Source: Apiotrichum sp. Y4204
Lineage: Eukaryota > Basidiomycota > Tremellomycetes > Trichosporonales > Trichosporonaceae
NCBI GenBank assembly: GCA_025531455.1
Contig: JAMYHL010000007.1
Span: forward strand, 1 to 64,000
Reading direction: 5' to 3'
Length of the DNA: 64,000 bases
Program-made: the position numbers and the translations under genes
Notes under the pieces: model-generated
Seen by the model: the letters and a program-made list of their open reading frames with translations, nothing else
What the model was told of the DNA's origin: nothing
The model's database searches: none
In this document: positions 1-64,000 of the stretch, piece after piece
How positions within the stretch are numbered: the stretch's first letter is position 1
Layout: each line of letters starts with the position of its first letter

Positions 1-100
1 CGGGGTATAGCTGTTCGCACGGCTCGCACACCATTTTGTCCGATTGCTTGTGCTTGACGACCCTGTCGACGTTCTGCTTGCAGGCGGCGCAGTTCGGCAT
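1..100 (-). CDS. 5' end of a small zinc-ribbon-like protein (partial)
   Basis: The first 33 codons of a minus-strand gene are visible and the rest lies outside the window. The start ATG is at 98-100. Two CxxC pairs, at residues 4/7 and 25/28, separated by basic residues (VKHKQ), look like half or all of a zinc ribbon. The family cannot be named from this fragment. The upstream DNA (101 onwards) contains an AT-rich patch (tatataac near 107) suitable for a core promoter. Confidence 0.55.
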   Translation of the reverse strand, partial: MPNCAACKQNVDRVVKHKQSDKMVCEPCEQLYP

Positions 101-988
101 TGTAGGATATATAACTTGGTGGGAGGTAGGAGAAGGGGTGCTGAGGTGGTGGGGTGACGAGGTGAGGTTGAACGACCAGTATTTATATACCTTTCCACGG
201 TCATAAGCGCAGATACGCGTCTGCACCAACACTGCATCAGTACTCGCTAAAACGCCGCATGTGTGTTTGCTGTACTGTGATTGTTGGCCGAGACTGCGGT
301 ACCAAGATACAAGACAACAGACTCTAGAACGCCGGAACAACAGGATGGTGCACCGCCCCCCGCCTTGTTCCTAGATCTCGCGACATTGCGATCTCGCGTC
401 TAACCGATACGCGATCCGAACAATGGTACACTGGAGAACAGACAGCAGACCAGCCCCCAACAGGTGAATACAGCAAGCGGCCTGCGGCCCGCGGGGAGGA
501 GCGAAACGTGAGGCTAGATCTCGGATCACGGCACACCGGTGTTCAACCTCGGCCAACGTCACCACACCACCCACCGCCTAGCACCACCAGGAAGCCGTCG
601 CAGCCCCAGCCATCTCAGCATATCTCCAACGTCACCTGCCCCTTCGCTCCGAGTTCCGCGGACTACATCCTGTTCCACTGACGCTGATGGTCTGGCCCGC
701 GTGTATGGATGCTCGCTGCTGAACTTTATCGTGATGGGCTGCTGTCCTGTAGAGCAGCCTGGGAACCCTGCCAGCGATCCGAGTACAGACATGCCCGGCT
801 GACCCGAGTTTGAGGTGGCCGACTTGACAGCTCGCTCTCTCCCCTGGTCTTCTATCCTTCTGTCCCGATCCACATCCTGAATCATACAAATCACGAGTTC
901 GTAACGATCGTGCAGCTGGAGCACGAAAAACTGGTCATCTCACCTCTAACATAGCGTGTATAAACAACAAGTTCCGAATGGTATTAGA
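101..988. other. Intergenic region
   Basis: This stretch separates the partial zinc-ribbon gene from the end of the next minus-strand gene. Short open frames on both strands have no recognisable domain and arginine/serine-rich composition typical of GC-rich non-coding DNA. A TATATACC-like patch near 183-190 may belong to the promoter of the partial gene. Confidence 0.5.
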
Positions 989-2328
989 TTACGGCATATA
1001 TGCCGGCGGGGGCGCCTCTGCACCGTTGCTCAACAGCACGTCCACGGGGTGGGTCTTGTCGTTCATGCCGCCCCGCTGCGCAGTGGGCATCACCGCACCC
1101 CCACCCGCACCCGCACCGGCAGCGCGCATGATCGCCCTCCGGCGCTCCTCGAGGCTATCCTTCTGCCTGTCCCTCTGCCTCACCGCGCGCCCCCTCTCGC
1201 CCGCGACTCTATCCGCGTCGCGCCCAGCGCGCGCAACGAGCTCCATCCGCACGCGCGACTCCTCGGTCTTGATCGAGTCCAGAGCAGACCGGATCCGGCG
1301 CACGTGGAGGTAATCGCTGCTCTCGCGGGGATACTCTGGGTCCTCATCAGGCATCGGATCGACCTTGACCCCAGTCGCGAACAGTGTGGGGTTCAGTCTC
1401 GCGGCCTGCTCTGTGAGCCGGCGCGCGCGGTCCGCTTCCCGCTGCGCATTGGCCATCACGCGCTGGAACCGCCGGTTGCCCAGCCGCGTACTGTGCCCCG
1501 GAAGGCGCGACTGTGTGGTCCCTGTCGGGAAGCGCGTGCCCATCGAGGTCGGGTTCGTGCCAAAGACATAGCCGATATCGTTCTCTGCCTGTCGTAGCGG
1601 CGTCATCGCGGCGAGGAGGACACTGGCCGCCTCGCGTACGAGTTCGGACGCCTGCTCGAGCTTCCCCGCGTCGTCAAGAGTCTGGGAAAAGGATCAGCAC
1701 CGAAAAAAAGAAAAACAACACAACGCACCTGGTTATCCACCCCCGATGCGCCACTAGGGATACCCTGCTGGTTGTCGAACACGCGGGCATACAACATCCC
1801 AAGGTCGCGGACCGCCGAGGTATGCCGCCCCGCCGCGGGCGCGAGGCTCACCGACTCGGTCCGCACAGTGTCCAGCTCGGCCTCGAGGTCGGCCAGTCTC
1901 TTCGCGCACCGCTCCTCATCCCTCCGCGCACGGTTGTACGGCGAGGCCTCGGCCGCCGCCGCCTCTGCACCCGCCCGCGAACTCCGGAATGCCATGGACA
2001 CTGCGCGCGACTTGCTCGCCCGCGCCTTTTCCAGTGCGTCAAGTTGGATCGCACTGGGGTATAAGCGTGTTTCCACGAAAATGCTGTTTCTTCTTTTCTC
2101 TCGATACCCACGTCTTGGCCTTAAGTCTCTCTAGATGACCCCTCTCCGTCTCGACAACGGGACGCAGCCGCCCAAGTTCCTTTCCGAGCACGGCGGCTCG
2201 GTCGCGCGCCGCCGCCGTGTCGTCGACCGTGGCGACCAGGCCGACCCACTGTCGTTAGCGCCTAGGGGAAAGGGAGGGCTTACAGTATCGTATTCTGCTG
2301 CTGCGCGGCGGAGCTCGTCGGCGGACAT
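989..2328 (-). CDS. Hypothetical coiled-coil protein, four exons
   Basis: I do not recognise a family. Four exons join in frame on the minus strand: 2328-2284, about 2248-2114, about 2053-1735 and about 1682-989, giving roughly 400 residues. Each junction has GT..AG ends and a CTAAC- or CTGA-like branch site. The start ATG at 2326-2328 begins MSADELRR and the stop TAA is at 989-991. The protein is rich in Arg, Glu, Ala and Leu with long charged helices (for example RRDEERCAKRLADLEAELD), which predicts extended coiled coils. A short segment with VFGTNP and SRLPGHSTRLGNRRF lies near the middle of exon 4. No signal peptide or membrane segment is seen. A structural or scaffold role is only inference. 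Confidence 0.72.
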
Positions 2329-2981
2329 TGTGTGTATAGGTTTGTACTGAATGAAATGGTGGGGACGCGTTTGAACACCTTTGGCGCCTCTTTTATGGGA
2401 TTGTCGGGGACCCTTCTGTCAGATCTGTCTCGATCTACATCATCCCGTGCCATGCGGAAACGCGGTGTGAATAGCTTGAATAGTGTTGAGGGCCTAACCT
2501 TATCTCGGCGACTTATCCTGGGGCTGTGTCAGCTGTGTCACAGAATACAAAACAGCCGACAACCGTCAACCGCCAGCCGCCAACGTGGTCCAACGCCCTT
2601 TCCGCTCTCAGGCACTGTCCTGCACTGCTGTGCCAGAGATATCGCCCCGCACTGCCCGCGGTCGACCCCTGCTGCGCCCACCCCACTCCGTGCATCACAT
2701 GCATCACCGCGCCCGCACGGCCTCGTACAATAAACATCAATTGGTAACGATAAGATGAACTGGAAGGAAAAGAAGAAAAGAACGAGATCGAGAGGATGTG
2801 CGATATTGGCCCGGGAATCGAGTGATATCGGTATCTAGGGATCCGTCGGGGTAATAGGCGTAGTGGCAAGGGCCTTGCCCGCACCTCGCGGCGCAGGCTC
2901 TACGCAAGGGGGCATATCTAGCGTAACGGTAATTTCGTCGTCGTGCGGTCTGGGAATCATAGGACTTTAACATTATGGAGG
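2329..2981. other. Intergenic region
   Basis: This region lies between the promoter of the coiled-coil gene and the 3' end of the MSB1-like gene. Open frames here are short and have no recognisable motifs. Nothing else is seen. Confidence 0.45.
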
Positions 2982-5900
2982 TTAGAACCGGCGTGCGCGG
3001 TTGCTGTAGTCATCGCGGATCTCGACCTGGTGGCGGAATACCTTCTTCTCCGGCTCCGGCTCCTCCTCTTCCTCCTCTTCCTCACCAACAAAATGCAGGG
3101 GTTCGCCGTGCTTGTACCTCGCAGGGCTCGGCTCACGGCCAGGAGTAAGATCGAAGATTGGCGGCGGCTGTTGGAGATCCTCCTCAAGCGAGTACGCGCT
3201 GTTGATGCGCTCGCTGGCATAGGTCCGCTCGATAAACGACTCGCGCGCCATTCCGCCGTACGCGTCGCCCTCGCTGTACTCTGTTGCCTGCGAGTCGCGG
3301 TTGGACGCCGCAGCGCCCTCGCCGTAGTGATCAACAATAGAAGTGATCGCGTCACGCTGGCCAGCGATGCGGGGCTGAGGGGAGATCAGGCCCTCGTACG
3401 AGCTGGAGGTAGGGAGGCCCTTTGACGGCGGTGCTGGGCCGGATGCCACCGGGGTAGTCGGGGACTCGGGCGGGGAGATCGGGTGGCGGCGCATAGAGAC
3501 AGAGTCCGACGGGTGCACGGAGACGTCGTCGCTGTTGGAGTACGTCGTCGGCGCCGAGCTGCCATGGGAGGAACGGTCGACCGACGTGTCGGATTTTGCG
3601 CCGCCAAACATCGCGGGATCGGGGCTGTCGTGAGGGTCATCCTGGTACGCGCCAGGGTGGTCATCGACCGAACCGCCGTGGCCGTGCGACGAATTTGATG
3701 CCTTTCGAGAGCCAGAGGACGGCGAGATACGGTCGTGCTGCGCCTGCAGGCCAAGGCCAAGGCCAAGACCCATACCACCTACGCTCATCGCCCCAAACTG
3801 CGTCGTCGTGGGGGTAATGTCGTCGCGAGTCGGGCTCGGGGTTGACATCTTGCCCGGGAGAGCGGTAGGACCAGAGCTTGGTGATGTGGGCGTGGGAGTA
3901 GTCGCCTTGCGACCGTCCTCGCGGTCCATTTTCCTCGCGCCATTCGCCACAAGGATGTCTGATGTCAGATGGACTCAAGAGTACGACATATCTACACTCA
4001 CCCATCCACTTGTCCTGGTCGGGAGCGCCCTTCATCTTGTCCTGCGGGCTGTTCGTTCCAGAGCTTATCCCGCTCGCTGACTGCAGCTCAAAATCCATCG
4101 ACACCTCGCGCTGCTTCTGGCGCGTCCCCCGCTGGTCAGAGCCGGACTTGACGCGTCGGATCGACTTGAAGATGCGGTTTGGCTTGCCGCCCTTTTCGGT
4201 CGGCTCATCTGGACCCAGTGTCGCAGACTTGGTTAGCGGCTTGGGCGCCGAGGGCACAGGTGGTGTCGGCTTGTTGGATGCCGCCACGCGCAGGGGGGGA
4301 GAAGGGACAGGGGAGCTCTTCCCTGTTGGCTTGTCGGCGAGAGCCTGCCACAGCTGGGAGGACACCGACTGGTCGGCCCGCGAAAGCTGTATCTTGCGCG
4401 GCGCGCCGCGGTCGAGCATGCGGTCAAAGTCGCTGCGCTGGGAACGGGCGTCCCATCCTACCGGGGGTGGGTTGGCGGACGACTTTTTCTTCTTCGAAAA
4501 GAGTCCGTGCAGCGTCTTTTTGCGCTTGGGGTCGGCTACCGCCATCTGGTACTCCAGCGGCACGCGCTCCTCAAACAAAAAGCAGAGTTCAGAAGTGCGC
4601 GGGTCACTGCCATTGTCGTGCCCGTCACTGCGAGATGGACGAGCGCGGTACTCGATCTGCTGTCAGCGCGGGGACTCGTAAGCAACTCACGAAAGCCCAG
4701 GAGGAATGCCTAAACGTCAACTCGTCCCGCTCCATCCACCCGCTGCCCATCATCAGGTCGCTCCAGCAGTCGATGAAAGCCTCCTCAATAGTGACGCGGC
4801 CTACTGAGTCCACACCGTCAGCGTCGCAGGCGGGGCCGATGCGCGGCGTGGTGTCGTAGTTGAATGGCGTCGCCTCCTTTTGCGTCTTTTGCAGCCGCCG
4901 GCGGAGTTCGTCACGCTCCTTGGGCCATTCTGTGATCGATGCCTGTACTGGCGTGGAAAAGGTGAGCGAGGCAGTGAGGAACGGCTCGGTGCGGGTAAAT
5001 CCGCCATCGGCAAAGTCTCCCCAGTCCATAGTCTGGCGGCGCTCGGCGACGCTCTGAATGTTAGATGAGAACTGTGGCCTTTAACCCACCATCTTCGCGC
5101 TCTCGTTGAGATCAAACTGCAGGCGCGTGCGAATGTCGCCAGTGTTGACCTGCTCGCGCGCGCCGACGCCACTTGTCCGGGGCGCATCGAAGCCGCCCTC
5201 CTCGAACGCACTCCACTCCTTACCGGCCAAGCTGGCATAGCGCCCTGCGTCGTCTTCCTCTTCCTTCTCGTGACCACCACGCGTCGTCGGCATGCCGTAC
5301 ACAATCTTCTCGCCGTGGCCGCGCGACTGGGGCAAGGGAAGCGTCTCCTTTACGACCATCCGGCGGCGGTAGTTCGGAGAGAACTTTGGCCGGCCGGCGT
5401 CACCGCGACGCGTCTTCAGGACGACACGGTCCCAAGCTGGCCAGCCATCAGGCATGTCGTTAACCCAAGTCTCGGCGTTGAGGATGAGATCGCGCGAGTA
5501 GGCACGAACAGCGCGTGTGGCGACCTCACACTTGACAACGCGTGCTGCGCGGCGCGGGTTGCCACGTGCAAGATCCGCGTCGGAGGCAAGCATTGCGGGG
5601 TAGCCCTTGATCCACTCGCGGAGACGGAACGGAATGTCTGTAACGCCAAGGCCGTCGAGGTCTCCTGACGAGCGAATGAACGCGAGCAGGAGGTGCTCAG
5701 TAGCCGCCGCTGCTCGCACAAACGTCATGTGCGCCTTGGCATAACCATCTGCAGTGGGAATGTCAAAGAGCAGGGGCGCAAAGTACGACGCGAGCGCGTG
5801 AGGCGTAAGCCCCGAATTGTGCGAGTGTGCCGCGAATTTGGACAACAACGAGAAGAGTGGCTGTATTATGTACTTGTAAATGTCGTCCGCAAGAATCGAG

Positions 5901-6859
5901 GCTATGGTGCCAAACGCATTCGCAGGGTATTTTGCCGCTGCCAGTCAGTGCGAGCCCCAAAACAAAACCATAACACCGATAACGCACCCCGTTCGCGTCC
6001 GCGCCATTCCTCGTACTGGTCCCAGTCAATGCAGCCATGGCACGTCTCGTGTGTTGCCTCGCGGATGCGCGTCAGGCGGCTCAGGCCCCATCGGAGCAGC
6101 CACGCCAGCTCATGGTCGCTGGCAAATGTGATGTCCTGGGCGAATGTGTCTATCGATGTCCGTGTAGGTGTCCTTGTGGAAGTGCTGGGGCGTGAGTGGC
6201 GCGAGCGTTAGGGGCTGTACACGCAACCCTATATATCACACGTACCGAACAGTTCCGAGGAAGGCCTGAACAAGCATGCGCATGCGGGTCTGGTTGAGCT
6301 CGAGGCTCTGGTTGGAGAAGAGCATCGGCGTGTCGAGCGCTGTCGTTAGATACACCTTTGAGGATCACCTACCCCGGTGCTGAAGCTCGGCGCCCACGTC
6401 GCGAATCACACGTGCAACCTCGTCGAGACCAAGAACAAGGTTCTTCGACGACAGGCCTCCGAGAAAGCCATACATCCGCATGTCATCTGGGGTCACGTCC
6501 ATCGACAGCACGGACTGTGCACTGAGGGGCACATTGGTAGTGAGGAAGACGGACGAGTGGCCCGAAGCTCCGTCTACCGAGAGGGTCTCGTTAAGGCCGC
6601 TGGAGATGAGCATCTACATGGGGATTGGCACCTGGCAACGAAAACCATGAAAGGCTTGCGTCGCGCGTGCTGTCACTCACTGGGGGACTGAGCCAAACTC
6701 GGAGACACTGCTGTGCCCCGTCTGAGCCTGCTGCTGTGCGCTCCATGTCTTTGAAAGGCCAAGGAGCTTGCGGTCGCCGCTGGGTGCGTTGGACACGAGG
6801 ACGGCGGGTCCGCGGTCCTTCTTCGGCGCCTGATGGGAGCGCGAGAAAAGGCTGGGCAT
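2982..6859 (-). CDS. MSB1: MSB1/Mug8-type morphogenesis (polarity) protein
   Basis: Eight exons on the minus strand encode roughly 1170 residues. The start ATG is at 6857-6859 (MPSLFSRSH) and the stop TAA at 2982-2984. The N-terminal half has the helical, RhoGAP-like Msb1/Mug8 domain: segments such as ELAWLLRWGLSRL, CIDWDQYEEWRGRE and LTPHALASYFAPLLFD match that family's conserved order. The C-terminal half is long, Ser/Pro/Thr-rich and probably disordered, with an acidic run (EEEEEEEE) just before the end. In yeasts Msb1 links Rho-type GTPases to bud-site polarity and wall growth; a role here is inferred from family. Introns are short (about 30-75 nt), and in-frame joins were checked at about 6681/6606, 6188, 5090, 4690 and 4002/3957. 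The upstream leader is strongly pyrimidine-rich on this strand. Confidence 0.85.
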
Positions 6860-9800
6860 TGTGAGTCCGGCGCGGCGGACGCCAGTGGCGGATAGAAATG
6901 GAGGGAGGAATACCGAGCGGAGAGTACCAGCGAGTCAAGCCGAGGGCTGCAAGCCGCAAGTGAGCGGGGCTCTGAGAAACGGCGTGGAGTGTAGCGTAAC
7001 GTCGTCAGGTGCCTAGTGCGCTGTTCGGTTTGGAGCGTTTGGATGAGTGCGAGACGTGGTGTCGATGCAGCACGCCTCCGGGCGCAAGTATTATTGGTAG
7101 TCAAAAGAATGTGTATGATGAGTCGAGCCGGTATGTGCGTTCGGGAATAACGACGTGGGTGGTGTTTGAGAAGCGACAGTGAGGGACCGAGACAGGTCGA
7201 GCGTGAGGGTAGGGTGATGAAGGAAAACGAAGGTCGTGGTGGTGAACGAGGGTGCGGACGGACAATAGGTCGACGAGGACCGATGATCTGATCGTACACG
7301 GAGCAGCCACGAGCGCAGTGCAAGACCTCGAGCGCGTCGCAGCCGGTGACTAGAAGCGGACCGCAAGGACAAAGGCCGGCGGTGGTGGCAGTAGTATACA
7401 GCAATGGTCGAGGTGAGAGCTGTTCCGAGCTTGCTAGGATGCGAGAATGTCTCGAGGATGCCAGCCAAGATTGTGCGATCCGAGACTCGTTGCAGCAATG
7501 CTCTCTCGCTCTTCTTGCCTGCCTCTGTCTCTTGACTCTGTTGCCCCTGTCCTGTATCAACCAGGCTGTACCGAGTATCGCCACACGCGTCGAGTGCACT
7601 CGCCCCGCGTCAGAGCTCCAGACGCAGCAGGAGCAGGTGCAGCAACAGCAGCAGCGCGTGCGTGGAGGAATGAACGGGCCTCCCCGGGGATGGCCGTGCG
7701 GGAAAGGGGGCGCGGGCAGCGGCTCCAGTTGGCGTCAGGAGACGTGTAGGAGACAAGACAGGCAAGACGCACACAGCGCAGCACGCGTTGCCGGGACGGG
7801 AAGGCGAGGGAGCGAAGGAGTGGGGTGAAGGGATGGAATGCGCCGGTAGCCGTGGTGCTTCGTTGTTGTTGCTACTGCGGCGCGGGTGTTGGCCAGTGTG
7901 TGCAATGGAGATGCTCTTGCCCGTGTGTGTTCTCGACGACGAGGATGGCGAGGACTGGGATGTATGCGACGCGAACGCGACAATGGATAGCAGAGAAAAG
8001 AAGCAGCGAAGCAGAACTGCCTAGGCTGAGGCTGAGACGCTGAGGCGTGGGTACGGCAGTCGAGGAGAGGATGAAAGGGAAGGGAAGGCGAATGCTCGAC
8101 CCGGATCAGCAATGATAGGCCAGGTGCAACGTGCGACAAGGGACAACAAGGGAAGGGAAGGAGACTAGGGAAAAAGACGCTTAAGGGTCTGGAGTTTTGC
8201 GTCTCGGGGTACACGGAATGATAGAACGATTGCAGAAAACAGCGCAGTGCATGAGAGCAGAGGAGTTGAAAAAGTGGAGAGGGAAGACCATAATTATTGA
8301 AGCAAGGTGCTGGTGGTGCGTGCAGCGGAGGAGAGGAGCAGCAAAGAGTCCATGCGGGAGGGGGAGGGGAGGGATTGGCGCTTAGGATCTGACTGTAGAG
8401 GGATTGTCTCAAGATTGGCAGAGGCGCAAGTCGCGTGAGCGCAAGGCAGGAAAGGGAAGGGCTCGGGACGAGACGGCAGGAGATCAGGAGAGGGCGCGGG
8501 TCCAAGGTGCCCGGAAGCCGCAGGAGAGATTGGCCAGGGGGTGACAGAGTTTGAGGCAAAAGGGTGGCGTCGGGGTCAACAGCAGAGCAACAAGGAGCGC
8601 GTCCAGAATGTTTAGCAAAGTCCAGCTACGCTCAACTGGCAGCGATTAGATCGACTTTGTCTTGCAAGTAGTGCATAACGTGACATTCTCACTGCTGTGC
8701 GCTATGCATCTCAACTCTACTTCTCTGCGTTCACTGCTGTGGATGCGATGCGCGTATCGGATCGAAATACAATGATACCCCTAATCCTCGGAATAGCACG
8801 ATGTAACAGCATCCTAACAGCATCCCACCTGCACCCCGAACTCTGTCCATGATCTATCGTCCGTGTTCCAGCCAGCCAGGCACGCCCTCCGATTGTCCGG
8901 TGTATCCGTCCCGGCCCGGACGAGGGAGGAGGGGGTGCAAAAAGACTCTGAGCTGGGGGTTGTATGTTCTTGTACTCTTGTTCGCGGAAAGGGTTACAGC
9001 CTGACATGCTGCGACCCAGGCCACAGCCGCAAGACAGCAAGACGCGTCGCTCCTGATCCCTTGAGCCTGAGTTTGAGCCTGAGGTAGGGCGGAAAGAACA
9101 GATGCGAGGGGGCAGGGGACCGACAAGAGCGGAGACAAGTGGTCCTCCGCCCAGCACGACCCACAGTTCCTGCTCCCACCCCACTCCCACTTCCAACCTG
9201 AAACACGCCGCTTGTTCGAAACCTTTAGAAAATACCCGATAAGGAGTAATTGCCCTGGCGGAGCGCAATCCAGTCCACACCACCCACAATCATCTCGATT
9301 GAGAAAAAAGTGTCGAGAGAAATCCGGATCCCTTGTCTTCACCACATGGCTTGCTTTATGCACAGCATGCACGGCGCGGCGCGCTCCTGACACTTTCGCG
9401 ACCTCGGCCCGCGATCCTGACTTCGGGCTCTTACATGTACACCCACCGCGTGGCGCGCGGCGCGTTCCGGCTCCGCGCCCTCGTGTCGTGGCTCACTCGC
9501 ACTTGAGCTTAATGTCCCGGAGATCAGGAGCGGATTGAGTCTGGATCGATCACGGCGTCCGATCGGGCTAGGGCTGCCCCGGCCGATAGGAGCGAGCAAT
9601 GGGGTAAGTGCGGAAGGCGCGGGGGCAAGTTGCCCAGAAGACACGAAGGTTTGATAAACTATTGTGCGCCCTCCAGCGGGGCTGGCTGGATGATGTCCGT
9701 CCTCATGGATTGTGCAGCGGTTCGGTCCTCACACGCACCATCTGAACGTATTGACGTATATCGGCTACGGTGCGGTGCTCCATGCTCCACGAGCCAGGAC

Positions 9801-12800
9801 ACGGCCCGGGGAGCTAGGCATACACTGGTACACAGTGTGGCGCCCGGCGCGCCGACACGCCGAGGCGTCACGCGTCACGCGACGCAGTCGCGGTGCAACG
9901 GAGCATTCCCACGGGTGTGAAAGCAAGCCCACGCCGACGAGGTCGGTGACTCGCGTTCGGCTCTGTCTAGAGGTGCGTCGTGCGTACTGGGCTGTGTCCC
10001 CGTCTCCGTCTCCGGGTAGTTGTTGCGACGTACTGTTGAGATTGATCCATGTGCGTGTTTGTGAGGTGGTGTGATAGGAAATACGTCTATAAAGCTTAGA
10101 CTGCAATTCTGTCGCAGACTTTAAAACCGAGAATGAAGAAGCCAGTCGCGTTTTCATCGCCAGCTAGGTGGGAGAAACCAACGTGTGAGGTCGGACGTCC
10201 GCCTGGGAGGGGTTGGTGGAATGGTGGCATCGACTTTGGCTCGTACTGGGTGTCAATGGCCCAGACGCGAAGCCGGAATCTGGCAATGTGCGTGGTGGTG
10301 GTGACTATGCTTCGACTACGAAGTTTTACGCAGCACCATACCTGTCGTCTCGTTTGACAAGTCTTGAGCAACAACTTCCATGTAGACGTAGACAGGATGG
10401 CATACATTCCTCAACGCGGCACCCTGTTCCAGCCCACATACAAATCAGATGATCAGTTGTGGTGTGTCTGCTCACATCTCTGGATGCCGAAGCCGAGCCG
10501 CGAGTACAGTACACATCAAATGGCCCGCGCGTCAGCACTACATACCAAGGCCACAATGTTGCTAGTTGCCTCGCTGGGAATGTGTGCGCAAATCAATGGC
10601 ACCGCGTCATGTGTGGCTGAGACTGTCGAGGTAGCCAGGTAGTAACACAGCTCACGACGTAACATAACAAAGCAGCTGCGCAGCTATTGTGACAACTGTG
10701 TCAACAACAAGGTCAGGGGGTCACGAGCAGGACCGGGGGTCACGAGCGCGGCGGGCCATGTATACCAGGTCACAAGACATGCGAGCGTGACTGACTTCCC
10801 ATCTACGTTATGTGACGTTGCTGACATGACCGTGAGATTCCAACACTGTGGTGTGGGGATCTGAGGATGATATACAGGAGATCAAGAAGACCGAGATGCG
10901 CAACTGGCCGAGTGTGGAGTTTCTTGATCAGCAGGGTTTCCGTTGGAACTGGGGTCGTGGTGGATTTTTCTGATTTTTTTGGGATTTTTTTTTTTTCGGG
11001 CTCAATTTTCGACGGGTTGGTTCTCTATATCTTATGGAGCGGCTTCAGGCGTCGCGATCTCGCGATCCCCATAGTTCTGAATGCATGACACTCGGCAGTC
11101 AGATTCGCCTGGGGTAGTACTATGCAAGGATCCGACTGTGTGCCGGGAATACTTAGCATGCATGCCTCCAGTCAATTCTGCGCAGCACCGTTTCGGAGTG
11201 CAGACGTCGTCGATGGTCCGTGGGCAGGTATGGGATCGTGTGGGAGACGTCTGTCGTCCACAAACCGCGAGAGCGCTCGGATAGCTGGAGATCACGGGTC
11301 AGGGGACGGAGCCAGGGGACCACATGCACCAACCACGCACCAACTCTGGCATTCTAGCAGCTTAGGCCGAGATTACCACGCGGCTGATGGGTGCTGCATG
11401 ACTGATGCGCCCTGCCGTCCAACCACAGCTGCACACTCGGTGCTCGCTTGAGCAGTTGATTGATTAGACTGCGCTATCTCGGGCGTGGCGCATCGCTGAC
11501 ACACCGAACGCTGGATAGCCCCCAACCCCACTCCGATATCCGCATCCTATTCGTCTCTAGCCCTGCGTGAGTCATCACTCCCGGCGCCGAGGGAGATGGG
11601 GGTTATTTGGTGCAGCTACATGCGGACCATTATGATGAATCTTGGCCAAGATAGATCTCCGCAGCTCTGACAAGCTCTAGTGCGATCAGTCCGCTGTCTT
11701 CAGTGACCCAAGAACGCAACCCTCCCTGGTATGGTGATGTAATTTGACACCTTTGGTAGATGCATGCGCAGATTTCCGCGCACGGCCAATGACGTGAGCC
11801 GCATGAGCAGATGCGCATTGGCCAACATCTGCACGCGGGCAAGCGCGGGGCCCGATCGGAAATTCGCTTGACTGTAAGTTACGTAAATTGTGGTTCGGGG
11901 ACGGATGGCCGAGGGTGGCGATGCGGCGGACGCCGTCGACTTAGCCTGGAAGAATGTGCGGGGTTGTGCTAGGTGCACGCTTGGAAGATCGAAGGAGATG
12001 CGGTCCATTGCAGGAGGAGAGAAATCTTCAGAGACCAGAGAGTGGACAAGATGGGGGGAGCCCTGCTTTGCTGACTGTCGCCGGCGGCAATGCGACTGGA
12101 GGAGGCCGAGCGTTTAGGCGCCGAGCAATCTGGGAAGTGGAGATGGGGATCAGCAATGCTCCTGTCGCTTGTCTCGGTCGGTGATCGCTGTGATCGCCTC
12201 CACATACGCATGCATAATCAGCGCTGGCGCGTCCTATGCCCCATGCATCCATATCGTTCTATGCATCGGTGGTCTTGCGAGCTCTTTGTTGTTGTTGTTG
12301 CTAGTTGCTCCGAGTCTCCGCCCTCTTATTGTTTGTCATTTATCTTCTTCGGTGTCTTGTGCCCACCAGTTTTACCACTTTCCCCCCCTTTTTTTTCCTT
12401 CCTCTTCGTCCGCGCTCTCCGCCGGCGATCAAGCCTCCTCCTGACGAAATACGCATACCGCCTTCCGCCGTCTTCCGTCCACACACCCACACCCACCAGA
12501 CGCCGAGAGATCCCTCCCTCCACCAGAGGCAAAGCCATTCCATTCCTCTTATCCGCTACTAGCATCCATCCGTCAACGAGTGCCCCACTTTGTCCCTCCC
12601 CTTGTTCTGGTTATTTTTCTTAGCTCACCACCACCATCACCGACCATCTCTGTTCCATCTTTCTCATCTACTTCATCTTTCACTGCATTCCACTTGGTCA
12701 ACGCCCACTTCCAATCTCTTGCCATCCACACGACACATCCATTGCCACTCGCCACCACCACCCACCACGGTAATCACTCCTCCGGTCCGCCGTCTGCTTC

Positions 12801-12944
12801 CCTTCCTCGCCTTTATTGCGGCATTTTAGTGTGATAGTTGCCATACCCAACCTCAATCTGTAATAACCCCGGCTTTTGGGCATCGTCTTTCAACAACTCT
12901 TCTCCACTACTTCTCTTCCTCTCACACCCATCCATTCTTCCACC
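6860..12944. other. Gene-poor region, about 6.1 kb
   Basis: No gene is supported here. From 6860 to about 8560 the minus strand is very rich in C and T. This is the likely promoter and long leader of the MSB1-like gene; its open frames (for example 6673-7599 and 7735-8559, minus) are low-complexity Pro/Ser/Arg/Leu. From about 12290 to 12940 the plus strand is pyrimidine-rich, like a leader for the gene start at 12945. Between 8600 and 12200 I see only mixed sequence, with T-tracts near 10975-10997 and no domain in any frame. Confidence 0.5.
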
Positions 12945-13358
12945 ATGGTCACGCCGCCCCGGAAACTCAAGATCGATGTCACTGTGAGTGCAATTCGGCC
13001 ATCCGCGATGGACCAATATGACGCTCGGTGTTCCATTTTGCCGCCTTTTTGCCCACAGGCCCAGCCACATCCCCGCCTCCACCGTTGCTCACACACACAG
13101 TCCGACTACCTCTGCCCATTCTGTCTGCTGGGCATGAAGCAGCTCGAGATACTAAACTTCACCCCAACCCTGTCGCTGCTTCCCGTTTCTCCCTGTCCGA
13201 CCATCTCCTTCCGCCATCCACATTCTGCCATCGTAGCTACCATCTTGCTAATCTCTTACACGCGGAGTGTATGCCCGTCCTGGGCCTGTAGAGCGTCGTT
13301 GTTGTGGTACCAGTCGATGCATCTATGTTTACAACAGGGGCCGCGCAGTAGTCTGTGA
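12945..13358 (+). pseudogene. Truncated start of a DsbA/FrnE-like thioredoxin-fold oxidoreductase
   Basis: Exon 1 (12945-12983, MVTPPRKLKIDVT) joins in phase 0 through a 117-nt GT..AG intron (12984-13100) to an exon starting SDYLCPFCLLGMKQLE. The KIDVTSDxxCPFCxxGMKQLE pattern is the N-terminal strand and CxxC-bearing helix of the DsbA-like FrnE/2-hydroxychromene-2-carboxylate isomerase family (usually over 200 residues). After residue 29 the similarity stops abruptly. The frame continues with low-complexity residues to a stop at 13356-13358, and the rest of the fold is not found before the next gene. A long pyrimidine-rich leader precedes the ATG, so the promoter may still be active. It is either a truncated relic or a very short expressed product. 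Confidence 0.5.
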
Positions 13359-13632
13359 GAAAGCCTGGAAGTGATGGGGTGCACATGATTGGGGCGATAT
13401 AGCCTGAAGGACTGGATTGGAGGAGGCGCGTGAGAAGTTGCACCAACAGCACTAACAAGCGAGGCCGATGGCGCGTTCGTTCAAGCCACTCGAGGGAACA
13501 TGGTCGCTATCGGTCGGAACATCATACACACGAATGGGGGATGTGATTGCTGCATATCACTGAGATCTGACAGTCAGCGTCCCGCCATCTTCCCCTCCCT
13601 CCAATGAACATCTCCCTCCAGACAACAGACAC

Positions 13633-14832
13633 TCACCATTTCCTGCGATACATCCTGATCCAATAACGGCAGTTCTCAAGCTTACAGGGCCAGGTGACCT
13701 CTCCAAGGCGAAACCAGCGCGAGTCCTGGGCACGCACGCGCTCCCACCCACCGAGGGCATTCATCAGCGCGTCGAGCACCATGTAAACAGGCCACGTGCG
13801 GTCCGCCTTGCCGAGCGGGAACTCGGCAATGTCGCTCGCGCTGTCCGCCACGAGGAGATATGATCCAGAGGGCGAGACGTCGCTTATTCCCCGCAGGAGA
13901 GCGAGCGTGCGCGCGCGGGATTGCGAAAGCAGCTCGGTGAGCGTGAAGAAGATTGTTGTCAGATGGACGGGCGCGAGGGGCGCGAGGAACGGCGGCGGCC
14001 CCGGAACGGGTTTCGCCGCCTTGGCCTCTCCCTCTCCGTCCGCCGCCTTGGTCTCTGCGTTCGCCGTTTCCGCCGGGCCGGGCGCCGCGAGGACATCGCT
14101 CTCGACAAACGTAAACTCCGCGTCGACCTCCCACCGGTCCCGCACCGCGCCCTCGATCGCGGAGAGCACGCCGCCCCACGCGCCAATGTCTGCGCCTGTC
14201 CACCGAACGCGGACCCCAGAAGCAGAGGCCAGCGCGGCCACCGCCAGGAGCTCGGAGCCGGCGCCGCCGCCGATGGAGAGAATGTGCCGTTCCGGTTTAG
14301 AAGTTGATGTTTTCTCGGTGTCATCCGCTGTTTCTTCCACATTATCCTCGCCGTCTTCCTTCTCGACTTCATCCTCTTCCCCCTCCTTCGCTTCCGGAGT
14401 GAACAGCTCCCTTACGCCTCTAAGACTCGCCATCATCTCTCTAAAGCACAGCGCGCGCGGGGGCACCCAACGCCCGGCATACGCGCCGAGCAGCTTGGCG
14501 TCCGTGAAGAGCTGGAGCCACTCGCGGGCAAAGAGCAGGCTCTTGGCGCGCTGCACGTCCGCCATAAAGTCGGGAGAGTCGAGGGACGGAGCGAGCGCAA
14601 AGCGGAGGACCGTGAGGAGCTCGGTGTCGCTTGGCTTCTCGAATGCCGCTGCAGGGAGGGGCGCATCGTCGTCCTCGTCCGATTTCGATTCAGACCCAGA
14701 CGCCGGTTCCGGGTTGGCCTTGTCCTTGTCCGCTGCTGGCGGGTGGTGCAGTTTCGGCCCCTTCTTCTTGCTGTATGGCTTGCGCCCGCCGAGGTTTCGC
14801 GGCGGGCCGCCAGAGCGCGCGCGGTGTGTCAT
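13633..14832 (-). CDS. BMT6: 25S rRNA (uridine-N3) methyltransferase, BMT6-like
   Basis: A single exon encodes 399 residues. I chose the ATG at 14830-14832 (MTHRARSGGPPRN) because it begins a basic, nucleolar-protein-like N-terminus just after a GT/CA repeat; upstream in-frame codons look like leader. The SAM-binding strand and glycine loop are HILSIGGGAGSELLAVAAL. They are followed by the acidic strand end WTGADIGAW, FVESDVL, a TTIFFTLTELL strand and the conserved C-terminal block WFRLGEVTWPCKLENCRYWIRMYRR. This order is typical of the putative SAM methyltransferase family containing yeast Bmt6, which makes m3U in 25S rRNA. A Glu/Asp-rich insert lies near the middle. The position modified here is inferred from yeast only. 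Confidence 0.82.
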   Translation of the reverse strand: MTHRARSGGPPRNLGGRKPYSKKKGPKLHHPPAADKDKANPEPASGSESKSDEDDDAPLPAAAFEKPSDTELLTVLRFALAPSLDSPDFMADVQRAKSLLFAREWLQLFTDAKLLGAYAGRWVPPRALCFREMMASLRGVRELFTPEAKEGEEDEVEKEDGEDNVEETADDTEKTSTSKPERHILSIGGGAGSELLAVAALASASGVRVRWTGADIGAWGGVLSAIEGAVRDRWEVDAEFTFVESDVLAAPGPAETANAETKAADGEGEAKAAKPVPGPPPFLAPLAPVHLTTIFFTLTELLSQSRARTLALLRGISDVSPSGSYLLVADSASDIAEFPLGKADRTWPVYMVLDALMNALGGWERVRAQDSRWFRLGEVTWPCKLENCRYWIRMYRRKW

Positions 14833-14850
14833 TGTGTGTGTGTGTGTGTG
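14833..14850. repeat. GT dinucleotide microsatellite
   Basis: A run of about nine GT units (CA on the minus strand) lies immediately upstream of the chosen start of the BMT6-like gene, that is, in its leader. Confidence 0.7.
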
Positions 14851-15861
14851 ACTGTGTGTTGCGGAGGACGATCTCGGCGATGCACAAGGGAGGGATCGGC
14901 GCGGTACTGCATCGAGCATCGTACCCCAGCAACTTTTGCCGCCCAGACATTTTGCATTGCAGCTGCCAGGGGGGAAGCTGATAAGAGTGCTAATGACGTG
15001 TACTGAAGTGTAACTGCCTTCGGTGCGAGCCAAATCGCCTCGCACCGTCGCCGGCCTACCAATCCTAGTCGGCGCCGCGGGCCATGCAGCACGACTTTTT
15101 GGGCCTTGGCGGAACGGTATAAAAGACTGGACAGCGGCGTTGTTGATGTTCTTCTTTGATCAAAACCATGGGCCCTTCTCTGCCATAGTACGAGCGACCT
15201 TCCCCACGTCCTCGTGCCGCCATGAAGGAGCACACTAGACGAACGGATTAATGCCTCAGAGCCATTAGGAAACCTGCTCTCTTGACGCCATCGGCGAGTG
15301 GGTGCTGGCGCGCTGATACATTTTGTAAGCCATATCGAGGTTTTTGTATGTTACGCGATGAATGAGATTTCTGGACTGTGGACTCGGGACGCCGAACTGC
15401 TCGCGCTGCTCGTCGTTGGGAGGCGTTGGTTTGTGCTGCATCTGGCCAGCTGGGAAACTGGTTCTTAACTTTATCTTCTTCCTCTGGCTGCACAGCAATA
15501 GCGGCAACGGCATGCCCGCGAAATTGACAATTGAGGGCTGCGTGTCGTTCGTGAATGGACCTCCACGCCGAAAGAGGTCAAGGTAGGTAGCTTGTCAACA
15601 ACATGTGGTTGCTCCATATCTTTTCTTGCACAAGTATAGAATCGCAACTCTACGCAGATCCGATCGAGCGCTCTGGACTTGTCTCTCGACCTCCACCAGG
15701 ACACACACTCGTAGCTCGCTAGCTCGTAGCACTGCCATTAAGCCCAAGCGCAGTCACTCACTCCCGAAGCCGTCATCAGGCCCTGGCCACCGAGGCCCTT
15801 CCCTCGTTAATCCAAATTCAACAACACACTTTCCACCTCTTCCACCTCTACCACACTCCCA
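14851..15861. other. Intergenic (divergent promoter) region
   Basis: This region separates the divergent BMT6-like and KEX1 genes. It contains a strong plus-strand TATAAAAG at 15118-15125, but this is about 740 nt upstream of the KEX1 ATG, so it may drive a separate or long-leader transcript. No further open frame with a recognisable domain is seen. Confidence 0.45.
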
Positions 15862-18363
15862 ATGGCGTACCCCTCTCCAGACGCGTATGCGCGCGTGCGC
15901 CGCACACTCCTCGACCGTGATGCCGAGGTGGAGTACACGTCGCGCGCCGAGTCGTCGAGCAGTTATCGTGCGTCATTCCTTCCCTGCGGGCTGAACTGAC
16001 AGTAGTCCGACGTCGCGCGCCGGCAGACAGTGAGTCGGAGAGCTAGGGACCGGCGGCTGCGGTCGGCTTCGTCGTTACCAGCCGCGCGCCTGCTCCCTCG
16101 ACACGACTGACCCCAGAACTCCCCTCCGCCGCCGACTTGTTTGTGCCATCACTCCCCGGCGTGCCGAACCTCGCGACACATCCAACGTGAGCTAGAAATT
16201 GCGGTATGAGCTGACAGCAGACACCCTGTCAACTTGTATGCCGGCCTGCTACCGTCATATCCCGGTGAGGATGCCGGCGGAGGCGCCGGGCGTGTCGGGA
16301 AGGACGCCAAGATCTTGTGCGTACAGCGCTGTCTCGTGATTTCCTTGTCGGTGCTCATTCCAGCTTTATGATGGCGCGCGCGCGGAGAGCGGCGGGCAAG
16401 GGGCGCATTATCTTTTGGTTCAATGTGAGCTCGAGGTTCCCGTTACGAAAGCTGACAACAGGGCGGCCCTGGGTGTTCATCATTCGACGGCTCGCTCATG
16501 GAGGTCGGCCCGTTCCGCACCGTGCCCCCCGCGCAGACGTCGAGCGGCAAGGCTGAGCTCAAACTCGTCGAAGGTGGATGGGAGGAGTACGCGACCATGG
16601 TTTTTGGTGAGCAGCAGACGTGTGTTTCCTCTGACCGCAGTCGACCAGCCTCCCGGCACTGGTCTCTCGACCGTCCCCGTCGAGGGATACGTCGAGGACT
16701 TGCAGCAGGCAGGCGAGCACCTCATCCACTTCATATCCAACTTCTACAAGGTGTTCCCCGAGTTTGAGGGCATGGACGTAAGCTATTGGTTTGTATTTCA
16801 GCTGACAACCGCAGACGTATCTCGCGGGCGAGTCGTACGCTGGACAGTACATCCCTTACTTTGGTAAGTGCGGCGCCGAAATGACTGTCGCAGTTTGGAC
16901 TCGCTGACGGCTAGCCGACGCGCTCCTCAAGACGGACAAAGTAAAGGTCAACCTCGTCGGCATCACGATCGGGAACGGCTGGATCGACCCGATAAGGCAG
17001 TACCCCGCGTACGCCGAGTTTGCGTACGAAAAGGGCCTGATCAAGAAGGGCACGGATGTGAGTGGTGCCTTATTGTGTTCGGTTCACCACTAACCTCAGG
17101 CGGCCAAGGACCTTGACGCCGAGGTCGAGAAGTGCCAGAAGGCGATGGAGGAGTACACCGACCCCCTCAAGACACCGATCAACATTGCCATGTGCGAGGG
17201 CATCATGGGGCGTGTCACAGCGCCATTCAAGCAGGAGTAAGTCCAAATTATAACAATGACCACAAGAATGTCGCGCTGATATTGAGGATCAACGGCGAGC
17301 GCAAGTGCATGAACATCTATGATGTGCGGCTTACCGACACGGAGCCGGCGTGTGGCATGAACTGGCCTCCCGATCTTACTGATGTCTACTCCTTCCTCGC
17401 CCGTCCGGATGTTGTCAACTCGCTGCATGCGACAGAGCACTCGGCGACTTGGGTTGAGTGCAACGGTCGTGTCGGCGCCGCGCTCAAAAACCGCAACACC
17501 CCAGCGGCTGTCCACCTCATTCCGGGCATCATCGAGCGCGGAATCAAGGTCATGATGTTTGCTGGCGCCGAAGATCTCATTTGCAATAACGTTGGCATTG
17601 AACGCATGATCGACGCGATGCAGTGGCATGGAGAAAAGGGCTTTGGCGTGAGTACTGAGATCCTTGGCTACATTCTTCACTGACCGCAGAATGCGACAGC
17701 CCAGGAGTGGAAGTGGAACGGCACGCAGGTGGGCGAGTGGACGGAGCGGCAGAACATGACCTATGCCAAGGTCCTTGGCGCGTCGCACATGGTCGGCTTT
17801 GACGTCCCGCACGTCACCAACGACATGATCATGCGCTTTATGGACATCGACATCAACCTTCTGCCAGGGTACACTGGCCAGTGGTCGTCGTCTGTCGGCG
17901 AAGACGAACGCCCTGCGGTGCACTTCGGCGAGCCGGAGAAGGCAGACACCGGCATCCCGTTGCTCAAGGGCGGCGCGGGCTCCTGGGAGGGTGGGTTCAG
18001 CGACTGGTTGAGGCCACATTTTCACTAACACTCTTAGCGTGGTACAACGCCATCTCGGCGGTGCTCATCTTGTGCACGCTGGCCGGCATCGTGGCGCTAT
18101 ACCTCTACTTCCGACGTCGCCGGGTCAAGCGTGCTGGGCGGCTGCACCTCCCGACGACACGGGGCTCTGCCGAGCGTGACCGCGAGGAGCGCGTCCCGCT
18201 CGCAGCTGAGGACTTTGAGCTCGAGCCTCGCCGCGGGACGACGCCCCCGAGTCGGGATAGCGTGGACCGGCGGAAGGAGAAGGGCAAAGGGCGCGCGCAG
18301 GAGGATGACAGCGATGCCGAGCGTGGGACGGTGTTTGCGCTCGGGGACGAGGACGAGCATTAG
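15862..18363 (+). CDS. KEX1: Kex1-type membrane serine carboxypeptidase
   Basis: Thirteen exons (15862-15967, 16003-16029, 16117-16186, 16221-16316, 16364-16424, 16462-16606, 16641-16777, 16815-16863, 16915-17057, 17100-17236, 17287-17647, 17690-17990, 18038-18363) give 652 residues in one frame. This S10-family Golgi enzyme trims C-terminal Lys/Arg after Kex2 cleavage. Diagnostic parts are PSAADLFVPSLPGVP, the oxyanion segment GGPGCSSFDG, the nucleophile GESYAGQYIPY, the catalytic Asp in GAEDLICN and the catalytic His in GASHMVGFD. A single C-terminal membrane segment (ISAVLILCTLAGIVALYLYF) follows, then a basic and acidic cytosolic tail ending EDEH. Oddly, the N-terminus (MAYPSPDAYARVRRTLL) has no hydrophobic signal peptide; an unseen upstream exon may supply it. 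The acceptor at 16217 instead of 16220 would add one residue. Confidence 0.88.
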
Positions 18364-18588
18364 AGAGACGAGAACGAGGACGAGTACTAGATAGATGATG
18401 TGAAGTATACGGAATGACGAGAAGGGGGAGAGGACGATACATGGTGAGCGAAGAGCGTGATGAGAGAGCAGCGGGAGAGTGCGAGCGACAGAGAATAGAG
18501 GCAGACACAGGCGGAGGCACAAATGCCATCGCGCGGCGTGATAAACAACGTTCATAACAACCATTCCGAAGAGATACAACCCAGCCCG

Positions 18589-19939
18589 CTACGCACTAGC
18601 CGCAAGTCCATCATACAGGAGCCTCTCAAACTGGTTATAAACCTTGGTGAACGGGTCCGGTGGCGGCGCAAGGACCTGTGTGAAGCAGATTCCCTAATTA
18701 TCAGCATCACTTCTCTCCGGGTCCCCAGCTCTAAACCCACCGCAATCCCAGTAGTCGGGTCGAGCCAGTAAAACGTCCTCGCGAGGCCAGACCACGCCCC
18801 GCTTCCCTTTTTGCGCCCAAATGCCGAGTCTTCAGTATTAAGGAGCAGCCCCACCGAGTGGCCGAGGCCCTGGGCGTCGTTCTTAACCAGCTCGGGGTCG
18901 GCCGACCCGCCCTGTGCCATCATCTCCGCAAGGCCCTTGTGGACCGTATTCGCCCCTCGCGGGGGCAGCGAATCGGTGAACAGCTCCCTAAACGACTCGG
19001 GGGAGATAATACCCCCCGGAGACTGGGACGCGAGCACGCCCCGCAAAAACGCGAGATACGCTTTGGCCGTGCCGTACAGCCCGCCGCCGCCGGAGAGCTG
19101 TGCCGTGTCGCGGACGAAATTGAGGTCGAAACTGCGCGGCGAGGCCGTGTGTTTGAGATACGGCGGGTCCGCGAGGCGCGTGCACGCCTGCTGGAGAGAA
19201 TCGAGGACTTCAGGGGTGGGGAAAAAGCCAATGTCGTGCTCGGACAGGCCGAGAGGGCCGAAAATGTGGTCTTGGAAGTAGGCGCTCAGGCGCTTTCCCG
19301 AGACGCGCTCGACGAGGATCCCCGCCCAGTCTATACCCGTCGAGTACTTCCAGCTGCTCCCGGGCTCATATACCAGCGGGAGAGTGTATCCTTCGACACT
19401 GGACGCCCAGTGTGCGGGTTTCCCCGTCGCGGCGGTGTATTCCCCAATCAGCGGAGACGTGAAGTCGTACGCGAGGCCAGAAGTGTGCGTCAGCAGCCGC
19501 CGGACGGTGAGCGGCTGCGTGCGCGGGGCGAGCGACGGCTCGCCGTCGACAACTCCCTGCAGGATCGGGAGGGCCACGAGCTCGGGGCAGTGCGTGGCGA
19601 GAATGTCCTCGGTGTCCAGATCAATCTTGCCGGCCTCGACCAGCTGGAGCACCGCGACGCTCGTCACCAGCTTTGTCATTGAGAACAGCTGCAGTCCTGG
19701 GATTAACCACCACCAAAAATACGGCTCTTACGCGTGTTCTCATCCACGTTGCCCTTGTCCGGCTCGCCCCACACGCGCTCGCCGCCCTGCGCGAGATACA
19801 TTGTCTCGTCCCTGTTCGTCGCGCCGATGTGGATGGCCGGGTGCCGGCCCTCGGCGAGCGTCGTGGCGAGGAAGGCGTCGAGCGACGCCTTTGCGGACGG
19901 CGAGAGCGTCGGTGTGCGTGCGGGCGGGGTGTCGGGCAT
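18589..19939 (-). CDS. Beta-lactamase-fold serine hydrolase (class C/esterase VIII type)
   Basis: Three exons on the minus strand encode about 400 residues. The start is the ATG at 19937-19939 (MPDTPPARTP), with a second in-frame ATG at 19988-19990 as an alternative. Exon 1 joins across a short intron so that FSMTKLVTSVAVLQLVE appears: this SxxK (SMTK) is the catalytic motif of the serine beta-lactamase/transesterase family. A later Tyr motif (KYSTGIDWAG) and the C-terminal HSVGLLLN/GSGAWSG region fit the same fold. The last intron is inferred after GIAV and leads to a final exon ending with stop TAG at 18589-18591. No signal peptide is seen, so a cytosolic esterase or acyl-transferase (LovD-like) role is possible. 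The substrate is unknown. It is convergent with KEX1. Confidence 0.8.
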
Positions 19940-20299
19940 CCTTGAGTAGTAGCTAGTAGGTTTGGGGAGATGTTGTCGATGGCAAGGCATTGTGTGGGGT
20001 TATGTACCGTGGATGTCACCGGTGCCGGGCCGCCGGGTTTGGGGTGTCGGTTCGGACTTGGCCGGTGGCGCCAGTGTCGACATCGTGTTGCACATGACAA
20101 ACACGTCTGACGACACTTCCTGGCCGATGATAAACCCCACCTCTGTCCACGTTCCCCAAACATCAGCCATCATCACCAAATGCATAGTCATAAATCGCGA
20201 GCGTGTACTCGGCATTATTCACATCCCGTCAAAAGAAACGGGGTAAAGTAGAGAAAGAAAAGAAAAAGGCAGTCTATACAACGAAACGACCCAATATGG
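19940..20299. other. Short intergenic region
   Basis: This region holds the promoter of the beta-lactamase-fold gene and the downstream sequence of the PhoD-like gene. No gene is seen. Confidence 0.45.
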
Positions 20300-23149
20300 T
20301 TAGACTGCGGGAACAATCACCTTTCCATTAGTTGCGGACACTGGTGGCGTTGGCGTCGGCTGGATGGGTTTGGTTGGTTTGGAACGTGTACGTCGAGGTC
20401 GGGGTGGGGCATTCGTCCTGCCACGATCTGAGCCGAGATTATCATTCCATCCTGCGACAAGACGAGCCGAGCTCGGAGGTTAATTCTTACCCTTGAGGAG
20501 GCGCGAGCGGCGACAGAGCCTGCTGCTGCGCGTCCCAGCGGGGAGGCGGCGCGGCAATGGGGTACCTGCGGTCAGATCCAAGCCTAGCATTTGCCTTATT
20601 CTCGAACTCACGAGACAGTCTCGCCCGCGCCCTGGAGCTTCTCAACGCGAATGTCGAAGCGCAGTTCGCCCGACTGCTCGTTGTAGTCAACGACAGCGTA
20701 GTTGCGGCGCGCAAGGACATAGGGACGCTTCTGAGTCTTGCCGGTGGTATCGGTGCCGAACATTGGCATAATAATTTCGTCTGTGTTCTTCTTGTGCAGC
20801 GTGCGGTGCTTGTGGCCACTGAGTTTGGTGACCATGAGGGCAGCACCGCCGGGCGGCGGAGTGTTGACAATCGCAGAGGAGATGATGTTGAGCATGTACC
20901 GGTGGTCCTGCTCCTTGGGTGGGGTGTGCTTATACGTGAACAACAGTCCCACTGCCGCGAGATGCACGTCGCCGGAGAGGAACGTCAGGCGGAAGTGGTG
21001 CTCCATCGCCGCCTGCTGAAGCCTGAGGACGAGCCAGTTGCGCTCCTTCTTATGCACGTTCGCGCACCAGTGGTCGTTCAGGTCGTCGAGCAGCTCGGAC
21101 GCCTGATTGAATTTGTTCACCATGCCGCCGAGGCCGAACGCGTTGTGACGAGCGAGCACGTTGAGCGGGTTCCATTTCTTGTCGAGGAAGTGCTCAAGGA
21201 AGGACATACGCGGGTACGCTGGTGTCAGTGACCCGTCCTGCAACAACACTCACCAATGGGGACACCAACAAGCAGCACAACGTGCTCAACCTCAGGAGGG
21301 TACGCCGCATACACATCGAACATCATCTGGTACGTCTGCGGTGAAACAACCTGACGGAGCTTGCGCTCAGCACGGCAGTCAAGCGCGAAGAGACGGATCC
21401 TGGGGCCCATGTACACCGAGAGAGAGTGCGACGGGTACGGAATCCAGGCACCCGGCCCGCCGATCATCATGCTCTTGATCGGATGTCCACCCAGAGGGTG
21501 GTCAGTGCCATCAACGGAGTCGACGGTGAAGAGCTGGAAAAGGAGATACCAAAAGTAGCCGCGCGAGCCGATGTAGGAGAAGACCGGGGCCGCTTGCGTC
21601 TCGTCATCGTACGTTCCGAAACCGTCAATGAGGTCATGGTCGTCGAGCATGTTCACCATCGGAACAGTGGCATTCGCGCGACCAAACGCGTTACTGCGGA
21701 AGATCTTGCAGTAGTGGTTGAAGCTGTGGTCAGTGGAGCCAACCTCGTACGACATACTAGAACCGATCTACGGCGAATTTCTGTCGTCAGCGTTATGCCC
21801 ATTCCTGGTGTCACGTCTACGGCTACTCACCATCTCGTCTGTGAGCGGGTGGCCAAGCTTTTCCTTGCGAGTTGGCGCGTTGATCCACGCTGTGCGTCAG
21901 CACCCTCCCAGTTATGGTCCACCTACACTGGAGCTCGGGCTCGCGGGTCACGGCATCGCAGTAGATCTGGTCACCGCCGCCGACCATGCAGTGGAACGGC
22001 CTCTGGCGGTGGTGCTTGAGCAGATCTTCCCACACGGGGTCATAGCCCGATGGGTACTCGCCCTTGAACTCGTCGGGGTCCACTCCGGAAGAAAATCCTA
22101 AGCGTTAGTTTTGTGAGTCGTCTTGCTAGGCAGCACGCACCGTTGCAGCTGTGCGCAGCCCAGCGCAGGTTCTGTCCGAGGGCGGGGACAACAAACTCGA
22201 GCGGCGCGCCTCCATTGAGGCGGTACGAAACCGACATTTCAATCTGCTGCACAGGGATGGCAAGCATAAAACGCCAGAACGAGCACGGTCCGTCCTTGTC
22301 GGCGTAAGTGAACATGAGTTGACCCTCTACACCCTGCGGCGGGAGGAGCGCATTCGCGTTGCCCATACCACCAGCCCCAAATGGAGCAAACGTCAAGGTA
22401 AGGTAAGGCGCAGGGTTGAAGATCGACCCGCTGGGAGTGTTAACATGTGCTGAGACAACAAAACCCATCCGATAGGGAGTACTCACTCATCCGCGGTCAC
22501 CACCATCGCCGCACCATACCAGATACCATCGATCTGAGTGTAGTACGAGAGGAGCGGTCCACACCTGTTGTCAGCCTGTCTCCTCAGCGGATGGAGTCAT
22601 CCGGACTTACATGAGCTGGAGGTGGGGCTGCATGGTCTGGGACACGTTATAGTGCTCAGTAAGGCCTTTCGGGGCATCACCGGGAAGGATAACGCCATTA
22701 GCGCCGCCGCCATTGGCCATGCCCTCCTGCTGGGCAGCCATGACGAGGTTGGCGGACGGTCCAGGCCCGGTGTGCGTACCGCCGGCTTGACCACCGAGCT
22801 TGCGGGCGCTGTCGGCGCCGTTTTCCTGCTCCTCGTCCTCAATCGCCTCCTCCTTCTTCGTCCGCTCGACGCCGCGGGCCGCAGCCTCCTGCTCGCGCTG
22901 GATGTCGTGGTACGCGGGGTTCATCGGCTCGGCATCGGGGCCAACGGGGGGCGCGCGGGACGACTGTCCGGCGTACGTGCTCCGGTGAAGCTTTGGGTGT
23001 GCATAGTAGCTGGCATGGGCGGCGGCCGCAGCGAGGCGCATGTCCTCCTCTGCCGCCCTCTTCTCAGAGAGGCCAACGGTATCCCTTGCGAGGTCAGCTC
23101 GGCGGCCGAGAAGAGGCGGAGACAACGAGTGCGGCTGTGCGACTTACAT
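20300..23149 (-). CDS. PhoD-like metallophosphatase domain protein
   Basis: This multi-exon minus-strand gene encodes about 800 residues. Conserved blocks are VGGGDQIYCDAVTREPELQ, HYCKIFRSNAFG, MLDDHDLIDGFGTYDDETQ, RLFALDCRAERK and LSGDVHLAAVG, which carry the Asp/His metal ligands of the fungal PhoD-like phosphatase family. An N-terminal Ala/Gln/Glu-rich stretch precedes the domain. The best start is a codon split by an intron: AT at 23149-23148, a 63-nt intron 23147-23085 (gtaagt..aag), then G at 23084, giving MDTVGLSEKRAAEED. The nearest intact downstream ATG is at 23039-23041. The 3' end is uncertain. The frame meets TAA at 20487-20489, but that TAA lies inside a good donor (GTAAGA), and splicing to about 20410 would add a basic/proline tail ending at 20300. 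Substrate and location are unknown. Confidence 0.8.
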
Positions 23150-23158
23150 GATGTTTAC

Positions 23159-23178
23159 GGATGGATGGATGGATGGAT
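23159..23178. repeat. GGAT/ATCC tetranucleotide microsatellite
   Basis: About five GGAT units lie within 30 nt upstream of the split start codon of the PhoD-like gene, that is, in its 5' leader. Confidence 0.7.
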
Positions 23179-24369
23179 GTTACAAGATACCCGCTGTGCA
23201 ACGACTGGCACGACTAATTATCCAGTGTGTGCGTGTCGCAGTGCCGTTGCGAGGGTGTGTGTGTGAGCCTGTGAGAGGAAGAGAGAGAATGTGAGACACA
23301 AAGATGTGACAGAGTATAAAGTATCTCGATCAACAAAAACAAGCTTGTGACAATGGCGGATAAAATCCACTCCGAAAAAAAGGGGGGAGGGAGCCACAAG
23401 AGCAATGGCAAAACAGCAGAGAGCGTGACCACCCCTCTCTCCCTCTCCCCCTCCCGTCCACCGACTCTCGGCCCCTTTCCGGATTGTGCATTGCATGCTC
23501 TCAGCAGCATCTGCTCTGCTCCTGACTGGACTGCGGAATCGGTCGACAGTCTCTTCTCAATTCTGCCTCTCTTGCTTTTTCCCCCTCGTCTGTTGCACAG
23601 GTTGGATACAGCGCTATGTTACATGATTTTGGGAAGAGGGTAAACATTGAGGGATGAGGCACGCACAGGCTTGGCATTTTAGTCTGTACGCTGGCAGTGC
23701 CGCATTGGTGGCGCCGCCACACCACAACAGATGCAAACAACCAGTGTACACAGCGCCAATGAACAAAATAACAAGCAACAGCTGTGCTAAAAACAATCGT
23801 ATGCATGGTGGCCACGGGGCAAAGAACAATGGCCAGTGCAGGGGCTTGCATGGCGACCGCACTGGATGTCTTACCTTTGCACCTTGTGATGGCCCGAGCG
23901 AGTGTGTATCGATCGACACAGCCGGGCGCCGGGGCGCCATTGGCCCTTTCTCTGCGTGCCGAGCCATTCAGCCAACCCGGCTGTCAGGGTTTCACCTCCC
24001 GGGAGATGTGACGTCACTGTTCAGGGACTCGGCCGGACTGTCAAACCGCACAGCTCAAAGCACAAAGCTCAAAGTCCACGCCGGCCACGCCGGTATGGCG
24101 TGTAAGCCGCGTTTGTTTCACGTGATAACTGGCACAGTCATCCGCGATCATCCGGTCATCCAGTCACCCTCCCAGTTTCGGATTGTTGATACAATTCCGG
24201 GACGCGTTCCAACGGCTCTGCGCGCGCAGAGATGACGATCATGAAGGCCAGCGAGGAATGAGAAATGTCAGGTTTCCCAGTCTTCCTTCTTTCCTTCTAC
24301 TGTTCGTCTTCCTAACTCTCTCTCTCTCTCTCTCTCTCTTTTTACATCACCGCCCTCATTACCGCCTAG
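23179..24369. other. Divergent promoter region
   Basis: About 1.2 kb separates the PhoD-like gene (-) and MRE11 (+). It contains a CT-rich block near 23430-23600 and a TC dinucleotide run of about 24 nt at 24316-24339, just before the proposed MRE11 start. No coding frame is supported. Confidence 0.45.
24316..24339. repeat. TC dinucleotide microsatellite
   Basis: A run of about twelve TC units lies in the putative leader of MRE11, about 30 nt upstream of the proposed start codon. Confidence 0.75.
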
Positions 24370-27300
24370 ATGTGTGGCGTATCAGACGACCAGGAGATCA
24401 CAGCATCCGCACGACAGCGGGCAGCTCTGTGGGTTTACGACGTTTGTTTGCAACCGACTAACAATTCAGAGCTGCGGAGGCACCGCCGACGATTGCAGAA
24501 ACGGGTGAGCAGCTTTCGAGCTCGTGTTGCTTGATCGCAGACTGACACGGCTGTATATCCATATCGTCTCGCGCCTCACCTCGTTATTCCCTCCAGACTC
24601 TGACAAGTGAGCTTCCTCACTGTCAACTTGCTCAATAAACGGTTCATGCTGACCACCAACGCGCGCCGATCTCATCTCCGATTGTCTTCCCTGTCCCACT
24701 TCATCCATGCTGTCGCCCTTCTTTACTGCCTTGCCTACGAACCAACGCTTCCCACCTCTCCGCCTTCCCACTCACAGCTGCTTCCGCATCCTCATCGCGA
24801 CCGATAATCACATCGGCTATGCCGAGAAGGACCCCGTCCGCGGCCAGGACGCGATCAACTCGTTTAAGGAGATTCTCGAGATTGCCAGGGAGGAGCAGGT
24901 CGACTTTATTCTCCTGGCTGGAGACCTTTTTCACGAGAATCGCCCTAGTCGCACGTCCATGCACCAGACTATCGCATTGCTCCGCGAGTACACGCTCGGC
25001 GACAAGCCTGTGTCGTTCGAGCTGCTCAGTGACCCCATGGACGGCGCTGCTCCAGGGTTCACGTAAGACTACGTCTTGAACAGTGGAAGCTGACAACAGG
25101 TTTCCCGCTGTCAACTATGAGGATCCCAACTTGAATGTTGCGATTCCCGTCTTCTCCATCCATGGCAACCACGACGATCCGCAAGGTGCTGGACCTGTAA
25201 GCGTCTGAGTCTTCTACTTCTACTGAGATTGAAGGAAGGTGCACTCTGCGCACTTGACGTCCTCTCCGTGACAGGGCTGCTCAACTACTTTGGCAAGCTG
25301 GACCTGGCTGCCGACGAGGGCGAGGAACGCACCAACGAGGGCATCAAGATCCGCCCGATCCTTTTGCGCAAGGGAAGCACTCATCTTGCCATTTACGGCG
25401 TCGGCAACGTCAAGGATGCACGCATGCATTACGAGCTTCGCTCAAATCGCGTCAAGATGTACATGCCAAGTAGTGACATGATTGCACAGGACGACTGGTT
25501 TAACATGCTTCTCATTCACCAGAATCGGCAAGTTGCGACACGTTGCGCGTTACTAACTTGCGCAGCGTCAAGCATGGACCGCAACAGTATGTTCCGGAGG
25601 GCATGTTTGACGACTCGATCAAGTTGGTTCTCTGGGGTCATGAACACGACTGCCGCATCACGCCAGAGGCAGTCGAGGGCAAGCCGTACCACATTAGCCA
25701 GCCTGGAAGCTCTGTTGCTACAAGTCTGGCCTGGGGAGAGTCGTTACCAAAGTGGGTGCCACATGTTGAATCTGATTGCTAACGTCTAGGAAAGTCGGCA
25801 TTCTATCAGTACAGGGCGATCAGTTTCAGATCGCAGAAATCCCACTCAAGACTGTGCGGCCTTTTGAGCTTGAGGAGATTGTGCTTGCTGAGGAAGCGGC
25901 AAGGCCAGAGAGCAAGATCAACCTCGAGGAACGGGACACCATCACTGCCTTCCTACGCGAGAAGGTCGACGAGCTGATTCACCAAGCGCGTCGCAATTGG
26001 CGGGAAACCCACGACCCCAAAACCGAGCAGATGATGCTGCCTCTCATCCGTCTAAGAGTGAGTCACGCAGAGTGTCAGTGCTGACTTTCCCAGGTTGAGA
26101 CCACTGGGGCAAAGGAGATGACGAACGTGGTGCGGTTTGGTCAGGACTTTGTTGATCGCGTGGCGAACCCCCGCGACATTCTCCAGTACCACCGCAAGAA
26201 GAAGACCGACCGCAGTGAGTTACCCATTCTCGATATCAGCTCACCACAGAACCTGCAAACAGACCCGACCTTCCGGAGGAAATGGAGGAAGAGGAGGAAG
26301 ACCCCGCGGGGATGACCACGAGCGACAGGTTAGCCAAGACCCGTATGGCAACACTCGTCCACCAGTATTTGCAAGCGCAGAATCTAGAAGTGTTGGTCGA
26401 GGCTGGTCTCGAAGATGCTGTCATGCGTTTTGTCGACAAGGACGATAAGGATGCCATCAAGGAGTGAGTAACTTGTTCATCGCCGGCTTACACCAGCTTC
26501 GTCGCGGACACTCTGAAGCAAGTGGACCGTTCGATGCGCGCCAAGAAGGACCTCGCCGAGGACAATGTCGAGGAGCACGTGAGTACTAGCTGAAGAATAC
26601 GCCTGACATCAGATGCTGGAAGCAAAGGAAGCGTAAGCAGGGGGCCGTGAGGCTGATGCTAATCGAGGACAGGGCTGCAGCCAACTGGGAAGAGCATGGG
26701 CCGCAGCGAGAGAAAGCTCCAAAATCAAAGAAAAAGCGCAGCCCGCAATCAGATGACAGTATGGGTACGTCTTGTGCAACATGTCCTCTGGGAACGCTTC
26801 GCTAACGGTAGCAGACAGCATGTAAGTTCCTGTACAAGGGCATCTGCGGGAAGTACGCATGTTCGATCTCTGCCTAGAGGAAACGACCTGGCAAGGTTGC
26901 GGCTCCGCTTTCAACTACTGCGCGACTGTACTTGCTCACCATGTTGCGCCTCTTACTCACTTGGTCAGCATGCTTCTCCTTTTACTCACCCGCGCAGGAT
27001 GGAGGATGACGATGACTTTGTGCCGAAACCCAAGGCAACGACCAGTCGTACAGCTCGGGGCAAAAGCAAACAGGCTCTTGTGAGTATAGGCTTGCGCAAT
27101 CCCAGCTGAGTTTAGTTCACGCCTGCCTCTGACAAGGACTCTGAAGAATCAGAGGTCGAGGAAATTGAGGAGATGCCACCACCGAAGACGACGGCAAGAA
27201 CTGCCGCCAAGCGCACCGCCACGACAAGCGCTCGGGGAACAACCCGCGGGACACGCACCACCACAACAACTCGGGGCAGGGCAGCGGCTAAGCCAACGGC

Positions 27301-27630
27301 AACGTCGCGTTCTCGTGGGCCTCAGCAATCTCAATTAAGGTATGTTACAAAGTGTACACAAACTCGAGGTTGGAATTGTCCTGCGCAACATGCGCAACCA
27401 GGGGAATGGGCACGAGTGACGGATCTTGGGCCAGCGACAGATTCGAGAAGCCGGATAGAGAGTTCGAGATGCGCCCTAAGACCTGTATACCGCATAACGC
27501 AATTGGAATCCAACTAACGCGCTTCAGTTTCGCAAAGTCGACGCGTGGTGCATCGAAATTGGTAGGACGCTCCTGACACACGGGACAAGCTCTACGCTAA
27601 CTCTTTCAGGTTGGCAGTGATTCCGACTGA
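24370..27630 (+). CDS. MRE11: MRE11 double-strand-break repair nuclease
   Basis: Mre11 is the Mn-dependent nuclease of the MRN/MRX complex. Its phosphoesterase motifs are all present in order: [31 protein letters not shown] and [12 protein letters not shown]. They are followed by the Mre11 DNA-binding/capping region ([14 protein letters not shown]). The C-terminus is acidic ([14 protein letters not shown]), then an Arg/Thr/Gly-rich tail, ending GSDSD with TGA at 27628-27630. Twelve or more short introns are needed. I favour a start at 24370 with exons 24370-24428, 24470-24504, a 10-nt exon 24597-24606 and 24778 onward, because it gives an acidic/proline lead-in in correct phase. A simpler alternative starts at ATG 24707 with no intron before the first motif. 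A 7-nt exon (26815-26821) is required to keep frame near the C-terminus. Confidence 0.9.
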
Positions 27631-28783
27631 GCGTTCGTGGTGGGACATCAGGGACGTGCTGTGTACACATTGTGTCATCGCGATATGGTTCTCGATCATC
27701 CAGGGTGATTTAGAACTGAGGTGGTGAACAGGGGGTGAGCACAACTCCTGAAACGGTTGATGTCCTTTCGTGTGGCGTATGGAGGTAGCGCAGGAAGATG
27801 CTGCGAGGTATACCATGCATTGAGTAGACTGAGGTCCGGGACGGACGGTGATCAAGATGGGCTCGAGATCACTAAACCTCCCGTTTCCGCCAAAAGTGAC
27901 CATTCTGCAGCCGTGAACGAGACGGTCTACTCGTGGATCGACCCTGTCGTGGCCCGGAAGAACCGCGTTACGCCAATTCTGGGTGATTCGTATGCCTGTA
28001 TCAACATTCCACAACACCACATTCCGCAGCCGGGTTACCATGGTCCGATCAATCGAGCATCGCACCACGCCATCCGTCCTTTCGTTCATGGAGCCATGAG
28101 CATCTCGAAAACGGCAACCGCAACGGGGCGTCGCACCGCCCACGCCGCATGGACGCAGGGTCATTCGAGTGGACGGGCGGCTATGACAGTACTCTGCGTG
28201 CTCCGAGACATTTGAGGCTGGCGCGGATGACAGACCATGTCCGCATGACAGATCTGATGCGTTAGTGCTGTTTAGAAATAGCAGTGGGGATGACAGATTG
28301 GCGGGTGGGATCTGTGATTCCACAGATCTGAGAAGTCAAATGGGAATTCCCGGGAGACGATACGGAGAGGAATACAAATCACGGCAGTGTGTTCATGTAC
28401 TTGTATGCGCGCGCTAGTGGATTATTTTGGAGTAGGCCAGGGGTTGTGCTAACGCTGGGAATCGAGGCAATGGAGCGAGGAGCTGCCGCGGTAACAGAAT
28501 TTTACCATTGACGATTCATCATCAATGTTCAATGGCAGTGGATGGTCCTCAGTTCACACCCTCAAGTACAGCAACAAGTCTAGGTGTAGCCGGTGGTCAA
28601 CATACTCCCCGACGTCGGGCGGTCTCATATGCTCGCGCCTCTGTAGAATCAATGATACCGTAACATGAATTGCTACAACGGAATATATGTGACAAAAGAA
28701 CGGAAGACAATGGAACAAGGAATGTGAGGAGATTGATAATAGGGTCGTCGCCCTATGTTTGAAGATACAGATTGGGGGAGCGC
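27631..28783. other. Intergenic region between convergent genes
   Basis: About 1.15 kb lies between the 3' ends of MRE11 and the HypX-like gene. An open frame on the minus strand (27592-28323) overlaps the MRE11 terminus and shows no domain or codon pattern that I would trust. Nothing else is seen. Confidence 0.45.
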
Positions 28784-31700
28784 TTAAGCCGCGCTGACCT
28801 TGAGGTTCGGCGCCATAAAGTTTGGAGGCTTGGTGGGGTAGTCGCCGGTGACATTGAACAGACAGGGGCTTTCAGTGTTGCCCTCGTTTGGGATCATGGG
28901 GCGGTTGTAGCCGGGTGTAACAGGCGTCTTGATCTTTGGGCTCAGCGAACCGGTCGACGCGGAGTCGGCAAGCAGGCTTGGGGGAGTGATTGTCGGAGGC
29001 GTAAGCGTCTCAGTGCGAAGATCCGTTCGCGAGCGGAAAGCGCCTTTGAGTTGGCGGAAGAACGATGACCCGAGGCGCTGGGTCCGACGCTGTCCTAGGG
29101 CAGGGGCGCTCACGGCAACAGACTGTTTGCCATTGCCACTGGTGGGGTTGACGGTGAGGTGGCGGGACTGAGCGGCCTGAACCACGGGGGGCTGATCGAG
29201 AACAGCAGGTGACTTGCGCTCCTGGTGAACAAAGCTTGAAGGCGATGCCTTGCCAATCGAGTTGAATGGGCTATTCTGCGCCAAAGTTGGCGAGGCAATG
29301 GCTTCAGAGTCGCCGGCCGTGTGGATGTCGGTTGACGCCTCCGACCCTGAGGATGTGGAACCACGGGGACGGGTGAGGGGCGGAACGGAGGTGGCAAAGT
29401 CGATCAGAAGGTTAGACGAGGTGGCCATGGAATTGGGCGTCTGGGTACCAACCCACGACCACTCCTCACCACGGACCCATCCTGGGGCGGCATCGAATGC
29501 AGCAGTCTCCTCCTCATCCACCTTGAGGTGGATGCGGTGCTTGCAGAAGCGCGTCGGGGTGCCCTCGGTTTTGACCTTGCGGACAAACTTGATACGACGG
29601 GTATGATAGCGCTGCGAGCGATGAGGGTGGAACGAGTCGAGGAGCATCTGCGAGAGCTCCTCGTTGCGGTAGTGGATGAGGGGTACGTGGTTTCTGCCCT
29701 CATACCGCTGGCGCTTGTTTTCACTGAGACGATCGACAAGGAGAGCTGCATTGTTGAAGGGTCCACCAATGACAGGCAGGGTCCAGGGCGCCGACGGGTA
29801 CTGAGCAGAGCCGAGCGAAGCGGCCGGAGCGCTGGCGAGAGCACGCACATACCCAGCAATCAGAGTCTCCGAGGTCGCTGCATCGGTGTCGCGTCCGCCA
29901 ACCACCACGTCGACGAGGCCAAGCTCGCGGGCGCGAACAGCGGAGAGAGGAAGCATGTCCTTCACCAGATGCGTCGCCGTGGCCCTGCCGCAGCGCTCGA
30001 CGTACGAGTAGAGATGGAACTCTGAGCCGTGAAGGCCCATCGCGCGGTAGGCAGGGTTGAGGACCACAGTACCAGCCGCGACGACAACATCACATGCGGC
30101 TGCAAGGGCAACGCCACCAGCCGCAGCGTTACCCCGCAGACACGCCACTGTCGTGATACCACGCTCCGTAAGAGACTGGGTGCCAACGAGGAACTGCGAA
30201 CGCGACACGTTGGAGACCTCACCAGCGAGGAACTCAACAACATCGTCGATGGCATTAATGTTGGCCCACGTCTCGCGACCGGGGTGTTCGGCGCTCTCAA
30301 TGATGTTGAGGGCGACACCGTTAGAGAAGTATCCACCACCCATTAGCGCAAGAATCTTGACGTTGCCGCGGGCCGGCTCCACGGCCCACTGTAGGGCACG
30401 AAGGAGGTGCTGGCACCCGGTGGTGGAGAAAGCGCCATTACTAGGTTTGTTAGCATTGGAACATCGGAGCGCGATGCCGTAACCGTGGCGTCTACCAGGT
30501 GCAGGCACATGAGTCATGACCCGATCGGAAGCAATGAAGCAAGACCCGTTGCAGATCTAGCAGCCAAGTGGCTGCCTAGAACTCCCGGTGGAGGGGTAAT
30601 GAAATTGGGTGCGGGAGTACGGGTCCTTCCGGTCCTGGGCGGCGAAAGGGCTCCACGCGAACACGGAATGTACTCACTAAAAGTCCCAGTAGACAAACTG
30701 AATAACCGCGTCACCCTCCATGACGGAACGGACAAACACCTGCTGGTAGGTACCAGGGACCTCCTCGAAGCTGGTCTCAACCCACTCGGGGACGTTAACC
30801 AGACGCTCGCCCTCACCAGCGAGAGTGAGGGCCTCTGCCATGGGAACCTTGGCAGGGAGAGACTGAGAGGTCGCCGCCTTTGGAAGACGGCCATGAGTGA
30901 TCCAAGCAGCAACGCCACAGCCGTACGAGCACGTGAACCCGTGATCGCATGGGGCGGTCTTGAAGAGCACGGCGCCATCGCGGGTAGCAATTGCGGTGCC
31001 CGCAGGGATGGCGTCCCAGGAGCGGTAAGCGGAATTGGAGCTCACTCCCATGGGAAGAGTCTCCACGCGCTCGTGAATCTTGACATCGTAGACAAAGATG
31101 AACGAGCGGGCTGTCTTCAGAGTGCCACCGGGCTGAGAGTCACCACAGTTGATAATACGCGCGACATCTGCGGCAGTGTGCGATGCGAGGTTGGGGCGGC
31201 GCTGGCCAGGCTTGATTTGCGGGCGGTCGTGAACGGCGCCTCCCTTGAACGGTACACCGTACGAGACACACTTCTGAGCCCACTCCGGGTCGACGCGAAC
31301 GGCAACGCGCGCCGCACGGTGGGAGGGGTCGGCAAGACCGCTGTAGGCTTTCGAAATGCGAGTGAGGGCTACGGTTACTGCCCGAATGGTGGCGCTTGTA
31401 ACAGCACCCTGATAAAGAGTGGATTTGGTGACATGAGCAATGTCGGGAAGCGGGAACTGATCGAACGCCCAAACGGGTCCGCCGTCGAACGTATTGTCGG
31501 CTTGAAGCACGGTGATACCCCAGTGGGAGCGCTGGCGCTTTGAGATTGGAAGTGCACGGTCGATGGGCTTGACGATTGACTCGAGAGTGGCGGTAGCATC
31601 TCCACTCAGACCGCGGTCGCCGAGAATCGCCCAGTCAATTGCCGCGGGTCCAGCATCTCCTGGTGGACCGGGGTGAACGATGAGGGTGAGGATCTGAGAC

Positions 31701-32297
31701 AGAATTAGCGGTGCAATTACAATGGGTGCATTCAGAAATGGCCGAGCAAAACGGATTAGTGCAGTCCCCGGATTTCGGCCGGACAACTCTAATTTGTGCC
31801 TTGAGCCAAAGCTGTAAAGTCTAGATCTCGATTAAGCCGGGTGAGGCGCGATGACATGACCTGGGGATGTGGACGCCCGATTGCGGACCCCATTGAGCTG
31901 GGACGCGGCATGTGGGCAACACATTCCCAGTTATGGCTTGCGCCTCTGAACAATGTTCAAACCAGCGCCGTTATCTGGTGCTGTCGCGCAGACCCTGGGC
32001 AATAGAGACGCACAAAACATAAACACTCACGTTGTTGTAGATGACGCCTGGAACCTTTTTCACGAGGAAGGGGCAAATGATGACGTGTGGCGAGTGGGCA
32101 ATGGCACCCGCAATCATGGACTCATCACTGATAGCGATCTCGATGGATACTTGCTCGCAGCCGAGGTCATTGAGGTATGTGGCCACACGCTGGGTGAGCG
32201 AGTTGACGGCCGAGACGAGGAGGAGGATACGCCACTTGCGGACGTCCTCGGGGAGAGGAGGGAGGTCTGCGAGGGAGCTGGGGGGAGCGGGCGACAT
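28784..32297 (-). CDS. hypX-like: HypX-like protein: formyltransferase-type N-terminus plus enoyl-CoA hydratase domain, long C-terminal tail
   Basis: Three exons give about 980 residues: 32297-32031, 31693 to about 30678, and about 30440-28784. The start MSPAPPSS is at 32295-32297 and the stop TAA at 28784-28786. The first part has the HypX pattern RILLLVSAVNSLTQRV, then IVHPGPPGDAGPAAIDWAI and WGITVLQADNTFDGGPVWA (formyltransferase fold). The second has YWDFYNGAFST, ILALMGGGYFSNGVALNIIE and ANINAIDDVV (enoyl-CoA hydratase/crotonase fold). Bacterial HypX is about 570-590 residues and produces the CO ligand of NiFe-hydrogenase from a formyl donor via formyl-CoA. Fungi lack that hydrogenase, so the function here is unknown. 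A tail of nearly 300 residues, mostly Ser/Thr/Pro-rich, follows the crotonase domain. Intron 1 (337 nt) is unusually long for this window. Confidence 0.83.
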
Positions 32298-33770
32298 GGT
32301 GCCGGGGAAAGGGGGGTTGCCAATGCTCTCGAGTGCCCAAAGGCTTGTCTCGCTGTCTCGGGAGTGGAGAGAAGAGCAGTGAGAGTAGGGACGGGGTTGG
32401 GAAAGGAGGTTGAAGCAGTGGGGGGGTGGTGAAAGGACGAGTATAGGAGGGCTGTTGTTATATATTCATGGGCTACTGGAATAGACCCAAACGAAGCCTG
32501 TAGCACAGGGGCCCAGGAGGAGACCAAAAGGCAATCGACCAGTAGCGGGATCCCTGGTCTTCGTCCTCGTCGTCCTCAAGGTCAGTGAGAATAATCTTCC
32601 TGCAGTAGTAAGGGGACAAGAGGAGAGGAGCGGCAGAGAAAGGGAGGAGGGAGGCGAGGAAAGAGAGAATCTAACGGCCAAAGAGAGAGAGAGAGAGATG
32701 ATATTTGAGCTCGTGGAGGTGATGGCCGCGGCGCGCGACGACGGTTGCGCTGATCTTCGCTGATCCGATCTGATCTGAGTAATCTGTCCGCGCGCACATC
32801 ATTCGCGCTATCACAGAGACAGAATTAGAATGATCGGCGGAGGACACAAAGAGCAACGAGGAGCGGGAGGAGGAGGAGCAGGAGGACAAGGACACTAGGG
32901 CCAAAAGGCTAGATCAGGTAGGAGATCAGAGAGAGAGGCGCTAGCGCTCTAGGGAAGGGCACACCATCAGAGCATGTCCCGCAGAGCCTGCTCTAGAACA
33001 AGGGAAGCCCAAAAGATGTCCACTGGCCACTAAAGCGCGTGCGCCTCCATGAGCATGGTATGGGCCCGCATAGGCCCAGAAGAAGTAGTCGCCCCGCGCC
33101 CCACACAGAGGGATGCATAAGAGCCGAGACACCCGAGATATGAGATACCAGGAATGATAGGAGGAAGGAGACGACGCCCAAAGGAACCGGGGAACCGGGG
33201 TAGAATGCGACAAGTTGACACAAGGAGGGAAAGGATGGCAGCCAGTGCGCTCGCTTCACTACCGCGCTGCCGCAGCTCGCGCTTGCTCATGCGCATGCAG
33301 TGCATAGAGTCGGCGCATATATCGTAAAGCGACAGATGGAACTGCCCGGGTTTGATGCTAAAGGTCTCAACTTGCCGGGTCGCGGTGCAACAGGCGCGTA
33401 AAAGTGGGAGATGTCTCCGAGCAGCCGGCGGAGCAGTGGATCGGCTGGTCCGAGTCCATGGATCTACCAATCTACCTGATCTATCCACAGCTGCGTCCGT
33501 ATCTTGCGGGTCCGTGCGTCTCGCATCGCCCTCCTTTGCGTTGCCCATTTCCCCCCTTGGGACGGAGCGCGCGGAGAACCTTACGCCGCCGCGTCGCTGC
33601 GTCTGCATTCCGAGCAGCTCCATGCGCTCCGGCCCACTGTTACCTGCTGATCGAAGGAGGGGCCCATGTTGGGATAACGCTGAAGGTAGTGTACAGCAGT
33701 GCAGCAGCCAGCAGCTGGATCGGCAGACGGGTGCGATGCATTCTAAGTATCTCAATGGTGCACGACGGAA

Positions 33771-33800
33771 CGCACAAGACGCACAAGACGCACAAGACGC
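33771..33800. repeat. Short tandem repeat, unit CGCACAAGA x3
   Basis: Three perfect copies of a 9-nt unit lie head to tail in non-coding DNA, followed by a partial copy. Confidence 0.75.
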
Positions 33801-36800
33801 AGCCACGGGCTGGGCGCGGGCAGCGGGACGGAAAGGGGAGGAAAGGGCTAGGGTCGACACAAATGATGGGACAGGGACGGAGACAGGGCATTCCGCTTTC
33901 CAGCAAACCCTCACGGCCATGACCACATCATCTGCTGTTGCTCTCCGACCGGTCGGAGGTCCTCTGCTCTCATGCCCTCTGCCCTAGCTGCCCTTACCCA
34001 GTGAATAATGGGTCCGGCTTGTCTTTGTATGGCTTTACGGCACCAAGGGAGGAGAGAGAGAGAGCGTGGGAGGGAGCGAAGTGGCCAAGAGCCGCAGCCC
34101 AAATGGCTCGGGGTAGTGAGGAGTGAGGAAGGGGGTGCCGACTGATCAACTGAGAATAAGCATACCCACACTCCCATGACATATCTAATATCTACCCCAG
34201 GTACCAAGGTTACGTGCTGTGCTGTACAGCCACAACGATACCACCTGTGACAACCTTGCCCAAAAGTTCACCGACATTATGCATCGCACCTAATCGCACA
34301 TGATCGCACAGCAGCACAGCGCACAGTCGCATGACCGCATGAAGAACGCGCGCCCCAATGAACCTGGCATGGTCGGGCACACCTGGGCACATGGTGCACA
34401 TAAAGGGCAACCATCCGACCGCCTGGCCAACTGATGGGATCTGCGCTTATCTGTGATCAGCTAATGCGGACAAGGAGCCGGCCGTCCGCGCGTCCGCGCG
34501 TCCGCGCCTCCTCGCGTCTTGGAGGACCTGGGATCCTCGAATCCTGAGATCCTGGGCCTCGTGTGACCGTGTGGACCTCATCGCCTGGTGCACAGTCCGC
34601 AGCCCGCAGCGCGAAGCAAGCAGCCTGCGTAACCATAGCGTCAAGCTCGAGCCACTTCGGTCACCGGAATCGGAAGCACATCTGTAGGGGGAGTATTCCT
34701 CGGCGTCCAGCGTGTCCCGACCCTTCGACGCCATTGCCACCACCGGCGACCGCAGCCACCACCACAACGAGTAACTCCGCACCGCACTGTCTCTTACTGA
34801 TGAGGAATTGGCTTGCCCGAGCAAGGAACGGCCGCACCGGGCGCCGAGCCCGCGACATGCTAAAGTCCCCGCGCGGCCCCGCGGATGGCGGACCGCGGGA
34901 CGTCCTTTGGCCTCTAGTGTCCTGTTGCAGATCACTCCTTTACCGAATCGCAAGGGGCAAATTCCGGCACGGCTTTGGCTTGGCCGGCTCTGAGCTCCAA
35001 GGATCCTCGTTGACAGCAGTGACGCAAGGATGCGGTGATTTGTCAGACTAGTACTACCCTACATCTCTGCATTTGTAGTTTTGCAGTTTAGGTTTGCAGT
35101 TTGGTCCATGCTGATTTGTAGGAATCGGGCGTTGCTCGGCCCGCCGACAGGGCAAGACATCGCCGGCGGCAGCGTTCCTTCTTCCACGCCACGGGAGCTG
35201 GCGCCACCACCCACACGCCACGGAACGGTGCCTGCCATAATAGCTGCACCACTAGTACTAGCGGCGCTACGGGAGTCTGCCGCCTTGGGTACCACTGATC
35301 TGTGATGACCCCGTCTCACTTTCGGCGTGCCTGCTTCGTTCTCGGGTCACGGTACGTTCTGTGGGGCTGCCTATCGTGACCTCTGGGTCGCGTTCGCGAT
35401 GTCGGGTCTGCGTCTGTGCTGCAAGATGCTCCTGTTGCCCGGCTGCACCCATATCCTTTATCCTTGACTCGCCCCTCTGTATTTTCTGGGTTGTCGCCGC
35501 CCAAACCCTGGTTGCTGAGCTTCCTGACTCCAACATGCCGCAGTTCCTACTTGTTCAGGTCACTGGCAGCAGCGGCGCCCCCCAGGATCCGCATGCCCAT
35601 TCGTGATATTCCAGGACGGGCAGGTGCGGAGCGTCGCAGGCGTGTAGCTAGCGGCGAGCGGCCAACGGCTCGGAATCGCTGTGTACCTAGTTAATCGGAA
35701 CCAGTGCGCGTCGTATGCCACTGGCACTACGCTCTGCCGAAGATTGCTCCATAACGGTGGGCAAGCGCATCACCTCACTGGCATGGGTCCAGCCCTGGCC
35801 AAAGCGCCAAGGAGTGTATCACGGGAAATGCTGCACCAGCTGCTACAGCACGTGAGCTGGCGAGAAACGGGCACTTGGCACTGCCCATCCTGCCCATCCG
35901 TGGTGCATTGCTTCTCGCGAAGCTCATATCCTCCTCACCCTCTTCAGCAGATGTTCTCCTGTTTTATTATTATCCTGTGTTTCTCTTTTCCATTTCTACT
36001 CCCCCTCGACCAGGCCCCAAGGAGGCAGTTTTCCTCTGAGGACGAAGACATGACGAATGATTGAGGGTAGATAGAACCTAGCTGAAATGGTATCCCCCAG
36101 GCTGTTGTCTTGGCTGATTGCGAGGAACCGGACACTGATCCGCCACAAACCGAATCTCGCATTGATGACTCCTGACACGTAAATACAGTACGTAAAGGCC
36201 GACTTTACGACCATCCGGACGTGTACGGCATGGATGACATGGCGATGACACATGAAAGGTAAAGCTTGAGCTTATTTTACAGGAACAGGCACATTCGTAA
36301 GCTGGAACCCGGCCGACGGACCTGGAATCCAGATCTGCGGAGTGGGCTGTCGAACTGACATGTGGGCTTGCTCATCGCTGACTCGTTGACTCGCTGAACT
36401 GACGAGCTCGGCGGCATTCGGCAATGTCTACGGCATGCCCAGTGTGTGGGGGGGTTGCAAGGCACCGAATGCACCGAATTTGACCGAATTGGAACACGTT
36501 AACAACACGGAAACGTGTGCAACGACGCCCAGGGCGAGCTTGCAGTTGGCCGAGAATGGAGCCGCAGGAACATAGGAACCGCAAAAGGAACAGCAGGGAA
36601 TGCCGACTCCTCGTTCCGTCGGCCGAATCAAGATTTACAGAAGAAACGAACCTGAACAGAAGAGATCTCGGCTTCTCGGCATGGGTTCTGGGCGAAGTGG
36701 GTCATTCACTTTTGTTTACGCATCACCAGAGCGCGACAACAAAAGTCGATAGCCAATGCCCGTCGATGTTTGAGAAACCCTCACTACGTACGCCAAGGGT

Positions 36801-36870
36801 CACCTCAACCCGGAACAGCATCGGTTGTTTCCCCTGGCCACCCCGCAGGCACCGGGGGACGTCAGGCAAA

Positions 36871-37107
36871 AGCCTGGTTTGCGGGAACCCATGGAGATGG
36901 AGAAAACAGAGATTGGGATGCTCGCACGGAGACATCCGAGGGGGCGGTCTAACTTTTATCAAAGATTGAACACGGATGGTGACGGGCGCTTAGCAGCCTG
37001 GTTTGGGGGAGCGATGGAGATGCAGAGAATGTCGAACGAGGTGCTCGCGCGAGGACATTTGAGAGAAAGGCCCATTAACGACTAAACATGGACAATGACA
37101 AGCGCTT
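36871..37107. repeat. Degenerate tandem duplication of about 115-120 bp
   Basis: Two diverged units lie in tandem, 36871-36991 and 36995-37107. Both begin AGCCTGGTTTG and continue with a shared ATGGAGATG(G/C)AGA block, then a GTGCTCGC/ATGCTCGC block followed by GGAGACAT/GAGGACAT. Both end with GACGGGCGCTT or GACAAGCGCTT. The differences are many, so the duplication is old. No coding potential is evident. Confidence 0.55.
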
Positions 37108-39032
37108 GGGAGAGACAACAACGTCCATTGACGCCGGCGATCTTCGAAAGAAAAGCGTAAACTGTAAGTTGCACTTTGCTTTGTTCCAAATCATCCTGAG
37201 ATTTTCTCCCTCCAAGATCTGGGGTTCTCTGCTCATCCAGTGCTGAAGCTAGGTGTGCCTGTACTCTTCGGACTCCAGAGCTGGAGCAACAAATAACACA
37301 TCACTCGTCTTAGCGAGCGCGTAATGCAGCTCGTCGTCTCGGGAATCCTCGATGAAAGCATTTTGTTTTTGCGCACCGCGCAAGGCAGCTGATGCTGAAG
37401 CAACGAGGCCCGGCTTCCGGCCGACCATCCACAACTCACCACCCACAACGCCGAGCATCCCGAGCCACTGGCCCATGAGCACAGCGATCAGGAAAGAGAT
37501 CATATTGTCGAACAAATGAGATTCGCATGCCAGGATTCCACTCACGCCTCACTGACGAGAGACATCATCGCCCTGTTAGGTGACGTGTGACCTATGATCT
37601 TTGACGGGCAACGCGCAACGTTGGGGGGCAAAACACAGGCGGGTGTTCCTCGGCTGCAGAGGAGCGTTACAATAGATCCCCGGCAGATCCGGTGTGCTCC
37701 CGTTTTGTTTTTTGCCCGGCTTCAAACAATGTGACTTAAGCCCATCGTTCTTCATCGGTTCGTGTCATGTTTTGTCGCTGGGCATGTGATGCCATTGTGA
37801 TGGAAGATTCCCCTCCGCCTCAGAGCCACGTCATCAGTGCCTCGGCGGGCAACGGTTCCTTGGCGCCACATGCTGCAACGGACACTGCACTTGGGCCAGC
37901 ACCTAGCCTCTTAACAGAGCGCAACAGTGATATCTGGAGAAACAATGCCTTGGGCCCCAAATCTGATGAGAAGCCGGGGTGGTGGTAGGTCGTCTGGTTT
38001 GTGGGAGGAGGCACATGGGTCGTGGCAAGCGCGCCTTGTTTGGTTGCGATAAGCTTGAGCTCGTTTGCAATTCTGCCTCCGAGAGATCCGATGACGATCT
38101 GCGAGGCAGTGCAGATCCGCTGACATGTGCGGAGTGAGCAAAAACCCTAGATGGCGATCGTGGCAATAGAATTTTCAACAAATCGTGTCACCCACTCGAA
38201 CCTGAGATCTCCCAAACCTGCGTCGGCAGCGTTTCACTTGTCGCTAGAATCTGGAAAGGGTCTCGACGGCCATTGTGGCTGGGACCTTACAGATCTCCGA
38301 CTGAAACATCCTGTGCCGCGCGACTGAGATTCTAGCTTTAGAGGTTATGGGAGGATCTCGGATACTGTTGGGATCTGGGGCAATGTTGTAAGAGTGGCAG
38401 TGTGGCGGATCTGAGGGTGGTACGGACCGCGTGGCGACAGCCTTGTGTTGTGTCTGCCCTACAAGTAGATAGTGCTCGATGTGTAGGCTTTCGTTTTTGA
38501 TGACCATGCTGAGATGGGGGTTCACAGCGGACAGTGGCTACAGTAACACCTGTATTGCTCTCCGACATCTGGCTGTTGGCTGGCCAAGCTGGCAAATTAT
38601 CCCCCAAGAACAAGCAAGTTTCTCGTCATGCTTCGAGCTACGAGGTGGTTTATTCCTCTTGTTCTTCAACCGCCCCCGCTAGGCAAATGCTGGCAACTGA
38701 GAGCAATGGCCATTCCCTGTTTTATGGCATTTTTTCACTTTGATTTTTCTTTTTCTCTTGTTCGTTGTACTGTATATACGTTCTTGTTAGTCCCACCCGC
38801 ACTGACTATATCGAGCTTGCGCAGCTTTGCATTGTTCATTCCCTGTTCGTCCCTCTTCCTCCCCCTTGCTGACTGAGCTTCTCCCTCTCATCGTGTGCCC
38901 TACGCGCATCTTCGAAATCTTCCATTCTTTAAAGCGCCTCAGTGGATCGAGCGACTTCAGTGGTCCTTACAGGACGTACCACTCCTAACGCTTGACGGCG
39001 GATATGTGGCAAGGGATACCGCCTTGAGCGTG

Positions 39033-39086
39033 CATGGGTGGCAGAGATGAGACGTGGGTACTATCGGCACAGGTGAGACATGGGTA
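39033..39086. repeat. Short direct repeat (two copies, about 25 nt)
   Basis: Two adjacent imperfect copies contain TGAGACGTGGGTACTATCGG and TGAGACATGGGTACTATCGA, differing at a few bases, in non-coding DNA upstream of the amidase. Confidence 0.6.
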
Positions 39087-39277
39087 CTATCGACAGCTTA
39101 TCAGCATGATGCGGTCAGTGAAATGCCGTGAGGGGGAAATTAACTGCGAAACATCGTACTGTACAGTATATGAGCTCCAATGAACGGGGAAGAATGAGTG
39201 CAGTGTACTGTAGAGCAAGTAAAAGATCTGGCAACTCACAGCCCGCTGATGTCAGCCGTTAGCCATGGCTTTCGCGA

Positions 39278-39285
39278 TATAAAAG
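39278..39285 (+). promoter_or_regulatory. Orphan TATA box (TATAAAAG)
   Basis: This is a perfect TATAAAAG on the plus strand, 660 nt upstream of the amidase ATG and without a convincing ORF directly downstream. It could drive a non-coding transcript or a long-leader amidase mRNA. Confidence 0.3.
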
Positions 39286-39865
39286 AGTGAGTCGTGACTT
39301 TGGCGATAAGCTGCGACCCTGGAAGAACTCTCTATCGGCTAACTGCGCCTTTCGGTGTCCACCAGCGAAAGGGTTGACTTGACTTGTATGCGGCAAAACG
39401 TCCGACAGATTTCAGATTTTCACTTACTGTATCAACCATCTAACCACCATGTACAGTGTACCTCGGCTGTCTCCGACCGCTCCACTTACATCGTGGTCCC
39501 CATCTTATCACCCCTAATGGTCTCAAGCAGTGAACTCCTTATCATGATCTCGTGGATGGAGATGTGGGGAAGTGAACGCCACCTGGCGGCTAGAGGCGGG
39601 GAACAGCGGGGGGTGATTGTCGGCTAAAAACATTTATACGCCAGACGCCCGATACGCCGGCTCCACCCCGGCCGGAGCCGGGTCGTGTGGGGAAGAGACC
39701 GGATTGCCGACACTGTGCACCTCGGCATATGGCGCATGACGCCGGTGGCTCCGCAACGCCGCAACGTCGCAAGTCACAAGCGATGGGATGGGGTTGTCCG
39801 TAGCGATACGATGCGCCGCGACGGGAAGCGATATTGCCCACTCCACACCACCTTGTTCCCGTGAG

Positions 39866-39874
39866 TATATATAT
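39866..39874 (+). promoter_or_regulatory. TATA-like element of the amidase gene
   Basis: TATATATAT lies about 70-79 nt upstream of the amidase start codon at 39945, a plausible core-promoter distance for a fungal gene. Confidence 0.45.
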
Positions 39875-39944
39875 CCCACAACAACATATTCCCCGGCAGC
39901 ACATTACACAGACACTCCCCCCCACATCTCCATTACTATTCATC

Positions 39945-41728
39945 ATGACAACCGGCAAAGACTGGCAGGCGCGGCGGGACGCGTACAACGCCTCGATCAT
40001 CGCCGCAATCCCTGAGGACTGGCGCCTCCCCGAGGGCCTCAAGCTGTCGAGCGACGTTCGGAACGTCGCCGAGACGAGCGGCATCCTTACCCCTGCCGAA
40101 GTCAAGATCCTCGCTCAGGACGCGACCTCGCTCGCGGCTGCGATCGCCGAGAGGAAGTACACCGCCGTCGAGGTGGCCACCGCGTACGGCAAGGCTGCGG
40201 CCGTCGCGCACCAGACGACGCACTGCCTCATGGACTTTTTCCCCGAGGAGGGGCTCGCGCGCGCCAAGGAGCTTGACGAGATCCTCGAGCGCACCGGCAA
40301 GACTGTCGGCCCGATGCACGGCGTCCCCCTCTCCATCAAGGGTGAGTACTCAGTGGCAGCTTTTGCCCCGTTGTCCTCGACTAACGCCAGACATGTGCGG
40401 CGTGATCGGTCGCCGCATGTCGGGCGGCTACCTTTCGATTCTCGAGGGTCCCGAGGGCGTGAACGCCTCGGACGCGACGATCGTCGCCGCGTTCCGCAAG
40501 GCCGGCGCCGTCTTCTTCTGCAAGACGTCCATGCCCCAGGGCGTCATGCACCTCGAGTGCAAGAGCTTCCTCGGCGAGACGACCAACCCGTACAACACCG
40601 CGCTCACCCCCGGCGGATCGTCGGGCGGTGAGTCGGCGCTCATCGCTGCTGGTGGCAGTGTCCTTGGGTACGTCCTGGCTGGTGGGATGGGTGAACTCTA
40701 CCCTGTACACACTCCTTCCCCGCATTCATCCCTCTGACGTACAGAATCGGCTCGGACATTGGCGGCTCGATCCGTAACCCGTGCGCCAACTGCGGGCTTT
40801 ACGGCTTCAAGCCCTCGGCGATGCGTCTCCCAAAGAGCGGCAACATGGGCGGCATGCCGGGCCAGGAGGCGATCGTCGGCGCGGTCGGCCCGATGGGCGT
40901 GTCTGCCCGGGATATGGAGCTGTTCGTCGCTACCGTGCTCGCTGATGAGCCGTGGTCCGACCCCTCGCAGGTACGCATGCCGTGGCGTCCCGAGGAAGTC
41001 AAGTGGATTGGCGGGGACAAGCCGCGGATTGGTGTCATGTGGGACGACGGCGTGTGCGTTCCCCAGCCGCCTATGCGTCGTGCGATGAAGCTTGCAGTGG
41101 ACAAGCTCAAGAAGGCGGGCTTCGACGTCGTCGACATCAAGGGATACCGTACCGCCGACGGATGGGACATTCTCAAGCGCCTGTACTTTACCGATGGCGG
41201 TGCGCGTGTCAAGACGCAGTGCGGCAAGACGGGCGAGCCGGTGCTCCCCCTGACAGAGTGGATCATGGACGGGGCCGTCGACACGACCGCAACAGACCTG
41301 TTTGAGCTGGTAAAGGAGCGCGACACCTTCCGCGCGGACTACAACGCGTGGTGGCAGAAGCAGAACATTGATGTCCTCCTCCTCCCTCCCTACCCTGGGC
41401 CGGCACCCGAGCTCGGGACGTCAAAGTACTGGATGTACACGGCCATGTACAACCTCACCGACTACCCCGGCGCGGTGTTCCCGACGCCGTGGACCGTCGA
41501 GGCGAGTGATGTGGAGGAGAAGCGCGAGTTCCTCAGCGAGGACGACAAGCTGATTGCGTCTTTCTGTGAGTCTGGATATATCTCTGTCACGAAGACGACA
41601 ACTTACACTCAGATTCCCCCGAGAAGTTTGTCAACGCGCCGCTCTCGCTCCAGATTGTCGGGATGCGGTGGGAGGACGAGAAGGTCATGGAGGCGCTCAA
41701 GATCATCAGCAAGGTCGTCCGCGAGTAG
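39945..41728 (+). CDS. Amidase-signature family hydrolase (acetamidase-like)
   Basis: Four exons (39945-40341, 40391-40667, 40745-41565, 41613-41728) give exactly 536 residues, the usual length for fungal acetamidases. The Ser-cisSer-Lys triad is visible. The Lys is in GVPLSIKD (formed across intron 1), the Gly/Ser loop is TPGGSSGGESALIA, and the nucleophile Ser is in IGSDIGGSIRNPCANCGLYGFKPS. Enzymes of this family hydrolyse amides to acid plus ammonia and often serve nitrogen acquisition. No signal peptide is present, so it is probably cytosolic. Strong preference for C/G third positions suggests good expression. The substrate cannot be told from sequence. Confidence 0.9.
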
Positions 41729-41866
41729 AGCATAGCATAGTAGAGAGGAGAGAAGACGCTTGAGAGGGACCGAATGGGAAGGTCAAGGGCTAGTATGCAG
41801 ATACCAATATACGCAACCCTGGTAGCTTGGCAGCAACTCAGACGGCACTAATCTATACATACACAT

Positions 41867-43397
41867 CTACGTAGCGCGCAGGAGCACTTTTCCCCACGCG
41901 CGCTCATTCTCGCGCTGCAGCATCGCGCGGAACTCATCATACGACCCCACTGTACCTGCGTCATGTGGGGCGCCGAAACCCGAGTCGTCCTTGTTCTCGG
42001 CCCACGGGTCCGCGCCGCGTCGCAGCGCTGCGAGAGCGGGGATCGCGCCCAGAGCGCTCGGGACAAGCACGTACGATGGCGGGTAGTGTGCCAGGTAGGC
42101 GTGGGCCTCGAGCTGACGCGAGGTCATGAGGAGCGGTGTCTGCCGTCAGTGTTAGAGTATTACCTTGTTGTAGACTCACCTCGGCGATGAGGGCTATGGG
42201 CACGGTGGACGTGATGTTGTCCTCGAACGGGGGCACGACCAGATCCTGCCGTCAGCGCAAGACTACCAAATCACGTACCAGGCCGCGGACGGCAGACACC
42301 ACCTCATCGAGCGTGCCGTTCTCGCTCCGCACGACGGCCCACGCCTCGTCATTAAGCAGCGCGGGGATCGCGACGGCGCCAAAGACGTGCAGCGTGAACC
42401 CCTCACTTGTGTCGGTGTAGTCCGGCACGCGCTGCGGGTTGGGGTTTTCCGCGTCCGGTGCGCCGAGGGGAACAAGCTGGCGGAGTGTGCTGTTCGCGCC
42501 CGCGGTGATTAGCGTGTAGCCCCACAGTGGGGGGTTGGCTGAGGTCAGAACTGAGTTGAGCCGCGAGTCAACCCACCAAGAATCGCAGCTTCCAGATCTG
42601 CAAGAAGCGACGCGAGCTGTGCCGGTTCAGCACCAGCATCGACAATCGCGGCCCGGTGGACGCCCGCTCGTGGGACTTTGGGGGGAAGGCTTGGTGGGAT
42701 GAATATCTGCCGTCAGCACCGAAAATTCACTCTCAACCCACCGGCACAAAGCTCTCCACACCCCGCGCAACGCCCTCCCACACCGAGCCCCAGACGTGTA
42801 CCTGTCTCCGCAGCGCAGCACGCTCTCCCAGCGCGAGTACGTCGAGCCGCCTAGTCGCCGCGAGGGGCGTGAGGTGTTGAAACCCCGTGTCGTGTGCGAG
42901 GCAGACGGCGCGGCGTTTCGGTTGCGGTGTCCGCACGCGCTTGCTGTCTCCGTCTTCCCCGCTCTTCTCCTCTATCGGCGCGTTGAGCCACGCGGAGACA
43001 GTATCCGGATCAGTCTCAGAACAGGACGTTAAGACGAGCACGTCGGCGTCGGGTAATGTCTCCCCCGCGTCTACAGTCAAATCCATGAACCAACGCGTCA
43101 GTCTCCAGAGAACTCACCATACATGGTCGGCTTAACTCCAAGCTCTCGCAATACCCCCTCGACAGCCCTCATCTCCCCCTCCTTCCCCCTCACGACCCCG
43201 ACTCTCAGGCTCGCAACTCTCGCCGCTTGTTTCCGCGACAGCCCTGTTCCGAAAATGGGCAAGTTCAGGTGTCCAAGCCGGGAGCGCACCTCGATGGCGC
43301 CGAGGCGCTCGAGGAGGACAAGGAGGACAGCGGCAAGGACCGTGGCGAGGAGGAGGAGGCGCCAGATCCGCGCGGGGCGGCGGGAGGGGGTTGACAT
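41867..43397 (-). CDS. Unrecognised membrane-anchored (type II-like) protein
   Basis: I do not recognise the family. The start ATG at 43395-43397 gives a short basic N-terminus (MSTPSRRPARIW), then one hydrophobic segment (LLLLATVLAAVLLVLLERLG). This suggests a type II anchor with the bulk of the protein in the secretory lumen. About seven short exons follow; in-frame pieces include LRVGVVRGKEGEMRAVEGVL, DADVLVLTSCSETDPDTVS, FQHLTPLAATRRLDVLALG, VHVWGSVWEGVARGV, NPPLWGYTLITAGANS and a C-terminal YPPSYVLVPSALGAIPALA. The stop TAG is at 41867-41869. Topology and the two-lobe alternation of strand-like segments recall glycosyltransferase-like folds, but this is only an impression. Length is roughly 450 residues. 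Confidence 0.65.
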
Positions 43398-44149
43398 CGT
43401 TGAAGGAAGGTCGGGAAAGGAGGGGGGTAAGGTGTGTGGGGGAAAGGAAGGGGAACACCGGACGATCCGCGGAGACGGTGTGGGAGCGCCAGAAGCGAAC
43501 GGGTGCCGGTCGTTATCAACTCGGGCGCGATCCCGATGAATGCGCGGCCTGGCCTGGAGCAGTCGACGAGGGGTGGGAAGTGTGTGATTTTGTAAATGTT
43601 GCACGGGGGATATCAACCTCCCGATAAACAGTGGAGCCGAAATCCTCAACTGTAGCCCGTGCCCGCTCCGCAGCTGTCGGATCAGACGAATTGGTCTCGA
43701 CGATGTGAAGGTGAGTTGTGTGTAGAGTTTGAACAAGTGCGTAGTGAGTTGGTGCCAAGAGGTCGGCGAACAAGGTTGGAGGTTGGACGGTGCGGGAAGT
43801 CGAGTGAGAGTGGCTCGGCATGACGTTATCCGGTGTAAACATCCGGCGGCGGTGGTGTCTGAGACATCCATCACTTCAATGGGCTAACGGGTTTCCTCTA
43901 TCCTCTAAATGTGTTAGCTGTTTCCGCTCCATGTAGCACAGAGTTGCACTTCACGCTGCTGTCCTTGCTGCTTATGTTACCTTTCTTGTTGCTACTGCTG
44001 CACCCTGGCGCCAGCTCCACGCTACCTCATGCCATTTCATTAACAAGCAACACTACGACGCTGTGACAGATACCATCACCATGAACCTTTAAACAGACAC
44101 ACCCTAGCTGAGCTCCATCTCACACTCTGCCCCGCAACTCTCTCTGCCT
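43398..44149. other. Intergenic region
   Basis: This is the promoter of the membrane-anchored gene and the 3' flank of the inhibitor-2 gene. A minus-strand open frame from ATG 43819-43821 to 43516 (about 102 codons, no known domain) is noted but not called. Confidence 0.4.
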
Positions 44150-45238
44150 CTACATAGCTCCGTTGGCGCCATTTGGCACAGGCGGCGCCGCGTCGTCCTC
44201 ATCCTCATCGTCGTCCTCCATCTCACGCGACTTTTTGAGCGCGAGGGCAGCCTCCTGCCCGTAGTGCATCGCGCGCTTCTTCTCGAAATCACGCTTGTGC
44301 GCCTTGGCCTCCTCGTCCATCGCCTCCTCGTCGCTGTCGGCAAACACCTCCGAACCAGACACGGAACTGGCTGTGTTGGCCGCGGTGTTAGCGTATGTCG
44401 CGCCAACGAGGGCGGGGATCGCCTGTGTGGGCGATGACGGCTGTCCGGGGCGCACAGGGTGCGGCTTGTCTGGGAGGGAGAAGGATGCGGAGCGGGACGA
44501 GCCGGATGATGCGCCAATCGACGGGCGACGTGCATTCGTCTCCGTGTTGGTGTCCGTCAGTTCGCGGGTCGAGTTAGATGGGCTGCGATGAGTACAGATG
44601 CTTATCATTCACTTACCTCGAAGTGAGGGCTGTAGGCGACTGGGGAGCCTCGGCTCCGAGATCGAATTCAGGGGGCTCTTGGGCATTAGCACAGGTGAGA
44701 ACAGCCGGCGGATCGACTGCGGATACTCACCACCGATTCCCAAGACAAGGTCGTTCTCAGCGTCGTAGCGGACATACGGCGTCTTGGGCTCGTCGATCTT
44801 CCTGAGAGCGTTAGGATGTGAGTGAACGAAAGGAAAGCGTCGTTAGAGTGCCGCAGATGGAGGCCCGGAGGCCGTTGATTGCAGGCAACGGTAGCTCGAC
44901 TCACATGAGCGAGTCCTTCTGAATCTCCGTGAGGGCGATGTTTGCCTCGTCCCATTGAAGACTGACCGTCAGCAGCTGTTAGAATGAGGTTATGTGCGAG
45001 TCGGCTCCACTGATAAATGGGATCATTGTCCTTCTGCGGTTTTTCTGTTGCCGATTATCGCCACCACTTACTGCTCAGTGCGACCACCCTGCTCCGAGAC
45101 GCTTCCGCCACGGATTGGGTTCTTGAGAATGCCGCGTGCAGGCGGGGGACGCTCACCGCTCGGGGCAATGGGGACGGGGTCCTCTGCGGCGGTGGGGAAC
45201 GGGACTGGGTTCTGGGTGGGGAGGGTGTTGGAGGGCAT
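44150..45238 (-). CDS. GLC8: Protein phosphatase inhibitor 2 (Glc8-like PP1 regulator)
   Basis: Five short exons on the minus strand encode about 260 residues, starting MPSNTLPTQNPVP at 45236-45238 and ending NGANGAM with TAG at 44150-44152. The three family landmarks are present in order: the PP1-docking GILKN motif (PPPARGILKNPI), the LQWDEANIALTEIQKDSLM block with the adjoining KIDEPKTPYVRYDAENDLV, and the C-terminal FEKKRAMHYGQEAALAL helix. Inhibitor 2 proteins bind PP1 and, in yeast, Glc8 activates the phosphatase Glc7 after phosphorylation. The KIDEPKTPY block contains the usual T-P phosphorylation site. The C-terminus is acidic (EDDDEDEDD). Introns are short and interrupt between the conserved blocks. 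Confidence 0.9.
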
Positions 45239-46385
45239 GATGGCTGGACCTCCGAGGGTTAGGGAAGGAAGTAGTTACGATGTGAAGCTTGTGATGAGAT
45301 GGAGGGAATTGCAATAACTCTTTTCTCTCACGATCGCAAAGGCGGTGCTCGCTGTCTGTTTGCTATTGTCTGTCTGTTCTGCGAGTGAAAGTGAGAAGGG
45401 TTTGATGAGAATCGATGGATAGAAAAGCCGGTTCCTTTCTAGCTGCTGGCCGCTTACTTGCTAGCTGCCTGTGCTGCTCCTCCTCCGTTCCCCCTTTTCT
45501 ATACGTCACCATTATGATCACCCATTCACCTCGCGATTTATCCGCAAGGAGAGGGGCACGCGCCCACTCCACACTGCATTGCAGCATTCACAGCATTCAA
45601 TCTGCTTCCGGTGCTGCCATGTCAAGAGCAACGCGGCTCGTAGGGGGGGGGGTGGTGTTGTGCGCCTAGATCAAAACTGGTAAAATAGGCATTTTTAAAA
45701 GCGAAGTGCCTATTAGAGCTCCCGAAGGCTGCCCTTGATCCTCAAACAAAAGCTACCAGGTATTACGTAATTTTCCCTTGCCATTCCGTTGCTGTTGATC
45801 CGTCAGGGAAGCGGAAAATGGAACTCCGTGGCTCATGGAATCTAATAGAAATATAGCTTGCCTTCTGGCTCAGCCTGTTGTCGTTGTTCCCCTAAAAGGG
45901 TCCTAAGAAGGGGCTACCAATTCTAAATACGTCCGAATTAGGATTCCCCACCCTCTGCCGTGTGCACAGCCCAGGGGGCACTGCCACAGCCACACCCACG
46001 AAAAGGTCACAAACAAAGTCTACGCGACCTCCACGTCGACGAGAGGCGGAGGGAAGACACGTTTGAGAGGCTTTACAGCCAGAGGGGAGAGCCAGAGTGA
46101 GCTGGAGAGCTGGAGAAGCACAGGGAAAGGTGCGTCGACACGCGTCAGCAACACAGTCAGCCCCTGCTGTCATTCGCTCATTGAACAGTACATGAAATAA
46201 ACGAACGACACAGTACTGCAGTTGCTCGCTGTCACCCACCCCGCTGACACCACCTCTTTCTCTCTTCTCACTCTCTCTCTCTCTTCTCCTCACACACACT
46301 CTCCTTCGCATTCTCTCTTCTCTCCAACTTTTCTATTGGACGGACCCAAAAGTCGTCGCTCGTCGCACTCACCACTCCCCACACA
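45239..46385. other. Divergent promoter region
   Basis: This region lies between inhibitor 2 (-) and calnexin (+). It includes a G homopolymer near 45640-45652 and a CT microsatellite at about 46261-46290 in the calnexin leader. No gene is seen. Confidence 0.45.
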
Positions 46386-48365
46386 ATGAGGCCACAGAAC
46401 GTCGTCACCGCCGCCGGCACCGGCGCCCTCTTCCTTGCCGCCTCGGCGGTCGCCTCGGATGTCGAGTTCCAGGTGAGTGCACTCTTGTGGAAGATGTATG
46501 AGCGGGTAACAATGCCGCTACTTGTCGCCACTGCAAGCTCCACAGCGTCATGCATGCAGCGCTTCGCGTTACCGCGTGTGCAGTCACTGTCACATGTGGC
46601 GACCATCCCCGTTGTCGTTCTGCCTTCCCTGTGCTCTCTGACACTCAGGCTTCCTCCATCAAGGCACCCTTCGTTGAGCAGTTCCAGCAGCCGATTCCTG
46701 ACTCGCGCTGGACTGTCTCGCGCGCTACCAAGCAGACTCCGGTCGGCGACGAGACCTTCTCGTACGTCGGCACCTGGGCTATCGAGGAGCCCGAGGTCTT
46801 CCCCGGTATCAAGGGCGACACTGGTCTTGTTCTCAGTGAGTGCCTTGTGGCGGGAAGCATTCTGACATTCCAGAGTCCAAGGCGGCCCACCACGCCATCT
46901 CCACTCTCTTCCCCGAGCCGATTGACCCCAAGGGCAAGCCCCTCGTTGTCCAGTACGAGGTCAAGCTGCAGAAGGGCCTCGAGTGCGGCGGCGCTTACAT
47001 CAAGCTCCTCACCGAGGAGAAGGAAGGCCTTCGTGCGGGCGACGAGTACACTGATAAGGTGCGTAACAGTCGCGGACGGAGCGCCTGGCGCAAGTCTTTG
47101 GCCTAGATTGGGAACGATGACGCGCAACCGCCTCCACCCCTTCATGTTTGTTGTCTCACACGCAGACTCCCTTCACCATCATGTTCGGTCCCGACCGTTG
47201 CGGTGCGACCAACAAGGTCCACTTTATCTTCCGCCACAAGAACCCGGTCACCGGCGAGTGGTCGGAGCACCACTTCAAGCAGCCCCCGCTCCCCAAGCTC
47301 ACCAAAACCACCGCCCTCTACACTCTCGTTGTTAACCCCGACAACACCTTCAAGATCCTCATCAACGAGGAGGAGGTCTCCTCCGGCTCGCTCCTTGAGG
47401 ACTTTGAGCCTCCCGTCAACCCTCCCAAGGAGATTGACGACCCCACTGACTCGAAGCCCGAGACTTGGGTTGACATTCAGGAGATCGAGGACGAGTCGGC
47501 CACCAAGCCCGAGGACTGGGACGAGGACGCGCCGCTTATGATTGTCGACACCGAGGCCACCAAGCCCGCCGACTGGCTCGAGGACGAGCCGAGCGAGATT
47601 CCCGACCCTGAGGCCGAGAAGCCCGCCGAGTGGGATGACGAGGAGGATGGCGACTGGATCTCTGACACTATCCCCAACCCCAAGTGCGCCGACGTTTCCG
47701 GCTGTGGCCCGTGGACGCAGCCCAAGATTCGCAACCCCGACTACAAGGGCAAGTGGACTCGCCCCATGATCCCCAACCCCGAGTACAAGGGCGAGTGGGC
47801 TCCCCGCCAGATCTCCAACCCCGACTTCTTCGTTGATGAGAACCCGGCCAACCTCACCCCTATTGGCGGTGTTGGTATCGAGCTCTGGACCATGACCGAG
47901 GACATCCTCTTCGACAACATCTACATTGGCCACGACCCCGCTGCCGCCCAGGAGTTCGCCAAGGAGACCTTTGACGTCAAGCGCCCCATTGAGCAGGCAG
48001 CGGAGGGCATCACTGAGGAGGACGATGGCGAGCCCGACACCCTCGTTGACAAGATTCGCTTCAAGGTTGACCAGTTCATCAGCCTTGCCCAGGAGGACCC
48101 CATCGCGGCTGCCAAGGCCATGCCCGAGGTCGCTGGTGGTCTCGCCGCCTCGGCCGTCACTGCGCTCGCCCTTCTCGGCGGCCTCCTCGGACTCTTCGGA
48201 TCCTCGAAGGCTACTCCCAAGCAGCCCACCGTTGTCAAGAAGGTCTCGCCCAAGCCCGCCCCCGTGCCCGAGGCTAAGATTGAGGAGATCACCAAGATCG
48301 AGGAGATCAGGGACGACGCCACCGGCGTTGCCAAGGTGCGCGTCACCCGCAGCACGGTGGAGTAA
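46386..48365 (+). CDS. cnx1: Calnexin, ER membrane lectin chaperone
   Basis: Four exons (46386-46472, 46649-46835, about 46875-47058, about 47166-48365) encode about 550 residues. The N-terminus is a signal peptide (MRPQNVV...[11 protein letters not shown]). The lectin domain includes [19 protein letters not shown] and [19 protein letters not shown]. The P-domain arm has tandem repeats of the two classic types, [24 protein letters not shown] and then [18 protein letters not shown]-terminal hydrophobic segment ([22 protein letters not shown]) anchors it in the ER membrane, followed by a short Lys/Pro-rich cytosolic tail ending RSTVE without an obvious KKxx signal. It folds monoglucosylated glycoproteins. 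The start is fixed by the signal peptide. Confidence 0.95.
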
Positions 48366-49000
48366 GACGACACCTTTAACCTGGTGGAGCCGCGCGTCCC
48401 ACGCAACGAGGCCGCGGCGAGAGGCGGCGCGAGTTCAGCGCGAGGCCGATGCGTGGCCCCATCTTGTAGCCTTTGTGTAGCGTAGAAGCAGCAGTGGGCT
48501 CTGCCGGTAGGTAGGGCACGGAACACATCGCCCCCATTTTATATCTGGCCTTGTAGAACCAGAGATGTCATCATCGTAGTGCAGCAGGAAAGCGGCGCGA
48601 TAGCATTGTGCAAGGGAATGAAGGAGCTGGCCGAGCTGGATCCATGTTAGTGATGCTGATCACGATGGTCCCACCAAAGCATTCGGACAGATGGTGTGGC
48701 ATGTGTGAAAGCTGAGCTCAAATACGAAACGACGTCACTGGATCGCTGATCGAGACGGTTGACAGTCGACCTGCAGCACAACCACACTGATACAGTCCAC
48801 ATCCACATGGATGCCCACCGTTCCTCGGCGGACGAGTCGTTCGGGCGCGATATCGGCAACCAGCGGAGACTGTCGTGCGTCATGTGATTATCGGCCAGCC
48901 CCGGGGTTCGGCAATGGGTGGGAACCGTTGAGGAAGTGTACATAAACAGGGGCAGAATCTAACCCATCCATATCGTCCACTACACCACATCCACTTCACC
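48366..49000. other. Intergenic region
   Basis: This is the 3' flank of calnexin and the promoter of the short-chain dehydrogenase. An AT-rich patch (TACATAAAC near 48938) lies about 60 nt upstream of the next start codon. Nothing else is seen. Confidence 0.4.
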
Positions 49001-50198
49001 ATGTCACAACGCGTTGCTATCGTTACTGGGGCCGGAAGCGGGTTCGGTGCAGGGATTGCGCGGCGCTTTGTTGCCGCTGGGGTCGCTGTTGTGGTGGCCG
49101 ATATCGTAAGGGGGAGAAAAGTGGACGACATGCTGATCTCAGGTGGACAAGGCGGGTGAGGCCGTCGTGGCCGAACTCGAAGCCGCGGGTGGGAAGGCAA
49201 TCTACGTGCACTGTGCGTCTAGGTACCCAGGTCCTTCAACTACTGACGGTAGGCGACGTGACGCAGCGCAGCGACTGGGAAGCGTGCCTCTCAGCGGCGG
49301 AAAAGGCATTTGGGGGCGTGAATTTTGTGATCAACAACGCGGGCGCGACGTACAAGTCCAAGCCGGTCCTGGAAACCACCGACAAGGACTTTGACCTCTG
49401 CGTAGACGTCAACCTCCGCTCGGTGTTTCACAGCGTGCACGTCATGATCCCCGCCCTCCAGCGGACCCGGGAGAAGGGCGGTCCGGCCGTCGTCGTCAAT
49501 GTTGCGTCTACTGCTGGGATCATGGGGCGCCCGGGACTGACGTGGTATTGTGCGAGCAAGGCGGCGGTTATTAGTGTTACGAAGAATCTGTCGATCGAGT
49601 TTGGAGCGGACCAGATTGTGAGTTTCGACGTTGAGAGGGATATGATGGGAACACGGGAGATGTGGGAGGGAAACCTGCCCAAGCTGCTTTCCATTGCGCG
49701 TTATCCACAGAAGGGGAAAGGCTACCCTTGTGTGCCGTCTCATTCTCACCGTCTACATGAGACTCGAGCCGCACTCTAGAGCACTCTGCCATGATCCCCT
49801 AGATGGCACCCGCCGCGCCCACCGCTTTGCGCCAGCTGCCACTGACACCAGCGCTTCAACGCGATTTGCCCAGTGATAGGAAACACGGGCCTCAAGCACA
49901 TGTTCGTCGGCGAGCTCCCGGAGGAGGCGTTCCTCAAGACCATTCCGCTGGGCCGGTGCTCTGAGCCTGAGGGTAAGTGTATAAGGGTCGGGCAGCTGTG
50001 AGACCCCATCGTCTGGCCCAGCTTTGCCATGTCCTGAGTGCCATACTCTGCGGCCATCCGGCGTTGAATTGCGACCGTACACCCAATCGCCATCCGCTGA
50101 CTCCAGACATTGCGAATGCGACTGTTTTCCTGTGCTCGGACGAGGCGGCGTTCCTCACCGGCGTGGCTCTGCCCGTTGACGGAGGGCGATTGGCGTAG
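49001..50198 (+). CDS. Short-chain dehydrogenase/reductase (classical SDR)
   Basis: Five exons encode roughly 260 residues, a normal length for a classical SDR. The cofactor motif is VTGAGSGFGAGIA (TGxxxGxG). Next come NNAG (VINNAGATYKSKP), the catalytic Ser region VNVASTAGIMGR and the catalytic YxxxK in WYCASKAAVI. The C-terminus FLTGVALPVDGGRLA (stop TAG at 50196-50198) is typical of NAD(P)-dependent dehydrogenases that end with the VDGG motif. Joins were checked at the V|DKAGEA, VHC|DVTQ, DQI|RFNAICP and CSEPE|DIANA points. The intron at 49618-49851 is long (234 nt) for this window. The substrate is not evident. A strong C/G third-base preference matches neighbouring genes. Confidence 0.88.
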
Positions 50199-51691
50199 AC
50201 TGCGAGAAGAGGCGGAGGGAACTGCAGAAATACATGCTGGGACAAGGGTGAAAGTGTGAAGTAGAAGTGGATGCAATCCAACCCGCATCCCGATCGTTGC
50301 TTGTCCAGAATACCAGCCGCTGGGACAACACAATCTATACTGACCGAGTGGCCCTGTGTCTCGTCAGACCCTAGAAGTGTTGTCTGTAGGAGCTTCACAG
50401 TCCACAGGCACATTCTGAGTTACTCAAAAGTCAGGAATGGTGGGAATGAGTTGAGCGACACAGGTTTCCATTGTGCCGAGCCCAAGTTCTCTCAGGTCGC
50501 AATGGTGCCTCACGATAGGTAAGTTTTCGCAGTTGAGCAATGCGCTCTTCGTATTGTGGACGATCGGATCAGTAGATTCTGTAGAGTGGGGCGCCACAAG
50601 GGCGGGTCCTGAGCCTCGGAATCCTGTATTCTAGATCTGGCGGTTGTGTGACGCGCGGAGTCCCCACTTGTGCAGTCTAGTCCAATCTCCAGCGCACTGA
50701 AGCTCCTGGAGCTCGGGATCCACGTACTGTAGCTGCACGCACCGCGCCGCAGATTCCCGTCTTCGACCGACTCCGGGCCAATGTTGTTGTTGTTGAGGCT
50801 TTCTGCGCCGGGGGGGGTGAAAACTCGGAACGGAAAACGTTCTGGACCGGTGCTCAGTATTGCCTCGTGCCAGAGTGGTGCCCCGCCTGCCGGGCCCAAT
50901 GCCCCCCAAGACCCGAGTGAGATGGGATGCAGAGGCGGAGATGCAGTGGCGGAGGTTCCTGGAGACGAAGACATCCGGGGTGTTGCCGATCCTAGAGATA
51001 GTGAACCGGCGTGAAAGAGTAAGTACAAGAGCGCCACAAGGGAGCACGAGCGAGACGGGGTGCAGACGAGCTTGACGAGGCAGCCCACTGGCCACTGATT
51101 GAATGTTGCGACCACTTCACTGTTCATGGCCCTACTTATATGATATAGCCGGTGCGGAGCTGATTCCGACGGTCTCTTATAACAACAATAGCAAGGCGGG
51201 CTGGCGGATGTGGATGTGCATGTGGGCAGCGACCATATCCCAGCCGATCGGCAACAATGTGAGACGCTGCCATGTGGGATAGATAAGCCGTGGGCGGCGC
51301 CGAGATGCCGAGATTGGAAGGAGCGGCCGTGCGGCATTGGTCTCGGCAGGTAATCTGCCAGATTACGGGAAATTAATGATTGACTCTCGAGCTGGTTCAC
51401 GACTTACGACGACAAGGCACCTGTCACGCGCCGGCTCGTTCCTCGACAGCCGGCATGAAGAGCGGCCGCTGCATGGCGGAACTTGTCCCGTCCGCATATG
51501 TCGCCTACGAGAATGGCAATAAGGCAGGCCACTACTGTACTTTCTGCTCCTGCGCACTCAATCCGGACTCTAACCTTGTGCCTCCTTCCCCCCGGGACCA
51601 AGCAATCCCGGTCACAAGAATAGAATATATGGGAGCAGCTCATCGAGGGGGGTGGTAAGAGCACCCCCCGTATCCCCACATATCTACACCA
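50199..51691. other. Intergenic region
   Basis: About 1.5 kb upstream of the permease. A minus-strand open frame (50510-51400) is Ser/Cys-rich and has no recognised domain. The segment before 51692 is the permease promoter. No gene is called. Confidence 0.45.
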
Positions 51692-52438
51692 TGAGCACAG
51701 AGATCGAGAAGAGGGACACACACGCACCACCAGCGGTCGCCGGCGAGGGCACGCTGAAGCGTAACATTGGCGCGATCGGCATCATCGGCCTCGGCCTGTC
51801 CATCGTGAACGGCTGGGTTGCGATGAGCTCGACAATCGTCATCGGTCTTGGACAAGGTGGGACTCCCATCATCCTGTACGGCCAGATCGGGTGCAGCATC
51901 ATCAACGCGTTCCTCATCACCACCATTGCCGAGCTCTGTTCGGCCTACCCCACCGCCGGCGGACAGTATGTCTGGAGCGCAATCCTCTCGGGCAAGTCGA
52001 CATCAGACCGTGCAGCGCTCGAGGGCGACGAGGTCCGTCCATCAGCGGTCGAGAGCAAGTCTTCCAGCCGGCACCCTCTGGCGTTTATTGTCGGCTGGGC
52101 GACAATCTACGAGTGGATTGTAATTGTGGCGGCCGTGTCCATCATCTCCTCACAGGCAATCTTTGGCCTTGTTCAGACATTCCACCCCGAGTTTGAGGTG
52201 TCCCGCTGGATGGTCTTCCTCGTCATGCAGTTTATCAACACCAACTCGGCGATCGCCAACATCTTCTACGTCAACCGCATGTCGTGGATCGGCACGTTCT
52301 TCCTCTTCCTTTCCAACATTGTGTACCTCGTTATCATGATCACCTGCAGCGCATCGGCGCCGACCCACCAGCCGAGCTCATTTGTCTGGAACGGGTGGCA
52401 GAACGACATTGGATGGACCAACAAGTTTGTTGTCGCAG

Positions 52439-52443
52439 CTACT
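52439..52443. other. Left target-site duplication (CTACT)
   Basis: This is the five-base direct repeat CTACT immediately left of the LTR. The same five bases follow the right LTR at 59527-59531. A 5-bp duplication is standard for Ty3/gypsy integrases. Confidence 0.9.
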
Positions 52444-52729
52444 TGTCACTGCAGTACCTGGGTGTGCACGGCGCGACCTTAGGACAGTAGCGAATGGTGT
52501 AGTTCTAGCTAGGATGGTATAGACGCGATACATTCGCTACTGTAATCTACATGTACGAATGCTCTCTTATATACTGTGCGAACGCCAGCGTTCGCGCCTC
52601 GACAGCCTGCTCTCCGGCGGCCGTTCCTTAGTCATCCTTAGCTCCCATTGGTTGTCTTCCGAGAGCGGATGCCTGTGGTCCGTCCTCCGGAGGCATGCGT
52701 TCGGCACTACTCGGTGCAGGTCCGTGACA
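52444..52729 (-). repeat. Left LTR (3' LTR of the element)
   Basis: This 286-bp LTR is bounded by TGTCAC and GTGACA. It reads the same as the right copy over its whole length. On the minus strand it carries a TATATAAG box and a 13-bp inverted repeat. The polypurine tract lies immediately to its right. Confidence 0.95.
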
Positions 52730-52741
52730 TCCTCCCCCCTC
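52730..52741 (-). promoter_or_regulatory. Polypurine tract (plus-strand primer site)
   Basis: On the minus strand this reads GAGGGGGGAGGA and directly abuts the TGTCAC start of the element's 3' LTR. This is the expected place and composition of the RNase-H-resistant primer for plus-strand DNA synthesis. Confidence 0.85.
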
Positions 52742-53104
52742 AGGCCGGGCCGATGGTCCTGCATTCCGGGTCTCGAATGCGGGCGTTCTGGCTTGACGAA
52801 TGTGGGAGTTCGGGGCGCAGGGGCGCAGCTTGCGCCCCTCGAGCCTGGAACTTCGATTGCGTAATCGCCACGTTCGGCGATTGTCGTAACGCCGGGAGCC
52901 CCGCATGAGCCGTCCTCGAGGAAGGTGGCGACGGCGGACACAAGTGTTCTCGCGTGAGAACTGCAATCTTGACATTGTACTCCTCTCCATTCTCGACGTT
53001 CTCTTGCACGCCCGCGACCGCTCGCGAACCTCTCTTGCGCGCTCCTTCGTCCCTCGTTCTCCTTGCAGATCCGTTTCCTCCGTCGTCCCCGAACTACGCC
53101 CTCG
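52742..53104. other. Leader region of the antisense accessory gene
   Basis: This non-coding segment lies inside the element, upstream (plus strand) of the accessory gene. Its last 130 nt are pyrimidine-rich, like the leaders of host genes in this window. It ends with a CCTTGCAG acceptor-like motif about 35 nt before the ATG. A leader intron with a donor near 52950 (gtgagaac) is possible. No TATA box is seen here; the neighbouring LTR could supply promoter activity. Confidence 0.4.
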
Positions 53105-54013
53105 ATGGCGCCGAAGAAGAAGTCCGCGCGGGCCAGTGGTGGTGGTGAGGAGGAGAGGGGTTCGGACTCCGAATCCCTTCATTCGATCAACTCGGATGAC
53201 GTCGTTAAGCAGCCGAAGCAGCTCAAGGCTGCTGCCGAACAACGCCGTGCCGCCTATCGGTACAAGAACTTCGCTCGTGCGAAGGTCGTGCCCGCCAAGG
53301 ACAAGGCCCAGATTCTCAAGGATCTGGAGCAGCGTGCCGACGCCGCACTCAAGGGTTCGCGGGCGAAGTACTTCCTGCAGGTGGTGGAGCTTCTGGATTC
53401 GACTCCGGGAGCGCAATTAGTGGATGTCGAGGGTGAGTTATTCGGGGACGCGAACTCTAACCTTCTAGGGAACTGCGATAACTGCAAGGAGGGTTCGTGT
53501 GTCGTGGTCGCGCGTCCGTTCAGCGAGTCCGAGAAGGCCGAACTCAACGAGTCCGGAGCCCTCGAACTTGGTGGTCTCATCAAGAGCCTCAACCTTCGCG
53601 TGACGTCGCCATGCGTTCATTGCATCAAGAGTTCCATCGGATGTTCGGTTCGGCAGTCGTCGTACCGTCGTCGAGGCACCGTTGCGCTTAGTCCGGCTCA
53701 GTGGGACGCTGCCCAGGAGTTCGCCGACGCCGCTGCTCGGGCCGTTACGGGGCTCTACAACCTCGTCCCGAAGAGCCAGGTCGGCGCGGCGAAGGCGATA
53801 GCCCGCGAGTACCGTTTGGCGGCGGGTCGCTACCAGGACGTGGGTATTCGTGATGTCCGGACGCTGACGTTCTAGGTCCTCGGAACGCGTGTTGTGGAGA
53901 AGAAGTCCAAGAAACGCGCGGCCCGGACTCCGTCCCCCCTCCCCGAAGGTGTCGACGACTTGATCGAACTGATCAAGCTCGGCGAGCCTTCGAAGAAGAA
54001 GAAGCGCCACTAG
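53105..54013 (+). CDS. Antisense accessory gene of the retrotransposon: six-cysteine, basic-ended protein
   Basis: The gene lies on the strand opposite Gag-Pol and is convergent with it, with stop codons 225 nt apart. Exon 1 (53105-53839, 245 codons) starts MAPKKKSARASGGGEEE. An intron of 36 nt (53840-53875: gtgggt, then a GCTGAC branch site and TTCTAG acceptor) would remove an in-frame TAG. It joins in phase 0 to exon 2 (53876-54013), giving 290 residues. Without splicing the product stops after 256. Two cysteine clusters, C124-x2-C127-x4-C132 and C170-x2-C173-x6-C180, recall a zinc cluster with a stretched linker. Both ends are basic (PKKKSARA; final PSKKKKRH), resembling nuclear localisation signals. 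It is not Gag, Pol or an envelope protein, since no signal or membrane segment is present. Function is unknown; DNA or RNA binding is inference. Confidence 0.75.
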
Positions 54014-54237
54014 GCGAACGTTCTCTGCCGGTAGTGTCGAAAAAGACCGGCCGTGGACTCGCAGCAGTAGACCCGGGCCACGTATAACATCATCCGTCTT
54101 GCCCGAGGGTTAATTCCGGGCCCCGAATAGCAGCGTTCGGCGTTTTTGTAGAGTATTGTGTATAAGTCTCGCATGTATGGGTATGGTCGTGTATTCGTGG
54201 TATCTTTGAGTCAATTCGTCACCCGTGAGGGGGACTT

Positions 54238-57200
54238 CTAGTTGCCGGAGCGGCGAGGGCGGAGGCGCGAAAGCGGCGCCTTCGATTGCTCCGGAAGGAC
54301 GGGTTCGAGGACCCATCCTTTCCATCCGGGAGCCGTACGTGGCTTGGTGTTCGAGCGAACTCGGGGTTCTACCTTGTCCCGGATAGCAGCCCAATGGGGG
54401 TTCGAACACATCGTGTTCTCGGTTTCCCAACTGAATTCGGTGCCGCCTGGGCCTTCCCAGCGCACGCGGAACTGCTTCTGATCGCGTACCGTACGCCTCT
54501 GTACGACAGCCGCTGGGACTTTCGTCGTGTCAGCGAAGCCAGCCTCCTGCTGTTCTTCTTCCGGTTGCCCGGACGCCTCGTTCGAGTCGGCGCGGCCGTG
54601 GTACGGTTTGAGGAGTGAGACGTGAAACGTGTCGTGCGCACGTGTTCCGGCCGGGAGGTCGAGTCGGTACGTCACCGGATTGACAACCTTCGTAATGCGG
54701 TAAGGGCCTGCGAAACGGTCGGACAGCTTCTTCGAGGGCTGTAGCACCTTCAGGTTCTTGGTGCGAAGCAGCACTCGATCGTCGACTTCGAAGCTCTGGT
54801 CGCGATGCTTCGCGTTGTAGTGTCTGGCGTACCGGTCTCCCTGCTGTCGCATCGTCGAATGCAACAGTTCGTGGAGCGCCTCCAGGCGCCGCGCATGATC
54901 CTTAGCATTGAAGGGTGCGTCCATGTCCTTTGAACGGGCGTCGAACGCTGTCCTTCGTGGTTCGAATCCAGTGAGCGCTTGTAGAGGGGAGACTCCGGTG
55001 GTCGAATGCGCTGTACTGTTGTAGCAGAATTCTGCCTTTCGAAGGTGCGTCGTCCAGTTCGACTGGTCGGTAGAGCAATACGTGCGCAAGTACTGCTCCA
55101 AGTTCTTGTTCACACTCTCCGTCTGGCCGTCCGTCTGCGGGTGGAAGGCGGTGGACATACGGTGGTCGATCCCTAGGCTTCTAGCAGTCGATTGCCAGTG
55201 CAAGCTGGCGAACACCGAGCCCCGGTCCGTCACCAAGGTGGACGGGAGTCCCCAGCGCGTATACACGTGTTCGAGGAACAGAGACGACCATCCTTCGGCT
55301 GATAGGGTAGTGGTGGTCGGCACAAAGATCGCCATCTTCGTGAATCGATCCACTACCACTAGGATCGAATTGTAGCCGTCCGAGATCGGTAGCGGACCAA
55401 TGAAGTCTGCGGACAGGTGCTGGCAGGGTCGTAACGCCAGGGGGAGGGGCCGGAGAAGGCCGTTCGGCTTTCCGGGCGGTATCTTCGTCCTCTGGCAACG
55501 CGGGCACGAGCGCACGTATTCGGTGACTTCGTGACTCATGTTCGGCCACCAAAAGCGGACTTCTATGGATCGAAGTGTCCTGTTCGCGCCTGGGTGTCCG
55601 AACGCGGGGTCGTCATGGTAGGCCCGGATCACGGATGGACGGGCTTCGGGGCCGACGAAGAGTTGTTCGGCTCTGAACCACAGGCCGTTCAAAGATCGGA
55701 GGCCGTATTTCGCACGGGTCTGTTCGTCGGGCTCGCTTGCTAGGTTCAGGGTTGCGAGCAGCGAGTCCGCGACCATTGTTGTTGTGTTTTCGACACGACG
55801 GAGTTCGCAGCGAGGCTTGCTGAGTTCTTGTTTCGAAAGCCAAGGTCCGACAACATTGAACGGGTTGAGCTCAGCCGAAAGGGTCGTAGCCGTGGTGTCC
55901 GAAGGCTGGTGATCGGGCCGTCGGGAGAGGGCGTCCGGTTTCGTACTGATCTTCCCGGGCCGGTAGATGATTTCGTAAACGAATTCGCTCATGAATTCTA
56001 ACCAGCGCGCCTGGCGGCGCGTAAGGATCTTAGTCGTCGAGTAGAACTCTAAGCTTCGGTGGTCCGTATACACCTTGATCGGCTCTTGCGTACCTTCCAG
56101 GTAGTGTCGCCATGTTCGAAAGGCGTGTACGATTGCGAGGTACTCTTTATCGTGGGTCGGATAGTTGAGTTCGGCAGGTACCATCTTCCTTGACGCGAAC
56201 GCCACCGGGAGCCAGCCGCGCTCGTCCTTCTGGCTGAGGATGGCTCCGATCGCGTAGTCGGACGCGTCGGTTTCGACCATCGTAGGGTCCTCCGGCTTGT
56301 AATGGCGAACAACCTGGTTCGAGGCCATGATCCTCTTGACTTCGGCCCAGGCTGCCCGGATTCCGGGGGTGCAGACAAAGGTTCGCTTCTCGCCCTTTGT
56401 GGCTTCGATGAGCGGGATCGTAGCCTTCGTAAAGCCGGGAACTAGTGTCCGGTAGAAGTTTACCAGTCCCAGAAAGGATTGGACATCTCTGACGGATTTC
56501 GGCAGGGGCCATTCTTGGATGGCTCGAACCTTGTCTTCGTCCATCGAAACGCCTTCAGGCCTAATGTCGTACCCCAGGAACTGCACTCGATCGGTGAAGA
56601 ACTCGCACTTCTCTCCTTTGGCGTAGAGCTTGTTGTCGCGGAGTCGTTTGAGGACTTCGCGGCACGTACTCACGTGTTCGCGACGCGAAGACGTGAATAT
56701 TAAGATGTCGTCCAGGTACACGATCACACTGGTATCGAGCATGTCTCGAAAGATGTCGTTCATTAGGTGTTGGAAGGTAGCCGGTGCATTCGTCAGGCCG
56801 AACGGCATAACCAAGTATTCGAACAGGCCGAATCGAGTGCGGAAGGCTGTCTTCCATTCATCCCCCTCCTTGATGCGTACAAGGTTGTACGCCCCTCGGA
56901 GATCAATCTTCGAGTAGAACTTCTTTCCTTCGAGCTTGTCGATCAAGTCCCGGATCAAGGGGATCGGGTACCGGTTCTTGACTGTGATCGCGTTGAGGCG
57001 CCTGTAGTCTACGCAGAGTCGAAGGGAGCCGTCCTTTTTCTTAACGAAGAGGATCGGGGCCGCGGCCGGCGAGGTCGATGGCCGAATAAAGCCCTTCGCC
57101 AGGTGTTCGTCCAAGTACTCTCGTAAGGCCGCCTGTTCCGTAACCGATAGCGAATACAGTGGCCCGAAGGTGGTTTGTGCGCCTTCCAGTAGCCGAATAG

Positions 57201-59211
57201 AGTGATCGAAGCGCCCGTGTTCGGGAAGCTTGTCGGCTTCCTTCTTGGAGAACACGTCCTTAAAGTCCGCGAACTCCGGAGGGATTGTTGTGGCTTCGAG
57301 GATCTCTTGCTTGAGTTCGGCTCTCGAAACACGGAGTTCGGGCGGGTAGCGGGGCCGCATGGTACGGGCTTTCCAATCGATGTCCGGGTTTATCTTTTCT
57401 AGGAACGGAAGTCCCAGAATGATCTCCGGAGCCTTGCCTTCGAGGATCTCGAAGGCTCCTTCGTAGGGGTGAAACCCTTCGCCGAAGTTGACGGTGATTC
57501 TGGTGTGTCGGTCGAGGGGTGCCTCGGCCGCCGTAGCGAGACGTACGTTCTCCGGAGACGCCTTGTTCGTTACCCGGAGATTGGTCTTCTGTACCATTTG
57601 GGGCGTTACGAAGTTGCGGTTCGCGCCGCAGTCGATAAACGCACGAGTTTGGAAGAGTTCGCCCTTGTCACCGCGGAATTCGATCGGGATCGTGAACATG
57701 GGTGGCGTTGGGTGGTCTTCTTTGTGCGAAGTTGTAGGTTCGATGTGCGCATAAGCGCAACGGGGGCGCGGACCCTCGTCCTCGATGTCGATTGCCGTGA
57801 CTTCGAGTTCGGATTCGGAGTCGAACAGGATGGGGTCGTCCTCCCGCGGGAGGTCGCCCTCCGAGTCTGAGTCCAAGTATTCTTCTACTCGGGCCATCGC
57901 GATTCGGGGCGCGGGGGCCGCTGTTCGGTTTGGGTTGTTACGGCAGTTCGCCCAGCGGTGGTCTCCTGATCCGCAGCCGAGACACTTGCCTTCGGCACGC
58001 CATTTCTCCTTCTGGGCGAACGAAGGTCGCCCGGAAGAAGGGTGCCTTCCGGAAGTCGGACGTTGCTGTCCGCCGTGGGGACGGGCATCCTTCGGTTGGG
58101 AGGTTATCCTCGGAGTGTCGAACTGGCGGGTTCGACCGTGCCCTTGGTGCTCCGTTCGGATCTCTCGGAGTCGCTGTTCGATGGCGGTCGCTGCAGAAGC
58201 CAACGCCTTCGGCTTCTCGTAGACGCGCCCTTGTTTGATCAGCTCGTCCTTCAACTGGTCTCGGAGGCCGAGTTCGAACTGGTCGGTAAGCGCTCGTTCG
58301 TCCCAGAGCGTATACGGTGCCCAGGCAATAAACGCCGTATAGTATTCTTGCACCGAACGCGTGTGCCGAGTCCTTCGAATGTTGTATACGGCCTCGCGTT
58401 GCGCGTTCGCAGGGCCGAATTGTCCGAGGAGTTCGGCTGCGAACGAAGCCCAGTTGTCCCTCCATTCGGGGTTCCCGTAAGTGACTTCGGAGTGGTACCA
58501 TTGTTGAGCCTGGCCCCGAAGGAAGGTGGACGCCCACACGATCTTGTGGCGATCGTCTGCGAAGTGCCAAGGTTGAAGGTCGAATGCCGTCTCTACTTGT
58601 CCTAGAAACAGGGCTACCTTATTGGCTTCTCCGTTGAATTCGGAGGGTTTGTTCGGGGCGATCGGCTTACCGTGGAAGCGGTGGTCAGGGTCGACAGTCA
58701 GGGTTCGCTCCCTCGAAGGGAGGCGTTCGGGGGGCGTCTCCCTGAACTCGCTATCGTAACGCCGGGCGCCGTGCTGGCGAAGGCGGTCCTCATGAGGAGG
58801 GTCTTCGCGGTTTTCGTACTCAAGTTTTCGAATTGTAGTTTTCATGGTTTTCTGTTCTCGGACCATGTCGTCGAGGTTGTCTTGAACTCTCTCGAGTTTG
58901 GACAGTACGGCGAACATGGCTTCGTGTAGGTCGATGTTGTTTTTCGCTGGTCGTTCGTCGTCTTCGTTGTCGAAAAGCTGACTATCTTCCTCTAGGACGC
59001 TGTCGTCCTCATCAAGGTCTTCGTCCTCTCGGAGGCTCTCGTTCGGGGTCGCTCCCTGCGGTCCGGTGGGGGTACTAGGCCCATCCGGATGGGGAAGTTC
59101 GGTGGCCTGCCGAACCTCCATTTCGACTCCTTCGGTCCGAGTACTCGGGCCTTGGGAGCGTGTAACTCTGTCTGTTCGACCGGTCGGAAGCCGGTTGTTC
59201 GGGAGCGACAT
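54238..59211 (-). CDS. gag-pol: Gag-Pol polyprotein of a Ty3/gypsy chromovirus
   Basis: One uninterrupted frame of 1657 residues starts MSLPNNRLP at 59209-59211, 29 nt inside the right LTR. Gag comprises an acidic N-terminus, a short coiled coil (about 92-135), a capsid-like region (about 190-350) and a CCHC zinc knuckle (C410, C413, H418, C423). The aspartic protease has DCGA at 527-530, where most relatives have DSG. Reverse transcriptase spans about 690-885 with YLDD at 832-835. RNase H starts near 979 (ETDASDYAIGA). Integrase has H1199/H1206/C1236/C1239 and a catalytic triad D1269, D1329, E1365. A chromodomain-like segment (QFRVRWEGPGGTEFSWE, about 1566-1610) lies near the C-terminus and usually guides integration to heterochromatin marks. 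There is no frameshift or stop between gag and pol, so Gag excess must come from processing or decay, as in Tf1-type elements (inference). Confidence 0.96.
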   Translation of the reverse strand: MSLPNNRLPTGRTDRVTRSQGPSTRTEGVEMEVRQATELPHPDGPSTPTGPQGATPNESLREDEDLDEDDSVLEEDSQLFDNEDDERPAKNNIDLHEAMFAVLSKLERVQDNLDDMVREQKTMKTTIRKLEYENREDPPHEDRLRQHGARRYDSEFRETPPERLPSRERTLTVDPDHRFHGKPIAPNKPSEFNGEANKVALFLGQVETAFDLQPWHFADDRHKIVWASTFLRGQAQQWYHSEVTYGNPEWRDNWASFAAELLGQFGPANAQREAVYNIRRTRHTRSVQEYYTAFIAWAPYTLWDERALTDQFELGLRDQLKDELIKQGRVYEKPKALASAATAIEQRLREIRTEHQGHGRTRQFDTPRITSQPKDARPHGGQQRPTSGRHPSSGRPSFAQKEKWRAEGKCLGCGSGDHRWANCRNNPNRTAAPAPRIAMARVEEYLDSDSEGDLPREDDPILFDSESELEVTAIDIEDEGPRPRCAYAHIEPTTSHKEDHPTPPMFTIPIEFRGDKGELFQTRAFIDCGANRNFVTPQMVQKTNLRVTNKASPENVRLATAAEAPLDRHTRITVNFGEGFHPYEGAFEILEGKAPEIILGLPFLEKINPDIDWKARTMRPRYPPELRVSRAELKQEILEATTIPPEFADFKDVFSKKEADKLPEHGRFDHSIRLLEGAQTTFGPLYSLSVTEQAALREYLDEHLAKGFIRPSTSPAAAPILFVKKKDGSLRLCVDYRRLNAITVKNRYPIPLIRDLIDKLEGKKFYSKIDLRGAYNLVRIKEGDEWKTAFRTRFGLFEYLVMPFGLTNAPATFQHLMNDIFRDMLDTSVIVYLDDILIFTSSRREHVSTCREVLKRLRDNKLYAKGEKCEFFTDRVQFLGYDIRPEGVSMDEDKVRAIQEWPLPKSVRDVQSFLGLVNFYRTLVPGFTKATIPLIEATKGEKRTFVCTPGIRAAWAEVKRIMASNQVVRHYKPEDPTMVETDASDYAIGAILSQKDERGWLPVAFASRKMVPAELNYPTHDKEYLAIVHAFRTWRHYLEGTQEPIKVYTDHRSLEFYSTTKILTRRQARWLEFMSEFVYEIIYRPGKISTKPDALSRRPDHQPSDTTATTLSAELNPFNVVGPWLSKQELSKPRCELRRVENTTTMVADSLLATLNLASEPDEQTRAKYGLRSLNGLWFRAEQLFVGPEARPSVIRAYHDDPAFGHPGANRTLRSIEVRFWWPNMSHEVTEYVRSCPRCQRTKIPPGKPNGLLRPLPLALRPCQHLSADFIGPLPISDGYNSILVVVDRFTKMAIFVPTTTTLSAEGWSSLFLEHVYTRWGLPSTLVTDRGSVFASLHWQSTARSLGIDHRMSTAFHPQTDGQTESVNKNLEQYLRTYCSTDQSNWTTHLRKAEFCYNSTAHSTTGVSPLQALTGFEPRRTAFDARSKDMDAPFNAKDHARRLEALHELLHSTMRQQGDRYARHYNAKHRDQSFEVDDRVLLRTKNLKVLQPSKKLSDRFAGPYRITKVVNPVTYRLDLPAGTRAHDTFHVSLLKPYHGRADSNEASGQPEEEQQEAGFADTTKVPAAVVQRRTVRDQKQFRVRWEGPGGTEFSWETENTMCSNPHWAAIRDKVEPRVRSNTKPRTAPGWKGWVLEPVLPEQSKAPLSRLRPRRSGN

Positions 59212-59227
59212 CCTAAGGTGCGATTCT

Positions 59228-59238
59228 CGAATGTATCG
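59228..59238 (-). promoter_or_regulatory. Putative self-complementary primer-binding site
   Basis: On the element's sense (minus) strand, two bases (GA) follow the 5' LTR and then CGATACATTCG. This 11-mer is the exact reverse complement of CGAATGTATCG in the same strand of the LTR (59323-59333), where the mRNA is expected to begin. No TGG, the mark of a tRNA-primed site, is present. The arrangement matches Tf1-type self-priming, in which the mRNA 5' end folds back as primer. Confidence 0.65.
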
Positions 59239-59240
59239 TC

Positions 59241-59526
59241 TGTCACTGCAGTACCTGGGTGTGCACGGCGCGACCTTAGGACAGTAGCGAATGGTGTAGT
59301 TCTAGCTAGGATGGTATAGACGCGATACATTCGCTACTGTAATCTACATGTACGAATGCTCTCTTATATACTGTGCGAACGCCAGCGTTCGCGCCTCGAC
59401 AGCCTGCTCTCCGGCGGCCGTTCCTTAGTCATCCTTAGCTCCCATTGGTTGTCTTCCGAGAGCGGATGCCTGTGGTCCGTCCTCCGGAGGCATGCGTTCG
59501 GCACTACTCGGTGCAGGTCCGTGACA
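59241..59526 (-). repeat. Right LTR (5' LTR of the element)
   Basis: This is the 5' LTR in element orientation. On the minus strand TATATAAG (59370-59363) lies 37 nt upstream of CGAATGTATCG (59333-59323), the predicted transcript start and self-primer. A perfect 13-bp inverted repeat, ACAGTAGCGAATG (59281-59293) and CATTCGCTACTGT (59328-59340), would form a hairpin in the 5' end of the RNA, overlapping the primer. Confidence 0.95.
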
Positions 59527-59531
59527 CTACT
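59527..59531. other. Right target-site duplication (CTACT)
   Basis: This is the second copy of the 5-bp target sequence. It continues directly into the permease exon (GGACTGGTGAACCCTG, then a GTGAGT donor). Confidence 0.9.
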
Positions 59532-60497
59532 GGACTGGTGAACCCTGGTGAGTAGTGCTGGAGATGTTGGAGATGAAATTGCTGACGGAAGGCTTTGTTT
59601 GGTCCGGTGTCGATGGCGCGGTACACATCGCCGAGGACTGCCTCAACCCGGCACGGACAGTCCCGATGGCGCTCTTCTCGTCGATCGGCCTTGGCTTTGT
59701 TACCGGCTTCACCATGTCCATCGCGCTCCTCTACTCGGTCCAGGACGTTATCGCTGCTGCCGCCTCAGAGCTCCCCTTCCTGACCATCATCGTGCAGGCA
59801 ACGCAGTCCAAGGCTGCCGGCGCAGTCTTCATGACCTGCTTCCTGCTCGTCATCTCGATCATGACCAACTCCATCCAGATGGCCTCGTCCCGCCTCATCT
59901 GGTCCTTTGCGCGTGACAAGGGCCTGCCATTCTCGTGCGCGCTCTCGCACGTGTCCCCCAAGCTCCGCGTTCCCGTCCTTCCTATTCTCCTGTCATGGTT
60001 TGGCGTCGTCATCCTCGGATGCCTCTACATCGCCTCAGACACAGTGTACAACTCGATCATTTTGTGCTGCATCATTCTCCAGAACTTTGCCATCGCCGTC
60101 GTCGCCACGCAGCTCATGCTCCGCGGCCGCAAGATGAACCCCAACCGCTGGCTCAAGCTCGGCGTCTTTGGCTGGGTCGCCAACATTATCACTGTCGTGT
60201 GGACAATCTTCTCCACCATCATGTGGCTCTTCCCCGTCACCCCGAACCCGACCCCTTCCGAGATGAGTGAGTGCAGGCAAATTTTGTCCATTTTACCCAC
60301 CACTAACTATTTCAGACTGGTCGGTCGTCGTCCTGGCCGCCATGGCCCTGATTGCTGGACTTGATTGGGTCGTCTACGCACGCAAGCACTTCCGCGGTCC
60401 GAGTACTGCCACCCTCGACGCCATCGACACGCTCGCCGACTCCCGCGTCGACGCACCAGAACTCGACGCCAAGCGCGAGGTTGCACACGCGTCGTAG

Positions 60498-60844
60498 CCT
60501 GGGAGCCGGGGTATTAGTTAGCACTCTGCGCGCGGCGCATTTAATGTTTTGTCACTTGTTGGTCCTTGCGTTTGCTTTATGCATATAAACTTTGAATCAG
60601 AAGTAATTCTCGACGCGAGTTTTGGATTTTCTTGAGCTGGACAATGGTGGACATAGGATGAGAGGGGCAAAAGTGGGGATGGACAGGAGTGGCCAGAATA
60701 CTGTTGCCCGCTCGTTACACCCATCAGATGTTATGGACCGTTGTGTGAGAGCTGCGCACATGTTGCAGGCTAGAGTACACGATACCATCAAACTCAACGT
60801 TAATTAACATCAATCAACATCAAACAACATCGTCCGCCAGCAGA
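60498..60844. other. Intergenic region between convergent genes
   Basis: About 350 bp separates the 3' end of the permease from the 3' end of the next SDR gene. It is relatively AT-rich, with repeated ATCAA(A/C)C motifs near 60808-60828. No gene is seen. Confidence 0.45.
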
Positions 60845-61832
60845 TTACAAGTTGAGAGCCTCCGGTTCCAATTCGAGATACTGCGCCGTCCAATCCCACA
60901 GCTCGTCCTGGAACGCCTCGTCGTGGGAGAGGTCGCTGGACCGCGTTTCGTGGTCGATATGCACGAAGCCGCCGCGCATCTCCGCATACTTGGGATCGTA
61001 CGCCATCTCCGCCAGCGCATGGCCGGACCGCTCCAGCGTACTCATCTTCATGCCCGCGTAGGACAGCACCCACGAGATATTCGGGAGGACATAGTATGCC
61101 ACCATACGGAGCGGGAACGGCGCGTCTGCTATCAGCCAAGCACGTGGCGCTGGATCTTACCTCGCGCCAGCCGTGAGCCGGGGATAAAGCCCGGATCGTA
61201 TGTATTAAAGCTCCACCCAGATCCGGCGGCCTTGGCGCGGCGGGCCAGAGCGTTTGCGAACGCAACGTTGGCGAGCTTAGAGTTGGCGTACGCCGTGCGC
61301 GGGGCCTGCTGCTCGGGTGTGCGCGCGTGCGCGACATCGTCGGTCGTCGTCCATGCTGGGCGCGTGCGGCTCTTATTCTCCGGATTGTGCAATGACGACG
61401 AGACAAACGTTATCCGGGCGTCGGGGGCCAAGAGATCGCGTTTCTTTAAGCCGAAGAAGAGCGCCGCGTGCCCAATGTGGTTTATCGCGAACGTCTCCTC
61501 GATCCCGTCCGGGTTGAGCTTCAGACTGAACATGATTACGCCTGCACAGAGGGTGAGAGAGGACACGGGGGCGTACGGCCACCACGCGACGAAGTCGCGC
61601 ACCGAGTCGAGAGACCCGAGGTCCAGACTTCTGAACTCCGTGTTTGGTGGGAGAGGGCCTGGTGGTGCGGTCTGTGTGTCAGATTGCGGGACAGAGATAA
61701 GATACCCACGCGACTCGCGATGACAACCAGCGTGTCGGGCTGCGCGGCGGCGAGCTCCCGCACGCATTCGAGCCCCACGCCGCTGCTGCCGCCGGTGACG
61801 ATGGCGTAGGAAGTGTAAGTCTTGTGCGACAT
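60845..61832 (-). CDS. Short-chain dehydrogenase/reductase (retinol/protochlorophyllide-reductase-like)
   Basis: Three exons on the minus strand encode about 300 residues. The start MSHKTYTSYAIVTGGSSGVGLE at 61830-61832 contains the TGxxxGxG cofactor motif. Later pieces are LTLCAGVIMFSL (the NAG strand), FAINHIGHAALFFGL, ITFVSSSLHNP (catalytic Ser strand) and the active-site YANSK in RTAYANSKLANVAFANALA. The order and the NHIGHA block match the SDR group of protochlorophyllide- and retinol-dehydrogenase-like enzymes. The C-terminal exon (about 61108-60845, ending EPEALNL) holds a substrate-binding helix region. No signal peptide is present. The substrate is unknown. It is convergent with the permease. 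Confidence 0.85.
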
Positions 61833-62968
61833 TGGACTGAGAAGCCAGGTGTTGTTAAATTAGGCAGCGCCGTGGTGAAGAGTGCGATAGGCTTTCTAGC
61901 TATATTGATGTGTACTTCTGGTCGTCGAGCACTTGCTCAGGGATGCGACTCGAAGTGGAGCGTTATTCAGAGCCTTAGGTTGACGGCCAGGGCGATTTGC
62001 AGAACGGTTGTGCTGTATTTGTAAGGATAAGAGCACAGCAGGTGGATGAGGACAGACAGAAGGACGTGACATACAAGAGATTGTCAGTGGCAACCCCGGT
62101 GATGGCCGACGGGCTGGACGAATGTTGGCATTATTTATTCGAGGCAGCCGTGTGCAGTGAAATGACGTCACGAACCTTCAGCTGTGCTATGTGCTCCATT
62201 GCTCCAGATGGAACATCTGGACATCGAGAATCGATACAGCTCGAGGTACGGAGGTGTTGCATATGTATTGCATACTGTCCTCCTCACCTTGCTTGCCGCT
62301 AATCACTCTCCGCTGCCAGTCCCTCACTCCTTTGTGCTGTCGTCGCCCAGTCACGCATCATCGTCGGGACTCGCCCCCTCTCGCGGCCCGTCGTTAGGTC
62401 TCGCATCGCCACCCCTCGTTCCGCGCTTCGGCATGGTCGGGCTCGCTGCTCCCTCGCGTCTGGTAAAGAGTTGTCTGGTCGTGCCGAGCTGTCCGTCCAA
62501 TCCGTTTCGTTCGTTGTTCCCCAGTAGCAGGGCAAAACGCCAGGGCTGATCTCTGCCCCACGGGGAAGATCGACTGCTCGGAGAATGCCGAACGATGCCG
62601 GTCCGGCCCGGGTGTTGCCGTAAACCGACCGTATTAGGGCCCATTGTTGCATTGGGGGACAAGAACAATAGAACGGGGCTGAATGCAACTGGATGCCTCG
62701 GTGATCTCATGATCTCATCCGTCACAGATAAGGTCCACAGATTCTCACACAGCACTGGATCACTAGAGCTACATCACAGCGTAAGGCGCCAGGCGCGTCC
62801 GACGCCCTCGCCATTGGGTTCTAAGCTCACATCGTGGCTTGCTTCTCATCGCTTTGGTCTTTCTCATCATATCTCATCGAGTCAAGCAACTCTCTTCTCT
62901 TTCATTCTCACTCGTCTCCCATAGTCTTTTTTCACTTTGCCACTTTCTCTCCTCCGCATTCGCCCAGC
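61833..62968. other. Divergent promoter region
   Basis: About 1.1 kb lies between the SDR (-) and the butanediol-dehydrogenase-like gene (+). It is CT-rich just before 62969. Open frames here (for example 62299-62688, minus) have no domain. Confidence 0.45.
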
Positions 62969-64000
62969 ATGACCAAGGACTCGATGAAAGCCGCGCGCTA
63001 CCACAAGCGCGGGGACATCCGCATCGAGACCGTCCCGATCCCGACCGTCAAGCCCGGCACGGTGGGTATTGACGTTGCCTACTGCGGGATCTGCGGCACC
63101 GACCTGCACGAGTACGTCGATGGGCCCATCTTCATCCCGCCGGCGGGGTGCCCGCACGCGCTGTCTGGCGAGTGTGCGCCGCTCGTAATGGGCCACGAAA
63201 TGTCTGGCACCATCTACGAGGTCGGAGAGGGGATCACTGATCTCAAGGTTGGTGACCACGTCATTGTCGAGCCGTACATTATCGATGACAAGGTCGACAC
63301 ATCCACCAACAACGACACGTACCATCTCTCGAAGAACATGTCGTTTATCGGCCTCGGCGGCGGCGGCGGCGGTCTCTCGGAGAAGATTGTCGTAAAGCGC
63401 CGCTGGGTCCACCCCATTGGACCCGACATTCCGCTGGACCAGGCTGCGCTGATTGAGCCCCTCTCCGTTGGATATCACGCGTTCAAGCGTTCCGGCGGCA
63501 AAAAGGGCGACTTTGCATTTATCACGGGTGCTGGCCCGATTGGCCTGCTGACTGCTGCGGTGCTCAAGGCCGAGGGCATCACCGTCGCGATCTCGGAACC
63601 GTCGCCACTTCGCCGGAAGAAGGCGCTGGACACGGGCGTCGCGGCACATGTGTTTGATCCGCGCGAAGCCGACGTCCCCGCGGAGATTATCAAGCTCACG
63701 AACGGTGTGGGTGCCGATCTCGGGTTCGAGTGCACGTCCGTTCAGCCGGCGTTCGACGCCATAGTCGATGCGCTCAAGCCGTCGGGCGTGTGCGTCGTCG
63801 TGTCTATCTGGGGCGCGCCCGCCAGCCTCAACATGGGCAAGCTCGTGCTCAAGGAGCTCGATATCCGCGGCACGATCGCGTACGTCAACTCGCACCCTGC
63901 CGCCATCAAGCTCGTCCAGGAGGGCAAAGTCGATCTCAAGCCGTTCATCACCGGCGTCATTGGTCTCGACAACCTCATTGCCGACGGCTTCGAGACACTC
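62969..64000 (+). CDS. Zinc-dependent medium-chain dehydrogenase, (R,R)-butanediol-dehydrogenase-like (partial, 3' end outside window)
   Basis: 344 intronless codons are visible from ATG 62969 (MTKDSMKAARYHKRGDIRIE) to the window edge. The catalytic-zinc segment CGICGTDLHEYVDGPIFIP and the GHEMSGTIYEVG motif match the 2,3-butanediol dehydrogenase branch of the MDR superfamily, as do the glycine-rich loop GLGGGGGGLSEKIVV and the NAD-binding GAGPIGLLTAAVLKA. The reaction would be interconversion of acetoin and butanediol, or a similar secondary alcohol, with NAD(H). The usual structural-zinc lobe with four clustered cysteines is not evident, as in other members of this branch. The full length should be about 360-380 residues, so little is missing. 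A pyrimidine-rich leader precedes the start. Confidence 0.92.
   Translation, partial: MTKDSMKAARYHKRGDIRIETVPIPTVKPGTVGIDVAYCGICGTDLHEYVDGPIFIPPAGCPHALSGECAPLVMGHEMSGTIYEVGEGITDLKVGDHVIVEPYIIDDKVDTSTNNDTYHLSKNMSFIGLGGGGGGLSEKIVVKRRWVHPIGPDIPLDQAALIEPLSVGYHAFKRSGGKKGDFAFITGAGPIGLLTAAVLKAEGITVAISEPSPLRRKKALDTGVAAHVFDPREADVPAEIIKLTNGVGADLGFECTSVQPAFDAIVDALKPSGVCVVVSIWGAPASLNMGKLVLKELDIRGTIAYVNSHPAAIKLVQEGKVDLKPFITGVIGLDNLIADGFETL

What the first reader, a model, noticed from the sequence alone, without database searches (positions are those of the whole stretch)
53105..54013. Antisense, spliced accessory gene inside a young Ty3/gypsy element
Between the end of pol and the 3' LTR there is an ORF on the opposite strand of a complete chromovirus. 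It has six cysteines in two clusters (C-x2-C-x4-C and C-x2-C-x6-C) and basic ends like nuclear localisation signals. Ordinary Ty3/gypsy elements have gag and pol only. Extra antisense ORFs are known in some plant Tat/Ogre elements, but I know of no description of this protein in fungal chromoviruses. A zinc-cluster-like protein made from the antisense strand could regulate the element (silencing, copy control) or act as a nucleic-acid chaperone; that role is inference.
Basis: partly seen in the sequence, partly recalled or inferred. Interest (0 to 1): 0.88.

Follow-up and report, generated by a model that had tools for sequence, protein, structure and literature searches.

The report
Antisense spliced gene in fungal retrotransposons
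A young retrotransposon in a yeast-like fungus carries, on its opposite strand, a small spliced gene for a cysteine-rich protein that selection keeps intact, and similar antisense genes sit in related retrotransposons of the same genome, which suggests a regular but little-described working part of these elements.

Summary
Window 52444-59526 is a complete young Ty3/gypsy element (identical LTRs, TSD CTACT, empty site in a duplicated locus). Between pol and the 3' LTR, on the opposite strand, lies a three-exon gene (ATG 53105, stop 54013, two 36-nt introns, 278 aa) with six cysteines in two clusters and basic ends. A second intact copy (C124) keeps ORF, introns and cysteines; exon dN/dS is 0.205, and coding conservation continues past an in-frame stop that splicing removes. 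Searches of a 5.8-billion-protein set, Pfam and PDB gave no significant relative. Three pairs show purifying selection (omega 0.08-0.23); in the two pairs where pol was compared the antisense gene is 3-8 times more diverged at silent sites. Antisense genes in this place are known from plants (Grande, Retand) and an ascomycete element (Boty brtn), so this is a new variant of a known kind. Best reading: an antisense-encoded nuclear, zinc-cluster-like factor acting on the element's own expression. Coding is near certain; transcription, zinc binding, nuclear site and function are inferred.

The parts
52444..52729 (-). 3' LTR of the element (286 nt, TG...CA); also the DNA upstream of the antisense gene
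   Evidence: identical to 59241-59526
59241..59526 (-). 5' LTR of the element
52439..52443 (.). target-site duplication CTACT, left
   Evidence: present once, with one substitution, in the empty site of the duplicate locus on C106
59527..59531 (.). target-site duplication CTACT, right
54238..59211 (-). gag-pol single ORF, 1657 aa: gag, RT, RNase H, integrase, Tf2-type SH3; protease and chromodomain matches below Pfam's cut-offs
59228..59238 (-). likely self-primer binding site, 11 nt complementary to LTR 59323-59333 (93 nt from the LTR end)
   Evidence: 0 of 2000 shuffled leaders as good
52730..52741 (-). polypurine tract GAGGGGGGAGGA next to the 3' LTR
   Evidence: sequence
52803..52985 (.). 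block upstream of the antisense gene, 95% identical between copies against about 75% on either side; rich in inverted repeats; candidate antisense promoter or RNA element
53105..53432 (+). antisense gene exon 1 (ATG 53105; basic start MAPKKKSAR)
53433..53468 (+). intron 1, 36 nt, GTGAGT...CTAAC...TAG (in frame with the exons, so a retained intron 1 would not break the frame)
   Evidence: splice and branch sites kept, interior diverged
53469..53839 (+). exon 2, with both cysteine clusters (codons 53474-53500 and 53612-53644)
53840..53875 (+). intron 2, 36 nt, ends in the in-frame TAG
53876..54013 (+). exon 3 (basic, NLS-like end; stop TAG)
   Evidence: dN/dS 0.143 after the unspliced stop

Best explanation
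The element carries an accessory protein gene on its antisense strand, with its own promoter upstream (probably 52730-53104 or the U3 end of the LTR). The pre-mRNA is spliced at two 36-nt introns and makes a basic, zinc-cluster-like nuclear protein of 278 aa. The antisense orientation lets an intron-bearing gene survive passage through the sense RNA, because its splice sites read only on the other strand. The protein most likely binds nucleic acid in the nucleus and acts in trans on the element's own DNA or RNA, regulating its expression. A positive or anti-silencing effect is somewhat likelier than self-repression, since copies that lost a self-repressor should spread faster, yet the gene is kept intact. 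Shown by computation: open frame with conserved splice signals, purifying selection, antisense six-Cys ORFs in nine loci of five related lineages, faster silent divergence than pol in two of two pairs compared. Inferred: transcription, actual splicing, zinc, nuclear site, target, sign of the effect.
For: Second intact young copy with the same exons, introns and six Cys. omega 0.205, exon 3 0.143. In introns 1 and 2 the donor, branch and acceptor motifs match at 17 of 17 and 16 of 17 positions, the rest at 9 of 19 and 10 of 19 (counted). Antisense six-Cys ORFs in nine of nine loci with the region assembled. omega 0.229 for C17/C171 (355 codons) and 0.080 for C172/C113 start (256 codons). Cysteine spacing runs from Zn2Cys6-like (2,6,8,2,8 in C104 and C113 end) to ours (2,4,37,2,6). 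Basic starts also in C172 (MPPRKK) and in the candidate first exon of C113 end (MGRADKRKK).
Against: No transcript data. No significant relative in Pfam, PDB or the protein set (best chance-level matches PF21725 E 0.011 under its cut-off, PDB E 0.7); Zn_clus only at E 3.8 for the C104 protein, below the cut-off. The fold model is poor (mean pLDDT 54.8). Outside C104/C113 end (z 16.5, E 3e-5) homology of the antisense proteins across lineages is weak or not significant. Few basic residues between Cys 2 and Cys 3, unlike Gal4-type DNA-binding clusters (recalled). The candidate first exons of C17/C171 start MPFGGAG, not basic. U3 diverges along with the antisense gene in one pair but not in the other (LTR 97%), which does not support a simple regulator-operator partnership.
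Confidence: 0.5

Rival explanations
1. Nuclear entry or targeting factor: the protein binds the cDNA, integrase or Gag and brings the pre-integration complex into the nucleus or to chosen chromatin; it does not regulate transcription.
For: Basic, NLS-like ends kept in both copies; retrovirus-like accessory roles have been proposed for plant antisense ORFs (PMC7264820); the element's own chromodomain match is weak.
Against: A separate antisense transcript is an odd way to make a part needed together with Gag-Pol; no binding data.
Confidence: 0.2
2. Self-limiting regulator: protein and/or antisense RNA represses sense transcription or triggers silencing, as HBZ and APH proteins of HTLV do.
For: Same place and orientation, spliced; HTLV antisense proteins lower viral or LTR expression (PMC10186651, passages). 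Low copy number seen in the assembly: two full copies plus two insertions at contig ends.
Against: Selection between copies should favour loss of a repressor, yet omega is 0.08-0.23 in three pairs.
Confidence: 0.2
3. The antisense RNA is the working part; the ORF is incidental.
For: Antisense transcription alone can have silencing roles (discussed in PMC7264820).
Against: Third-position excess, omega 0.205, kept splice sites, coding conservation after the stop, and purifying selection in two further pairs.
Confidence: 0.05
4. Chance ORF or a recently captured host gene of no use to the element.
For: GC-rich DNA gives long open frames: 8 of 2000 shuffles reach this length.
Against: Conservation as above; the genome search found two matches only, both in elements; same kind of ORF in five lineages.
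Confidence: 0.02

Closest known systems
brtn of Boty, an element of Botrytis (Zhao et al. 2011, Virology 417:248; not held, seen only as cited in PMC8365987 and PMC4227169; Boty named in PMC7264820, BRTN in PMC5987419)
   Same: Fungal element whose gag-pol includes a chromodomain, with an antisense gene between pol and the 3' LTR
   Different: Ascomycete.
Antisense aORFs (aORF-3R) of plant elements: Grande gene23, RIRE2, Retand TRP28 (PMC7264820, PMC11963269)
   Same: Antisense, between pol and 3' LTR, conserved, suggested to be nuclear or DNA-binding; Grande gene23 has its own promoter
   Different: Retand is a non-chromovirus lineage with a longer pol-3'LTR region; no Pfam TRP28 match here
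HBZ / APH-2 of HTLV (PMC10186651, passages)
   Same: Antisense gene expressed from the 3' LTR, spliced forms, nuclear regulator
   Different: Retrovirus; HBZ is a bZIP protein; ours has six cysteines and no bZIP match
Gal4-type Zn2Cys6 binuclear cluster (PF00172)
   Same: Two C-x2-C-xn-C halves; C104 and C113-end antisense proteins have spacing that fits the recalled rule
   Different: Ours has x4 in the first half and a 37-residue linker; none reaches the Pfam cut-off
Tf1-type self-primed Ty3/gypsy elements
   Same: 11-nt leader/LTR complementarity where a tRNA site would be; Tf2-type SH3 match
   Different: Tf1 has no antisense gene (recalled)

Membership tests
Ty3/gypsy LTR retrotransposon | LTRs, TSD, gag, RT-RNaseH before integrase | tested here: met
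Chromovirus | chromodomain at the end of integrase | tested here: inconclusive
   PF00385 E 0.0045, 17.3 bits, cut-off 25.1; RT not placed against named chromoviruses
Self-primed (Tf1/sushi type) element | leader complementary to the LTR about where the RNA would start | tested here: met
   11 nt, 0 of 2000 shuffles; leader starts GACGATAC, no TGG at the start; priming itself not testable
Antisense aORF-3R of LTR elements | coding ORF antisense between pol and 3' LTR, conserved in copies | tested here: met
BRTN (Boty) protein family | sequence homology to BRTN | not testable with these tools
   paper not held; no BRTN sequence in hand; no relatives found in the protein set
Zn2Cys6 binuclear cluster (PF00172) | C-x2-C-x6-C-x5-12-C-x2-C-x6-8-C (recalled) and Pfam score | tested here: not met
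   ours 2,4,37,2,6, no Pfam hit; C104 and C113 end fit the spacing but not the score
Retand TRP28 (PF04195) | Pfam match | tested here: not met
   no match
HBZ/APH-like antisense regulators | represses its own sense promoter | not testable with these tools
   needs reporter assay

The most novel reading that the evidence does not exclude
Antisense-encoded six-cysteine proteins are a standard, so far unrecognised component of a whole group of basidiomycete chromovirus-like elements. They evolve as an exchangeable cassette that turns over several times faster than gag-pol while staying under purifying selection, as would be expected of element-encoded regulators or anti-silencing factors in a contest with host silencing or with sister elements.
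Probability: 0.45. Interest if true: 0.85.

Novelty: new variant of a known kind. Interest (0 to 1): 0.72.

Why it matters
Fungal Ty3/gypsy elements are usually described as gag and pol only. If several element lineages in one basidiomycete each keep a spliced antisense gene, annotation that looks only at the sense strand, or masks repeats, will have missed a class of fungal element proteins. The class would also tie the plant antisense ORFs and Boty brtn to a function that can be tested in yeast: whether an element encodes its own nuclear regulator or anti-silencing factor. The swift turnover beside a conserved pol makes the question of what drives it (host defence or rivalry between elements) directly testable by comparing copies.

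Tried and rejected
Rejected: chance ORF (codon-position pattern and omega); sense-strand gene in the same place (minus frames: omega 0.39-2.28 with 4-19 stops); host gene captured recently (no match outside elements); TAG read-through instead of intron 2 (intron interior diverged, splice signals kept); Rfam RNA (one chance hit below gathering); U3-antisense co-evolution as a general rule (pair C17/C171 does not show it).

Led nowhere: protein-set searches with the protein (6509 candidates, none at E 1 or better) and with the two-copy alignment (7996 candidates, the ones sharing most words; none at E 10 or better). Both need shared exact words. The same set does hold fungal pol relatives (up to 65% identity among the 120 listed), so it is not blind to fungi. 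PDB sequences; Pfam; viral contigs with pol and with a pol alignment; fold model (too poor to search with). Profile comparison between lineages: ten pairs, probabilities 0.2-18%; in the four pairs with our protein the alignment lies on a cysteine cluster, but in two of them our second cluster is matched to the other's first; in one of ten pairs (C104/C172) the reversed control scored higher. Literature: ten searches (listings, few papers opened) showed no description of an antisense six-Cys gene in a basidiomycete element; most subscription papers are not held. [quoted passage not shown]

Full report
THE ELEMENT. Window 52444-59526 holds a complete LTR retrotransposon on the minus strand. The LTRs (286 nt) are identical, the 5-bp target duplication is CTACT on both sides, and gag-pol is one open frame of 1657 aa with gag, RT, RNase H, integrase and Tf2-type SH3 matches over Pfam's cut-offs; protease and chromodomain matches are under them. 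The leader carries 11 nt complementary to the LTR 93 nt from its end, a self-priming arrangement as in Tf1 (0 of 2000 shuffled leaders match as well). It lies inside a gene that looks like an amino-acid permease (by eye, not searched); a 93%-identical copy of that region on contig C106 has the site empty, with a single target sequence that differs by one base. The insertion is therefore young.

THE ANTISENSE GENE. On the plus strand, between the end of pol (54238) and the 3' LTR (52729), an ATG at 53105 opens a frame to 53875. Two GT-AG introns of 36 nt (53433-53468 and 53840-53875) join three exons into 278 codons ending at 54013; intron 2 ends in an in-frame TAG, so exon 3 is read only after splicing. 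The protein has six cysteines, all in two clusters, and basic ends.

IS IT CODING? A second complete copy, C124:21135-28211, has identical LTRs of its own (0 of 287 differences), TSD ATCTT and an open gag-pol. Its antisense gene is 76% identical in protein and keeps start, stop, all six Cys and both 36-nt introns. By the Nei-Gojobori method the exons give dS 0.759, dN 0.155, omega 0.205 (276 codons); exon 3, behind the unspliced stop, 0.143; the other five frames of the unspliced stretch 0.39-2.28 with 4-19 stop codons. Exon substitutions by codon position are 44, 34, 108. In the introns the splice and branch motifs are kept (17 of 17, 16 of 17) while the rest is at 9 of 19 and 10 of 19 (counted). 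ORF length alone would not have been convincing (8 of 2000 shuffles).

OTHER COPIES. A DNA search with the LTR and adjacent block found, besides these two copies, four contig ends that stop 74-77 nt inside an LTR. Their flanks pair as C37/C103 (TSD TCTGA) and C123/C173 (TSD CCAAC): two further insertions, by inference, whose interior is not assembled. Whether these carry the antisense gene is unknown.

RELATED ELEMENTS IN THE SAME GENOME. An RT family search listed 17 RT loci, 14 over the cut-off (20 candidates scored, a lower bound). Twelve stretches were fetched, and two more later. Eleven RT loci are chromovirus-like by similarity to our pol (RT 54-99% identical). Eight of these have the pol-3'LTR region assembled (C150, C124, C94, C104, C113 end, C172, C17, C171); C131 is internally deleted; C82 and C157 end before it. 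A ninth region (C113 start) came. All nine have an antisense ORF with two C-x2-C-xn-C clusters there; in C94 the clusters lie on two exons of a predicted four-exon gene with introns of 42, 36 and 34 nt. On C113 end the LTR is not delimited, because its second copy is cut by the contig end. C93 is a decayed copy with a 33-residue remnant holding a stop. The three less related RT stretches (C172:633500, C132, C90), and C131, C157 and C82, gave no such motif; three RT loci under the cut-off were not fetched. A fixed regular expression for the motif hit 6 of 14 sequences, all antisense, 0 of 280 triplet-shuffled sequences and none in 56.9 kb of window flanks; it missed C172 (one spacing of 9) and C94 (split by an intron).

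SELECTION AND TURNOVER. C17/C171: antisense dS 1.105, dN 0.253, omega 0.229 (355 codons), pol dS 0.132. C172/C113 start: antisense dS 1.252, omega 0.080 (256 codons; pol not compared). C150/C124: antisense dS 0.759, gag-pol 0.231. So in the two pairs with a pol comparison the antisense gene is 3.3 and 8.4 times more diverged at silent sites, while protein change is held back. Silent-site excess points to exchange of the region by recombination or to homogenised gag-pol rather than to positive selection on the protein; this is inference, and dS near or above 1 is rough. In C150/C124 U3 is also diverged (81-84%) while R-U5 is 99% (100-nt windows); in C17/C171 the LTR is 97% identical while the antisense ORF is 68.6%. 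Joint evolution of U3 and the antisense gene is thus not general.

ARE THE ANTISENSE PROTEINS ONE FAMILY? Shown only in part. C104 and C113-end antisense proteins are homologous (E 3e-5; z 16.5) and these elements are sisters in the RT tree (94/95 support). Ours against C94, its sister in RT, is weak (z 2.1 for the window copy, 3.7 for C124; profile probability 9%, aligned on the second cluster). Among the 28 pairs, C150/C172 (z 3.6) and C94/C113 end (z 3.4) are about as strong, so these values prove little. The remaining cross-lineage pairs have z under 3. Spacings form a series: C104 and C113 end 2,6,8,2,8; C172 2,6,10,2,9; C94 2,6,16,2,6; C17 2,4,8,2,6; ours 2,4,37,2,6. The first fits the recalled Zn2Cys6 rule; Pfam Zn_clus does not reach its cut-off in any (E 3.8 for C104).

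DATABASES AND LITERATURE. No relative of the protein in a set of 5.8 billion sequences, among candidates sharing exact words, and none over cut-off in Pfam or significant in PDB (best E 0.7). The same set returns fungal pol relatives (Tremellales sp. Uapishka_1 65%, Trichosporon asahii 61%, Cutaneotrichosporon oleaginosum 58%), so fungi are present, but masked or unpredicted element genes would be missing. The host is therefore probably a tremellomycete, but it is not named. [quoted passage not shown] PMC11963269, passages); brtn in Boty-like elements (PMC8365987, PMC4227169, PMC5987419, passages). The survey of fungal LTR elements PMC3248453 has no occurrence of 'antisense' (term count).

MECHANISM. 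Chain: antisense transcription (inferred) - splicing (strong sequence evidence) - basic six-Cys protein (shown as sequence) - zinc binding and nuclear site (inferred from composition) - action on the element's own DNA or RNA (inferred). Purifying selection in three pairs suggests that the product helps the copies that carry it, which favours a positive, anti-silencing or targeting role over plain self-repression; the HTLV antisense proteins show that repression can be kept too.

VERDICT. A real, conserved antisense accessory gene; a new variant of a known kind; the wider pattern in nine loci of five lineages is the more interesting result.

Noticed in passing
window 52803-52985: A 183-nt non-coding block upstream of the antisense gene is 95% identical between copies whose neighbouring sequence is about 75% identical; it is rich in inverted repeats (RNA fold z -2.2 and -2.8 for the two strands).
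   Followed up: partly
window 51000-52443 and 59532-60600; C106:1077377-1078120: The host region has a 93%-identical second copy elsewhere in the 48.9-Mb assembly, as in a hybrid or duplicated genome.
   Followed up: partly
window 51691-52443 / 59532 on: The element interrupts a gene that looks like an amino-acid permease; the duplicate on C106 has no insertion there.
   Followed up: partly
C37, C103, C123, C173 contig ends (L012-L015): Contigs break 74-77 nt inside LTRs of this element; flanks pair by 5-bp TSDs, so two more insertions probably lie in assembly gaps.
   Followed up: yes
L026 (C104) 8218-9504, minus: An extra 429-aa antisense ORF, rich in Ala/Glu/Lys and coiled-coil-like by eye, lies next to the six-Cys ORF, in an element with 1.2-kb LTRs.
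   Followed up: no
window 54238-59211: Silent divergence of gag-pol between copies varies from 0.11 in gag to about 0.34 at residues 601-800, suggesting mosaic ancestry.
   Followed up: no
L030 (C113) 1388-1731: Short diverged direct repeats in or next to the 3' LTR, before the antisense ORF; tandem repeats in this region are reported for plant Retand elements.
   Followed up: no
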